Assembly: GCF_000374165.1 (NCBI RefSeq)
Contig: NZ_KB893745.1
Span: 1 to 48,892 of the forward strand
Reading direction: 5' to 3'
DNA length: 48,892 bases
DNA from: Parafrankia elaeagni
GTDB lineage: Bacteria; Actinomycetota; Actinomycetes; Frankiales; Frankiaceae
The position numbers and the translations under genes are program-made. The notes beneath the pieces are model-generated. The model had not been told where the DNA came from, did not search any database, and saw only the letters and a program-made list of their open reading frames with translations. This document shows positions 1 to 48,892 of the stretch, piece after piece (within the stretch, counting starts at the first letter, position 1; each line of letters begins with the position of its first letter).

Positions 1-2
1 CC

Positions 3-365
3 GCCAGTCTGTCGGACAACGCCCTGGGTATACGGCTACTCGACCAGGTCACAGACACCTACCGGGCGATCTCCAAGACCTGGGTCGACAAAGGCTTCAA
101 GAACACCGTGGTCGAGCACGGGGCCACCCTCGGTGTCGACGTCGAGGTCGTCTCCAGAAACACCGGGGCCCGCGGTTTCCACGTCGTGAAACGGCGTTGG
201 GTCGTCGAGCGGACTCTGGGCTGGCTGATGTTCCACCGCCGTCTGGCCCGTGACTACGAGACCCTGCCCGCCAGCTCCGAAGCAATGATCCACATCGCCA
301 TGATCGACAACACGGCCAGGCGCGTAACGGGCGAATCGACACCAACCTGGCGAGATTCTCAATAG
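3..365 (+). pseudogene. IS5-family transposase, C-terminal part (cut by window edge)
   Basis: The reading frame is open from the window edge and ends in a TAG stop, giving about 120 residues. It shows the C-terminal half of an IS5-type DDE transposase: a W-V-D-K-G-F segment, where the second catalytic Asp lies, then a K-R-R-W-V-V-E-R-T-L-G-W-L segment that carries the catalytic Glu, followed by a basic R-R-L-A-R-D-Y-E stretch. The 5' part lies outside the window, so whether the element is intact cannot be judged. Immediately downstream an integrase relic on the other strand is interrupted at about 395, which suggests that this IS inserted into it. I could not identify the terminal inverted repeat. 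Confidence 0.8.
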
Positions 366-394
366 AAGAGAAGCCGCAATCAAGTCAAATCAAA

Positions 395-625
395 CATCCA
401 GTTAGCCGCGTCGAGGACGGCCCGCGCGTCCGATGCCGTGAGCGGACGGACCTCGTCGCGGTCGACGGAGGGAGGATCAACCAGCGTCGCGACGTTCCGG
501 GCGACCCGCCCCCCGCCGGTGCGCGGCCTTCAGCGCACGGGAGATGATCCGGTGCATCTGGAGCACCGTCGCCGCAGCGAGGCCTTCCTTCTCACCGCGG
601 TGGTAGAAGGCTTCAAGGTTGGGGT
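395..625 (-). pseudogene. Tyrosine recombinase (integrase) relic
   Basis: On the minus strand the segment reads N-L-E-A-F-Y-H-R-G-E-K-E-G-L and T-V-L-Q-M-H-R-I-I-S-R-A-L-K-A-A-H-R-R. After a one-base frame change in a G-rich run (about 505-515) it continues V-A-R-N-V-A-T-L-V-D-P-P-S-V and D-E-V-R-P-L-T. This is the typical end of a core-binding domain and its junction to the catalytic domain in actinobacterial phage-type integrases. The catalytic half with the R..HxxR..Y residues is absent because the match stops at about 395, next to the IS5-like element. It is a decayed fragment with no expected function. The frame break and the two-frame match were read directly; the family call is from recognition of the motif pattern. 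Confidence 0.6.
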
Positions 626-814
626 GCGGGCCCACGCCGCGCGACGGCTGCGCGCGGCGACGGCTGCGCGCGGCGCCGGGGCGCCACGCTCGCTGGCGCG
701 TCGACAGCCCACACCCCTCAGAGGCTCAATGGGTGTCCAGGAGCCCCGTCGGCCGACAGCGTTGAGGACGCGAGCCGTGGCCGTCAGAGCCAGACCCGCG
801 CGTCCGCGGGAGGG

Positions 815-1180
815 TCAGTCGCAGAGCCGCTTCCATGTGGTGGCGCCGGGCCGCAGTGTGAAGGTCACGCGATGCCCGGGGTCATCCGTGAAGACGACCT
901 CCGTCTCGCTCACGGGCGTCAGGATTCCGGTCTGGGATGGGTTGCCCCAGCCGTCCGGCGGGTTGAAGTTGCCGTCGTGCAGCGGCGGGACCAGCTCGTA
1001 GTAGCGGTCCTGGTAGTGCGCCTCGCTGATGCCGCAGTGCGTGGGGAGCCCGTAAGGCACCGCCGGGCCCAGTTGCTGGGGTTCCGCGGGCGGGGACCCG
1101 CAGCCGCCGAGCAGCGCGGTCAGGCAGGCGACGGCGACCGCGCTGGCCGCGTGCGTCTGTGCCGAGGTGAAGGCATACAT
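815..1180 (-). CDS. Small secreted lipoprotein, unknown function
   Basis: This 121-residue protein starts at ATG 1180 behind a good GGAGG site; the open frame runs further upstream but without a better start. Residues 10-27 form a hydrophobic signal ending in a lipobox (L-L-G-G-C), so it should be lipidated and anchored outside the membrane. The mature part has the segments T-H-C-G-I and P-P-D-G-W-G-N-P, and a second Cys close to the C-terminus that could pair with the first. This resembles short uncharacterised actinobacterial lipoproteins. It lies alone among transposon relics, so its neighbours say nothing about its role. Confidence 0.7.
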   Translation of the reverse strand: MYAFTSAQTHAASAVAVACLTALLGGCGSPPAEPQQLGPAVPYGLPTHCGISEAHYQDRYYELVPPLHDGNFNPPDGWGNPSQTGILTPVSETEVVFTDDPGHRVTFTLRPGATTWKRLCD

Positions 1181-1419
1181 CTGTCCTCCGTCGGTATCGA
1201 AAGGGAAAGGCTTCCCGTTCCGACGCAGCGCGCGCCACCCCGGTTCCCAGGAAGCTGCCGGGAAACAATGTCGGGTCTCGATCCGACTTGAGTCACGTCC
1301 CGATGTCACGCGGGCCCCCTCTGCGTCACTCTCGGGTGAGACTGCGCTCAGCTCCCACCAGACTGCTGCGACAGCCCGGCGAGGAGGTCTCGCACCTCCT
1401 TCGATTCCCAGCGCTTCAC

Positions 1420-1940
1420 GGCGCACCCACGCCTCGTGGCGCACTCATAGGGCGCCCAGGCGTCGTGGACCACCACCCCATCGAAGTCGGGCAGCACGTC
1501 GAGGGCGTCGATCCCCGCGGTTCCCTGGTTCGGGCGGCAGCCGATGAGGGTGTACTTGTCGGTGCGGGCGCAGTGCAGCCAGTGCAGTTTCCCTGCGACC
1601 CGCAGCCCGGTCTCATCGGCACCGATCACCTCGGCGGCGGCGAGCAGATCACGCACGGCCTCACGGAAGCCGTCCAGTCCGGCGGCGGAGCGGGTGGTCA
1701 TCGCGCCGACCGTGCCCGCCGACAGCGGGATCGGCGACCATCCGCGGCGTCGGCCCGGGATGCCCGCTCTGCCCACCGGGCCGCCGGGCGGTCTTCTTCC
1801 GCAGCGACTTCGGTGGCGACCTGGGCCTCCAACTCGGCGATCCGTTCCAGCGCCCGCGCGAGATCCGTCTGCAGGCTCACCACCAGCGCCGCGAGCTCGT
1901 CATCCGTCGGCACCGACGGTGCCGACGGATCATCAGACAC
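1420..1940 (-). pseudogene. IS66-family transposase relic
   Basis: Two pieces of an IS66 transposase (TnpC) survive on the minus strand in different frames. The N-terminal piece (from about 1940) has the leucine-rich coiled segment L-A-R-A-L-E-R-I-A-E-L-E-A-Q-V typical of IS66 N-termini. The second piece (about 1776 to 1450) carries A-D-E-T-G-L-R-V, the region of a catalytic Asp in the IS66 DDE domain, then H-W-L-H-C-A-R-T-D and V-V-V-H-D-A-W-A-P-Y. The zinc-finger region and the middle of the protein are missing, and the C-terminus beyond H-D-A-W-A-P-Y no longer matches. The element is dead. It abuts the truncated IS1380-type transposase on the other strand. Confidence 0.7.
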
Positions 1941-2034
1941 ACCCGGACCGTACGGTCCGATCAACCACAACACGCCAACACCCCCGGGCTGGCGAGCCAT
2001 CGAACAGCCCCAGCCTGCCACGAAACCAAAAACA

Positions 2035-3212
2035 AGCGGTCTACGAAGCCTGGCCGACATCGGCCTGCTGCGCGCCGAGCCAGAACTGTTCGGAGCGGTG
2101 GCGTCGGACCCCACGGTGTCACGGACCGTCGACCGGCTCGCAGCCGATGTCGACCGGGTCCTGGCCGAGGTGTTCGCAGCGGTGGCGGCCGCGCGGGAAC
2201 GGGTGTGGGCACTCGCCGGGACACACGCCCCGGACCAGACGGTCAGCGCTGACGATCCGCTGGTCGTGGACCTGGACGCGACCCTGGTCCCGGCCCATTC
2301 CGAGAAGGAACAGGCGAAGCCGACGTTCAAGAAAGGGTTCGGGTTCCATCCGCTGTGGGCGTTCATCGACCACGGCACCGACGGCACCGGGGAACCCGCC
2401 GCCGTCCTGCTGCGCCGGGGCAACGCCGGATCGAACACCGCGGCCGACCGCATCACCGTGGCCACGGCGCTCTCGCGCAGCTACCACGACGGCTACGCCG
2501 GAGCAGAAAGGTCCTGATCCGTACCGACGGCGCCGGGGGCACCCACGAGTTCGTCGCCTGGCTGCACCAGCGTCGGGTGGCCTACTCCGTCGGGTTCACC
2601 CTCACCGACGACCACGCCGACCTCATCGCCACACTCCCCGCACAGGCGTGGACCCCGGCCTATGACGCCGGCGGGGTGCCCCGGCCCGGGGCATGGGTCG
2701 CGGAACTGACCGGGCTGCTCGACCTGTCCGGCTGGCCGCCGGGCATGCGGGTCATCCTGCGCCGTGAACGCCCGCACCCCGGCGCCCAGCTACGCATCAC
2801 CGACTCCGACGGCAACCGGATCACCGCGTTCGCGACGAACAGCCCCCGCGGCCAGCTCGCCACCCTCGAACTGCGCCACCGCCACCGCGCCCGCTGCGAG
2901 GACCGTATCCGCGGCGCGAAAGACACCGGCCTGGCCAACCTGCCCCTGCACGACTTCGCCCAGAACCAGATCTGGTGCGCAGTCGTCGCCCTCGCGCTCA
3001 CCCTGACCGCCTGGGCCCAGATCCTCGCCCTGACCGGCCACCAAGCCCGCCGCTGGGAACCGAAACGGCTACGCCACCGGCTCTTCCGCCTCGCCGGCCG
3101 GATCGCCCACCATGCCCGCCGCACCGTCGTGCACCTACCCGGCCACCATCCCTGGGCATCACTCGCGGTCGAGGCGATCACCCAGCTACGCGCCCTGCCC
3201 GCACCCGGATAG
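2035..3212 (+). pseudogene. IS1380-family transposase, N-truncated and frameshifted
   Basis: The first frame runs from about 2035 through L-L-R-A-E-P-E-L-F-G, then D-P-T-V-S-R-T-V-D and P-L-V-V-D-L-D-A-T-L, where the first catalytic Asp of IS1380 transposases lies, then H-P-L-W-A-F and G-N-A-G-S-N-T-A-A-D. It stops at 2517. The protein continues in the +2 frame from about 2500 with R-K-V-L-I-R-T-D-G-A-G-G (second catalytic Asp) and R-C-E-D-R-I-R-G-A-K-D-T-G-L (catalytic Glu) to the stop at 3212. So there is a single frameshift near 2480-2508, and the usual first 60-100 residues are missing where the IS66 relic begins. A sequencing error could explain the frameshift but not the missing N-terminus. 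Confidence 0.8.
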
Positions 3213-3587
3213 CCACCGACCTCCCCGCCCCGCCGACCCGAAGGACCCGCCCCGGAACGTGGACCGGGCGTCCACCTCACGCGACAGTGAGGCAGCCGGC
3301 CACGGCCCGACCCAGCCGAACCCACAACTCAACATCAACAAAGCCGGGAGGACAGCCCACGATCAACGAACCCCAGCCCGCGAAAGATCGAGGCTATTCC
3401 TGTTGGCCGACAGGTCCTGAACTGTGATGCCAAGCCGCTTGTTCCGTCTGTTTTCGCGCCGCGCCGCGAGTAGATCTGGGTATATTTCGGTTCCGGGTGA
3501 CGTCCAGGTGCGAGTTTTTGTCTCACCAAGGGGCGATCTAGTGTTTGGCTGCTCCCTTTAGGGGCAACGGGAATCTGTGAAATTCAA

Positions 3588-3606
3588 GGAGTCGATAGGC
3601 GACTCC
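3588..3606 (+). promoter_or_regulatory. Hairpin in the leader of the acidic repeat gene
   Basis: GGAGTCG (3588-3594) and CGACTCC (3600-3606) form a perfect 7-bp stem with a 5-nt loop, about 185 bases before the start codon. The role is unknown; it could be a leader structure or part of an operator. Confidence 0.4.
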
Positions 3607-3722
3607 CTCTGCTCATTGCGTAGCTTGCACGCGCAAAACAAAGAGGCCGTGTCGCTCGTTGCCGCGAACGCCTGCGCTCCGTAAGGTTCGACCTGCCTAC
3701 CCAGTCGGAAGATTGTTAATCG

Positions 3723-3740
3723 AGGTCTTCAAGGAGACCT
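3723..3740 (+). promoter_or_regulatory. Second leader hairpin before the acidic repeat gene
   Basis: AGGTCT (3723-3728) and AGACCT (3735-3740) form a perfect 6-bp stem around a 6-nt loop that contains AAGG. It lies 50 bases upstream of the start codon. It could be a 5' UTR element; no function can be assigned. Confidence 0.35.
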
Positions 3741-3790
3741 GCTGTGGGTGCGGCTAATGGTTGATGTGCTTAATGTCTAAAGGAGTGGAA

Positions 3791-4651
<861 letters not shown>

Positions 4652-4715
4652 CCTGAGAATGGGCCGAGTCGATCTCGAAACCGGTCTGAACGGACGATGT
4701 CGAGTGGGCCAGCAC

Positions 4716-4764
4716 TCTCCGCTGTCATGGCGACCGGCCGCATCGGCGGTCATGACAGCGGAGA
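4716..4764 (+). terminator. Perfect 14-bp hairpin after the acidic repeat gene
   Basis: TCTCCGCTGTCATG (4716-4729) pairs perfectly with CATGACAGCGGAGA (4751-4764) around a 21-nt GC-rich loop that can itself pair in part. It lies 65 bases after the stop codon. No T-tract follows. It is probably part of a tandem termination or 3'-stabilising structure with the hairpin at 4781-4826. Confidence 0.55.
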
Positions 4765-4780
4765 TTCGAAGTGAGTGACC

Positions 4781-4826
4781 GGCGGTAGATGATTCCGCCC
4801 TGTGGTGGGCGGGATCATCTACCGCC
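4781..4826 (+). terminator. 20-bp stem-loop, probable terminator
   Basis: The left arm 4781-4800 (starting GGCGGTAGATGATTCC) and the right arm 4807-4826 pair over 20 bp with a single G-T type mismatch and a 6-nt loop (tgtggt). It lies 130 bases after the acidic repeat gene. Without a T-run it fits the GC-rich terminators common in actinobacteria, and it could work in both directions. Confidence 0.65.
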
Positions 4827-5249
4827 TCGCGGGATAATGAGACTCCCAATCCGATGGATGATCCCCTGAAGTTCTTTACCTAATGTATGGGTCCTGCTTG
4901 GGATCTCGGCTCTCGTGGGATCCCAGCGACCGTGTACCCATCGCTGTACCCGAGCCGGTGGACGTCGGTGGACGTCCGTGGACAGTGCTTCGGCACGCTC
5001 GTGCTTTGACGGATAGGTCGGGTCGGGCTGGTTCGTGGGGATGGACACGGCCTGACGGCGTGTCGTTCACAGACAAGCAGGCGCGCCGCTTGCAGATCAC
5101 GGAGATGTCTGAAGTCTGCGTGGTCTGGAGTGCGGCGTGCCTGTGGGCGCCTTGTCGCGCGCCGCGGCTGTGGTGGTGGGAGCCGCGGCGCGCGACGCGC
5201 CGACGGTGGCCAGGTCCATTCGCTCGCCGGTCGTCTCCCACGGGCCGGC
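4827..5249. other. Non-coding stretch, nothing recognised
   Basis: Open frames exist on both strands but none has a recognisable protein, a plausible start with a ribosome binding site, or conserved motifs. The only structure seen is GGGATC...GATCCC around 4900-4925. It separates the acidic repeat gene from the decarboxylase relic. Confidence 0.5.
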
Positions 5250-5470
5250 CGGCTCGTGGGTCAGCGGGAGATCGACGCGAAAAGCAATGAGACCACCGAG
5301 TTCCATGAGCTGCTGGAGCCTCTGGACCTGACCGGGGTGACACCCCGCTGGTTGACAGCCCGGCGTCTTCGCCGAGCACCACGTGCTGCGCCCACTCGTA
5401 GTCACACCTGCGACGGCCGGCGACGCGCAGGGCGACGAGTTCCCGTTCGCGGTTCGACAGAGTGGACCTG
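5250..5470 (-). pseudogene. Carboxymuconolactone-decarboxylase-family relic
   Basis: From 5457 the minus strand reads S-N-R-E-R-E-L-V-A-L-R-V-A and C-D-Y-E-W-A-Q-H-V-V-L-G-E-D-A-G-L, the helix pair typical of CMD/AhpD-like proteins (normally R-E-x-V-I-L-R and Y-E-W-x-Q-H). In another frame, at about 5330-5258, follows Q-Q-L-M-E-L-G-G-L-I-A-F, the family's C-terminal helix. The middle segment, about 50 residues in intact members, is missing and the frames differ, so the gene is dead. It lies 76 bases beyond the end of the MaoC gene on the same strand, so it was probably the next gene of that catabolic unit. Confidence 0.6.
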
Positions 5471-5545
5471 TCGTTGGAGTGGACCCGTCGTTGAGCTCCG
5501 GCGACCAGTCCGACTTCGGTAGCGGCGATAACCGGGCTGTGGAAC

Positions 5546-6784
5546 TCAGCCCCCCGCCTTGTCGCCGCCTCGCCCGGCTGGCAGCTCGATCTCGGCGGTG
5601 CAGTCAACCAGCACGCCGCCGTCCTGGTTGGTGAGCTTCAGCTTCACCTGGACCAGCGGCACGCCCCACGCCGAGTCCGCCTGCTTGTCGACGACCTCGG
5701 CGTCGAAGTAGGTGACGTCGCCTTCGAAGGCGGGGCCGCGGAAGTTGGCCCTGGTGTGGCGGACCAGGCCGTCGTGGCCGGCCCAGTAGGCGAGGTAGTC
5801 GGTGCACCAGGCGCCCATGGTGGCGCCGTAGCCGTAGGAGCGGGCCATGCCGACCTCGCTGGCCTTGTCGGCGTCGATGTGGCCGCGTGACGGTCCGACG
5901 TAGAGGCCGTCGCGCAGCCTCGGGTCGATCCTGGCACCTTCCTCGTCGAAGCCGAAGCCGTCGACCCAGCCCGGGTCCTGGTTGATCCAGGGGTCCTCGA
6001 CGCCGGGCGGCGCGGTCCAGTGGGACGTGCCCCAGATGTTGAACAGGAAGGCCCGGTACTCGGTGGTGAAGCTGGCGATGCTGTGCGGGCCGATCACCCG
6101 GCGCGGCAGCGTGTCCCCGACCCTGACGTCCGCGAAGTGCGGCGAGACGCCCTCGCGGTTGCTGAGGAGCCAGTCGTGGCGGACCTTCTCGACCGCGCGC
6201 AGCTCCTGGTCCGTCCAGCGTTTCACGGCCCCGAGCTGGTTCGCGTACATGCCGCGTTTCTCGGCCTCGGAGGCGAGGTACCGGATCGCGGTCGAGCGCT
6301 CGCGGGCCACCAGGGCGCCGCGCTGGTTGGTGTGGACGGTGTCGCCGCGGGAGAACATCGTCGGGCCGGCGAACTTCGTCTCCACGACCTTGTAGTCGTG
6401 GAAACGCCGCTCCTGGAACAGCTTGTCGCCCACCCGGACCGGCACGCCGTAGAACCACCACTCCTCGCCACCGAAGATCAGGTGGCTGCCGGGGATGTAA
6501 CCCACGCATGCCGGCTGGGCGCCGTGGCCGAAGTCCAACGCGACCGCGATGGACTGCGGGGCGGTTATCCCGCCGAACCGCGACGCGCGGGCGAACTGTT
6601 CGTCCCAGTGCAACGGGTTCGGGTAGTCCATCGCCATCACCCAGCGACGGACGTCGGAGGAACTGCACGGGTCGTACAACTGCCCGCCGCCGACCAGCTG
6701 ACCTACCCGGTGGTCGACGTCCGACAGGTCGAGCTCGAGCTTCTCCGGTGCCGCTTTCTCTGGTGCTGCGGACTTTCCACTCAT
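5546..6784 (-). CDS. MaoC-like acyl dehydratase, double-hotdog
   Basis: This 412-residue protein starts at ATG 6784 with GGGAG about 8 bases upstream. Its length and the two separated hotdog regions fit the fused MaoC family: a FAS1-type N-terminal dehydratase domain at roughly 25-200 (V-M-A-M-D-Y-P-N-P-L-H-W-D) and a second hotdog at about 230-400 (W-A-G-H-D-G-L-V-R, F-E-G-D-V-T-Y-F). Such proteins hydrate or dehydrate CoA thioesters, often in sterol or fatty-acid side-chain breakdown; the substrate here is unknown. The gene is divergent from the Baeyer-Villiger-type monooxygenase over a 273-bp intergenic region with a palindrome, so joint control is likely. Downstream lies a decarboxylase relic. 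Confidence 0.85.
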   Translation of the reverse strand: MSGKSAAPEKAAPEKLELDLSDVDHRVGQLVGGGQLYDPCSSSDVRRWVMAMDYPNPLHWDEQFARASRFGGITAPQSIAVALDFGHGAQPACVGYIPGSHLIFGGEEWWFYGVPVRVGDKLFQERRFHDYKVVETKFAGPTMFSRGDTVHTNQRGALVARERSTAIRYLASEAEKRGMYANQLGAVKRWTDQELRAVEKVRHDWLLSNREGVSPHFADVRVGDTLPRRVIGPHSIASFTTEYRAFLFNIWGTSHWTAPPGVEDPWINQDPGWVDGFGFDEEGARIDPRLRDGLYVGPSRGHIDADKASEVGMARSYGYGATMGAWCTDYLAYWAGHDGLVRHTRANFRGPAFEGDVTYFDAEVVDKQADSAWGVPLVQVKLKLTNQDGGVLVDCTAEIELPAGRGGDKAGG

Positions 6785-6917
6785 CAGGCGCTCCCGACTG
6801 TCGGTCGACGGCTACGACGATGCGCGGGGCCGGGCGCCGAGAGCCCGGGGCGCCCCCGGGGCAGCTCGGACCCAGGAGGTCGTCCCGTCAGTGGACTCCT
6901 CATCGCCGACGGCTAGA

Positions 6918-6950
6918 ACCGTATGGTGGATATTGACACCGCAATACGGT
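6918..6950. promoter_or_regulatory. Palindromic operator candidate between MaoC and monooxygenase genes
   Basis: ACCGTAT (6918-6924) and ATACGGT (6944-6950) are perfect inverted repeats. Inside them GGTG (6925-6928) and CACC (6937-6940) are also inverted, around an 8-nt centre. The nested dyad lies in the shared divergent promoter region, 133 bases from the MaoC start and 107 from the monooxygenase start. It has the size of a TetR- or GntR-type operator. No regulator gene is adjacent. Confidence 0.45.
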
Positions 6951-7057
6951 CGCGTCCAGAGTGAGCGCGGCGGACGTCGGCCGGCCGCCTCACCGCTGCC
7001 GCGGCCGGGCAGCAGCGGTCTCTGGCACTCGCACCGGCTCCGAAGCGAGGAACCCGA

Positions 7058-8884
<1,827 letters not shown>

Positions 8885-8900
8885 CGGCGAGGGCGGTGCT

Positions 8901-9875
8901 TCATCTCCAGCCCGGCGCCGTCCAGACCGACGTCTGGCTCGGCCAGGCGGCGGGGATGCGTTCCAGGATGCCGCCGGCGAAGGTGTGGGACAGTCCGAGC
9001 GGTTCCAGGTGGACGTAGCCGATGTGGCAGTCGCACCGGGGGACGGGACACGGTCGGGGGCGCAGCGCCGCGCGGAACGAACCGTCGTACAGGTTGCCCA
9101 GCACGGCCGGGACGAAGTGGCAGCGCCGAACCGTCCCCTCGCCGTCCACGGACACGACGGTCTCGCCGGTTCGGCAGGGCAGGCCGCGGCTGGGATGCGG
9201 GTGGCGGCTGTGGGCGAACAGCGGGTCGATCTCCGCCCAGCCGGCGGCCTCGGCGTCGGTATAGGTACGGCCCTCGGCCGCGTTCACCCACAGGTAGACC
9301 TCGCGGGGGAGATCCCCGCGCAGGCGGCGTGCCGCGTCCAGATGCTCGGGCTGCCCCACGACGCCGGCGCTGAAGCGGACTCCCCGTGCGGTCAGGTCCC
9401 GGCACCGGGCAAGGAAACGCTCGTACCGCACCTGGCCCGGGTGGTAGGTGCACCACAGAGCGAGCCGGGACGGATCCGCGTCGGCCGTCCAGTCGACCCG
9501 GTGACTGAGATTGGTCTGGATCGCGACCCGTTCCACCTGCGGGCAGTGGCTGAGCTCCACCAGCGCCCGCCGGTACCAGGAACGGGCGAGGCCCTCGCCC
9601 CACGGCGTGAACAGCACCGAGACACCGTGGCTCTGCTCCCGGACCCAGCCGACGAAACGCTCGAGCGCCGCCCGGTCCGCCCGCAGCTGCGCGGGCGTGT
9701 CCCGCCGTTTCGCGAACGGGCAGTAGGGGCAGTCGTAGTCACAGCTGGCCAGCGGGCCGCGATAGAGGATCGTCAGCTGCCGCGGGGCGATGCGGTCGTG
9801 GCGCTCGGGCACGGGCTCGGGCACGGGTCCGGGTGCACGTCCGGGTACGGGGCCGGGCGGGAGTGGGAGTGCCAT
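8901..9875 (-). CDS. STM4011-family radical SAM protein
   Basis: This 324-residue protein has a radical SAM cluster motif CxxxCxxC at C45-C49-C52 (S-C-D-Y-D-C-P-Y-C-P). The C-terminal third has further Cys residues in a SPASM/twitch-like arrangement: L-P-C-R-T-G, D-G-E-G-T-V-R-R-C, L-G-N-L-Y-D-G-S and C-x5-C-x-C-H-I-G-Y. It therefore probably binds a second iron-sulfur cluster. Its ATG shares one base with the stop of the STM4012-type gene (TGATG). It is the last gene of the five-gene operon. The first 25 residues are P/G/V repeats and the true start could be slightly internal. The substrate is unknown; SPASM-like radical SAM proteins often modify peptides, but no precursor peptide was found here. 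Confidence 0.85.
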   Translation of the reverse strand: MALPLPPGPVPGRAPGPVPEPVPERHDRIAPRQLTILYRGPLASCDYDCPYCPFAKRRDTPAQLRADRAALERFVGWVREQSHGVSVLFTPWGEGLARSWYRRALVELSHCPQVERVAIQTNLSHRVDWTADADPSRLALWCTYHPGQVRYERFLARCRDLTARGVRFSAGVVGQPEHLDAARRLRGDLPREVYLWVNAAEGRTYTDAEAAGWAEIDPLFAHSRHPHPSRGLPCRTGETVVSVDGEGTVRRCHFVPAVLGNLYDGSFRAALRPRPCPVPRCDCHIGYVHLEPLGLSHTFAGGILERIPAAWPSQTSVWTAPGWR

Positions 9876-11266
9876 CAGTGCGGGGTGTAGCCGGTCATCA
9901 GGGTGCGGACCTGCGGTGAGAACAGGGCGGGGCCCAGAGCGTCGGAACGGGCCAGGCCGTCGGGGGTCAGCCGCAGGGTGGTCGGGGTCTGCTCCAGCCA
10001 GCCATGGTCGGCGAAGGCGGTGAGGTCGAAGTCGGTGGCCGCGTCGGTGCCGAAACGTTCCCGGTAGGCGGCCCGGTCCAGGCCGTCGGCCTGCAGCAGT
10101 GACTGGATCAGGTGGCGGCGGCGGGGCTCGTCGCCGGTGAGGGCGAAACCGACCCGGGCGCTCGCGAACTCGGTCTCCCGGACGTAGTCATCGATGATCG
10201 CGCGCACGTGCCGGGCACCCACCGCGTACTCGAACGAGTAGTGCAGGGCCGAGGTGTAGGAACGGGCGCCGCACCCCAGGCCGACCATCCCGTCGGTCTG
10301 GCAGCAGTACTCCGCCCCGGTCGGGTGCCGCCCGGGAACGCGGTTCGCGGCGCCAGCGGTACCGGGGGTGTCAGTGGTGCCGGGGGTGCCGGGGGCGCCA
10401 GTGGTGCCGGGGGTGTCAGTGGTGCCGGGGGCGCCAGTGGTGCCGGGGGGCAGGCGGAACATGCGCATGGAGACCTGCTCGTACCCGTTCGCCAGGAGGT
10501 GGTCGCGGCCGAGGCGGTACAGCTGCAGGCGCTGGTCGTCCCAGTCGAGCTCGCGCCGGCCCAGGCCGGTCAGCGGGCGGACGTACAGCGGGTACAGGTA
10601 CAGCTCCTCCGGGCGCCAGGCGAGGGCGGCGTCCAGGGAGTGCAGCCAGGTGGCCGGGGTCTGGCCGCCGATGCCGTAGATCAGGTCGATGTTGAGCGTC
10701 GGGAAGCCCGCGGCGCGGATGCGTTCCAGCGCGGACTCGACCTCGGCCCGCCGCTGGGGCCGGCCGGCCGCGCGGGCCTCGCCGTCCAGGAAGCTCTGCA
10801 CGCCGATCGAGACACGGGTGGTGCCGCGTTCACGCAGGACGGCGAGGCGGTCGGCCGTCGCGGTGGCCGGGGAGGTCTCCACCCCGAGCGGGATGGCGCC
10901 CAGCGGGGCGAGGCGGGCGGCGATGTCGCAGAGGCGCCCCAGCTCGGGGGCGGTCAGGTAGGTGGGGGTGCCGCCGCCGAAGGCCGCCGTGGCGAACGCG
11001 GCGTCGCCGAGGGCGTCCGCGACACCGGTGGCCTGGCGTTCGAGTGCGTCGAGGTAGGCGCCGGTGAGCTCCTCGGGCGCGCCCGTGCGGGTGAACAGGT
11101 TGCAGAAACCGCATCGCATCTCGCAGAACGGGACGTGCAGGTAGAGGAACAGCGCGGAGCGGTCCTGGGCGGCCCATACGTCCCGCAGCGCGGGCCTGGG
11201 TGACAGCGGGCGGTAGGCGGTCTTGTGCGGGTACGCGTACACGTACTGCTGGTAGGGCCCGTTCAT
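9875..11266 (-). CDS. STM4012-family radical SAM protein (HemN-like)
   Basis: This 463-residue protein has CxxxCxxC at C48-C52-C55 (V-P-F-C-E-M-R-C-G-F-C-N) and the HemN-like features F-G-G-G-T-P-T-Y, G-V-E-T-S-P and R-V-S-I-G-V-Q-S. It resembles oxygen-independent coproporphyrinogen oxidases, but in this gene setting it belongs to the STM4012 family, so a role in haem synthesis should not be assumed. Residues about 272-305 are a P-G-T-T repeat insert encoded by a GC-rich minisatellite. Directly after it come Y-C-C-Q and G-L-G-C-G-A-R-S-Y, as in HemN-type proteins. Its start overlaps the STM4013-type stop by four bases (ATGA), so translation is probably coupled. Confidence 0.88.
   Translation of the reverse strand: MNGPYQQYVYAYPHKTAYRPLSPRPALRDVWAAQDRSALFLYLHVPFCEMRCGFCNLFTRTGAPEELTGAYLDALERQATGVADALGDAAFATAAFGGGTPTYLTAPELGRLCDIAARLAPLGAIPLGVETSPATATADRLAVLRERGTTRVSIGVQSFLDGEARAAGRPQRRAEVESALERIRAAGFPTLNIDLIYGIGGQTPATWLHSLDAALAWRPEELYLYPLYVRPLTGLGRRELDWDDQRLQLYRLGRDHLLANGYEQVSMRMFRLPPGTTGAPGTTDTPGTTGAPGTPGTTDTPGTAGAANRVPGRHPTGAEYCCQTDGMVGLGCGARSYTSALHYSFEYAVGARHVRAIIDDYVRETEFASARVGFALTGDEPRRRHLIQSLLQADGLDRAAYRERFGTDAATDFDLTAFADHGWLEQTPTTLRLTPDGLARSDALGPALFSPQVRTLMTGYTPH
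10354..10453 (-). repeat. In-frame minisatellite in the STM4012-type gene
   Basis: Units such as gtcagtggtgccggggg and gccagtggtgccggggg alternate about five times. On the coding strand they give P-G-T-T-D-T / P-G-T-T-G-A repeats. The frame is kept, and the insert sits between two conserved parts of the enzyme. Confidence 0.75.
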
Positions 11267-12054
11267 GAGAGCACGAACTCTCCGTAGGGGACGGTCCAGA
11301 CGACCTCGTGGCCGAGGCGGTGGCCGGTGTGGCCGTCCTCGCCGTACGCCGTTCCGTGGTCCGAGCAGACGATCACGAGGCAGGGGCGGCGCATCAGGGC
11401 GAACAGGCGCCCGAGCTGCCGGTCGACGTGACGCAGCGCCGCGGCGTGGGAGTCGCGCGAGTCACCGTGGCCGCGGGTGGCGCCGGCCAGGTAGAACCAG
11501 TTCGGCTGGTGCAGTGCGGCCACGTTGAGCAGCAGGAACAGCCGCCGGTCGGGCGGAAGGCGCCCGACCACCTCGCCGACCCGGTCGATCTGGTGGCTGA
11601 GGGAGTCGGGATCGGCGACGCCGAAGCCGGGCTCCCAGTGGCTCTCGGTGAACAGCGACGGCAGCGCTGACCCGAGCGGGCTGAGCTTGTTGAAGAAGCC
11701 GACCCCGCCCACGCAGACCGTGTGGTAGCCGATCTCGGCCAGGCCGGTGGGGAGGTCCGCCGCGTCGAAGGTCCAGGTGCCGGGAGCGGTGGTCTCGCTG
11801 CCGGGGAACCGCGCGGCGAACAGGCGGGGGTGCGGGCCGGGCCGGGTCGGCGTCGGCAGGAATCCCGCGAGCATGGCGGTGTGCGCCGCGTAGGTGAAGC
11901 TGCCGGGGGTGTGGCGCCGTTCCCAGCGCCCACCGGGCAGCAGGCCGCGCAGGGTCGGGGTCTGCTCGGCGGCGGCGAGTTCGGCCGCGACGTCGTAGCG
12001 CAGGGTGTCGAGGGTCACCAGCAGCAGGTCGTGGCTGCCGATGACCTCGTTCAT
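11263..12054 (-). CDS. STM4013/SEN3800-family hydrolase (alkaline phosphatase superfamily)
   Basis: This 263-residue protein starts at ATG 12054, overlapping the previous stop by four bases; a longer open frame upstream is only the shadow of the ATP-grasp gene. It has the metal-binding start of the sulfatase / phosphodiesterase fold (L-V-T-L-D-T-L-R-Y-D, about residues 10-19), a T-P-G-S-F-T-Y-A-A-H-T-A-M-L-A-G segment where the nucleophile lies in this superfamily, and a late C-S-D-H-G-T-A-Y-G plus H-T-G-H-R-L-G-H for the second metal site. It is compact compared with true sulfatases. It is the third gene of the operon. It should cleave a phosphate or sulfate ester; the substrate is unknown. 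Confidence 0.85.
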   Translation of the reverse strand: MNEVIGSHDLLLVTLDTLRYDVAAELAAAEQTPTLRGLLPGGRWERRHTPGSFTYAAHTAMLAGFLPTPTRPGPHPRLFAARFPGSETTAPGTWTFDAADLPTGLAEIGYHTVCVGGVGFFNKLSPLGSALPSLFTESHWEPGFGVADPDSLSHQIDRVGEVVGRLPPDRRLFLLLNVAALHQPNWFYLAGATRGHGDSRDSHAAALRHVDRQLGRLFALMRRPCLVIVCSDHGTAYGEDGHTGHRLGHEVVWTVPYGEFVLS

Positions 12055-13160
12055 GTCGCGCACGCCGCCAGTGCCGCGTCGATCTGGGCGGCGTAGGTGT
12101 CCAGGCCTTCCGCCCGGGTGCCGGGCAGGCCGGTGATCCCGGGCAGCAGATCGCCGAAGGCGTTGACCTCGCCGACGGCCACCCGCCGCCAGCCGATCCC
12201 GACGAGGAGGTCGACCCCGACCATGAGACTGCCGGGGAAGCACGCGGCGGCCTGGGTGCACACGCCCAGGGCCCGCTCCCAGCCGGCGGGGCCGAACGCG
12301 TCACGCACCGCCGCGACCGAACCCCGCAGGCCGCCGAGGTGCAGGTTGGTCATCGGGGTGCGGCTCGTGCGGACAACCACATGAGTCGGCTCCCCGGCGA
12401 TCACCACCACCCGCAGATCGAGGACACGGCCACCCAGCGCGGCCTTGGGCAGCCACCGCTCCACGTGCAGCCCGTCCGGTGCCAGCAGGTCGATCAGCCT
12501 GGCCACCTCGCTCTCGCCCTCGTGGACACGGACCCGCAGCGAGTTCACGAGACCGGTGCCGTTCCCGCCGCGGGAGCCGCCGCCGGTGCCGCTCCCGGTG
12601 AGCGCGGCGGAGGTGACGGCCCTGATCCGCCCGGCGGGCGTGGCCCGCAACGCCACGACACCGGACGCGGACGAGCCGTGCGCCGGTTTCACGAACACCT
12701 GGTGCAGGCCGGCCCGCACCATCCGGGCGCGCAGCTCGGCGTAGCCGTGCACGGGTGGCAGCGCCTCCGGGACGGGGACACCGGCCGCCGCCAGCCGGGC
12801 GTGGCAGAGTCTCTTGTCGCACATCACGGCGATGTCGTCGACGTCGCCCAGCAGGCGGGCACCGGCCCGCTCGGCCGCGGCGGCGACGCGCCCCAGCGCC
12901 GCGGTGAAGGCCGCGTACCACCGCGCACCGCCGCCGACCCGGGCCGGATCACCGGGGCCGCGCAGCAGGGCGTCCACCTCGGGATCGTCGCCGGGCGAGT
13001 CGATCCGCAGCGGCGTGCCGGGCCCGACCGGCACCTCACCGCCGCGCAGCACCTGAGCCCACGGGACGACACGGGGCGCGGCCAGGCCCGCCGTGCGGCA
13101 CGCGGCGGCGAACAACCCGGTGCGCCGGTCGCCCGGCGCACCGACCACGGTGAACATCAT
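12051..13160 (-). CDS. STM4014-family ATP-grasp-like protein
   Basis: This 369-residue protein starts at ATG 13160 (an in-frame ATG follows at 13157). It looks like an ATP-grasp ligase. D-K-R-L-C-H-A-R-L-A-A-A-G-V-P-V-P begins the central domain (about 115-130), V-F-V-K-P-A-H-G-S-S-A-S-G is the ATP-binding loop with its Lys, and late segments D-L-R-V-V-V-I-A-G and G-V-D-L-L-V-G ... V-N-A-F-G-D (metal-binding D and N) complete the pattern. A short G-T-G-G-G-S-R-G-G insert breaks the middle. ATP-grasp enzymes join a carboxylate to an amine or thiol via acyl phosphate; the substrate here is not known. It overlaps both neighbours by four bases. Confidence 0.82.
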   Translation of the reverse strand: MMFTVVGAPGDRRTGLFAAACRTAGLAAPRVVPWAQVLRGGEVPVGPGTPLRIDSPGDDPEVDALLRGPGDPARVGGGARWYAAFTAALGRVAAAAERAGARLLGDVDDIAVMCDKRLCHARLAAAGVPVPEALPPVHGYAELRARMVRAGLHQVFVKPAHGSSASGVVALRATPAGRIRAVTSAALTGSGTGGGSRGGNGTGLVNSLRVRVHEGESEVARLIDLLAPDGLHVERWLPKAALGGRVLDLRVVVIAGEPTHVVVRTSRTPMTNLHLGGLRGSVAAVRDAFGPAGWERALGVCTQAAACFPGSLMVGVDLLVGIGWRRVAVGEVNAFGDLLPGITGLPGTRAEGLDTYAAQIDAALAACAT

Positions 13161-14122
13161 TCGGAGACCGCGACGTAGAACCAGCCGTCCTCCGGCTTCT
13201 CCTGCTGCTCGAGGTCTACCTCGACGCCGGGCAGCGCGGCGCGCACGCGCTCGACCATGGCGTCGCCCAGGAAGTGGTGGTGCAGGTCGAGCCGGGCCAG
13301 GTGGGTGAGTGACTGACCGGACAGCAGCGACTCGGCGCCCCGGTCGGTGAGCGCCCCCATGGCGAGGCTGAGCGACGCCAGCCGCGCGACGACCGGCGCG
13401 CTCGCGACCACGGCAGCCACCTCGTCCGCGATCCGGGCGTCCTCCAGCCCCAGGTGCGCCAGCGCGGGCAGCCGTTCGCCGCCCAGGACGCCGGCCAGGT
13501 CGGCCGCGGTCGCGTCGCCGCCGTAGTCGTCGGTGCCCAGCCACAGATCGAGGTGTTCCAGGGCGGGCAGGTCACTCTCGCCCACGGCCCGCACCACCGC
13601 GGCGGGCAGCCCGCCCGACTCGAACCGCAGCCTTCTCAGCGCACGGCTGTGGACGGGACGCAGCCCCAGCCCCTCACTCCCGCGGACCTCCAGCTGCTCC
13701 AGCCCGGGGAAGGCTTCGAACAGCGGCGTGACGTCGGACTGCTCGATCCAGGAGATCTCCGACTCCTCGAGCACGATGTCGCCCAGGAACAGCGCGCGGA
13801 GCGCGGGCAGCTGCCCGGCGGCCTGCACCAGCCGGCCCACGGGACCGACGGCGTCCGTGGCCTCGTAGGAGGCGCCCCAGTAGCCGATGACCAGATGGGT
13901 CACCGTGGCGGTGTCGACCTCGTCGAGGAACGCCTGGAAGACGTCGCCGAAGCTGGGACCGTCGAACCAGGTGGCGACCCGCCAGGCGACATCGCCAGGG
14001 GAGGCCGGGGGAGCGGACGTGGCGGACCGATAGTGATCGTCTGACGACTCACCGTCCTGCTCGTACCGGAAGCCCCACACCGGCTTCCCGGCGAACTCGG
14101 TGAGATGTTCGTTGATGGTCAT
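13157..14122 (-). CDS. STM4015-family leucine-rich-repeat-like protein
   Basis: This 321-residue protein has no catalytic motif. From about residue 95 it is built of irregular leucine-rich repeats: L-P-A-L-R-A-L-F-L-G-D, F-P-G-L-E-Q-L-E-V-R-G, L-P-A-L-E-H-L-D-L-W-L, L-P-A-L-A-H-L-G-L and L-T-H-L-A-R-L-D-L-H-H. These predict a curved LRR solenoid suited to protein binding. The first 90 residues form a separate N-terminal region with several Trp (V-W-G-F-R-Y, W-R-V-A-T-W-F-D). It is the first gene of the operon and its stop overlaps the ATP-grasp start. It may be the recognition or scaffold partner, or the substrate, of the four enzymes; that is inference. Confidence 0.8.
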   Translation of the reverse strand: MTINEHLTEFAGKPVWGFRYEQDGESSDDHYRSATSAPPASPGDVAWRVATWFDGPSFGDVFQAFLDEVDTATVTHLVIGYWGASYEATDAVGPVGRLVQAAGQLPALRALFLGDIVLEESEISWIEQSDVTPLFEAFPGLEQLEVRGSEGLGLRPVHSRALRRLRFESGGLPAAVVRAVGESDLPALEHLDLWLGTDDYGGDATAADLAGVLGGERLPALAHLGLEDARIADEVAAVVASAPVVARLASLSLAMGALTDRGAESLLSGQSLTHLARLDLHHHFLGDAMVERVRAALPGVEVDLEQQEKPEDGWFYVAVSE

Positions 14123-14344
14123 CTGGTTCCCTTCGGGACGCCCCCTGCGGAAACCGTCCTATCAGCCGCCACCGACACGACCAGACGGCGCAGGCCTGTC
14201 ATGAAGCCTGTCATTGGGCGTGGCAGTGCCCGGTCCCGACCTGCCGGCCGCCGTGACCTGCGAGTCCGTCGCCGCGGCCGGTGAGCTGCTGACGGGCGGG
14301 TCCCCGGGGCGGCCGACCGCTGTGGCTTCTCGTAGCCTTCTCGG

Positions 14345-14749
14345 ATGACCTGGCGAGCGCTGCATCTCTCCCAGCCCATCGAGCGTGCCCCCGAGGAGGT
14401 CGCCGCCTTCGCGGGGAACCCGGAGAACCTTCCGCTGTGGGCCGCGGGACTCAGCAGCGGCATCCGGCGGGAGGAAGGGCGCTGGGTGACGGACTCGCCG
14501 ATGGGAAAGGTCGAGGTGTCCTTCTCGGGTCCGGTGGAGCACGGTGTGCTCGATCACGACGTGACCCTCCCGGACGGCACGGTGACGCACAACCCGCTCC
14601 GCGTGCTCCGCAACGGCGAGGGGAGCGAGGTCGTCTTCACGCTCTTCCAGCCTCCCGGCGTGGCGGATGACGCCTTCGACCGGGACGCGGCGCACGTGCG
14701 CGCGGATCTCGCCCGGCTGCGGAACCTCCTGGAGTCCCGGGGGCGGTAG
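14345..14749 (+). CDS. SRPBCC-fold (polyketide cyclase/START-like) protein
   Basis: This 134-residue protein starts at ATG 14345. It has the layout of a small SRPBCC domain: a first strand followed by a helix with A-P-E-E-V-A-A-F-A-G-N-P-E-N-L-P-L-W, then V-T-D-S-P-M-G-K-V-E-V-S-F, an L-P-D-G-T-V-T-H-N-P-L-R-V turn, and a long C-terminal helix (V-R-A-D-L-A-R-L-R-N-L-L). Such proteins bind hydrophobic ligands in a deep pocket; the ligand is unknown. No Shine-Dalgarno is obvious, so the mRNA may be leaderless. It is divergent from the STM401x operon over 222 bases and is not otherwise linked to it. Confidence 0.75.
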   Translation: MTWRALHLSQPIERAPEEVAAFAGNPENLPLWAAGLSSGIRREEGRWVTDSPMGKVEVSFSGPVEHGVLDHDVTLPDGTVTHNPLRVLRNGEGSEVVFTLFQPPGVADDAFDRDAAHVRADLARLRNLLESRGR

Positions 14750-14948
14750 GTACCTCCGGCCGGGACGGAGCCCGTGGCCGGGCCGGGTGTGCAGAGGGCG
14801 GTGCGCAGGCATCCCGTCGTCTACCGCCAGCACCGACACCGCCAGCAGTACTGCCCGCTGACCGCACCCGCGGGCCCACGGACGAGCGGCGGGTGTGTCA
14901 CCGGCTCAGCTGCACTCCTCGGGCTGAACATCGAGATTTCGGTGTTCG

Positions 14949-15644
14949 TCAGTCTCGTTTGAATGCCTCCCTGCGCAGCATCTGGAACAGTGTCGGGGCG
15001 CCTTCGGAGGTGGTCACGGCGACGAACTTCCGTAGGAACCGGATGTCGGTGGCCTGCCCGAGCATGCTGGCGGCGAGGTCCGCGCGGCTGGTGAAGATGC
15101 CGGGCGCCTGGTTCTCGTGAAGGTCGTAGCCGGTCACACCGGGCGCGTCGAACAGACCTGACGGCCGCATGATCGTCCAGTCGAGATCGCTGGCACGTGC
15201 GAACTCCTCCATGCGGCGCATGTCGGCGTAGGTGGTCCTGCCGATGGTGGCGGTGAGTACTGGCTGGAGAATCCGGTTCAGCAGAAAGCCGCCGTCGGCG
15301 TGATGGTGCGGTTCGGTGGCGCTGGAACTCACTGCGACCAGGCGCCTGACCCCGTGCCGGCGCATCGCGGCGTCGATGGTGTGGATGCCGGCGCTGTAGA
15401 CGTCGACAGACCGGCGGGTGAACGGCACGCCGAGCGTGGACAGCACCGCGTCGGCTCCCTTGACGGCTCGGTCGACGGCCGGCAGATCGTGAACGTCGGC
15501 CTCCACGACGTCCAGGCGAAGGTGCGTGATCGGGAACTCCGCCGGTCGCCGGGTCACCGCGGCGACCTCGTGGCCGGCGGCGAGCGCCTGCTCGGTCAGC
15601 AGCCGACCGGTGGGCCCGTTGGCTCCGAAGACGGCGATTCTCAC
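14949..15644 (-). CDS. NAD(P)-binding atypical SDR (NmrA-like), ECF41 partner
   Basis: This 231-residue protein starts at GTG 15644 and overlaps the sigma-factor stop (GTGA). G-A-N-G-P-T-G-R at 8-15 is the Rossmann loop; G-A-D-A-V-L-S-T-L-G and R-L-V-A-V-S-S-S-A follow, and D-W-T-I-M-R-P-S-G-L is the typical NmrA/YwnB-type segment. The classical Y-x3-K is not evident, so it may be a sensor or reductase. ECF41 sigma factors are known to control a neighbouring carboxymuconolactone decarboxylase, oxidoreductase or epimerase gene. This gene fits that role and is co-transcribed with its sigma factor. Confidence 0.85.
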   Translation of the reverse strand: MRIAVFGANGPTGRLLTEQALAAGHEVAAVTRRPAEFPITHLRLDVVEADVHDLPAVDRAVKGADAVLSTLGVPFTRRSVDVYSAGIHTIDAAMRRHGVRRLVAVSSSATEPHHHADGGFLLNRILQPVLTATIGRTTYADMRRMEEFARASDLDWTIMRPSGLFDAPGVTGYDLHENQAPGIFTSRADLAASMLGQATDIRFLRKFVAVTTSEGAPTLFQMLRREAFKRD

Positions 15645-16600
15645 TGTGTCGCTCCTCCTCGTTCAGGTGCGCCTGTAGGCATGTGTGGGTCCGGTTGTTC
15701 CGGTTGTTCCGGTTGTTCGCGGGGCTCGACGGCGTCGAGTTTCACCGGATCGAGGATCAGGTTGATCTCGACGACAGTGGCGTCGACGACGGTCATTCCG
15801 GCGACCGCGATGACGCCGTCCGGCCCTCGAGCGATGATTCCGGCGGCTCCGTTGACCAGCGCCGGGTGACACAGCTGGGCGAAACGCGGTCCCACCGTGG
15901 CGGCATGCCTGGCAACTGCTTCGCGGCCGCTGATCAGTCCGGGCAGCGGTATCGGCATGGGGCGGGAGCCGATGTCGATGCGGAAGACCACGTCGGGGTG
16001 AAGAATGTCGAGCAGCGCGTGGAAGTCGCCGCCGCGAGCGGCCGCCAGGAACGCCGTCACGACCTCGCGTTGCCGGGCGGGATCGGTCTGCGTCGCGGTC
16101 GGGGCCCCGCGGACCCGGCGGCGCGCCCGACTGGCAAGCTGGCGGGCGGTCGCGGGTGTCCGGTCAAGGATCGCCCCGATCTCCTCGAAGGGGACTGCGA
16201 AGACGTCGTGCAGGACGAACGCGAGCCGTTCGGCGGGTGTCAGGGTCTCCAGCACGACGAGCAGCGCCATCCCGACGGCGTCGCTGAGTTCGGCCTGCTG
16301 CTCGGGCCCGTCCTGGGCGTCGGTGACGACGAGCGGTTCGGGCAGCCAGGTGCCCTGATGGTTCTCCCGGCGAACCCGGCGGGAGCGCAGCATGTCCAGG
16401 CAGATCCGTCCGACGACCGTCGTGAGCCAGCCCCGCAGGTCGACGATCGTGCCCGGCGCGCCGCCATTGAGCCGCAGCCACGCATCCTGGACGGCGTCCT
16501 CGGCATCTGCGCGCGAACCCAGCATCCGGTAGGCGACCGCGAACAGGTGCTGTCGCTGCGCCTCGAACTGCGCGGTCGTCCACGCCTGGTGCGTCGTCAT
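15641..16600 (-). CDS. ECF41-type RNA polymerase sigma factor (SigJ-like)
   Basis: This 319-residue protein starts at ATG 16600 behind GGAGG (16611-16615). Region 2 (A-Y-R-M-L-G-S-R-A-D-A-E-D-A-V-Q-D) lies at about 25-45, a T-W-L-P-E-P-L-V linker at about 85, and region 4 (L-T-P-A-E-R-L-A-F ... A-R-Q-L-A-S-R-A-R-R-R) at about 118-165. A SnoaL-like C-terminal domain follows (R-E-V-V-T-A-F-L-A-A to L-I-L-D-P-V-K-L). In ECF41 proteins this extension replaces an anti-sigma factor. No anti-sigma gene is adjacent, as expected. The very end has an E-Q-P repeat from a 9-bp minisatellite. Its upstream region carries the ECF41 promoter signature, so it probably activates itself and the downstream SDR gene. 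Confidence 0.92.
   Translation of the reverse strand: MTTHQAWTTAQFEAQRQHLFAVAYRMLGSRADAEDAVQDAWLRLNGGAPGTIVDLRGWLTTVVGRICLDMLRSRRVRRENHQGTWLPEPLVVTDAQDGPEQQAELSDAVGMALLVVLETLTPAERLAFVLHDVFAVPFEEIGAILDRTPATARQLASRARRRVRGAPTATQTDPARQREVVTAFLAAARGGDFHALLDILHPDVVFRIDIGSRPMPIPLPGLISGREAVARHAATVGPRFAQLCHPALVNGAAGIIARGPDGVIAVAGMTVVDATVVEINLILDPVKLDAVEPREQPEQPEQPDPHMPTGAPERGGATQ
15691..15717 (-). repeat. 9-bp repeat at the 3' end of the sigma gene
   Basis: CCGGTTGTT occurs three times without a gap and encodes the P-E-Q repeat near the C-terminus of the ECF41 sigma factor. The frame is preserved. Confidence 0.8.
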
Positions 16601-16639
16601 CGCCGTGAGACCTCCGCCGCCGTTGTTCCTGCCCTGGTG

Positions 16640-16666
16640 GACGCGCAACGCCGAGCGAATGTGACA
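16640..16666 (-). promoter_or_regulatory. ECF41-type promoter (TGTCACA, 16 bp, CGTC)
   Basis: On the minus strand TGTCACA (16666-16660) is followed after 16 bases by CGTC (16643-16640), about 40 bases before the ATG of the ECF41 sigma gene. TGTCACA in the -35 and CGTC in the -10 position is the known target of ECF41 sigma factors, so the sigma/SDR operon is very probably autoregulated. Confidence 0.8.
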
Positions 16667-16748
16667 TGACGTCCGGCTCGGCCGGCCGTGGGGTGATGGC
16701 CGGGGCCGCTTGCCGAAACGGCAAAGAAGCTTGGGGGCGAGGGACGTC

Positions 16749-17447
16749 ATGGACGAGAGTGGCCGAATGATCGACAACGCTGCGGCCGGATCGCCCACCT
16801 CCCACGCCCCCTCGCCAACCGATGCCTTCCTCGGGGACCCCGCGGTGCAGGAGCAGTGGGACAGGCGGTACGCCGAACGGGAACAGCTGTGGAGCGGCCA
16901 GCCCAACGGCGCACTCGTGGCCGAGGTCGCCGGCCTGACACCCGGCCGGGTGCTGGACGTCGGCTGCGGCGAGGGCGCCGACGCCATCTGGCTTGCGAGC
17001 CAGGGCTGGGACGTGACCGCGGTCGAGGTCTCGGCCGTGGCGCTGGAACGGGCGACCAGGCACGGGCGGGACGCCGGTGTCACGGTGCGGTGGGTGCATG
17101 CCGAACTCACCGAGGCGGCGTTCGCCCCGGCGTCCTTCGACCTGGTCTCCGCCCAGTACCCGGCCCTGCTGCGGACGTCCGACGCCGCGGCCGAGCGGGC
17201 GCTGCTCGCGGCTGTCGCACCGGGAGGTGTGCTGCTGTTCGTGCACCACGCCGGTGTGGACACCCTGCCCCAGCACGACGGCGGCTTCGACCCGGCCGAC
17301 TTCGTGTGGCCCGCGATGATGGCCGCGCTGTTCGACGACGACTGGGTGGTGGAGGTGGACGAGCAGCGGCCGCGCGTCGCGCCGGTGGGCGGAGCCGGCG
17401 CCCACCACGTCGACGACGTTGTCCTGCGCGCACGCCGGCTCCGTTGA
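16749..17447 (+). CDS. Class I SAM-dependent methyltransferase
   Basis: This 232-residue protein starts at ATG 16749 with GAGGGA close upstream; an in-frame ATG at 16710 lacks such a site. V-L-D-V-G-C-G-E-G-A-D-A (motif I) at about residue 72 and the acidic V-T-A-V-E-V-S end of the second strand show a class I methyltransferase. F-D-L-V-S-A-Q-Y and V-A-P-G-G-V-L-L-F-V are motifs IV/V. The N-terminal W-D-R-R-Y-A-E-R-E-Q-L-W-S-G-Q-P-N resembles TehB-like or thiopurine-type methyltransferases of actinobacteria. The substrate is unknown. It is divergent from the ECF41 operon, 148 bases from the sigma start. Confidence 0.85.
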   Translation: MDESGRMIDNAAAGSPTSHAPSPTDAFLGDPAVQEQWDRRYAEREQLWSGQPNGALVAEVAGLTPGRVLDVGCGEGADAIWLASQGWDVTAVEVSAVALERATRHGRDAGVTVRWVHAELTEAAFAPASFDLVSAQYPALLRTSDAAAERALLAAVAPGGVLLFVHHAGVDTLPQHDGGFDPADFVWPAMMAALFDDDWVVEVDEQRPRVAPVGGAGAHHVDDVVLRARRLR

Positions 17448-17512
17448 GGTTTGCCTGAGGCTCCGGGATCCGCCTGGTCTCGGCTGGGATCCGCCTGAGG
17501 TTCGCCTGGGTT

Positions 17513-17543
17513 CGCCGCCCCGGGAAGGGGTCCCGGGGCGGCG
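17513..17543 (+). terminator. Bidirectional terminator between convergent genes
   Basis: CGCCGCCCCGGGA (17513-17525) and TCCCGGGGCGGCG (17531-17543) form a perfect 13-bp stem with a 5-nt loop, followed on the plus strand by GGTTTCT. It sits between the ends of the methyltransferase gene (+) and the GH64-like gene (-). Confidence 0.8.
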
Positions 17544-17548
17544 GGTTT

Positions 17549-18193
17549 CTAGAAGGGGGTCAGCCAGAGGGCCGCCGACGTCGGCGCCGTGTCCTGGATG
17601 TAGGAGGCGAAGCCGGCGACGTCGTCGAAGGCGAAGCCGTAGGCGCGGCCGTCCTCGGTGTGCTCGTGCAGCGCCCGGGCGTAGTGGTTGGTGGTCGGGT
17701 CGCGGTAGAAGCCCGCCGGGTCCGTCGCCGGCTGGACGGCCTGGGTCAGCAGGGTCGACCGGTTGAAGCCGGCGCCCAGCACGGCGGCCACCGGGCCGGT
17801 GACCCCGTCGTTGGGCGCCGCGAGCGCGCCGTCGCAGAACAGGACGTCCCGCGTGCTCGGCCTCGCGAACGGCGCGACGCCGCCATCGAAGCGCAGCAGG
17901 CCACCGTTCACCGTGCCGGTGTGGGTGCGCGTCCCGATGTCGACGGTGAGCGGACGGGTGGCGGCCTGGCGCCACACCGCGTCGATGTAGCCGTCGTAGT
18001 AGGACGCGGGGAAGACGCCGGCTTCCAGACCGTGCCCGGGCGCGATCACCCGGGTGTCGCCGACGACCAGGGGAGCGAACGTCGGATGGGCCCGCAGTGC
18101 GTCGAAGACCGCGGCCCGGCCGCCCGCGGCCAGCCGGCCGGTCGTCAGGTCCGTGCCGACGACGTAGAGCCAGATCACCTGACCTCGCGCCAC
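17549..18193 (-). pseudogene. GH64-like beta-1,3-glucanase, truncated
   Basis: The 214-residue frame keeps the C-terminal half of a GH64 glucanase: I-A-P-G-H-G-L-E, F-P-A-S-Y-Y-D-G-Y-I-D-A-V-W, F-C-D-G-A-L-A-A-P-N-D, L-G-A-G-F-N-R-S-T-L, H-Y-A-R-A-L-H-E-H and G-Y-G-F-A-F-D-D-V in altered form (A-Y-G-F-A-F-D-D-V). Intact GH64 proteins are about twice as long and secreted. Here I-W-L-Y-V-V-G-T-D-L-T-T-G-R, which normally lies near the N-terminus, is followed almost directly by the second half. The signal peptide and a large internal piece, including part of the catalytic region, therefore appear deleted. It is probably non-functional, although the remaining frame is open. A tandem 8-bp repeat lies just upstream. 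Confidence 0.6.
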
Positions 18194-18241
18194 GAAGGTT
18201 GTCCGTCGGGGTTCCGCGGGATGCCGGACCGTCCAGCCACC

Positions 18242-18273
18242 GACCTACGGACCTACGGACCTACGGACCTACG
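18242..18273. repeat. Tandem 8-bp repeat, four copies
   Basis: GACCTACG is repeated four times without interruption. It overlaps the 3' end of the small membrane protein gene (stop at 18269) and lies 50 bases upstream of the truncated glucanase gene. Confidence 0.9.
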
Positions 18274-18739
18274 GCGCCCGCGGCGGGGAGCCGGATGTGC
18301 TGACGGGTGGCGTCGGTGTCGGGGTGCCGAGCCAGAGAAGGCCGGGCGCGTCGGTGGGAGACGCGTCGGGATCCGAGGGGCTACCGGGGCTCGCCGGGTC
18401 GGGCGTGGCGGTGCCGCCGGGTGGGGTGAGGCTCGGGTCCGCCGAGACGGTCGGAGTGGGGTCCGGCGTGGGCGTGACGAGCCCGGTACTGGCCGGGGAA
18501 GTGGCCGGCGTCCCCCGCCCGGACGGGTCCGCGGTGGGGGTGGCCCTGAGCTCCTGCTGCTCGTTGAGCTTCTTCGTCGCCTGCTCGACGACGGTGTCGA
18601 CGATGGCGGCGTTGGACGCGCGCGACGCTGGTAGCGACTCGGGTCGGACGAACACGTAGAGGGCGAACACGCCGGCGAGCGCGACGCTGAGCAGCAGCGT
18701 CGAGCGCCGCGCCGGGATCCGGGTCAGGGGGTTGGTCAT
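18269..18739 (-). CDS. Small single-pass membrane protein with Pro/Thr-rich tail
   Basis: This 156-residue protein starts at ATG 18739, which overlaps the stop of the MscS gene (ATGA). Residues 14-32 form one transmembrane helix (L-L-L-S-V-A-L-A-G-V-F-A-L-Y-V-F-V), followed by a short helical part (I-V-D-T-V-V-E-Q-A-T-K-K-L-N-E-Q-Q-E) and about 90 residues rich in P, T, S and G with many T-P-x-P units. The tail is probably disordered and outside the cell. Coupling to mscS suggests an accessory role, but no known domain is visible. Confidence 0.7.
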   Translation of the reverse strand: MTNPLTRIPARRSTLLLSVALAGVFALYVFVRPESLPASRASNAAIVDTVVEQATKKLNEQQELRATPTADPSGRGTPATSPASTGLVTPTPDPTPTVSADPSLTPPGGTATPDPASPGSPSDPDASPTDAPGLLWLGTPTPTPPVSTSGSPPRAP

Positions 18740-19617
18740 GAGGCGGTCGGCGGGGCCGCGTCGAGGACGGCGGGGATGCGGATGCCGGCGCGCAGCAGCG
18801 CGCCGCTGATCCTGGCCCGCAGGGCCCGCCCGACCTCGAACTGCTTGCCGGGCAGGGTCCGCGCGACGATCTGGACCTTGAACTGGTCGAGGTCGATGCT
18901 CTCCACCCCCATCACGGTCGGCTCGTCCAGGAGCAGGCCGCGCAGCGACTCGTCGGCGTAGGCGTTCGCCCCGACCTCGGCGAGCAGCGTGGTGACCGTC
19001 GTGACGTCCACACTGGAGGGGATCGGGACGTCGATGACAGCTCGCGCCCAGTCGCGGGAGAGGTTGACGACCTGGATGATCTGCCCGTTCGGCGTGATCA
19101 CGACCTCGCCGTCGAGCGTGCGGACGCGGGTGATCCGCAGCGTGACCTCCTCCACCGTCCCGGTGATGGCGGTCGGCGAACCGAGCACGATCAGGCGGAC
19201 GAGGTCACCGAAGCCGTACTGGCGCTCGGTGACCATGAAGAAGCCGGCCAGGACGTCCTGCACGACCCGCTGCGCGCCGAAGCCGAGTGCGACCCCGAGA
19301 ACGGTCGCCGGCGCGGCGATTCCCGTCAGCGGCACGCCGAGCCGCTGCAGCACCAGCATGACCGCCACGCAGTAGACGAGCGTGAGTGAGACCCAGGTGA
19401 GGACCTGCACGAGGGCGTGCCGGTGTTTGGTGGTCTCGGAGCGCACCACCGCGTCGGACTGCTGCGCCTGCGTGTCGATGCGGCGCTCGATGTAGGCACC
19501 CGCCCAGGTCGCGAACCGGGTCAGCAGAACCGCGGCCATCACGATCATGACAACCTCGAGCCCGCGCCCGCGGGCCCACTCCGACAGGTCCGTCAGCGGC
19601 GCGGCGGCCTCGATCAT
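18736..19617 (-). CDS. MscS-family mechanosensitive channel
   Basis: The chosen start, ATG 19617, gives 293 residues; an in-frame GTG at 19656 is possible. Three transmembrane segments lie in the first 120 residues. The pore helix has the Gly/Ala packing A-T-V-L-G-V-A-L-G-F-G-A-Q, then V-V-Q-D-V-L-A-G-F-F. The beta domain follows (F-G-D-L-V-R-L, G-T-V-E-E-V-T-L-R-I-T-R-V-R, I-T-P-N-G-Q-I-I), then the alpha/beta C-terminal domain. These match MscS and YkuT-type small-conductance channels that release solutes on osmotic downshift. It is the first gene of a two-gene unit with the small membrane protein. Confidence 0.92.
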   Translation of the reverse strand: MIEAAAPLTDLSEWARGRGLEVVMIVMAAVLLTRFATWAGAYIERRIDTQAQQSDAVVRSETTKHRHALVQVLTWVSLTLVYCVAVMLVLQRLGVPLTGIAAPATVLGVALGFGAQRVVQDVLAGFFMVTERQYGFGDLVRLIVLGSPTAITGTVEEVTLRITRVRTLDGEVVITPNGQIIQVVNLSRDWARAVIDVPIPSSVDVTTVTTLLAEVGANAYADESLRGLLLDEPTVMGVESIDLDQFKVQIVARTLPGKQFEVGRALRARISGALLRAGIRIPAVLDAAPPTAS

Positions 19618-19806
19618 GAGCGGCAGGCGGCGGCGACACTCGGACGCTGGCCGCACGCCTGGACGTCCATGTAGGCGTGTCGGGTCGGGTATGCCCTCAC
19701 CTGTCCGAACCTACCCGGGGTGCACAACCGCCGCCGCGCCAGCACGCCGGGAGCCGGCGAACCGCGAAGAGATTCTCAGCGTACTGGCGACGACCGGCGG
19801 CAGCGA

Positions 19807-20556
19807 TCAGCTGAGAGCGGGCTGCCGTGGCGTCACGGCCACGGACGGAATGCTGCCCCCGCAGCGCAGGACGGTGTCGACGACCTGGACCAGCTCGGCG
19901 ACGTCGAGGAGGGAGCCGCCGCCCTGCAGGCCCTGCTTCGCCCAGATCGGGCGGAAGGCGGCCATGGCCTCCATGTCCCACCCGTGGGTGAACTCCGTCC
20001 TGGCGTCACCCTCGCCGCCGGCGCAGTCGCCGACGACGACCCGGGTGAAGCCGATGGCGGGGTACTCCGCGCGCAGCGACTCGACGAGCTTGTCCAGCGC
20101 GGCCTTGCTGACGTTGTAGGCGGCGAAGCCGGGCCACGGCGAGGTGAGGGAGGCGCTGACCGAGGACAGGTAGGCCGCGACGCCGCCCGAGGCCGCGAGG
20201 TGGGGCAGGGCGGCGGCGGTGATGAGGGCCGCCCCGATGACGTTCGTGTCGAAGGCCTGGCGCCAGGTCGCCGCACCGATCTTGTCGAAGGCGACGAGCG
20301 GGCCGATGCCGGTGGCGTAGACGAGGCCGTCGATGCCACCGAGGCCGGCGGCCGCCTCCTCGATCGCGTCGGCGCAGGACTGCTCGTCGGTCACGTCGCA
20401 GGCGACGGCGAGCGCACCGGGGCCGGCGTCCTTCGTCGCGTCGGCCAGGCGGTCCTTCCGACGGGCTAAGAGGGCGACCTGGTCACCCCGCTGCCCGAGA
20501 CTGACGCCGATACACCGGCCGAGACCGCTCGAGGCACCGACCACGACAACCTTCAT
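19807..20556 (-). CDS. Short-chain dehydrogenase/reductase
   Basis: This 249-residue protein starts at ATG 20556. G-A-S-S-G-L-G-R at 8-15 is the cofactor loop, C-D-V-T-D follows at about 54, V-Y-A-T-G-I-G (the N-A-G equivalent) at about 83, S-S-V-S-A-S at about 130 and the catalytic Y-N-V-S-K at about 145. It is a classical SDR acting on an alcohol or keto group; the substrate is unknown. C-terminal D-M-E-A-M-A-A-F-R-P-I-W suggests a substrate cover. It stands alone between the mscS unit and the SGNH hydrolase gene, all on the same strand. Confidence 0.88.
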   Translation of the reverse strand: MKVVVVGASSGLGRCIGVSLGQRGDQVALLARRKDRLADATKDAGPGALAVACDVTDEQSCADAIEEAAAGLGGIDGLVYATGIGPLVAFDKIGAATWRQAFDTNVIGAALITAAALPHLAASGGVAAYLSSVSASLTSPWPGFAAYNVSKAALDKLVESLRAEYPAIGFTRVVVGDCAGGEGDARTEFTHGWDMEAMAAFRPIWAKQGLQGGGSLLDVAELVQVVDTVLRCGGSIPSVAVTPRQPALS

Positions 20557-20711
20557 GCTGTTCGCTCCGCTCTCCGACTGAGGGCTCCCTGGCGGCAGAG
20601 CCCCGCCGATGGCGCAGCTCTGCCCGTGCGTGCCCGGTCGCCGCCGGTGTGCCGGACGTCCCGTGACCGGAGACACTCCAGGCCCGCCAGCCCATCATCG
20701 CTGGCAGAGGC

Positions 20712-20763
20712 GATGTCGGTCGAGCCTCGGTGGCGGTCGAGCCTCGATGTCGGTCGAGCCTCG
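20712..20763. repeat. Tandem repeat (17-bp period) between SDR and SGNH genes
   Basis: CGGTCGAGCCTCG occurs three times at 20717, 20734 and 20751, with short spacers of similar sequence. It ends one base before the stop codon of the SGNH hydrolase gene. Confidence 0.8.
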
Positions 20764-20764
20764 G

Positions 20765-21493
20765 TCAGGGCGCGGGGGTGTCGTCCACCCGCGCCGCCTC
20801 GGCCATGGCACGGCCGTAGCGCTCGGCGCCGAACGAGCGCACCGGGCAGGCCGTCATCGGCGGCTGGACGACCGGGCAGAAATGCACGCCGTCCGGGCTG
20901 CGGACCGTGACCAGCCCGTCAGCGTCACAGGTCTCGCCGGCCCCGCAGGGCAGTCGCGGAACGAACAGGCCCTTGTCGGTGAGGGTCTGCCCGACCGGGG
21001 CCACCCGGACACCCGACCGCATGCTGGCGATGTCGCGCCACAGCCGGTCGAGGGCGGTGAGGCCGTCGGCGTCGACGGCCTGGTCCCTGCGGGGCGGGGC
21101 GTCGACCAGGATGACCTCGGTACCGCGCCGGGTGAGGATCTCGACGGCTTCGGTGACGTCGTTGCGGTAGGCGGTGAGCAAATCGCGGTCGCGCATGCAC
21201 TCCGACCCGGTGTTGCCGGAGAAGGAGAGCACCGCGACGGTCGGTTTCCAGCGGCGGCCCTGTCTGCGCATGTCGTCGAGCCAGTCGCACGGGGCTGTCC
21301 CGCCCCAGGTGTGGGCCTGCGCCTGGGTGGAGCCGTCCTGCTGGGCCGCTTCGACGAACGCGTCGCGGGACTCCCAGGCCAGCGAGTCGCCCCAGAGCGC
21401 GACCCGCTGCTCGTCAGGGTTGTTCCGGCCGGCGGTCAGCGCGATCACGGCCAGGACGATGGCACCCGCGAACATCCAGCCGATGATGCCCAC
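20765..21493 (-). CDS. Membrane-anchored SGNH/GDSL-type hydrolase
   Basis: This 242-residue protein has an N-terminal hydrophobic helix (residues 3-21), which is a signal anchor. The SGNH fold follows with block I A-L-W-G-D-S-L-A (catalytic Ser about 37), a Gly block (T-W-G-G-T-A-P), block III F-S-G-N-T-G (Asn) and block V D-G-V-H-F-C (Asp/His). Four or more Cys suggest disulfides outside the membrane. This compact, secreted SGNH type resembles acyl- or acetyl-esterase domains that act on wall glycans; the substrate is unknown. The hydrophobic start and all catalytic residues are present, so it should be active. Confidence 0.82.
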   Translation of the reverse strand: MGIIGWMFAGAIVLAVIALTAGRNNPDEQRVALWGDSLAWESRDAFVEAAQQDGSTQAQAHTWGGTAPCDWLDDMRRQGRRWKPTVAVLSFSGNTGSECMRDRDLLTAYRNDVTEAVEILTRRGTEVILVDAPPRRDQAVDADGLTALDRLWRDIASMRSGVRVAPVGQTLTDKGLFVPRLPCGAGETCDADGLVTVRSPDGVHFCPVVQPPMTACPVRSFGAERYGRAMAEAARVDDTPAP

Positions 21494-21896
21494 GCGTGGG
21501 ACGTTCAGCGTGACTCCTCTCCACGGACGCCGGGCGCGAGCGCCGGGCGTCAGGATCCGACGAGTGCGGAGTCACTCACCGTCGGACCTCTCACGATCGA
21601 ACCACCAGCCATCAGACACAGACAGGCCACGGATACGGACACGGGCATGCCACAGACACCATCGGGCTGCGCCGGCCCGGCCCGGCCCGACATGGCCCAC
21701 GCCCAGGGTAGGACCGCGGCGGACGCCCGAGGTGGCGCGCAGGCGCGCGGCGGACGTCCGCCGCCGTCCCGCGGGTTCCCTGGCCGGGTGCCGGGTGCCG
21801 GGTGCCGGGTGCTGGTGCCGTGCCGGGATCGGGTGGCCTTGTCGGTGTTACGTGCTGACAGCGGGCTGCCCCCGCCTGCTCACCAGGTGTTGTCGC
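21494..21896. other. Non-coding region with repeats and a perfect palindrome
   Basis: No gene is supported. It holds an 18-bp perfect palindrome GCGGCGGACGTCCGCCGC (21747-21764), four tandem copies of GCCGGGT (21783-21810), and a 16-bp direct repeat that begins at 21882 and includes the 3' end of the phospholipase gene. The promoter of the SGNH gene should lie near 21500-21600 but was not identified. Confidence 0.5.
21747..21764. promoter_or_regulatory. 18-bp perfect palindrome
   Basis: GCGGCGGAC/GTCCGCCGC has no loop, so it looks more like a DNA operator than an RNA terminator. It lies about 130 bases after the phospholipase gene end and 250 bases upstream of the SGNH hydrolase start. Confidence 0.35.
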
Positions 21897-21914
21897 CTAC
21901 CAGGTGTTGTCGCC
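21882..21914. repeat. Direct repeat across the phospholipase stop codon
   Basis: ACCAGGTGTTGTCGCC occurs at 21882-21897 and 21899-21914. The second copy encodes the last residues G-D-N-T-W of the phospholipase, and the TAG stop sits at the junction of the copies. Confidence 0.85.
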
Positions 21915-23579
21915 GCGCATGCGGCGCGGACGGCCGTCCGGGTCGTAGACGGCGTGGTAGAGCGGGCCGGCCCAGGCACGGGTGAGCCGGTTCAGGCGCT
22001 GCGGCTGGTGCGGCCGGACCCGCCCGGGCGGGCGGGGGCCCACCTGGCCCCCCTGGTGCCAGGCCTCCAGCTCCTCGGCGCGGCGCCGGAACGCCTTGAA
22101 GCCGGCCTCGGGGTCGAGAAGCTCGGCGTCCTCCCCGTCCCAGTCGAGGTGCTCGCGCCAGAGCTGGAGCCGCAGCTCGCGGGCGAACACCCGTGCCCCG
22201 TCGCCGAGCCCGCCCGGATCGGCGGGCTCGCGCGGGTCGAGGGTGGTGTCGACCGTGGCGACGGCGAGCTCCGAGTCGTGGCTCCACGAGCGCCGGTTCA
22301 GGTTGTCCGAACCGACCGATGCCCAGACGTCGTCGACGGTCACAGCCTTCGAATGGACGTACACGGGCGTGCCAGCGTGGTTCTCCACGTCGTAGACGCC
22401 GACGCGGTCACCGCCGGCGGTGCGGCAGATCTCCAGCGCCTGCTCCCGGCCGACGAGGTTCGGCGGCAGCGCGAACCGGCCCCCCTGCGTCGGGAACCGC
22501 GGGACGACGATCACCAGGTGCAGCTCCGGCTCGCGGCGCAGCGCCTCCGCGAACAGCCGGGCGACCTCGGTGGACCACATGTACTGGTCCTCCAGGTAGA
22601 TCAGCCGCCGGGCCCGGCGCAGCACCTTCCGGTACGCCCGCGCGATCGACCGCTCGCCGTGGCGCGCGAACGGGTAGTGGGGGCGCCGCCGCGGGTAGGT
22701 ACGCAGGATCTGGACGGCGTGCGGCCCCACCGGCGCCGGGTCCTCCTCCTGCGGCGGCAGCCGGTCCGGATCGGTCTCCACCGGGCGGAGGCGGTAGTAC
22801 GCCTGCCGCAGTGGATTCGGGTTGTTGAGGCTGGCCGGGTCGTTCCAGCGTTCGCGGAACGTCCGTTCCAGATCGCCGACGGCCGGCCCGCGCACCTCGA
22901 CCTGGATGTCGTGCCAGGGCGGCGCCTGTCCGTAGGCGTCGGCGATCGGCTGGCTCTGCGGATCGCCGGCGTGCGCGGCGTCGTCCCGCCGGCTGTAACA
23001 CAGGTCGATGCCGCCGGCGAAGGCCACCGCATCGTCACCGGTCCTGTCCGTGCTGTCCGTACTATCCGAAGTGCCCTTGTTGCCTGGAGTGCCCGTGCCG
23101 CTCGCGCTGCCGGTCCCACCGGTGCCGGCGGAGCGGCGGACGACGACCAGTTTCTGGTGGTGCGACCCGTTGCGGTGCACCCGGTGGTCGAGCACCACCT
23201 GGGCTCCCGAGAGGTTCAGCTCCTCGGCGAGCCGCCGGTTCGGCCGCGAGCTGAAGGACAACAGTTCCAGGTGGGAGCGCCACATCAGCCCGCGGACGGT
23301 GACGCCCCGCCCGGCCGCCCGCCCGAGCACCCGGCCCACCTCCGAGCCGGCACCGTCGAGCCGCTCGTCGAGGTCACCGCGCCAGTCGGTGAACAGCAGC
23401 AGATCGCCCGCGCGCAGGCCCTCGACGACCTCCAGCAGCCGGGAGAAGTAGGCCCGGCCGTGTACCAGGGGGCGGACCAGGTTGCCCGTCGTCCAGGCCT
23501 GCCCGTCGGGGTGGCGGCTGTCCAGATCGGTGTCCGGATTGCCGCGTTCCTCGGCAGTGAGGAACCACTGGTCGAGCAT
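21897..23579 (-). CDS. Phospholipase D-family protein (two HKD motifs)
   Basis: This 560-residue protein starts at ATG 23579 behind GGAGG. The first catalytic motif is R-N-G-S-H-H-Q-K-L-V-V-V (about residue 140). The second is Y-V-H-S-K-A-V-T-V-D-D-V-W-A-S-V-G-S-D-N (about 395), the full HxKx4D...GSxN pattern. Between them lies L-E-D-Q-Y-M-W-S, also typical of PLD and cardiolipin-synthase-like enzymes. A Ser/Thr/Gly-rich linker of about 35 residues (about 155-190) separates motif I from the rest. There is no signal peptide, so the protein is probably cytoplasmic. It should hydrolyse or transfer a phosphodiester-linked group of a phospholipid. It is divergent from the deacetylase gene. Confidence 0.88.
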   Translation of the reverse strand: MLDQWFLTAEERGNPDTDLDSRHPDGQAWTTGNLVRPLVHGRAYFSRLLEVVEGLRAGDLLLFTDWRGDLDERLDGAGSEVGRVLGRAAGRGVTVRGLMWRSHLELLSFSSRPNRRLAEELNLSGAQVVLDHRVHRNGSHHQKLVVVRRSAGTGGTGSASGTGTPGNKGTSDSTDSTDRTGDDAVAFAGGIDLCYSRRDDAAHAGDPQSQPIADAYGQAPPWHDIQVEVRGPAVGDLERTFRERWNDPASLNNPNPLRQAYYRLRPVETDPDRLPPQEEDPAPVGPHAVQILRTYPRRRPHYPFARHGERSIARAYRKVLRRARRLIYLEDQYMWSTEVARLFAEALRREPELHLVIVVPRFPTQGGRFALPPNLVGREQALEICRTAGGDRVGVYDVENHAGTPVYVHSKAVTVDDVWASVGSDNLNRRSWSHDSELAVATVDTTLDPREPADPGGLGDGARVFARELRLQLWREHLDWDGEDAELLDPEAGFKAFRRRAEELEAWHQGGQVGPRPPGRVRPHQPQRLNRLTRAWAGPLYHAVYDPDGRPRRMRGDNTW

Positions 23580-23952
23580 CTGCCGGTCCTCCTTCTCACG
23601 GGCCGTGCGGACCGGCGCGGGCGCGACAGGTCGCCACGTCGCCGCGTGCTACACGCAGGAAACACAGGAAACACAGGAAACGCATGAAGCCGAAACGTCG
23701 GGTGTCAGGCGAAGATCCGGGAACCTCCCGGAAGGGTGTGTTCCCACCCGGGACCGGTCTGAACCAGGTCGTTCGCCCCACAGCGACATACGTCGGGACG
23801 TCCCGCGGGACGCGCGTCGAGGCCTCGCGGGACGCGGGGTGAAGGCTCTCCTCGGGATGGCGCACGCCTCTGGCGGTGCGGGGCGCGGCGGCCGGCCGGG
23901 AGAGGAGGTACGAAGCGGTGACCAGCAGCGACGGTGTGGCAAAGTGTCCGTC
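23580..23952. other. Divergent intergenic region, phospholipase / deacetylase
   Basis: No gene is supported. It contains a 9-bp direct repeat CAGGAAACA in three copies (23656-23682), a hairpin-like CCGGGAACCTCCCGG near 23717, and a 12-bp palindrome CGGGACGTCCCG (23794-23805). Promoters for both flanking genes must lie here but no clear -35/-10 boxes were seen. Confidence 0.45.
23656..23682. repeat. 9-bp tandem repeat CAGGAAACA x3
   Basis: Three consecutive copies, the last ending in G instead of A. They lie about 75 bases upstream of the phospholipase start codon. Confidence 0.85.
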
Positions 23953-24738
23953 ATGACGGGCGGAGCACAGGCGCGGCCGGGGGGCGCGGCGGGTGGATCG
24001 TCGGGCCTGGCGGTGGGCGGGCTCGTCGTCACGGCGGCCGTGCTGGCCCATGGGCTGCCGTCGCTGATGACACTGCGCCGGCTGCGCACCGTGGTCGCCC
24101 CGCGTCTCGCCGGGGTCGGCCGGGTCGACCACGTCGCGCTGACCTTCGACGACGGGCCGGACCCGGCGTCCACACCGCGGTTTCTCGAGGTGCTCGACGA
24201 GCTTGCCGTCCGGGCGACGTTCTTCGTGCTCGGCAGCATGGTGCGCAGGTCGCCGGGCCTGACACGGGAGATGGCGGCAGCCGGCCACGAGCTGGCCGTG
24301 CACGGCTGGGACCACCGGCCGATGCTGCTTCGCGGGCCGATGTCCAGCTACGACCAGCTCGCCCGCACCCGCGATCTGGTGGCCGAGACGACCGGGCAGG
24401 TGCCGGCGCATGTCCGGCCGCCGCACGGGGTGCTGTCCTCGGGGGTGCTCGCCGCCGCGCGCCGCCTAGACCTCGCACCCGTCCTGTGGACAGCATGGGG
24501 CCGGGACTGGACGGCGACGGCGACCCCGCGGACGGTACTGGCCACGCTCGCGCCCGACCTGCGCGGCGGTGCCACCGTGCTGCTGCACGACAGCGACTGC
24601 ACCTCCGCGCCTGGCGCCTGGCGCAGCGCCCTCGGCGCCCTGCCGGAACTGGCCGCCCGCTGCGACGACGCCGGCCTGGTGCTCGGCCCGCTCGCCGAGC
24701 ATGGCCTGCGCCCCCGCCGGGCCCACGTCTCCGGGTGA
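23953..24738 (+). CDS. Polysaccharide deacetylase (NodB homology)
   Basis: ATG 23953 gives a 261-residue protein. One N-terminal hydrophobic helix (about 15-35) anchors it. Motif 1 is T-F-D-D-G-P-D-P (about 58-65), with the general base and a metal-binding Asp. Motif 2 is H-E-L-A-V-H-G-W-D-H, close to the H-S/T-x-x-H pattern. Motif 3 is R-P-P-H-G-V, and the late L-L-H-D-S-D supplies the last catalytic His. It removes N- or O-acetyl groups from a wall or surface polysaccharide (peptidoglycan or chitin-type); the exact substrate is not clear. Its end nearly touches the aldehyde dehydrogenase end on the other strand. Confidence 0.88.
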   Translation: MTGGAQARPGGAAGGSSGLAVGGLVVTAAVLAHGLPSLMTLRRLRTVVAPRLAGVGRVDHVALTFDDGPDPASTPRFLEVLDELAVRATFFVLGSMVRRSPGLTREMAAAGHELAVHGWDHRPMLLRGPMSSYDQLARTRDLVAETTGQVPAHVRPPHGVLSSGVLAAARRLDLAPVLWTAWGRDWTATATPRTVLATLAPDLRGGATVLLHDSDCTSAPGAWRSALGALPELAARCDDAGLVLGPLAEHGLRPRRAHVSG

Positions 24739-24757
24739 CGGGCCTACGTCTCCGGGT
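24721..24757. repeat. Direct repeat carrying both stop codons of convergent genes
   Basis: GCCCACGTCTCCGGGT (24721-24736) and GCCTACGTCTCCGGGT (24742-24757) differ by one base. The deacetylase ends in TGA just after copy 1. The aldehyde dehydrogenase TAG, on the opposite strand, lies within copy 2. Confidence 0.8.
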
Positions 24758-26387
24758 AGAGCGAGTAGGACGGGAAGTTGCCGTAGAGGCGTTCGTGGCT
24801 GTCGGCCCCGACGGTGACGGCGTGGACGAGGTGTTCGCCGCCGACGAAGGCACCCTTCCAGGACGCGCCGCGGCCGCCGAACGGCTCGGCGCGGTCGCCG
24901 CGGGAGCGGGGCTTGTTGACGCCGACCTTGAACGCGGCCAGCTCGCCGGACAGGCGCCGGGCGGTGGATTCGTCGTCGCAGGCGAGGGAGGCGACGAGCG
25001 CGCCGTTGGAGGCGTTCATCGCGGCGAGCAGTTCGGCTTCGGAGTCGACGATGACGATGCTGTCGATCGGCCCGAACGGTTCGGCGTGGTGCAGTGCGGC
25101 CGCCGGTGGCGGGTTGAGGATCGCGACGGGTGGGACGTAGGCGGAGCGGTCCTGGTCGGGCAGGAACCGGCCGTCGGCCAGGTCGCCGCGGTAGAGCGGC
25201 AGGCCGCCCTTGCTGATCGCCTCGTCGACCTTGGCGGCGAGTTCGGTGGCCTTCTCGGCGGTGATGACCGGGCCGTAGTCGAGGTCGGGCAGCGGGTCGG
25301 CGTCGTGCTCGACGGCGAGGGGGTGCCCGAATCGGACCGAGGAGACCACCGGCAGGTACATCTGGAGGAACTGGTCGAACAGCTGTCGCTGGACGACGTA
25401 GCGCGGGTAGGCGGTGCAGCGCTGCTTGCCGTACTCGAAGCCCTTGCGCAGGTGACCGGCGAGCAGGTCCCACTGGGAGAAGTCCCAGATGCCCCAGGCG
25501 TTGAGGCCCTCCTGCTCGAGGAAGTGCCGCTTCCCGGTGTCGACGAGCGCGGCGGCGACCTGGCCGCCGGCGGAGCGGCCGCCGACGAAGGCCAGGCAGC
25601 CGATCTCGGGGGCGCGCACCAGCGCGGAGGAAAGCCGTGACCCCGAGCCGGAGACCAGTGAGACGGGCAGTCCGGCCCGGCGGGCCAGCGCGCAGGCCAG
25701 GGTGAGGCACGCGGCGCCGCCGTCGGTCGGTGTCTTCGCGATGGCCGCGTTGCCGGCGAGCATCTGCACCAGCATGGCGTGCATCAGCACGCTCATCGGG
25801 TAGTTCCAGCTCGCGATGTTGCTCACCGGGCCGGGCAGTGACGTCCGGCCGGCGATCATGCTGTCGACCTCGTCGATGTACCAGCGGACGCCGTCCAGGG
25901 CCCGGTCGACGTCGGTGCGGGCCAGCCGCCAGGGCTTGCCGATCTCCCAGACGAGGAGCAGCGCGAGGAGCTCACGGTGCTCCTCCATGGCCTCGACCGC
26001 GGCGGTGACCCGGGCCTTGCGGTCGGCCAGCGGGACGTCGCGCCACTCCTTGTGGTCGTCGAGCGTGGCTCGGATGGCCTCACGGGCCTCGTCGGGGTCG
26101 ATCATCGGCGGACCGGCGATCGGGGACCCGTCGACGGGTGACAGGCTGTGGAGTGGATTGCCGGTTCGGTGCCACCGACCGCCCCAGAGGTTGAGCAGGC
26201 GGTCCTCGTCGAAGGCCTCAGGTGCGACCTGGCGGGCGCGGGCGTAGGCGTCGGCCCAGGAGGTACCCGGCTTCAGGTGCAGTCGGGGCGGGGGCGTGCT
26301 GGCTGCGGCGTCCATCTCCCGAGGGTCTCTCTGATCCGATCGTGGCGCCACCAAACTGACGTCAATGACGTCGCTCATCCCGTACAT
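24744..26387 (-). CDS. Aldehyde dehydrogenase family protein
   Basis: This 547-residue protein has the ALDH core from about residue 65: S-P-V-D-G-S-P-I-A, E-I-G-K-P-W, W-N-Y-P-M-S (the usual P-W-N-x-P region), K-T-P-T-D, an E-Q-E-G-L-N general base Glu, and C (nucleophile) in K-Q-R-C-T-A-Y-P. E-P-F-G-P-I-D-S and the late P-F-G-G-R-G-A-S complete the pattern. The protein is longer than usual (about 480-500), with an N-terminal extension. The start could be at ATG 26387 or, less likely, one of the in-frame ATGs downstream. The substrate is not evident; it oxidises an aldehyde or semialdehyde with NAD(P)+. Confidence 0.88.
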   Translation of the reverse strand: MYGMSDVIDVSLVAPRSDQRDPREMDAAASTPPPRLHLKPGTSWADAYARARQVAPEAFDEDRLLNLWGGRWHRTGNPLHSLSPVDGSPIAGPPMIDPDEAREAIRATLDDHKEWRDVPLADRKARVTAAVEAMEEHRELLALLLVWEIGKPWRLARTDVDRALDGVRWYIDEVDSMIAGRTSLPGPVSNIASWNYPMSVLMHAMLVQMLAGNAAIAKTPTDGGAACLTLACALARRAGLPVSLVSGSGSRLSSALVRAPEIGCLAFVGGRSAGGQVAAALVDTGKRHFLEQEGLNAWGIWDFSQWDLLAGHLRKGFEYGKQRCTAYPRYVVQRQLFDQFLQMYLPVVSSVRFGHPLAVEHDADPLPDLDYGPVITAEKATELAAKVDEAISKGGLPLYRGDLADGRFLPDQDRSAYVPPVAILNPPPAAALHHAEPFGPIDSIVIVDSEAELLAAMNASNGALVASLACDDESTARRLSGELAAFKVGVNKPRSRGDRAEPFGGRGASWKGAFVGGEHLVHAVTVGADSHERLYGNFPSYSLYPET

Positions 26388-26808
26388 CCAGTCGCCTTCG
26401 ATAGCTGGTTATGAAGCGGCGGTTACCGGGGTGGGGGGCTGCTGGGCGTTGTTGACCGCTTCTGCCGCGCGGTGAAGCACCTGCCCGTGAATGCTCTGTC
26501 CGAGACGGCCCGGGTCGGCCCGGGCCGACCCGGTGGCGTCCGTGCAGGTGCAACGCCCGGCCGGCACGTCGGCGAGCGAAGCCGAGGCGGTACGGAAACG
26601 GGCAGGAAGACTGAACTCGACCCAAAAGCGCGTACTATTTCCCCTATGTCGGATGTGTTAAGGACATGGAAGCGGGGGGTGACTTCAGCGCGCCTGCGAC
26701 CTCGTGTGTGTAGTGCATCACGTAGAGTGGGCAGGTGTCCGAACCGGCTTTCGCACGCGGCAGAGAAGCTGCTTGGCGGAGAAACCGAACCCGATTTCCG
26801 GATGTGTG
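26388..26808. other. Divergent intergenic region with a 24-bp palindrome
   Basis: No gene is supported. The region separates the aldehyde dehydrogenase and response regulator genes. It includes a perfect 24-bp palindrome (26510-26533), AT-richer patches around 26630-26650 and 26785-26810, and open frames without recognisable proteins. An in-frame extension of the response regulator to 26704 is possible but has no support. Confidence 0.45.
26510..26533. promoter_or_regulatory. 24-bp perfect palindrome
   Basis: CCGGGTCGGCCC/GGGCCGACCCGG is self-complementary with no loop. It lies about 125 bases upstream of the aldehyde dehydrogenase start and 275 bases before the response regulator. Its length and symmetry suit a dimeric regulator, or it could form a cruciform or terminator hairpin. 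Confidence 0.4.
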
Positions 26809-27537
26809 ATGACGGCCAGTGTGGTGCCGCCGTCGGCCGCTGATGCCGACCCGACCCGTGACGCGACGCCCATCCGGGTTCTCGTCGTGGACGATCACGA
26901 ACTCTTCCTCCAGGGCCTGCAGGTGGTCCTGGAGACCGAGGAGGACATCGCGGTGGTGGGGCGCGCCGCCGACGGGCAGGAGGCGCTCGTCCTCGCGTCC
27001 GGCACCGCGCCCGACATCGTCCTGATGGACGTGCGCATGCCCGGGCGCGACGGCATCGCCGCCGCGAGCGCCATCAAGCGCGCGGTGCCGCGCGTGCGCA
27101 TCGTGATGCTGACCGTGTCGGACGAGGAGTCCGACCTCTTCGAAGCGATCAAGGCGGGTGCGGTCGGCTATCTGCTGAAGTCGATCCCGCCGCACGAGGT
27201 GGCCGACGCGGTGCGCGCCGTGCACAACGGCCAGAGCCTGATCAGCCCGTCGATGGCCTCGAAGCTCATGGTCGAGTTCGCGACCATGGCGCGCGGCGGC
27301 GGTGGCGGCGGTGAGGACCGACCGCGCGCCCACGCCCCGCATCTGACTGCGCGTGAGCTGGAGGTCCTCAAGCTCGTCGCCGAGGGGCGGGCCAACCGCG
27401 AGATCGCCCGCAAGCTCTTCATCAGCGAGAACACGGTGAAGAACCACGTGCGCAACATCCTCGACAAGCTCCAGCTCCACTCGCGGATGGAGGCCGTCAT
27501 GTACGCCGTCCGCCAGGGCCTGTTCGACATCGAGTAG
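26809..27537 (+). CDS. NarL/FixJ-type response regulator
   Basis: ATG 26809 gives 242 residues; a GTG directly before it is also possible. The receiver domain (about 25-140) has the acidic pair in V-L-V-V-D-D-H-E, the phospho-acceptor Asp in D-I-V-L-M-D-V-R-M-P, the Thr in M-L-T-V-S-D and the Lys in Y-L-L-K-S. A Gly-rich linker (M-A-R-G-G-G-G-G-G-E) leads to the LuxR-type helix-turn-helix: L-T-A-R-E-L-E-V-L-K-L-V-A-E-G and N-R-E-I-A-R-K-L-F-I-S-E-N-T-V-K-N-H-V. No histidine kinase gene is adjacent, so it is an orphan here. It probably works as a phosphorylation-dependent transcription regulator. Confidence 0.92.
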   Translation: MTASVVPPSAADADPTRDATPIRVLVVDDHELFLQGLQVVLETEEDIAVVGRAADGQEALVLASGTAPDIVLMDVRMPGRDGIAAASAIKRAVPRVRIVMLTVSDEESDLFEAIKAGAVGYLLKSIPPHEVADAVRAVHNGQSLISPSMASKLMVEFATMARGGGGGGEDRPRAHAPHLTARELEVLKLVAEGRANREIARKLFISENTVKNHVRNILDKLQLHSRMEAVMYAVRQGLFDIE

Positions 27538-28268
27538 GCACCAGCCCCGTCCAGCCCCCGAGCCCCCGAGGCACCAGCCCGCCGCTGCCCGGCCGCCGCT
27601 GCCCGGCCGCCGACGGGCGGGCGGCCACGGCGGGCCGCTCTCGACGGAGCCGTGCCGTCGCGCTCGGCGAAGCCAGGTGTGCCGGGCCGGCAGCGTGGCT
27701 GGAAAGGCCCCGGTGGGCTGTTGTTGGCCCACGGCCGGAACGTGCCAGAAAGAGGGGCACTGTCGGGCGTTCGCCGGTGAGATCCACCTCTCAGCCGGTC
27801 TCGTGCAGAACTCCGGGCAGATCCAAATGCTTTTGCGGCTTTATGGCCAGCTTGTCCGTTATGCAGGCTGTGCTGGACGGTGGCGGGGATTGCCACTCGG
27901 GAAACCGACGGCGGGCGCGCTGAATGGCGTCGCCCGTGCCGTGCGGGGGAAGAGGCACAGGTGGGCGGCCCTGGAACGGCTGCCAGGCAAGACCTCCAAG
28001 CGCCGGAACGGCGTGCCGGAACTGATCGCCGCAGAGTCAGGACGGATCCGGCTTCCGACCCGTAGCCGGCCGTGAACACACATCTGGTCGCATCGGATTC
28101 CCGGAGGCGGCCGCGGCGAGCAGAGTTGTGCGGCCCTTTGCTGCATTCCACCCCATACGATGTCGATGATGGCTAGCGTCATCGGTCGACCAGCCTGCTC
28201 GGCTGCCCGGCGAGACCGTCCGGCCAGCCCGACCGGGGACTGCATCCGTCGGGGAGGTGAGTACACCG
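27538..28268. other. Long intergenic region, no gene recognised
   Basis: Open frames on both strands (for example around 27680-28070) show no recognisable protein or convincing start. The first 120 bases are Pro/Gly-type GC repeats (gccgccgctgcccg) and could act as terminator of the response regulator gene. Near 27740-27770, GTGCC and GGCAC can pair. A small non-coding RNA cannot be excluded. The end holds the ribosome binding site of the small CxxC protein. Confidence 0.45.
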
Positions 28269-28472
28269 GTGACCACAGCGGAGCAACCGTCCGGGGCTGA
28301 CACGACCCCGGGCCGTGCGAGCATCATCAACCAGATCTGCCTGACCTGCCGTGGGGGTCGGGCGGTATTCGAGCTCCGCGCCGCGGACCAGGGCGGCACC
28401 GCGCCGCACCTGGAACCGTGCCGCCACTGCGCGGGCAAAGGCCGGCATGTCGGCCTCATCCCGCCCGTATGA
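28269..28472 (+). CDS. Small double-CxxC (zinc-ribbon-like) protein
   Basis: This 67-residue protein is best started at GTG 28269, with GGGGAGG 11 bases upstream; a GTG at 28257 lies inside that site. Two motifs, C-L-T-C-R-G-G and C-R-H-C-A-G-K-G, stand about 29 residues apart. They resemble the CxxCxGxG repeats of DnaJ zinc fingers and could hold one zinc ion. The rest is short and mostly flexible. No family name can be given. It stands alone, convergent to tRNA-His. Confidence 0.6.
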   Translation: MTTAEQPSGADTTPGRASIINQICLTCRGGRAVFELRAADQGGTAPHLEPCRHCAGKGRHVGLIPPV

Positions 28473-28671
28473 GCATGCTCCGGTAGCGCCCGGCTACCCA
28501 GCCCACCCGCCCGGCGAGCCCGGCGGTCACGGTTCGTCGGCACCCCGACGCCGGACTGCCGGGCACCGCCGGCGAACTCGGCCGGGGGCACTACGGCCGC
28601 GCCCGGACGGGCGAACGGAAGCGCAGGCCCGGAAGCCAGGCCCGGTCGGGAGGGATGTCGGGAAAAGAAGT

Positions 28672-28699
28672 GTGCCACCCACGGAAAGGTGAGTGGCAC
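28672..28699 (-). terminator. Terminator of tRNA-His
   Basis: On the minus strand GTGCCACTCAC and GTGGGTGGCAC form an 11-bp stem with one G-T pair and a 6-nt loop, followed by the T-rich ACTTCTTTTCCC. It begins 10 bases after the encoded CCA of tRNA-His, so it is a classical intrinsic terminator. Confidence 0.85.
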
Positions 28700-28709
28700 C
28701 GCTACCGCG

Positions 28710-28786
28710 TGGGGTGAGTGACGGGATTCGAACCCGCGACCCCCGGGACCACAACCCGGTGCTCTGCCAACTGAGCTACACCCACC
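28710..28786 (-). tRNA. tRNA-His (anticodon GTG)
   Basis: The minus strand folds into a full cloverleaf: acceptor arm GTGGGTG/CACTCAC with one G-T pair, D-arm GCTCAGTTGGCAGAGC, anticodon arm CCGGG-TTGTGGT-CCCGG with anticodon GTG, and T-arm GCGGG-TTCGAAT-CCCGT. Position 73 is C and the base before position 1 is G, so the extra G-1 paired with C73 required by histidyl-tRNA synthetase is encoded. The CCA end is also encoded (28712-28710). The gene lies downstream of oligoribonuclease, with its own terminator. Confidence 0.95.
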
Positions 28787-28901
28787 ACGAACCGATCTGA
28801 AGCAGACCCGATCTGAACCTCAACCGGGCTGAGCCATAGTACCGGTAGAACGGGCCGCTGTGACAGCCGGGTCGCGAGTGAAGCGCGCGGACGCCCTTCG
28901 G

Positions 28902-29498
28902 TCAGGAGGCCCGCACGGCGGCGGCCGCGGCCCGGGCGGTCTCGGTCGTCGGGCCGGGCTGCGGCACGAACAGCACCTCGCGGTAGTAACGCAGCTCCTC
29001 GATGCTCTCCCGGATGTCCGCCAGCGCCCGGTGGCCGCCGGACTTCGCCGGGGCCGCGTAGTAGGCCCGCGGGTACCAGCGGCGCGCCAGCTCCTTGATC
29101 GACGAGACGTCGATCATCCGGTAGTGCAGGAACTCGTCGAGCTGGGGGAGGTAGCGGGTGATGAAGGTGCGGTCGGTCGCGATCGAGTTGCCGCACAGCG
29201 GGGCCTTGCGTGCGTCCGGGACGAAGCGCCGGATGTAGGCGAGGAGCTGGCGCTCCGCCTCGTCGACCTTGAGGTCGGCGGCGCGGACAGCGGTGGTCAG
29301 CCCGGAGGCCTCGTGCATCTCCCTGACGATGGGGAGCATCTGGTCGAGCGCCGCGTCCGGTGCGCCGAGAACGAGGTCGATGCCGTCGTCCAGGACGGTG
29401 AGCTCGCTGTCGGTCACCAGGCAGGCGACTTCGAGCAGCAGGTCGGAACCGGCGTCAAGACCGGTCATCTCGCAGTCGATCCAAACCAGACGATCCAT
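28902..29498 (-). CDS. orn: Oligoribonuclease
   Basis: ATG 29498 gives 198 residues, the usual size; the frame runs on to a GTG at 29534 but [14 protein letters not shown] is the typical family start. It is a DEDDh 3'-5' exonuclease: D-C-E-M-T-G-L (first D and E), [11 protein letters not shown] (second D region), Y-R-M-I-D-V-S-S, and H-R-A-L-A-D-I in the last motif. It degrades 2-5 nt RNA fragments and pGpG, the last step of RNA decay and of cyclic-di-GMP turnover. tRNA-His follows on the same strand. Confidence 0.95.
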
Positions 29499-29688
29499 CC
29501 CGTTCACATTAGGGAATTCCGCCGCTGTCGTCACCTACGTCCCTCCGCTTCCCGTGCCGCCCTCCCCGCGCTGGCCGGGGCGGGCAAGCTCTGACCGTAG
29601 CCACGGTGGCACGCAGGGGTGGACGCGGGGGGTGTGGGGGTGGACGCCGGGGGCGCCGTCGCCCGGCTCGCGGCGGCGACCGGGTCCG

Positions 29689-30306
29689 CTACCGGCCGGC
29701 GGTGGGTGCCGGGTGGTTGGCGACCCGGAAACGAACGGTGGTGACCGGTGTGCGGCCTGATCCGTCCACGACAGCTTCCAGGAAGTAGACCCCGTCGACG
29801 ACCTCGGTGGTCTGCCAGCCGGAGTCGTGCGGGGCGAAGACGTACGGCGGACCAGCTGAGGGGACGTCGTAATGACGCCCGGTCGGCCCGGTGAGGACAA
29901 AGGTGACCCGCCCGACCGAACCGCTGGTCTGCAAGGTGATCCGCCGGAAGCCGCTGATGGTCTCGCCTTCGACCACCCCCGCGAACCCCACCGGGGTGCT
30001 CGGGGAGGAGGGCGTGCTCGTGGGAGTGGAGACCGTGGGAGTGGAGACCGTGGCGAGGGGGCTCGGCCCGGCTCCGGTGTCCGGTTCGGGCCTGGAACCG
30101 CTTCCGGGCCTGGCGGCGGGGCTGGTGCCGGCCGCGGGCACGCCCGGGGCGATCCCGGGATACTCCGCCGCGGCGAGGCCGGCAGTGTCGCGGGCACCGT
30201 TCTGGTACTCGACGACGAGCAACGGCATCAGGAGGAGTGCGGAGAAGAACAGGGCCAGGCCAATCCAGCCCCGCCGAAAGGCGTTCACGTGGGCCGTACC
30301 CTTCAT
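29689..30306 (-). CDS. Membrane-anchored extracytoplasmic protein, unknown
   Basis: ATG 30306 gives 205 residues (a GTG at 30309 is just before). Residues 12-34 form one transmembrane helix (W-I-G-L-A-L-F-F-S-A-L-L-L-M-P-L-L-V-V), with a basic N-terminus inside. Residues 50-105 are a Pro/Ser/Thr-rich linker that includes a duplicated T-V-S-T-P. The last 95 residues look like a beta-sandwich domain (I-T-L-Q-T-S-G-S-V-G-R-V-T-F-V-L-T-G-P, D-G-V-Y-F-L-E-A-V-V-D-G, V-T-T-V-R-F-R-V), similar to Ig-like secreted domains. No enzyme motif is present. It may bind a wall or protein partner; that is inference. Confidence 0.65.
   Translation of the reverse strand: MKGTAHVNAFRRGWIGLALFFSALLLMPLLVVEYQNGARDTAGLAAAEYPGIAPGVPAAGTSPAARPGSGSRPEPDTGAGPSPLATVSTPTVSTPTSTPSSPSTPVGFAGVVEGETISGFRRITLQTSGSVGRVTFVLTGPTGRHYDVPSAGPPYVFAPHDSGWQTTEVVDGVYFLEAVVDGSGRTPVTTVRFRVANHPAPTAGR
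30020..30049 (-). repeat. 15-bp in-frame duplication
   Basis: GTGGGAGTGGAGACC is present twice in a row and encodes the duplicated T-V-S-T-P in the linker of the membrane-anchored protein. Confidence 0.85.
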
Positions 30307-30309
30307 CAC

Positions 30310-30637
30310 CGCTGCGGGTAAGTGCCCACTCTAGGCGGTATGCGGCGGCCTGCCCGCGCCGGGGTGATCAGCGTGGTCGACGGCCCGGCGGTCTGGTCGG
30401 CCGCCGGCCCGGGCCTCGGTTGTCCCGAGGGCGCTGGCGTCCGCGTAGTCGACTCACTGCCAGGATGCGCTCCTGTGCGACGCGCTCCTGCCGAAGGCAC
30501 CGGCCACGATCCACACTCCGAAGGTAGCCTCCAGAGCCCCGTTCCGGCGATGGCGTCACATGCTGTTAACCGAACTCCCGGCGTGTCGCCCGTGTCGGCC
30601 GTTGCGTGTCCCACGCTGCTCCGGGGTGATTCCGTTG
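30310..30637. other. Intergenic region, nothing recognised
   Basis: It lies upstream of the membrane-anchored protein gene and downstream of lon, both on the minus strand. No gene or clear promoter was found. The lon terminator hairpin follows at 30638-30679. Confidence 0.45.
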
Positions 30638-30679
30638 CTGGTGGACACCGCCGCCACACGTGACGGCGGTGTCCACCAG
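30638..30679 (-). terminator. lon terminator hairpin
   Basis: CTGGTGGACACCGCCG (30638-30653) and CGGCGGTGTCCACCAG (30664-30679) form a perfect 16-bp stem around a 10-nt loop. It begins 22 bases after the lon stop codon. No T-run follows; it is a strong GC-rich terminator. Confidence 0.8.
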
Positions 30680-30701
30680 CGGCCTGCCGGCCTGGTGTGG
30701 C

Positions 30702-33230
30702 TCAGGCCGCGACGGCCTTGGGGAGCTTGGTGTCAAAGGCCGGTTCGAGCGCGAGCTCCAGCACCTCGCGGACGTCTGCCACCAGGTGCACTGTCAGCGC
30801 CTCCCGGACAGCGGCCGGGACGTCGTCCAGGTCGGGCCCGTTCCGCGTGGGCAGCAGCACGGTGGTGAGGCCGGCCCGGTGGGCGGCGAGCAGTTTCTGC
30901 TTGACCCCACCAATGGGCAGTACCCGGCCGGTCAGCGAGACCTCCCCGGTCATCGCCACCTCCGCCCGCACGGGACGTCCGGAGAGCAACGACGCCAGTG
31001 CGGTGGTCATCGTGACCCCGGCGCTGGGCCCGTCCTTGGGCACCGCGCCGGCCGGGACGTGGATGTGGATGCCGCGTTCGCGCAGGTCCCCGACCGGCAG
31101 CTCCAGCTCCACCCCGCGCGAACGCAGGTAGGACAGCGCGATCTGCGCCGACTCCTTCATGACGTCGCCGAGCTGCCCGGTGAGCGTCACGCCGCTGGCA
31201 CCGGTCTCCGGGTCGGCGAGCGAGGCCTCGACGAAGAGGACGTCACCGCCGGCGCCGGTGACGGCGAGCCCGGTCGCCACGCCCGGCAGCGCGGTGCGCT
31301 CGGCGGACTCCGGGGTGTGCCGTGGCCGGCCCAGGTAGCTGGTCAGGTCCCCGGCGCCGATCGTGACAGGCAGCGTCGTCTCACCCAGCGCGACCTTCGC
31401 GACGACCTTGCGCAGCACCCGTGCCGTGGCCCGGTCCAGGTCACGGACGCCGGCCTCGCGGGTGTACTCGCCGGCGAGCTGGCGCAGCGCCTCGTCCTCG
31501 ACGACGACGTCCGCCGGGGTCAGGCCGGCGCGCTCGACCTGCCGGGGCAGCAGGTGGTCGCGGGCGATGGTGACCTTCTCCTCCTCGGTGTAGCCGTCGA
31601 GCCGGATCAGCTCCATCCGGTCCAGCAGCGGTGCCGGGATGGCCTCCAGCACGTTCGCGGTCGCCAGGAACAGGACGTCGGACAGGTCGAGCTCCACCTC
31701 CAGGTAGTGGTCGCGGAAGGTGTGGTTCTGTGCCGGGTCGAGCACCTCGAGCAGGGCGGCGGTCGGGTCGCCGCGGTAGTCGGAGCCGACCTTGTCGACC
31801 TCGTCCAGCAGGATCACCGGGTTCATCGAGCCGGCCTCGCGGATCGCGCGCACGATCCGTCCCGGCTGGGCGCCGACGTAGGTGCGCCGGTGGCCGCGGA
31901 TCTCCGCCTCGTCGCGGACCCCGCCGAGTGCCACCCGGGCGAACTTCCGGCCCATCGCCCGCGCGACCGACTCGCCCAGCGAGGTCTTGCCCACCCCGGG
32001 CGGGCCGGCGAGCGCGAGGACCGCGCCACTGCGGCGGCCGCCGACGACCCCGAGCCCGGCGTCCGCGCGGCGGCGGCGCACGGCCAGGTACTCCACGATC
32101 CGGTCCTTGACGTCGTCGAGGCCGGCGTGGTCGGCGTCCAGGACGGCCCGGGCGGCGGTGATGTCGTACGTGTCCTCGACGTGGGAGTTCCACGGCAGTT
32201 CCAGGACGGTGTCGAGCCAGGTGCGGATCCAGCCGCCCTCCGGGGAGGAGTCGGTCGTCCGCTCCAGCTTGTCGACCTCCTTCAGCGCGGCGGTGCGCAC
32301 CTTCTCCGGCAGGTCGGCGGCCTCGACCCGGGCCCGGTAGTCCTCCTTGCCGGCGTCCTCGGTGGAGCCGTCGAGCTCGGCCAGCTCCTTGCGGACGGCG
32401 TCGAGCTGGCGGCGCAGCAGGAACTCGCGCTGCTGGCGGTCCACCCCCTCCTGGACGTCACGCCGGATGGTCTCGGCGACCTCGACCTCGGCGGCGTGCT
32501 CCTTCGTCCAGGGGATCAGCTTCTCCAGCCGGGCCGTGACGTCCAGAGTGCGCAGCAGCTCCAGCTTCTGCGCGGTCGACAGGTAGGACGAGTAGCCGGC
32601 GGTGTCGGCCAGGGTGCTGGGGTTCTCCAGCGCCGCGACCGTGTCGGCGACCTGGTCGACGCCCCGGGTGCGCAGCAGGCCGGTCACCAGGCCGCGGTAC
32701 TCCAGTGCGAGCGTGACCAGGCGCGCGACGGCGCCGTCCGGGTTGTCGGGGTCGGTGGCGGCGTCGCCGTCGCGGTGCGGGGCGCTGAGCGTGCCCGAGA
32801 AGCCGGGCGGGACGACCGCCTCCACGACCGTCGCCTCCACCCACCTGACGTCGTCGCTCGACGCGGCAGTGTCAGCCGGGCCGGGGGCCGCCGGCGGGGG
32901 CGCCTGCAGGCGGGCGCGGGCGGCGGCGCGCACGACGGCGGCGCTGGTGCCGTTCGGCAGCCGCCCGATCTGCTCGACAACCGCCACGACCCCGATGTCG
33001 GCGAGCTCGCCCTCCACGCGGGGAACCAGCAGGATCTCGGCCTTGCGCTGGTGGGAACGGCTGGAGATGCCCGGCGCGCGGGCCTCGGGTATGGAATCGG
33101 GCCGGCCGCCCCGGGCCGCGTCCACGGCGGTGCGGGTCCGGTCGTCCGACAGATCGAGCGGAACCACCATGCCGGGCAGCAGCACCGTGTCGTCCAGCGG
33201 CAGCAGCGGCAGGAGCCTGGTCTGTGACAT
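30702..33230 (-). CDS. lon: ATP-dependent Lon protease
   Basis: ATG 33230 with GAAGG upstream gives 842 residues, the normal size. The N-terminal substrate domain begins L-P-L-L-P-L-D-D-T-V-L-L-P-G-M-V-V-P (residues 5-22). The AAA+ module has Walker A G-P-P-G-V-G-K-T (about 415) and Walker B V-I-L-L-D-E-V-D-K. The protease domain has the catalytic Ser in P-K-D-G-P-S-A-G-V and the Lys in G-G-V-K-Q-K-L-L-A-A. It degrades misfolded and regulatory proteins in the cytoplasm. The HspR-type operator just upstream (33273-33293) predicts heat-shock control as in Streptomyces. The gene is followed by a strong hairpin and is probably monocistronic. Confidence 0.97.
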   Translation of the reverse strand: MSQTRLLPLLPLDDTVLLPGMVVPLDLSDDRTRTAVDAARGGRPDSIPEARAPGISSRSHQRKAEILLVPRVEGELADIGVVAVVEQIGRLPNGTSAAVVRAAARARLQAPPPAAPGPADTAASSDDVRWVEATVVEAVVPPGFSGTLSAPHRDGDAATDPDNPDGAVARLVTLALEYRGLVTGLLRTRGVDQVADTVAALENPSTLADTAGYSSYLSTAQKLELLRTLDVTARLEKLIPWTKEHAAEVEVAETIRRDVQEGVDRQQREFLLRRQLDAVRKELAELDGSTEDAGKEDYRARVEAADLPEKVRTAALKEVDKLERTTDSSPEGGWIRTWLDTVLELPWNSHVEDTYDITAARAVLDADHAGLDDVKDRIVEYLAVRRRRADAGLGVVGGRRSGAVLALAGPPGVGKTSLGESVARAMGRKFARVALGGVRDEAEIRGHRRTYVGAQPGRIVRAIREAGSMNPVILLDEVDKVGSDYRGDPTAALLEVLDPAQNHTFRDHYLEVELDLSDVLFLATANVLEAIPAPLLDRMELIRLDGYTEEEKVTIARDHLLPRQVERAGLTPADVVVEDEALRQLAGEYTREAGVRDLDRATARVLRKVVAKVALGETTLPVTIGAGDLTSYLGRPRHTPESAERTALPGVATGLAVTGAGGDVLFVEASLADPETGASGVTLTGQLGDVMKESAQIALSYLRSRGVELELPVGDLRERGIHIHVPAGAVPKDGPSAGVTMTTALASLLSGRPVRAEVAMTGEVSLTGRVLPIGGVKQKLLAAHRAGLTTVLLPTRNGPDLDDVPAAVREALTVHLVADVREVLELALEPAFDTKLPKAVAA

Positions 33231-33272
33231 GCGACCTTCATCCCTCGTGTCGAGCGGGTCAGGCCCAGTCAT

Positions 33273-33293
33273 CTTGAGCCTGACCTACTCAAG
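33273..33293 (-). promoter_or_regulatory. HAIR-type HspR operator upstream of lon
   Basis: CTTGAGC-7 bp-ACTCAAG matches the HspR-associated inverted repeat (CTTGAGT-N7-ACTCAAG) in all but one position. Its near edge is 42 bases upstream of the lon ATG. In Streptomyces lon is repressed by HspR through such a site, so heat-inducible control of lon is likely here. Confidence 0.85.
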
Positions 33294-33536
33294 CGATCGC
33301 AGTGGACCGGTGTTCCCGAACCTGATCGCTCTGGGTGAACACCATTCGTCGCCGGTGCCCGTGGGAGGCCCGTGGGAGGGTGGTCTGTGGCGGGAAGTCT
33401 CCGGGGTGCCGGCTGGTTGCACGGAGATAGTTGAATCGACAACCGTAGGAACCGGGTCGCCCGGGGCTCCGCGCCCCACGGCCCCGGGCCGGGCGGTTGC
33501 CGCCGTGAAGGTCAGCACGCTTCCTGGGAGGTCACC
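33294..33536. other. Divergent promoter region lon / pirin
   Basis: Apart from the HspR operator next to it, this stretch shows GTTGAATCGACAAC around 33430-33450, a small inverted repeat near the likely pirin promoter. No gene is present. GGGAGG (33529-33534) is the ribosome binding site of the pirin gene. Confidence 0.4.
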
Positions 33537-34505
33537 ATGCCAGCCGTCACCGCCGACACCCTCACCCTGCCGAGGTTGTCCGCGCCCGGGCTCGGCGACG
33601 TCGAGCGCCCGGTGAAGAAGGTCGTGACCGCCCCGTCCGGCTTCGAGGGGGAGGGCTTCCCCGTCCGCCGGATGTTCGCCGGCGTGAGCCTCGCCGACCT
33701 CGACCCGTTCGTCCACGCCGACCAGATGGGCGCCGTCGACTACGCCGCCGGTGAGCCCAAGGGCACCCCGTGGCACCCGCACCGCGGGTTCGAGACCGTG
33801 ACCTACATGATCGACGGTACTTTCCAGCACCAGGACTCGCACGGTGGCGGTGGCCTCATCGCCGACGGCGCGACCCAGTGGATGACGGCCGGCGCCGGCA
33901 TCCTGCACATCGAGACGCCGCCCGAGGAGCTCGTCATCAGCGGTGGTCTCTTCCATGGGGTCCAGCTCTGGGTGAACCTGCCCGCCCGGGACAAGTTCAG
34001 CCCGCCGCGCTACCAGAGCATCGAGGGTGAGCAGGTCTCGCTGGTCGCCTCGCCGGACGGCGGGAGCCTCGTCCGGATCATCGCCGGGGACGTCGGCGGC
34101 TTCCGCGGGCCCGGCTCCACCCACACGCCGATCGCGGTCGTGCACGCCACCGTCAGCCCGGGGGCACGGGTGAGCGTGCCGTGGAAGCCGGAGTACAACG
34201 GCCTGGTCTACGTCCTGGCCGGTGCCGGAACCGTCGGTGCGAAGGACACTCCCGTCCATCTCGGCCAGACGGCCGTGCTCGGTGCCGGTGACCGGATCAG
34301 CCTCGCCGCGGCTCCCCGCCAGGACGCGGACGCCCCGAACCTGGAGGTGCTGCTGCTCGGCGGCCAGCCCATCCGCGAGCACGTGGAGATGTACGGGCCG
34401 TTCGTGATGAACACCCGTCAGGAGCTCCAGCAGGCCGTCGAGGACTTCCAGGCCGGCCGCCTCGGTGTGATCCCGGAGAACGCCCTGATGCCGCACCGGG
34501 CGTGA
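33537..34505 (+). CDS. Pirin-family cupin protein
   Basis: This 322-residue protein starts at ATG 33537 behind GGGAGG. The N-terminal cupin has the iron-binding motif W-H-P-H-R-G-F-E-T-V-T-Y (two His) and H-Q-D-S-H-G (third His), with the Glu in I-L-H-I-E-T. The second cupin domain (about 190-300) has no such ligands, as in all pirins. Some pirins act as quercetinases or redox-sensitive co-regulators; the role here is unknown. It is divergent from lon and followed by a GC-only low-complexity stretch and then a Crp/Fnr gene. Confidence 0.92.
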   Translation: MPAVTADTLTLPRLSAPGLGDVERPVKKVVTAPSGFEGEGFPVRRMFAGVSLADLDPFVHADQMGAVDYAAGEPKGTPWHPHRGFETVTYMIDGTFQHQDSHGGGGLIADGATQWMTAGAGILHIETPPEELVISGGLFHGVQLWVNLPARDKFSPPRYQSIEGEQVSLVASPDGGSLVRIIAGDVGGFRGPGSTHTPIAVVHATVSPGARVSVPWKPEYNGLVYVLAGAGTVGAKDTPVHLGQTAVLGAGDRISLAAAPRQDADAPNLEVLLLGGQPIREHVEMYGPFVMNTRQELQQAVEDFQAGRLGVIPENALMPHRA

Positions 34506-34529
34506 CCCCGGCACGCTCCGACCGTGCCC

Positions 34530-34565
34530 GGCCCGGCCCGGCCCGGCCCGGCCCGGGCCGGGCCT
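34530..34565. repeat. 5-bp GCCCG repeat with palindromic end
   Basis: Runs of GCCCG change into GGGCCGGGCC, so CCCGGCCCGGGCCGGG is self-complementary. The stretch follows the pirin stop by about 25 bases and may terminate its transcription. Confidence 0.5.
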
Positions 34566-34736
34566 GTGCTGTGATGGTTTGCGCAGCGCGCCCGATCCTT
34601 CACGCAAGGCCGCTGACGTGGTGGTATCAACCTTTAGTCAGAACGCGTGGTGCCGCGCCGGTTCCGGTGGCCCGCGGCACCACCCGACAGTTGGTCGCGC
34701 CCGGCTCAGCGGTGCCCGGCGCAGAAGGAGCAGATC

Positions 34737-35477
34737 ATGGTTCGGCCTGGTGGCGGCGCTGGTCCGGACCGCCAGCGTCCGCGGCGGCTGGACTGGCCGG
34801 CCAAGAGCCTGCTGGGCCGGCTGCCGGAGCCGATCCGCACGGAGTTCGTCGCGCTCGGCGCCTACCGGGAGTTCACCAGCGACGAGGTGCTGCTGCGGGA
34901 GGGCGAGGAGACGAACTTCGTCGTGCTGCTGCTGAGCGGCTGGGTCAAGGTGACCGCGTCGACCGAGAACGGCGGCTTCGCCCTGCTGGCGATCCGGCAC
35001 GGCGGCGACCTCGTCGGCGAGCAGGCCGGGCTGGACGGTGAGCCGCGCTCGGCGACAGTGACGGCGGCCGGTGCCGTCCTCGCGAAGGTCATCGCGCTGG
35101 AGGCCTTTCTGGACTTCCTGCGGCGCGCCCCCGAGGCGAACACCCCCGTGCTCCAGTCCGTCAGTGCCAAGCTGCGCAACTCGACCCGGCGCCGGGTCGA
35201 GTTCGGCGGGTGCACGGTCGCGATGCGCCTGGCCCGCGTGGTCTGTGAGCTGGAGCACGCCTACGGCGCCGACGCGACGGACGGGACCGGCCGCCGCGTG
35301 CAGATCTCCCTCACCCAGCCGGAACTCGCCGGCCTCGTCGGCGCCGCCGAGCCGACCGTGCACAAGGTTCTGCGCGAGCTGCGCCAGCAGGGCGTGGTGG
35401 ACACCCGCTACCGGGCGATCGTGATCCGTGATGTCGACGCGCTCTACACTGCCGCCGGCATACCCCGCCGCCGCTGA
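34737..35477 (+). CDS. Crp/Fnr-family transcriptional regulator
   Basis: ATG 34737 behind AAGGAG gives 246 residues. The N-terminal cyclic-nucleotide-binding fold (about 25-140) has L-L-R-E-G-E-E-T-N-F-V-V-L-L-L-S-G-W-V-K-V and G-D-L-V-G-E-Q-A. The segment R-S-A-T-V-T-A corresponds to the phosphate-binding cassette, where the Arg-Ser pair that contacts cAMP is kept. The C-terminal winged helix (Q-P-E-L-A-G-L-V-G-A-A-E-P-T-V-H-K-V-L-R-E-L) binds DNA. It has no Fnr-type Cys cluster. It is probably a cAMP-type regulator; targets are unknown. The next gene downstream may be a cyclase-like protein, which would fit a nucleotide signal. Confidence 0.9.
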   Translation: MVRPGGGAGPDRQRPRRLDWPAKSLLGRLPEPIRTEFVALGAYREFTSDEVLLREGEETNFVVLLLSGWVKVTASTENGGFALLAIRHGGDLVGEQAGLDGEPRSATVTAAGAVLAKVIALEAFLDFLRRAPEANTPVLQSVSAKLRNSTRRRVEFGGCTVAMRLARVVCELEHAYGADATDGTGRRVQISLTQPELAGLVGAAEPTVHKVLRELRQQGVVDTRYRAIVIRDVDALYTAAGIPRRR

Positions 35478-35540
35478 CCTGCGGATCGCAGGTGCCGACC
35501 CGCCTCCCGCGCCGGCACCCCTGCCTGCTGGCGCCCCTGC

Positions 35541-35580
35541 CCGCCGTCACGCTTCCCTGCCCGCCGTCACGCTTCCCTGC
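35541..35580. repeat. 20-bp tandem duplication
   Basis: CCGCCGTCACGCTTCCCTGC is repeated twice without a gap in the intergenic region between the Crp-type and the following gene. Function unknown. Confidence 0.85.
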
Positions 35581-35733
35581 CGGCGCAGCGACCGACCCCG
35601 CTGGGGAACCGGTGCCGGTGCCACATCGTTGTCCAGTCGGCTTCGCTCGGTGAAAACCATCGCAGGAGGATGTTCTCGTCCTCCCGCGGGTGAACAGTGG
35701 CTCTCAGCGAAACGTCCTTCTCGGAGGCTGAGC

Positions 35734-36501
35734 GTGAACGAAGCGGCTCCCGGCATCCGGCGGCTCTGCATCGCCATCGCCACGGACGCCCCTACCCTCC
35801 TCCCCGGCCACCGGCCGGATGGTCCGGAAGCCCGGGGAGGGCTCGCCGCGTTGCCGGGCGGCCCATCGCCGGCCTCGCCGGCCTTACTGGCCTCGCCGGC
35901 CTTACTGGGCGCGGTCCTCGACGAGGCCTGCGGCGCCGCGGGTGTGCAGCGTGTGCACTGGGTCCCCTGGCCGGAAGGCGGCGAGCTGGGGGTCTTTCCG
36001 CCTGGGATCGACGAGGGCCGGGTGGTCGCCGCGTTCACCCGGGAGCTGTGCCGTGCGGTCGCCCGGGCCAACGACACCCGGGCCAACGACACCCGGGCCG
36101 GCGGCGACCGGGCCGGCGGCGACCGGGCCGGCGGCGACCGGGCCGGCGGCGACCGGGCCGGCGGCGCTACGGTGCGGCTGCGGCTTCGGGTCGCGCTGCA
36201 CCAGGGGATCACCCGCTGCGACGAGGGGGGCTACAGCGGGCGGGCGGTGGTGAAGGCCTGCCAGCTGCTCGATGCCGAGGTGCTCCGCCGGGAGCTGGCG
36301 GCCAGCCCGGGAGCCGACCTGGCGTTCATCGTGTCCGCGGAACTGTTCGACGACGTCGCCGGCGAGGACCACACCGATCTGCGCCGCAGCGAGTTCCGGC
36401 AGGTCACCGTGCCCGGGCCGCCGGCGGGCCCCGCCCTGCTGGCCTGGGTTGCCACGCGCCGGTCGCCCGCGCCGGTCGGAGGCACCGCCGCGCCCTGGTG
36501 A
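35734..36501 (+). CDS. Possible nucleotidyl-cyclase-like protein with RAGGD repeat
   Basis: GTG 35734 behind GGAGG gives 255 residues. The start I-R-R-L-C-I-A-I-A-T-D and the later L-R-V-A-L-H-Q-G-I-T, G-Y-S-G-R-A-V-V-K-A-C-Q-L-L-D and F-I-V-S-A-E-L-F-D-D-V have the order and spacing of a class-III cyclase-like domain as seen in some actinobacterial proteins. However, the first metal-binding Asp region has been replaced by an insert, so activity is doubtful. Residues about 110-145 are R-A-N-D-T x2 and R-A-G-G-D x5, encoded by a 15-bp minisatellite. It lies between a Crp-type regulator and a HipA-like kinase on the same strand. The family call is tentative. Confidence 0.5.
   Translation: MNEAAPGIRRLCIAIATDAPTLLPGHRPDGPEARGGLAALPGGPSPASPALLASPALLGAVLDEACGAAGVQRVHWVPWPEGGELGVFPPGIDEGRVVAAFTRELCRAVARANDTRANDTRAGGDRAGGDRAGGDRAGGDRAGGATVRLRLRVALHQGITRCDEGGYSGRAVVKACQLLDAEVLRRELAASPGADLAFIVSAELFDDVAGEDHTDLRRSEFRQVTVPGPPAGPALLAWVATRRSPAPVGGTAAPW
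36064..36168 (+). repeat. In-frame 15-bp minisatellite
   Basis: Two copies of CGGGCCAACGACACC are followed by four perfect copies of CGGGCCGGCGGCGAC and one variant. They encode R-A-N-D-T and R-A-G-G-D units and keep the frame. Confidence 0.9.
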
Positions 36502-36667
36502 CCTGGCGGCGGCCGGAAGGCTCGTTGCCCAGCTGAGCCGTTTTCCAGCTGAGCCGTTGCCAGGCGAGCGGAGAACGCCCCACTGCTCGCGGGCCGGCGG
36601 TGGGCGGCCCGCCCGGCTGCCTGGCCCCGCCTGCCGCGGAGGGCCGGCCGGCAGGCATGCTGGGGGC

Positions 36668-37504
36668 GTGCTGCGTCATGTCCGCGCGATCCGCTACGCC
36701 ACGCCCCTGCGGGAGGGCGGCAGTCTGCCCGGTCTGATGGAAGGTGACGATCTCGGGACCTGGGTGGTCAAGTTCACCGGCGCGGGCCAGGGCCCGAAGG
36801 CGCTGGTCGCCGAGGTGGTCGTCGGTGAGCTCGCGCGCGGCCTGGGGTTCGCGGTGCCCGAGCTGGTCGTGGTGGACGTGGATCCCGACCTCGGTCGCAC
36901 CGAGCCCGACCAGGAGGTCCAGGAGCTGCTGCGGGCCAGCCCGGGCAGCAACCTCGGCATGGACTACCTGCCGGGTTCGATCACCTACGATCCGCTGGCC
37001 TTCGACGTCGAGCGGGAGCTCGCCGCCCGGGTGGTGTGGCTCGACGCCCTCACCCTGAACGTGGACCGTTCCTGGCGGAACCCGAACCTGCTGGTGTGGG
37101 GCGGCCGGCTGTGGCTGATCGATCACGGCGCGGCGCTGTACCCGCACCATGACTGGGCGGGTGCCGGGGCGGCCGTCGACCGGCCGCTGCCCCGCTTCGC
37201 CGAGCATGTGCTGCTGCCGGTGCTCGGTCCCGGCGCCGCCGAGCTGCTCGCCGCGGCCGACGCGGAGCTGGCGCCCGCGGTCACGGCCGCGCTGCTGTCC
37301 CGGGTGCTCGAGCTGGTGCCGGGGGAGTGGGCTGATGCTCCGGGATCGGCCTACATCGACTGGCTGCTGGCCCGGGTGGGCGGAGCCCGGCCCTGGCTGG
37401 AGCCGATGCTCGTCCCGGCGGCGCAGGGACCCCCGGCGGGGGAGCGGGTCGCTGATCGGCCCTCGGCGCGTCCCGGCTGGCTCACGGGAGGGCGCGGTGC
37501 CTGA
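36668..37504 (+). CDS. HipA-like kinase-fold protein
   Basis: This 278-residue protein starts at GTG 36668 behind GGGGG. T-P-L-R-E-G-G-S-L-P-G-L, then W-V-V-K-F (possible ATP-binding Lys), G-P-K-A-L-V-A-E-V-V-V-G-E-L-A and the catalytic-like W-L-D-A-L-T-L-N-V-D-R-S-W-R-N-P-N with L-I-D-H-G-A-A-L match the short HipA-family kinases of actinobacteria. These lack the long N-terminal domain of toxin HipA. The next gene, coding for a DUF3037 protein, overlaps its end by eight bases. This pair is conserved in actinobacteria, but its role is unknown; a toxin-antitoxin function has not been shown. Confidence 0.85.
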   Translation: MLRHVRAIRYATPLREGGSLPGLMEGDDLGTWVVKFTGAGQGPKALVAEVVVGELARGLGFAVPELVVVDVDPDLGRTEPDQEVQELLRASPGSNLGMDYLPGSITYDPLAFDVERELAARVVWLDALTLNVDRSWRNPNLLVWGGRLWLIDHGAALYPHHDWAGAGAAVDRPLPRFAEHVLLPVLGPGAAELLAAADAELAPAVTAALLSRVLELVPGEWADAPGSAYIDWLLARVGGARPWLEPMLVPAAQGPPAGERVADRPSARPGWLTGGRGA

Positions 37505-37895
37505 CCTGTTCGAGTACGCGATGGTCCGGGTGGTGCCCCGGATCGAGCGCGGCGAATGCGTCAACGTCGGGGTGCTGTTGTGGTGCCAGCGGGCTGCCTT
37601 TCTCGGCTCGCGGTGCGTCCTCGACCGGGAGCGGCTGGTCAGCCTCGATCCGTTCCTCGACCTGGCCGCGGTGGCGGCGCATCTCGCCGCGCTGCGCCGG
37701 GTCTGCGCGGGCGGCCCGGAGGCCGGACCCGCCGGCCAGCTCTCCGGGGGGGAGCGGTTCCGCTGGCTGACCGCGCCGCGCAGCACCGTCGTCCAGGCCT
37801 CGGCCGTACACAGCGGCCTCACCGAGGATCCGGCGGCCGAACTGGACCGGCTGGTGGCCCTGCTCGTCGACCGCCCCGGCCCGCTCACGGGCTGA
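37497..37895 (+). CDS. DUF3037 protein
   Basis: GTG 37497 (overlap of eight bases with the kinase gene) gives 132 residues. F-E-Y-A-M-V-R-V-V-P-R-I-E-R-G-E-C-V-N-V-G-V near the start and the acidic/hydrophobic L-T-E-D-P-A-A-E-L-D-R-L-V close to the end are typical of DUF3037. No catalytic motif is known. The overlap with the HipA-like kinase suggests that they act together, for example as substrate or regulator of the kinase. Confidence 0.85.
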   Translation: MPDLFEYAMVRVVPRIERGECVNVGVLLWCQRAAFLGSRCVLDRERLVSLDPFLDLAAVAAHLAALRRVCAGGPEAGPAGQLSGGERFRWLTAPRSTVVQASAVHSGLTEDPAAELDRLVALLVDRPGPLTG

Positions 37896-37910
37896 CGCCC
37901 CCCGGGCCGG

Positions 37911-37955
37911 CGGCCGGAATCTGATCGGCCGGAATCTGATCGGCCGGAGCCTGAT
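37911..37955. repeat. 15-bp tandem repeat, three copies
   Basis: CGGCCGGAATCTGAT is repeated three times (third copy CGGCCGGAGCCTGAT), 15 bases after the DUF3037 stop. It is non-coding. Confidence 0.85.
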
Positions 37956-37974
37956 CGGCCCCGGACAGGTGGCG

Positions 37975-38013
37975 GCGTCGCTCGCGGGTCCCCCACGTAC
38001 CCGCGAGCGACGC
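37975..38013. terminator. Bidirectional terminator, DUF3037 / GH26
   Basis: GCGTCGCTCGCGGGT (37975-37989) and ACCCGCGAGCGACGC (37999-38013) form a perfect 15-bp stem with a 9-nt loop between two convergent genes. Confidence 0.8.
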
Positions 38014-38032
38014 GCCGGTCATGCGCCTCCCG

Positions 38033-39718
38033 CTACGGGTTGCTCCACAGCTGGGTGTAGAGCTGGGCGGACGCGTTGTTGGCGAACAGACAGTGCTGAT
38101 CGATGGGCCGGTAGAGGTTCGAACCGATGTTGGGCGGTTCGCAGGTGTTGTAGTAGTTCTCGTAGTACAGACCGGCGTTGGCCCTGGCCTCCATCCAGTC
38201 ACGCATGAAGCGGATGAAGTTCGGGTTGTCGCCGGCGCCGTTCTCGTTGCGCCCGCTCACGACGCCCCACTCGCCGATTCCGAAGAGCTTGTTGTTCGCC
38301 CGGGCGAAGTTGTAGAGCCAGGTTATTCCGCCGACGGCGTTCGCCTGGTTGTTGAACTCCGCCAGGGTCCGGGAGGGCGGGTAGTGGTCGTAGGCGTCGA
38401 TGCCGATGATGTCCACCCATTCGTTACCCGGGTAGAGATCGAGCGGATTGTGGCTGGGCGGGTTCTGCGAGTAGTGCGCGTTGATGGTCCAGTCGAGCAG
38501 CGGGTCGGGCTCCGCGGTGGAGTTGATGGCATCGGCGATGTGCCGCCAGCAGCCCACATAGGCGGAGGGGTTGCTGCCCGACCACTGGTACCAGTTGCCG
38601 TTCGCCTCCCAGGCGATCCGGATGATGGAGTTCTGCCTCCCGGTGCTGTTCAGGGTGTGGCCGAAGGTGCGCCACTGCGAGTCGTAGGCACCCGCGGCGC
38701 AGGCGGTGAGTGTGTGCCCCGAGTTCTCGGGGAAGGGAGGTACCGAGATGACGAGACGGCCCGGCCAACCCGCGAAGTTGGCCTGGGTCCAGGACGGCTG
38801 CACGATGTTCTGCCAGTTGTTGCGGCTGACGAAGACATGCGCCAGGTCGCACGGTCTGCCACGGAGGGAGCAGAACGCATCCACATTGGGTGCGTTCTGA
38901 ATGGGGTCGCCGTTCGCCCCGGAGAGCCAGCGTTGACCCGGTGGCGGACCGGAGTCGACATAGACCTGCGCCCGGTCGAAAGTGACCTGAATGCCGCCGG
39001 ACGCCGGGTCGTGCCAACCGACGTTCACCAGCACCGCGGTGTGGACGCCGGCGTTGAGGAGGCCGGACTGGTAGATGCGGGCCACGCTCGCGGACGAGGC
39101 GAAGGTGTTCACCGCGGTCGGAGTCTGGCCGTCCACACTGATGGTCGTGATACCGCCGTCGGGCCCGAGAAGCCCGTAGATGTCCAGCTGCACCCCGGTG
39201 AAGCGCAGCACGGCGCCGCTGGATGCCTGGGTCGAACGGCGGTAGCTCCCGTTGGGTGTGGCCGGTGCGCCGCCTGTGACGGCCGTCCAGTCACCGAAGT
39301 AACTGACCTGGTTGACACCGGAGCCCACCGCGCCGTCCTCGATGAGGACGCCCGGCACAGGAACGGCGTCGGCGCCCGCGCCGGTGATCGCCGTCCCGGT
39401 GAACAGGACTGGCGCGAGGACGGCGAGCCGCAGCAGCGCCGTCCGTCGCGGTGATCTGCGCGGCGGACGGCGTCGGTGCCTGGGCGGACCGCCACGCCCG
39501 ATCCGTCTGCCCGTGGCGTCGTTACCGCCGGTTTCTCCGCTCGCCGAATAGTGACTCCCCCCGTCTTGCTGTGCTGTGCCGCGTGCTCGACCGGTCCGGA
39601 TCCGCCAGGCGGTGGATCTCCGGCGCTGTCGATGTTTCGCATGCCTCGGGTTGTGCTCGCCGCAGTCGATGACCTCCTGTGGCGAAATCCCCCGATCCGA
39701 AGTGGTTGCGTGTGGCAC
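38033..39718 (-). CDS. Secreted GH26-like glycoside hydrolase
   Basis: The open frame gives 561 residues from GTG 39718. The start is uncertain, because a signal helix (T-A-L-L-R-L-A-V-L-A-P-V-L-F, after R-R) comes only at about residue 92, and no other ATG or GTG lies in frame between. A beta-sandwich region (about 130-250) precedes the catalytic barrel. I-R-I-A-W-E-A-N-G-N-W-Y-Q-W-S-G holds the acid/base Glu and K-L-F-G-I-G-E-W-G-V the nucleophile Glu, the GH26 pattern of mannanases and related enzymes. Several Cys suggest disulfides. It lies at the end of the envelope glycan cluster and may trim a mannan- or xylan-like polymer; the substrate is inferred. Confidence 0.8.
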   Translation of the reverse strand: MPHATTSDRGISPQEVIDCGEHNPRHAKHRQRRRSTAWRIRTGRARGTAQQDGGSHYSASGETGGNDATGRRIGRGGPPRHRRRPPRRSPRRTALLRLAVLAPVLFTGTAITGAGADAVPVPGVLIEDGAVGSGVNQVSYFGDWTAVTGGAPATPNGSYRRSTQASSGAVLRFTGVQLDIYGLLGPDGGITTISVDGQTPTAVNTFASSASVARIYQSGLLNAGVHTAVLVNVGWHDPASGGIQVTFDRAQVYVDSGPPPGQRWLSGANGDPIQNAPNVDAFCSLRGRPCDLAHVFVSRNNWQNIVQPSWTQANFAGWPGRLVISVPPFPENSGHTLTACAAGAYDSQWRTFGHTLNSTGRQNSIIRIAWEANGNWYQWSGSNPSAYVGCWRHIADAINSTAEPDPLLDWTINAHYSQNPPSHNPLDLYPGNEWVDIIGIDAYDHYPPSRTLAEFNNQANAVGGITWLYNFARANNKLFGIGEWGVVSGRNENGAGDNPNFIRFMRDWMEARANAGLYYENYYNTCEPPNIGSNLYRPIDQHCLFANNASAQLYTQLWSNP

Positions 39719-39804
39719 CCCCGCGCCTCATCCCTTCGTCAGGACCCGTGGTCGGTGCACTCCTCGACCAGAGCCGCTTCTAGCAGATGACGCGGCGATG
39801 CTAT

Positions 39805-39833
39805 ACGGAGAGTAAGCGGAGACTACTCTCCGT
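39805..39833. promoter_or_regulatory. 10-bp inverted repeat upstream of GH26 gene
   Basis: ACGGAGAGTA (39805-39814) and TACTCTCCGT (39824-39833) are perfect inverted repeats with a 9-bp spacer. They lie 87-115 bases upstream of the GTG of the GH26 gene, in an AT-richer patch. An operator is as likely as a hairpin. Confidence 0.45.
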
Positions 39834-39884
39834 TACGTTTGGGTCGGAGATTCGACCGGCCGTACCCGGACTTGCGCTGGCCGG

Positions 39885-39915
39885 AACCGGCGTGGCCACC
39901 TTGGCCACGCCGGTT
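39885..39915 (-). terminator. Terminator after the AftD-type gene
   Basis: AACCGGCGTGGCCA (39885-39898) and TGGCCACGCCGGTT (39902-39915) form a perfect 14-bp stem with a 3-nt loop, 26 bases after the stop of the arabinosyltransferase gene. It probably ends the three-gene glycan operon. Confidence 0.75.
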
Positions 39916-39941
39916 GGACGCCGCTGTGCGGCGGGGTGCGA

Positions 39942-42900
39942 TCAGGAGCCGGCCCGGCGGCGGGTCGCCACGGTGAGGACGGCCTCGGCGGCCAGCAGCA
40001 GGACGGCCAGCCAGGACAGCGTGGCCACCCGGTCGAACGAGGAGACCCAGGAGCCGTCGGCGGGCAGGTCGTGCCGCGCCTGCGCCTGCAGCACATAGAG
40101 AGCACTCACCGCCAGGCAGACGGCCGGAGCGGCTCGCAGAACCACCCGCGCCTTCGGTACCCGGGCCGCCGCGCCCGTCAGCAGTGCGACGAGCAGCCCG
40201 GCCACCGGGTTGACCAGCACGACACTGACCGCGCCGGTTGCCAGCGCCAGCAGTATCGCCGACCGCACCGAGGCCGTCACGGCCCCGCCCCGCCACGGCT
40301 CGGCGGTCGGGAGCTCGGCCCTGGGGGGCGGCGCCGACGAGACCCGTACCGGCGCTGCCGTGAGGCCGGGCGCCGAGCCGGCCACGCCGCCCAGGCCTGC
40401 GGCGCCTCCCGCCGGGGCGAGGTCGAGGTCACGCCAGGTGCGCCCGCGCCGCCGCCGGTAGGTGCCGGCGAACAGCACGACCGCGGTCAGGAGGCCGGCC
40501 GCCACGGACGCCCTCAGGACACGCTCGACGGTCCGCTGCGGGACCCAGTCGAGGTCGATCGTGAAGCTGCCGCTGGTCGGGCTGACCCGCCAGCCATTGG
40601 CGTAGGCGTCGATCAGGCGGGACTCGCCGAGGTCGCGGCCGTCGACGTCCGCCTTCCACCCGGCCGATCGGCTCTGACCCAGAACCAGCCAGAACGGAGT
40701 GCCCGGTGTGGCGCCGGTGACGTCCACCCGGAACGAGGTGTCGCTGGTCGCCTCCACCTTCAGCGTGGGCAGGCCCGCGCCCGCGCCCGCGTCGGTGCCG
40801 GTGCCGCCGGTCGTGCCGGAGGCCTCGCCCGTGATCGCGTCGACGCCGGTGGCGTCGAGCCAGGCGCCGCCGCCGGCCTCGGAGGCGAGCAGCAGGCGGT
40901 CGATGTCGAGGCCGGTCAGGGCACCGTTCGCAGTGCGGACGACATGGTCGCCCGCACTGAGCGTGATCGGCGTGCCACAGGTTCGCACCTCCAGGCCCTG
41001 GCGATCGGCGGCGTCCTGGATGCTCCCGGTGATCTGCAGGCCGACGGGCGCGCCGTCGATGGTCATCAGATCGGTGCGGCACGGTGCCGGGATGTCCCGC
41101 GGGCCGGTCGCGGCCAGCGCGGGGGTCCCGGCCTGCACGGTTGCCGCAGACTGCGCGGTGATCGTGCCGTTCGCGGCGCTGGCGGTCGCTCCGGGCGTGC
41201 CGGCGGCGCCGGGCGCGGTGGTGGCCGCCTCCCTGCGCCCCGTCCCGCCGGCCGAGCCGTCCAGGCCGGGAACGGCGATCTCCGCGATGCCGACCGGCAG
41301 GTTGGTGATCAGGCCACTGATCGTGTCCTTGCTGGTGACGGTGCGGACCTCCTCGACGACCAGCCGGATCGTGTTCCCGGTGACCGCGGGGAAGGAGAGG
41401 GCGACGGTCTGGGTGGCGTCTCGGGTGCCGGAGCTCACCGGGGTGTCGGTGACGGGCGGGACGTCGACCGCGCCGACCCGCCGCCCGTCCACCACGATCC
41501 CGAGCCTTGTCGGCACCGAGTGCCGTCCGTCGGCGACCAGGGCGAGGTTCATCGTCGAGAACGTGACCGGCGTCGGCGTGCTGGCCTGGACGTAGGTGCC
41601 GACCTGCTCGCCGAGCCCCGGGCTCCAGGCAGTGCCCGGGTCGCCGTCGAACGCGCTTGATCCGCGAGCGTCCAGATCACCGGGCAGACGTCCGGACGAG
41701 GTGATCGTCGGCGCGGCCCCGGCCCGGCCGAGCGTCGCGTCGATCAGCTGGTCGCCGGCGTAGGCGGAGACCCGTGCCGTTCCGGTGAGGGCGAACGTGC
41801 GGTCGGTGGGAAGGGCGAACGTACGCCGCATCGTGCTTTCCGGGTCGCTGCGGAACGGTTCCGCCGGGTTGGCGCGGTCCCGCGACATCTGCAGGCTCAG
41901 GCGGTGCTCCAGTGAGTCGGCGCCGGCGGCGTCGAGGGTGTCGGTGGGCAGCCGCAGCACCTCCTCGGCGATCATCGGCCTGCCGTCCACGCCCGGGATC
42001 TCCACCTCGGCGAGGCCGACGCCGGACAGGCCGTCGTACTCCCGCTGCTCGCCGAAGTTCGTGGCGTCGATGTGCACTCGCAGGGTGGTGAACGTCCGCT
42101 GCGGGAAGGTGATCGTCTGCCCGATCTGGGTGCGGGACGAGTCGCTCAGGTCGACGGTGACGGGGGAGCCGCCGTCGAACGTGAGCGTGAGGCGGGTGAT
42201 CCACCGGTTGCGCGGGCCGTTGATCGGCTGGACCACGCGGATGTGGTCGGTGGTCGTCGGCTTCGCGAGCTCGACCTGCCAGTCGTCGCCGGTCGGGTCC
42301 TTGAACGCGCCGACCCGCCAGGCGGACTGCAGGTCGCCGTCGATCGCCCCGACGGGCCGGTCGGCGACTCCGTAGGAGAAGGTGTTGCCGTAGTCGGAGG
42401 CCCGCACGTTCTCGACCTGCGCCTCGGAACCGGGCGCGTGCGTCTGCATGATCGTTTCAGACGCGTGGCCGGCGTCGGGGAAGACCTCCAGCCGGTTGTC
42501 GTTCACGTCGTCGGCCAGCGGGGTCACCCCGGGCTGTTCCACATAGCCGAAGTTCTCCCGCAGGCCCGTCCAGCGCTCGGCTCGCAGCCGGTTGGTGTCG
42601 CTGACAAGCAGTTCGGCCCCGTCGTTGAGGGCCTGGCGCAGCCGGTCGGGCTGGCCGACGAGGCTGCCGGCATAGAGGATGGTGCGCCCGCCGTCGAGGA
42701 CGGGAGCGAGCTGACCGGTGGCCGCCGCGTCGACGAGCGCCTCTCCGTTGCCGCTGACGAGCAGCGGGGCCCGGGTGCTCTGGGCGCGCACGATCGAGTG
42801 CGGGTCGGCGACGGTGAAGTCGGCCAGTGCGGGCGGGTCGATGACCTCCGAGTCCGTGCCCAGGGTGATCTCGTCGGTGTACGGGATGCCCGGGTCCTCC

Positions 42901-44903
42901 AGGACAGGGGGACCGAAGGTGCGCGGCTCGCTCAGCCCGGCCGGGCGCTGGCCCGCGATCAGGTCCCAGGTCGCCCGGGGGCGCGGGGTCCGGAACCGCT
43001 CGTAGGCAAGATTGCTGCGCAGCACGACGTCACCGGCGCTCATCAACCGGGCGATGCCCGGGATCGAGGCCGGGTCGAGCACGCCCTCCTGCAGCCGGCG
43101 GTCCAGCGCACGCAGCAGGTCCACCGAGCTGGCGTCGCCGTAGGGGATGAGCTCGCGGACGACCTCAGCCCGGTCCATCAGCCCGTGGGTGACCGGGTCG
43201 AGGACGGTTCCCCACCGGTAGTGGAAGAAGTCGGAGCCGGGCAGCTCCAGCACCCGGGTCTGCTCGCCGGTCGCGTCGGGGGGGACGGCGTCCAGCGCGC
43301 TGGCGAGCTCCAGCTCGTAGCTGGGGAGGTCCTCCGGGCGGTCCAGCAGCGGTTCGATGAAGTGGCCCCGGTACAGGGGAGACATGTTCAGCACCAGCAG
43401 CAGCGCGACGCCCCCGAAGGCCAGCGTTCCCGCCACCGACGGCCGCAGCCACGACGTACCCGACGTACCCGACGTACCCGACGTACCCGACGTACCCGGC
43501 GCGCCTGACGTACGCGGCGCGCCCGAGGCCGCCGGCACCGGCGCGGGGAGGGCGCGGCGGGCCGCCAGCCGCTGGTCGAGAACGGCCAGCCCGCCCGCGA
43601 GCAGCACCGACAGCCCGAGGACGACCAGGGGAACCGCGCGGGGCATCGATCGCAGCGCGAGGCCCGCCGTCGACCCCTCGGCGATGGCGCGGAACAGCCG
43701 GCCGAACGGCGACGGGTTGTCGTACGGGTACACGCCGACCGCGATCGTCGTGCCCACTGCGATCAGGGCGACGAAGTAGGCGCGGTGCCCCCAGCGCACG
43801 CAGGCCGCGGCGGCCAGCGCGAGGATCGGCACCGCGAAGCTGATCGCCATCACGACCAGGTTGCCGGTGTAGTCGGTCGCCGGCCCGATCCAGGGGCCGA
43901 GGGCGTCCTGACCGTAGAAGAACCAGTTGCCCAGGCCGCGCAGTACTTCGGAGGCCTGTGAGCTGCTCGCGACGGTCTTCACCGTCTCGCTGTACGAGAG
44001 TACGTTCAGCCCGTAGCCGGCCTGCGTGTAGAGCCCCACGATCCACCAGGCGGACGTCACGAGGATCAGCACCGCCGCCCGCACGCTCAGCGTCAGGGCG
44101 GTGCCGAGCCGCACCTCGCGGGTGCCCCACACCGCGAACGGCACCCACAGCATCGGCGCCACCAGAATGAAGATCAGGCTGGACGCGTTGATGCTGCCGA
44201 CCAGCGTCACCATCAGGGCGAACGCCGCCGGCCATCGCCAGCCGGAGCGCCATCGCACCAGCCGGGAAGTGCCCGGGTCGCGGGCCAGCTCGTCCACGCC
44301 GGCCTCGCGCAGGCCCCGCACGGTGATGCCGATGAACCAGCCCAGGCCGGCGTAGGGCAGCAGGATCGCCGAGATCCGCGCCTCGTACTCCAGCGTGTAC
44401 GGGGTGAGCATGTAGCCCAGCGCGGCGATGAACGCGTACCGGTCGGGCCAGCGGAACGTGCGCAGCAGGAACAGGACGCCGGTGCCGGCGCCGAACAGGA
44501 TCGAGCCCGTCCACAGCCGCTGCGCCACCCAGTCGGGCAGGCCGGCGATCTCGGCGAGCCAGTAGAAGAGGCCCTGCGGGAACAGGTAGCCGATGTTCTG
44601 GTGGGTGACTGTGCCCATCCCGACGTCGGGATCCCACATCGACGAGACCCGGGACATCATCCGGCCCGGGTCGAGGTAGAGGTAGGCCTTCGTGTCGGCG
44701 CCGACCCGGCCCGGCGAGGTCGCCAGCAACGGGATGTAGGCCAGCGCGGCCAGCACGAGCACCGGCCAGGACGGCAGCAGGCGGCGCAGGCGGCTCGTCG
44801 TGCCCGGGCGGCTGTCCGGGACCGCGGCACCGGGGCCCGTCGTGGCGTCCTGGCCGGGCCCGCTCGGGTGGGCCGGGCCGGACGCCGGCACGGTCAAGGT
44901 CAC
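39942..44903 (-). CDS. aftD: AftD-type (DUF3367) arabinofuranosyltransferase
   Basis: GTG 44903 overlaps the stop of the GT4 gene (GTGA) and gives 1653 residues. The N-terminal third is a multi-spanning GT-C-type membrane domain with about a dozen helices; the first loop has the acidic D-T-K-A-Y-L-Y-L-D-P and D-P-D-V-G-M-G motifs expected for a polyprenyl-sugar-using enzyme. The large extracellular part contains at least two beta-sandwich carbohydrate-binding (F5/8-type) regions (D-G-D-L-Q-S-A-W-R-V, D-G-D-P-G-T-A-W-S), and C-terminal helices lead back to the membrane. AftD adds alpha-1,3-arabinofuranose branches in mycobacterial arabinan; here a related wall polymer is likely. A T-S-G repeat (residues about 470-485) comes from a 9-bp minisatellite. 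Confidence 0.88.
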   Translation of the reverse strand: MTLTVPASGPAHPSGPGQDATTGPGAAVPDSRPGTTSRLRRLLPSWPVLVLAALAYIPLLATSPGRVGADTKAYLYLDPGRMMSRVSSMWDPDVGMGTVTHQNIGYLFPQGLFYWLAEIAGLPDWVAQRLWTGSILFGAGTGVLFLLRTFRWPDRYAFIAALGYMLTPYTLEYEARISAILLPYAGLGWFIGITVRGLREAGVDELARDPGTSRLVRWRSGWRWPAAFALMVTLVGSINASSLIFILVAPMLWVPFAVWGTREVRLGTALTLSVRAAVLILVTSAWWIVGLYTQAGYGLNVLSYSETVKTVASSSQASEVLRGLGNWFFYGQDALGPWIGPATDYTGNLVVMAISFAVPILALAAAACVRWGHRAYFVALIAVGTTIAVGVYPYDNPSPFGRLFRAIAEGSTAGLALRSMPRAVPLVVLGLSVLLAGGLAVLDQRLAARRALPAPVPAASGAPRTSGAPGTSGTSGTSGTSGTSWLRPSVAGTLAFGGVALLLVLNMSPLYRGHFIEPLLDRPEDLPSYELELASALDAVPPDATGEQTRVLELPGSDFFHYRWGTVLDPVTHGLMDRAEVVRELIPYGDASSVDLLRALDRRLQEGVLDPASIPGIARLMSAGDVVLRSNLAYERFRTPRPRATWDLIAGQRPAGLSEPRTFGPPVLEDPGIPYTDEITLGTDSEVIDPPALADFTVADPHSIVRAQSTRAPLLVSGNGEALVDAAATGQLAPVLDGGRTILYAGSLVGQPDRLRQALNDGAELLVSDTNRLRAERWTGLRENFGYVEQPGVTPLADDVNDNRLEVFPDAGHASETIMQTHAPGSEAQVENVRASDYGNTFSYGVADRPVGAIDGDLQSAWRVGAFKDPTGDDWQVELAKPTTTDHIRVVQPINGPRNRWITRLTLTFDGGSPVTVDLSDSSRTQIGQTITFPQRTFTTLRVHIDATNFGEQREYDGLSGVGLAEVEIPGVDGRPMIAEEVLRLPTDTLDAAGADSLEHRLSLQMSRDRANPAEPFRSDPESTMRRTFALPTDRTFALTGTARVSAYAGDQLIDATLGRAGAAPTITSSGRLPGDLDARGSSAFDGDPGTAWSPGLGEQVGTYVQASTPTPVTFSTMNLALVADGRHSVPTRLGIVVDGRRVGAVDVPPVTDTPVSSGTRDATQTVALSFPAVTGNTIRLVVEEVRTVTSKDTISGLITNLPVGIAEIAVPGLDGSAGGTGRREAATTAPGAAGTPGATASAANGTITAQSAATVQAGTPALAATGPRDIPAPCRTDLMTIDGAPVGLQITGSIQDAADRQGLEVRTCGTPITLSAGDHVVRTANGALTGLDIDRLLLASEAGGGAWLDATGVDAITGEASGTTGGTGTDAGAGAGLPTLKVEATSDTSFRVDVTGATPGTPFWLVLGQSRSAGWKADVDGRDLGESRLIDAYANGWRVSPTSGSFTIDLDWVPQRTVERVLRASVAAGLLTAVVLFAGTYRRRRGRTWRDLDLAPAGGAAGLGGVAGSAPGLTAAPVRVSSAPPPRAELPTAEPWRGGAVTASVRSAILLALATGAVSVVLVNPVAGLLVALLTGAAARVPKARVVLRAAPAVCLAVSALYVLQAQARHDLPADGSWVSSFDRVATLSWLAVLLLAAEAVLTVATRRRAGS
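43453..43497 (-). repeat. In-frame 9-bp repeat, five copies
   Basis: GACGTACCC occurs five times in a row in the AftD-type gene and encodes repeated G-T-S units in a loop between membrane segments. Confidence 0.9.
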
Positions 44904-46288
44904 CGGGGCGCACCCGGCTGCGCGCTCGGAGCCGGGCGGCGGACGAGACGCCGGCGGGCGGCCTCGTTGACCAGCGCGAGGTACGTCATGCGAGCGGTCT
45001 GCTCCCAGGTGAACGTCGCCGCGTGGGCCATCGCACCGGTGGACAGCCGCAACCGCAGCTCACTGTCGGAGAGCACGCCCGCGAGGGTCTTCCCGAGGTC
45101 ATGCGGGTTCTCGACGAGCAGGCCGGACGCGCCGTCCACCACGGCGTCGGTATGCCCGGCGATCTTCGTCGCGACGGCGGGAGTTCCGCAAGCGGCCGCC
45201 TCGGTGATCGTCATGCCCCACCCTTCTCTGGCCGAGGCCGAGGTGAGCACCCAGGCGCGTCGGTACAGACCGAGAAGTGTGTCATCGTCCACCCGGCCGA
45301 CGAGACGCAGCCAGGACGAAGCCCCCGCGGCCGCGATGCGGGCCTCGAGCTCCGGCCGCTTGTAGCCCTCGCCGACAATCACCGCCTCCATCGACGGATG
45401 CTCGTCGTGCGCGCGGATCAGTGCGTCGATCAGGACGTCGAACCGCTTCACCGGAACCAGCCGGCCCACGGCGAGCACCAGCGGGTGCGGCGACCGCTCA
45501 CCGGCCGGGCTGAACGTCGGGTCGATCCCCGGCGGGATCACCGAGATGTTGCGGGCCGGCAGGCCCAGCAGCTCGATGATCTCGTCGCGGGACGACTGCG
45601 AGAGGGTGAGGATCCTGGTCCGGCGGTACAGCGGCGGCGCCATCCGGAACTCGATGGTCTCGCCGATGGGGGCGAGGCGGCGGGAGAGCACCATCCGCCA
45701 CATCTCGGCGTGCACATGGTGCAGGAACACCACCCGCGGGCAGCGGGCCCAGACGGGGGAGAAGAACGGCATGCCGTTCCAGATCTCGACCAGCCCGTCC
45801 CACGGCCCGGAGCGCCCGAGCGCGCCGGAGACCGCGGTCCGTGGGAACACCGAGTACCGGCCGGCCTTGCGTACGACCTGGTAGCCGTGCCGGTTTGCCG
45901 ACTCGGGATGGCCGGGGGCCAGCGCCGTGCGCATGCTGACGTCGACCCCGGCGGCGGCCCACTGCTCGGCGACCTTGTCGGCGTGCAGCTCGGAGCCGCC
46001 GGACTCGGGGTCGTCGAGGTCACGCCACGCGAGCATGTGGATGCGGCGCAGCCCCGAGGTCTCGACCAGCTCGGCCAGGCTGGGTACCGGGCCCGCCAGC
46101 TCCGCCAGTTCCAGCCGCGACGCCGCGGCGGTCTCGTTTCGGGCCGGCAGCGCGGCCACGCGCAGCGGAGTCGGAGTGCGCGGCGCGGCCGCTCCCCGCG
46201 CTCCGGGCACGGGCGGCCAGGCGTCGAGCGAGGCGGCGTCGAGCGGGGCGGCGTCGAGCTGCGGCGAGCGGTCCGGGAGCGTGCTCAC
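44900..46288 (-). CDS. GT4-family glycosyltransferase
   Basis: GTG 46288 overlaps the flippase stop (GTGA) and gives 462 residues; the much longer open frame upstream is the flippase gene's shadow. After an Ala/Pro-rich N-terminus (about 85 residues), the GT-B fold starts: D-P-E-S-G-G-S-E-L-H-A-D (acceptor site), H-H-V-H-A-E-M-W, then V-I-P-P-G-I-D-P-T-F, A-V-G-R-L-V-P-V-K-R-F-D and the nucleotide-sugar site S-A-R-E-G-W-G-M-T-I-T-E-A-A-A-C-G-T-P. This is a retaining GT4 enzyme, possibly a mannosyl- or glucosyl-transferase working on lipid-linked glycan. It sits between the flippase and AftD-type genes, all overlapping. Confidence 0.9.
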   Translation of the reverse strand: MSTLPDRSPQLDAAPLDAASLDAWPPVPGARGAAAPRTPTPLRVAALPARNETAAASRLELAELAGPVPSLAELVETSGLRRIHMLAWRDLDDPESGGSELHADKVAEQWAAAGVDVSMRTALAPGHPESANRHGYQVVRKAGRYSVFPRTAVSGALGRSGPWDGLVEIWNGMPFFSPVWARCPRVVFLHHVHAEMWRMVLSRRLAPIGETIEFRMAPPLYRRTRILTLSQSSRDEIIELLGLPARNISVIPPGIDPTFSPAGERSPHPLVLAVGRLVPVKRFDVLIDALIRAHDEHPSMEAVIVGEGYKRPELEARIAAAGASSWLRLVGRVDDDTLLGLYRRAWVLTSASAREGWGMTITEAAACGTPAVATKIAGHTDAVVDGASGLLVENPHDLGKTLAGVLSDSELRLRLSTGAMAHAATFTWEQTARMTYLALVNEAARRRLVRRPAPSAQPGAPR

Positions 46289-48048
46289 GCGCGGGCCGTC
46301 CGGCGCGCGGCGGCCAGGACCATCAGACCGGTGACGACGGCCAACACCGCCTGGCAGCCGAAGTTCGCCCGGGCGGTGGAGACAGGGGAGCCCTGTGCCC
46401 AGACCATCAGCGACACGGCCGCGCCGGTCGCGACGGCGAGAACGGCGAGGACGGCCCGCTCGCCGAGGGCGAGCAGGTAGTGGGAGAACAACACAGTCGC
46501 TCCGAGACAGGTCATCGCTCCGGCCAGGGGGAACAGGGCGCCGGAGGCATTGGTGAAGCGTGGCCCGAAGGCCAGCGACAGCAGTGTGTCGGGTGCGATC
46601 GCGGCGACGGAGAGCAGTCCGGCCGCGGGCACGGCGAGTATCGCCAGGGTCGCACCGAGCTGGTGCAGGGCGTGCTGCCCGAGATGGTTGCGGTCGGCCG
46701 CCTCCGGCAGGAGGAAACCGGCGAGCACCACCGCGGCCAGCACAATCACCTTCGCCGCGACCGACACGGCCGCGTAGGAGCCGGACTCGTCCGGAGCGAG
46801 CCGGCCCTGGAGCAGGACGTCGATGTTCTGCAGGACACCCAGGAACCCCAGTGTCACCAGGGCCGCGCCGACCTCCACGGCCAGGCGCCGGGGCTCCGCG
46901 ACGGACGCGGGCCCGGCGACCGGCAGGGGCAGCGTCGTCGCCGCCGTGTCGGCACCAGGCGCCCGCAGCCGGATGGCGGACGCCGGCAGCGACTCCCGCG
47001 CGCCCGCCGGGCCCACCGGGCCCGCCGGGCCCTGGGGCAGCGGGACCACCGGGGCCGGAGGCGGCTGCCAGTCCACCGGCCCGCCGTGCCGCACAGCGGA
47101 CGGGTGTCGGCGCAGGCACCAGCGGGTGTGCGCCAGCGCCGCGAGTACCCCGAACAGCACCGCCATCGCCGCGCCCGCCTCGTCCAGGCCGGCCAGGACG
47201 AGGGCGATCGTGGCGCCGCTCTTCACCACCGCGTCGACGAGCAGGTTCGCGGCGAGCGACGGGTAGAGCCGCCCGCACTGCATGAGCCCGCGGTCCACGC
47301 AGAGCAGGCACCAGGCGGCGCCGGCGATGATGATCTCCGCCACGCCGCCGGGACCCGGCAGCGACAGCTCGGTGGCGACGAAGTCGCGGGCCAGGATCGC
47401 CAGTACCGCGACGGTGAGGACCACCGCGACGCCGGCTCGGCGCACCCGGGTGATCCATTCGTCGATCAGGTCGGCCTGCCCGGTGTGCTGCCAGTTCGTG
47501 ATCCGCCGGACGACGCCGACGAGCAGGGCGTTCCCCGGCATCGACACGACGAAGAAGATGGCGACGAGCTGGGCGACGGCCCCGTAGGAACGGGTGCTCA
47601 GAGCCCGCGCGATGACCAGGGTGACCCCCAGGTTCGCCGCGTTGGCGATCAGTCCGGCGAACGCGAGGGGGATGGCGCCCCGCATCGCGGCCCGGATCCG
47701 GTCGCTCTGGCCGCGCAGCCGCCGCGGGGTGAGGTTCGCCAGCCTCGGGGAGGCCGCGAGGCCTGGATGCTCCCGGCCAGCACGCCCTGCCGGCGCCGCC
47801 GTGTCCGCCCCGGCCGGACCCGACGCCTCAGCCGACGCCTTGGCACTCGGCGTAACGGTGGGCACCGAGGCAGGCTCGGACGGCCTGGCCAGGCGGGCTG
47901 GCGTACCGGGCGTACCGGGCGTACCGGAGCGGCCGCGGGTTGCGCCGGCGGCCCCCGGTGCCGAGGGGCGCTCCGACGCCCGGTGACCGAGTCGATGCCG
48001 CCCGCGGGACTGCGGCGGGAGAGACCCGGTGGCAGGGCCGGTATTCAT
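46285..48048 (-). CDS. Polysaccharide/lipid-linked glycan flippase (MATE/MOP type)
   Basis: ATG 48048 gives 587 residues; M-R-D-S upstream is possible but less likely. A Pro/Ala/Thr-rich cytoplasmic N-terminus of about 120 residues contains G-T-P repeats. After it come about 12 hydrophobic helices (I-P-L-A-F-A-G-L-I-A-N-A-A-N-L, S-Y-G-A-V-A-Q-L-V-A-I-F-F-V, and so on), with a long loop (about 325-380) in the middle. The fold matches polysaccharide exporters of the MOP superfamily, which move lipid-linked glycans across the membrane. Its stop overlaps the GT4 start. It probably exports the glycan built by the neighbouring glycosyltransferase. Confidence 0.82.
   Translation of the reverse strand: MNTGPATGSLPPQSRGRHRLGHRASERPSAPGAAGATRGRSGTPGTPGTPARLARPSEPASVPTVTPSAKASAEASGPAGADTAAPAGRAGREHPGLAASPRLANLTPRRLRGQSDRIRAAMRGAIPLAFAGLIANAANLGVTLVIARALSTRSYGAVAQLVAIFFVVSMPGNALLVGVVRRITNWQHTGQADLIDEWITRVRRAGVAVVLTVAVLAILARDFVATELSLPGPGGVAEIIIAGAAWCLLCVDRGLMQCGRLYPSLAANLLVDAVVKSGATIALVLAGLDEAGAAMAVLFGVLAALAHTRWCLRRHPSAVRHGGPVDWQPPPAPVVPLPQGPAGPVGPAGARESLPASAIRLRAPGADTAATTLPLPVAGPASVAEPRRLAVEVGAALVTLGFLGVLQNIDVLLQGRLAPDESGSYAAVSVAAKVIVLAAVVLAGFLLPEAADRNHLGQHALHQLGATLAILAVPAAGLLSVAAIAPDTLLSLAFGPRFTNASGALFPLAGAMTCLGATVLFSHYLLALGERAVLAVLAVATGAAVSLMVWAQGSPVSTARANFGCQAVLAVVTGLMVLAAARRTARA
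47901..47927 (-). repeat. 9-bp in-frame repeat in the flippase gene
   Basis: GCGTACCGG is present three times without gaps and encodes the G-T-P repeat of the disordered N-terminus. Confidence 0.85.
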
Positions 48049-48184
48049 TGGGTGTCCCCCGGAGTCACGCACGCGCGTACCCTCCCCATCACAGGACGTG
48101 ACATGCGCCCGGCTGCCAACTCACCCGCGCCGGGTCTGCGCGGCGAGCGCGCGCGGCACGTGACGAGGGTCCGGGAAATGTCGG

Positions 48185-48892
<708 letters not shown>

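Follow-up and report, generated by a model that had tools for sequence, protein, structure and literature searches.

A conserved glutamate-ended tail points to the leucine-rich-repeat protein STM4015 as the probable substrate of an ATP-grasp and radical SAM gene set in Parafrankia elaeagni

Background

LysW receives an amino acid on the gamma-carboxyl group of its C-terminal Glu, and the ligase of the LysX-LysW system carries the motif GSWGR, as set out in passages of PMC10433800. Among radical SAM enzymes, Tyr34 of NocN stacks on SAM-II, according to the section of PMC13266988 that deals with this residue. The STM4011 to STM4015 families, on the other hand, have names that come only from Salmonella locus tags, and the literature mentions of them that we found were table entries. 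We analyzed these families in a window (i.e., the whole stretch of DNA studied here, 48,892 nucleotides from Parafrankia elaeagni, contig NZ_KB893745.1), where they occur in the order STM4015-4014-4013-4012-4011 on the minus strand (14122 to 8901), with the following features:

13157 to 14122, minus strand: STM4015, leucine-rich-repeat (LRR) protein of 321 amino acids, proposed substrate (NF038076)
12051 to 13160, minus strand: STM4014, ATP-grasp ligase of 369 amino acids (NF038074)
11263 to 12054, minus strand: STM4013, alkaline-phosphatase-superfamily hydrolase of 263 amino acids (NF038075; Pfam; match to 7n1s)
9875 to 11266, minus strand: STM4012, HemN-like radical SAM protein of 463 amino acids (NF006067; matches to HemN 1olt and NocN 9p2u)
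8901 to 9875, minus strand: STM4011, radical SAM protein of 324 amino acids with a partial SPASM-like C-terminal domain (NF038073; match to SkfB 6efn)
14123 to 14344, no strand assigned: intergenic sequence that separates STM4015 from a divergent ORF, presumed promoter (by position only)
14345 to 14749, plus strand: divergent ORF upstream of STM4015

We propose that this five-gene set works like the LysX-LysW system without being a member of it. Shared with LysX/ArgX-LysW are an ATP-grasp ligase of the LysX fold (in the predicted STM4014 model) and a partner protein that ends in Glu (Glu321 in the window). In contrast, GSWGR is absent from the window STM4014, the partner is an LRR protein of approx. 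320 amino acids whereas LysW is a small zinc-binding protein, and the operon contains two radical SAM enzymes and a phosphodiesterase-like enzyme while lysine-pathway enzymes are absent. STM4014 also differs from RimK, the glutamate ligase of ribosomal protein S6: it scored 21.2 bits against the RimK family model (cut-off 143.4), and it has another partner protein as well as radical SAM partners.

The proposed role of STM4015 as a substrate by way of a conserved, Glu-ended tail is new here, and with it the function of a widespread orphan gene set becomes open to direct experimental test. If STM4015 is the substrate, the hunt for a missing precursor would be over and one mass-spectrometry experiment on a 320-amino-acid protein could reveal the chemistry. 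Maturation by ATP-grasp and radical SAM enzymes would then reach beyond short peptides and include a folded repeat protein, one that has many paralogues.

Results and Discussion

A sequence-only reading of the window had named the five families and proposed profile searches as a check. All five proteins exceeded the curated NCBIfam cut-offs of their own families, in the right order for the STM4015-STM4011 set, i.e., 362.5 bits for STM4015 (NF038076; cut-off 275), 433.5 for STM4014 (NF038074; 175), 404.3 for STM4013 (NF038075; 250), 616.3 for STM4012 (NF006067; 380) and 407.9 for STM4011 (NF038073; 200). The same reading had described five genes on one strand with overlapping junctions, arranged as in the Salmonella STM4015-4011 locus; the four junctions are indeed, in order, ATGA, ATGA, ATGA and TGATG, and the Salmonella gene order is identical to that of the window. 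The description of STM4015 as LRR-like stands for structure, as both the predicted model and 2ra8 show LRRs, but not for Pfam, which found no LRR in the window protein. A scan for promoters and terminators found neither, and no sigma-70-like site was detected in the intergenic stretch (14123 to 14344).

As failure of the five genes to co-occur in other genomes would have spoken against a conserved set, their distribution was also analyzed. Each of the five families was present above cut-off in 6 of the 296 genomes of the phylum, and these were the same 6 genomes for all families. Moreover, all five genes were found in 68 of 79 fetched loci, in every one of these 68 in the window's order and on one strand. 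The association of the genes is therefore not due to chance. The 79 loci, retrieved with the STM4015 body motif [ED]E[CSN]E[IV]SWI and thus with a query that did not use the tail, came from the best 80 of at least 563 relatives, all actinobacterial by title, and hence represent close relatives. In one locus (L094), STM4014 was located outside the main cluster, yet it was found elsewhere in the genome directly behind another STM4015 ending in Glu. Actinomycetota, Pseudomonadota, Deinococcota and Bacillota all yielded examples of the complete set, whereas Bacteroidota had a partial one and a cyanobacterial plasmid carried STM4015 on its own; loci outside the actinobacteria were represented by plasmid records and 2ra8. 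Searches of viral contigs found no confirmed relative, and megablast against complete E. coli genomes returned nothing close to the Salmonella genes. Anti-phage defence was rejected as a candidate role; PADLOC gave no match beyond one of 18.6 bits between STM4012 and PDC-M51A over 81 residues.

Evidence for a substrate comes from the end of the LRR protein:

13160 to 13183, minus strand: C-terminal tail WFYVAVSE of STM4015, ending in Glu321 (stop codon at 13157 to 13159), proposed modification site (conservation of the end residue)

This tail is preceded by a variable acidic linker. Glu was the terminal residue in 143 of 144 closed STM4015 ORFs from the 79 actinobacterial loci; the sole exception (4140 to 5468 in locus L041) is a partial copy with 66% of the profile matched. 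Terminal Glu was also observed in all 13 STM4015 proteins picked by hand from six phyla and in 139 of 139 members of a non-redundant set, including those of Salmonella, Bacteroides, Deinococcus, Paenibacillus, Methylobacterium and Calothrix. The latter set consisted of 126 of 141 complete proteins left by a redundancy filter plus the 13 hand-picked ones; as a coverage filter had removed the lone ORF without Glu, 143/144 represents the fairer figure. Compared to the 139/139 for STM4015, the commonest last residue in the other four families was found in 21/61, 8/39, 35/46 and 15/50 sequences, counts in which one shortened STM4011 row (Bacteroides) contributes an end residue that is not natural.

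More than one STM4015 copy preceded a single enzyme set in 35 of the 79 loci, with a maximum of eight copies in L041 (partial ORF included), and all 130 copies in loci holding STM4014 were located upstream of STM4014 on the same strand. Among paralogues within a locus (118 pairs), shared identity was 0.71 for the last six residues as compared to 0.16 for the preceding linker. A strict DNA pattern for the tail matched a single site in the P. elaeagni genome, at STM4015, and its matches across ten genomes were all in STM4015 genes, apart from one site that lacked a stop. The structure 2RA8 (B. fragilis Q64V53) belongs to the same family (E = 3.6e-62) and has the aligned end YPMITE, but differs in an extra N-terminal part that precedes the family match; a literature search on 2RA8 and Q64V53 found no paper.

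While the sequence-only reading saw no precursor peptide, these data point to the conserved C-terminal tail and, with it, to the LRR protein itself, and STM4015 is thus probably the substrate rather than a helper. A separate short precursor was also considered and rejected within the scope of ORFs with at least 60 amino acids, where 136 of 136 tail-ending ORFs in 91 scanned stretches were STM4015.

For STM4014, Foldseek placed ArgX:LysW first among the matches of the predicted model, as did ranking by Z, and RimK and LysX were tied. Conserved residues of STM4014 and STM4013 include:

12162 to 12212, minus strand: D317, E331 and N333 of STM4014, presumed metal ligands (conservation of 97% or more across 61 sequences)
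11893 to 11895, minus strand: Thr54 of STM4013, candidate nucleophile (invariant in 16 sequences)

The metal-ligand role is one that we assume from other ATP-grasp enzymes. STM4013 showed Pfam matches above cut-off to Phosphodiest (30.5 bits; cut-off 23) and Sulfatase (28.9 bits; cut-off 25) and matched the nucleotide pyrophosphatase 7n1s (E = 3.7e-8). D16, T54, D211, D232, H233, H245 and H249 were invariant in 16 sequences; the Pfam match together with the conserved Thr/Ser, Asp and His residues places the protein in the alkaline phosphatase superfamily. Thr54 is a candidate nucleophile that aligns with an SxT stretch of nucleotide pyrophosphatases, although the 7n1s match is weak in this part; we assume this role and likewise the roles of the six Asp and His residues.

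The two radical SAM enzymes carry the following motifs:

11102 to 11143, minus strand: Y42 and C48-x3-C52-x2-C55 of STM4012 (invariant in 18 sequences)
9720 to 9743, minus strand: C45-x3-C49-x2-C52 radical SAM motif of STM4011 (invariant in 23 sequences)

Y42 of STM4012 lies six residues before the first Cys, as does Tyr34 before Cys40 in NocN, and this arrangement of Tyr and CxxxCxxC, invariant in all 18 sequences, is that of HemN-like enzymes that bind two SAMs. The matches to HemN (1olt; E = 1.9e-51) and NocN (9p2u; E = 3.1e-31) and the invariant Tyr link STM4012 to HemN and the NosN/NocN class C methylases; however, STM4012 belongs to its own family (NF006067) and has a nearly invariant N-terminal YPHKTAYR stretch. 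Its residues 274 to 305 form a collagen-like low-complexity insert. STM4011, with five further invariant Cys (234, 252, 276, 281 and 283) in 23 sequences, shares CxxxCxxC and a Cys-rich C-terminal part with SkfB and other radical SAM peptide maturases with auxiliary clusters; SkfB (6efn) was the best solved relative (E = 7e-4; profile positions 192 to 265). It differs from these maturases in having only five further invariant Cys and in a substrate that would be a folded protein. The earlier description of STM4011 as a SPASM-like radical SAM enzyme needs qualification, as both the SPASM match (15.8 bits; Pfam cut-off 21.5) and the Radical_SAM match were below the Pfam cut-offs.

The gene set, its co-occurrence, the tail conservation, the folds and the conserved residues are the observations from which our model starts. 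STM4015 would present a C-terminal tail with an invariant terminal Glu, and STM4014, a ligase of the LysX/RimK kind, would phosphorylate a carboxylate of this Glu and join to it an amine, for which an amino acid is the most likely candidate. STM4011, a peptide-maturase relative with auxiliary cysteines, and STM4012, which is HemN/NocN-like and probably binds two SAMs, would next modify either the added group or the tail itself, while the phosphodiesterase-like STM4013 may remove a phosphate or related group; a single enzyme set would serve every STM4015 paralogue in a genome. We infer each of these chemical steps, as well as the sequence in which they occur, the identity of the amine and the outcome. 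Ligation of an amine by STM4014 at the terminal Glu with elaboration by the radical enzymes, the group staying in place or its later fate being left aside, is in our judgement fairly probable, and the earlier suggestion that the conserved set modifies a protein or peptide is supported as probable. As one tail is common to many different LRR bodies and the operon includes no amide-releasing enzyme, we prefer an outcome in which the LRR protein is lastingly modified. More tentatively, and with some doubt, many LRR baits might share an enzyme-built, radical-SAM-tailored C-terminal group (i.e., a ligated cofactor or reactive group derived from an amino acid), with the variable body setting the site of action.

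Conservation of the terminal Glu and an ArgX:LysW-like ligase would apply equally if STM4015 were a carrier similar to LysW or a pearlin scaffold, on which STM4014 loads an amino acid for radical SAM conversion while bound, with an outside enzyme releasing the small molecule. LysW and 3-thiaglutamate on the peptide TglA provide precedents. Transport genes also occur near some loci: 18 to 22 of them, all from Actinomadura or Thermomonospora, have an upstream ABC set that resembles a methionine importer (named by eye), and 24 have an upstream MFS gene, but these genes look like local synteny. Moreover, a releasing peptidase was neither present in the operon nor recognised among the commonest neighbour clusters (read by eye), and several divergent LRR carriers per enzyme set would be unexpected; we regard a carrier role as unlikely. 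Crosslinking or epimerisation of tail residues (the aromatic residue at -6, V at -3) by the radical SAM enzymes, as in a RiPP, with the ATP-grasp enzyme closing a lactam or lactone in the manner of graspetide ligases, is consistent with PsnB, a graspetide ligase, as Foldseek rank 3 for STM4014, with SkfB as the best solved STM4011 relative and with Y or F at -6 in 140 of 144 copies. Salmonella, however, has N at -6, position -2 is Ser, Ala or Gly in 86, 38 and 8 of the 144 copies, and no invariant nucleophile was found in the last eight residues, which makes a conserved ester or amide ring unlikely. A graspetide-type ring was rejected, as the 144 copies lacked the combination of conserved acceptor acids and core nucleophiles, and RiPP-like chemistry as a whole seems improbable to us.

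LRR proteins commonly bind partners, and the tail is partly ordered in the predicted STM4015 model and aligned in 2ra8; the tail could hence be a docking tag that only recruits STM4014 or STM4011 to another substrate encoded elsewhere. A tag would not need an exact free-Glu end without extension in 143 of 144 copies, though, and relatives of the ligase act on such C-terminal ends, so we consider this very improbable. A service of STM4012 and the operon to haem or another tetrapyrrole, suggested by HemN as closest solved relative, is barely credible: STM4012 was far below the cut-offs of all haem-family models listed (125.4 bits for HemW, cut-off 205.4; 114.8 for HemN, cut-off 324.95), STM4011 matched none of them, and the genes constantly found beside STM4012 encode an LRR protein and an ATP-grasp ligase. 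Haem synthesis, an assignment that would have spoken against the sequence-only reading, was rejected on the basis of the model cut-offs.

With regard to neighbouring genes, no universal sixth gene was found in the 91 stretches surveyed. DUF6745 and a protein of approx. 118 amino acids were each found in 54 of these stretches, and either or both in 60. DUF6745 had no match in the P. elaeagni genome and no solved relative was found for it; it was present in 3 of the 6 genomes with the five-gene set as compared to 5 of the 290 without it. No tRNA genes were found in the Bacteroides locus. In Salmonella, a HAD phosphatase is a neighbour.

A conserved operon of five overlapping genes

The profile search placed each of five minus-strand proteins above the cut-off of its own NCBIfam family, none of the five family names conveying a function.

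Genes of the operon in the window (each passing its NCBIfam cut-off)
14122-13157, minus strand, STM4015, leucine-rich repeat (LRR) protein
13160-12051, minus strand, STM4014, ATP-grasp ligase
12054-11263, minus strand, STM4013, alkaline-phosphatase-superfamily hydrolase
11266-9875, minus strand, STM4012, HemN-like radical SAM protein
9875-8901, minus strand, STM4011, SPASM-like radical SAM protein

In the window sequence the junctions from STM4015 to STM4011 read ATGA, ATGA, ATGA and TGATG; coordinates, junctions and cut-offs thus all confirm the overlapping operon claimed by the sequence-only reading, and comparison with the Salmonella genes, which have the same order, bears out its claim of a Salmonella-type arrangement. 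Among the best 80 of at least 563 relatives, Parafrankia colletiae was the closest named one (STM4015, 93%). A 608-aa flavin-monooxygenase-like ORF (assigned by eye; 7058-8884, plus strand) points towards the operon, and a 134-aa ORF (14345-14749) lies upstream of it and is divergent from it.

In a 296-genome sample of the phylum that included the own genome, each of the five families exceeded its cut-off in 6 genomes, and these were the identical six, so the predicted co-occurrence holds. When matches below the cut-off were included, STM4014 was found in 59 and STM4013 in 58 of these genomes, as expected for large superfamilies. The complete set was present in 68 of 79 actinobacterial loci, which stem from the best 80 of at least 563 STM4015 relatives and are thus close relatives; all 68 showed the window order on a single strand. 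Eight of the 11 incomplete loci reach a contig end or the end of the fetched stretch, while three truly lack genes (L094, without STM4014; L044, without STM4013; L034, with STM4015 alone). In all three genomes the missing STM4014 or STM4013 is encoded elsewhere; in the L094 genome, the displaced STM4014 lies directly behind an additional STM4015 that also ends in Glu.

In other loci, STM4014 is in a single open frame together with STM4013 (L053, L063, L065) or STM4012 (L044), and these may be gene fusions. A Bacteroides finegoldii plasmid (L014:8671-12688) encodes an STM4015 with an N-terminal WGR domain, STM4014 and an STM4011 that continues into a HAD-like stretch (judged by eye); no STM4013 or STM4012 was found in this locus. 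For a Calothrix plasmid STM4015 (L013:2014-3288), whose N-terminal part is common to cyanobacterial GUN4-domain proteins, the 12 kb covered contained no operon gene. Two Salmonella phage JD01 records (MW715619, NC_073189) contain an STM4015 piece near the record start, perhaps packaged or contaminating host DNA.

An invariant C-terminal glutamate on STM4015

The final residue, Glu321, was invariant in an alignment of 11 STM4015 proteins from distant bacteria. Of the 144 closed STM4015 ORFs in the 79 loci, all but one (143) ended in Glu, the sole exception (L041:4140-5468) being a partial STM4015 that covers only profile positions 17-215 of 299. Counting back from the C-terminal end of these 144 ORFs, position -3 is V in 134, position -4 is A or E in 132, position -5 is V or I in 137, position -6 is Y or F in 140, position -7 is R in 86 and position -8 is W in 87. 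Terminal Glu was also found in 139/139 non-redundant STM4015 proteins (a set without the L041 exception), 13 of them hand-picked from Actinomycetota, Pseudomonadota (alpha, gamma), Deinococcota, Bacillota, Cyanobacteriota and Bacteroidota; tail variants include NAMYTE (Salmonella), YPMITE (Bacteroides), YPSLTE (Paenibacillus), FVALGE (Deinococcus) and YCSVAE (Calothrix). Retrieval of the loci relied on an LRR-body motif and so did not select for the tail. In the four other operon families, which served as a control, the last residue was variable, the commonest being T for STM4014 (21/61) and R for STM4013 (8/39), STM4012 (35/46) and STM4011 (15/50). A strict DNA pattern for the tail had a single site in the own genome, at STM4015. 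Of its five sites across ten genomes, four lay at STM4015 and one lacked a stop codon; no site was found in five of the ten, including two operon-bearing genomes whose tails depart from the pattern.

At least two STM4015 genes were present in 35 of the 79 loci, with a maximum of seven or eight (eight if the partial L041 ORF is counted), and all 130 copies in loci with STM4014 lay upstream of it on the same strand. One enzyme set would thus serve many substrates. Between copies of the same locus (118 pairs, 34 loci), identity was 0.61 over aligned residues, 0.16 in the linker (-16 to -9) and 0.71 in the last six residues. Orphan copies also carry the tail, e.g. in Streptomyces cadmiisoli, approx. 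24 kb from a full operon on the same plasmid.

A ligase related to enzymes acting on C-termini

In a Foldseek ranking, the predicted STM4014 model (pLDDT 92.3) matched ArgX with LysW first, followed by PsnB (a graspetide ligase), LysX and RimK. Z scores were tied for 3vpb (23.2), RimK (22.9, 22.8) and LysX (22.7), and lower for D-cycloserine synthetase (21.5), AIR carboxylase ATPase (21.4), glutathione synthetase (21.2), inositol pyrophosphate kinases (approx. 21) and D-Ala ligases (approx. 20). LysX attaches an amino acid to LysW, which it recognizes through the motif GSWGR, using the gamma-carboxyl group of the C-terminal Glu of this protein (PMC10433800), and RimK adds glutamates to the S6 C-terminus (PMC10092738). 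The nearest relatives of STM4014 thus target the type of end that STM4015 offers. However, the window STM4014 lacks GSWGR and scores far below both the LysX and the RimK cut-offs, and is therefore a member of neither family, although it may work like them.

Tail and ligase fold are two independent lines of evidence in agreement, short of proof. We consider it somewhat probable that STM4015 is the substrate, with the terminal Glu as attachment point; that the product stays on STM4015 is our preference rather than a finding. The sequence-only interpretation is partly supported: it stands as regards a conserved, co-occurring set, but not in seeing no precursor peptide, since the evidence makes STM4015 itself the probable substrate. 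In the literature searched, the STM locus tags appeared in two papers, only as table entries, 2RA8 (a solved Bacteroides fragilis protein of the STM4015 family) or its accession was not mentioned, and leucine-rich repeat, radical SAM and RiPP terms together returned nothing.

Radical SAM enzymes, hydrolase and neighboring genes

STM4012 was nearest to HemN and NocN, the latter a methylase in thiopeptide biosynthesis whose Tyr34 stacks on the second SAM (PMC13266988). Tyr42 of STM4012, six residues before C48, is invariant and sits where NocN has Tyr34; this makes two-SAM chemistry likely. In the own-genome STM4012, residues 274-305 (window 10352-10447) form a collagen-like insert of PGTT repeats that splits the family match. 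STM4011 conserves CxxxCxxC and five more Cys; its C-terminal part matched SkfB, which is involved in maturation of the sporulation killing factor (E = 7e-4), and there was no other match with E < 0.1. STM4013 matched nucleotide pyrophosphatases and sulfatases, with Thr54 and Asp/His residues conserved.

DUF6745 and a protein of approx. 118 aa (conserved GHxH, HEEH and QREY) were each encoded close to the operon in 54 of the 91 scanned stretches, at least one of the two in 60, and 47 of 48 pairs lay on the opposite strand; the occurrences include Deinococcus and Methylobacterium, and L012 and L120-L123 are among the loci concerned. In the 296-genome sample, DUF6745 was present in 3 of 6 genomes with the five-gene set as compared to 5 of 290 without it, and had no match in the own genome; it is accessory to the set. 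The N-terminal part is LRR-like in the one DUF6745 protein from Deinococcus that was scanned (L012). A methionine-importer-like ABC set (assigned by eye) lay upstream in 18-22 loci, all from Actinomadura or Thermomonospora (L018-L043, L052, L067), an MFS gene was present in 24 loci, and in Salmonella a gene for a Cof-type HAD phosphatase overlaps STM4011.
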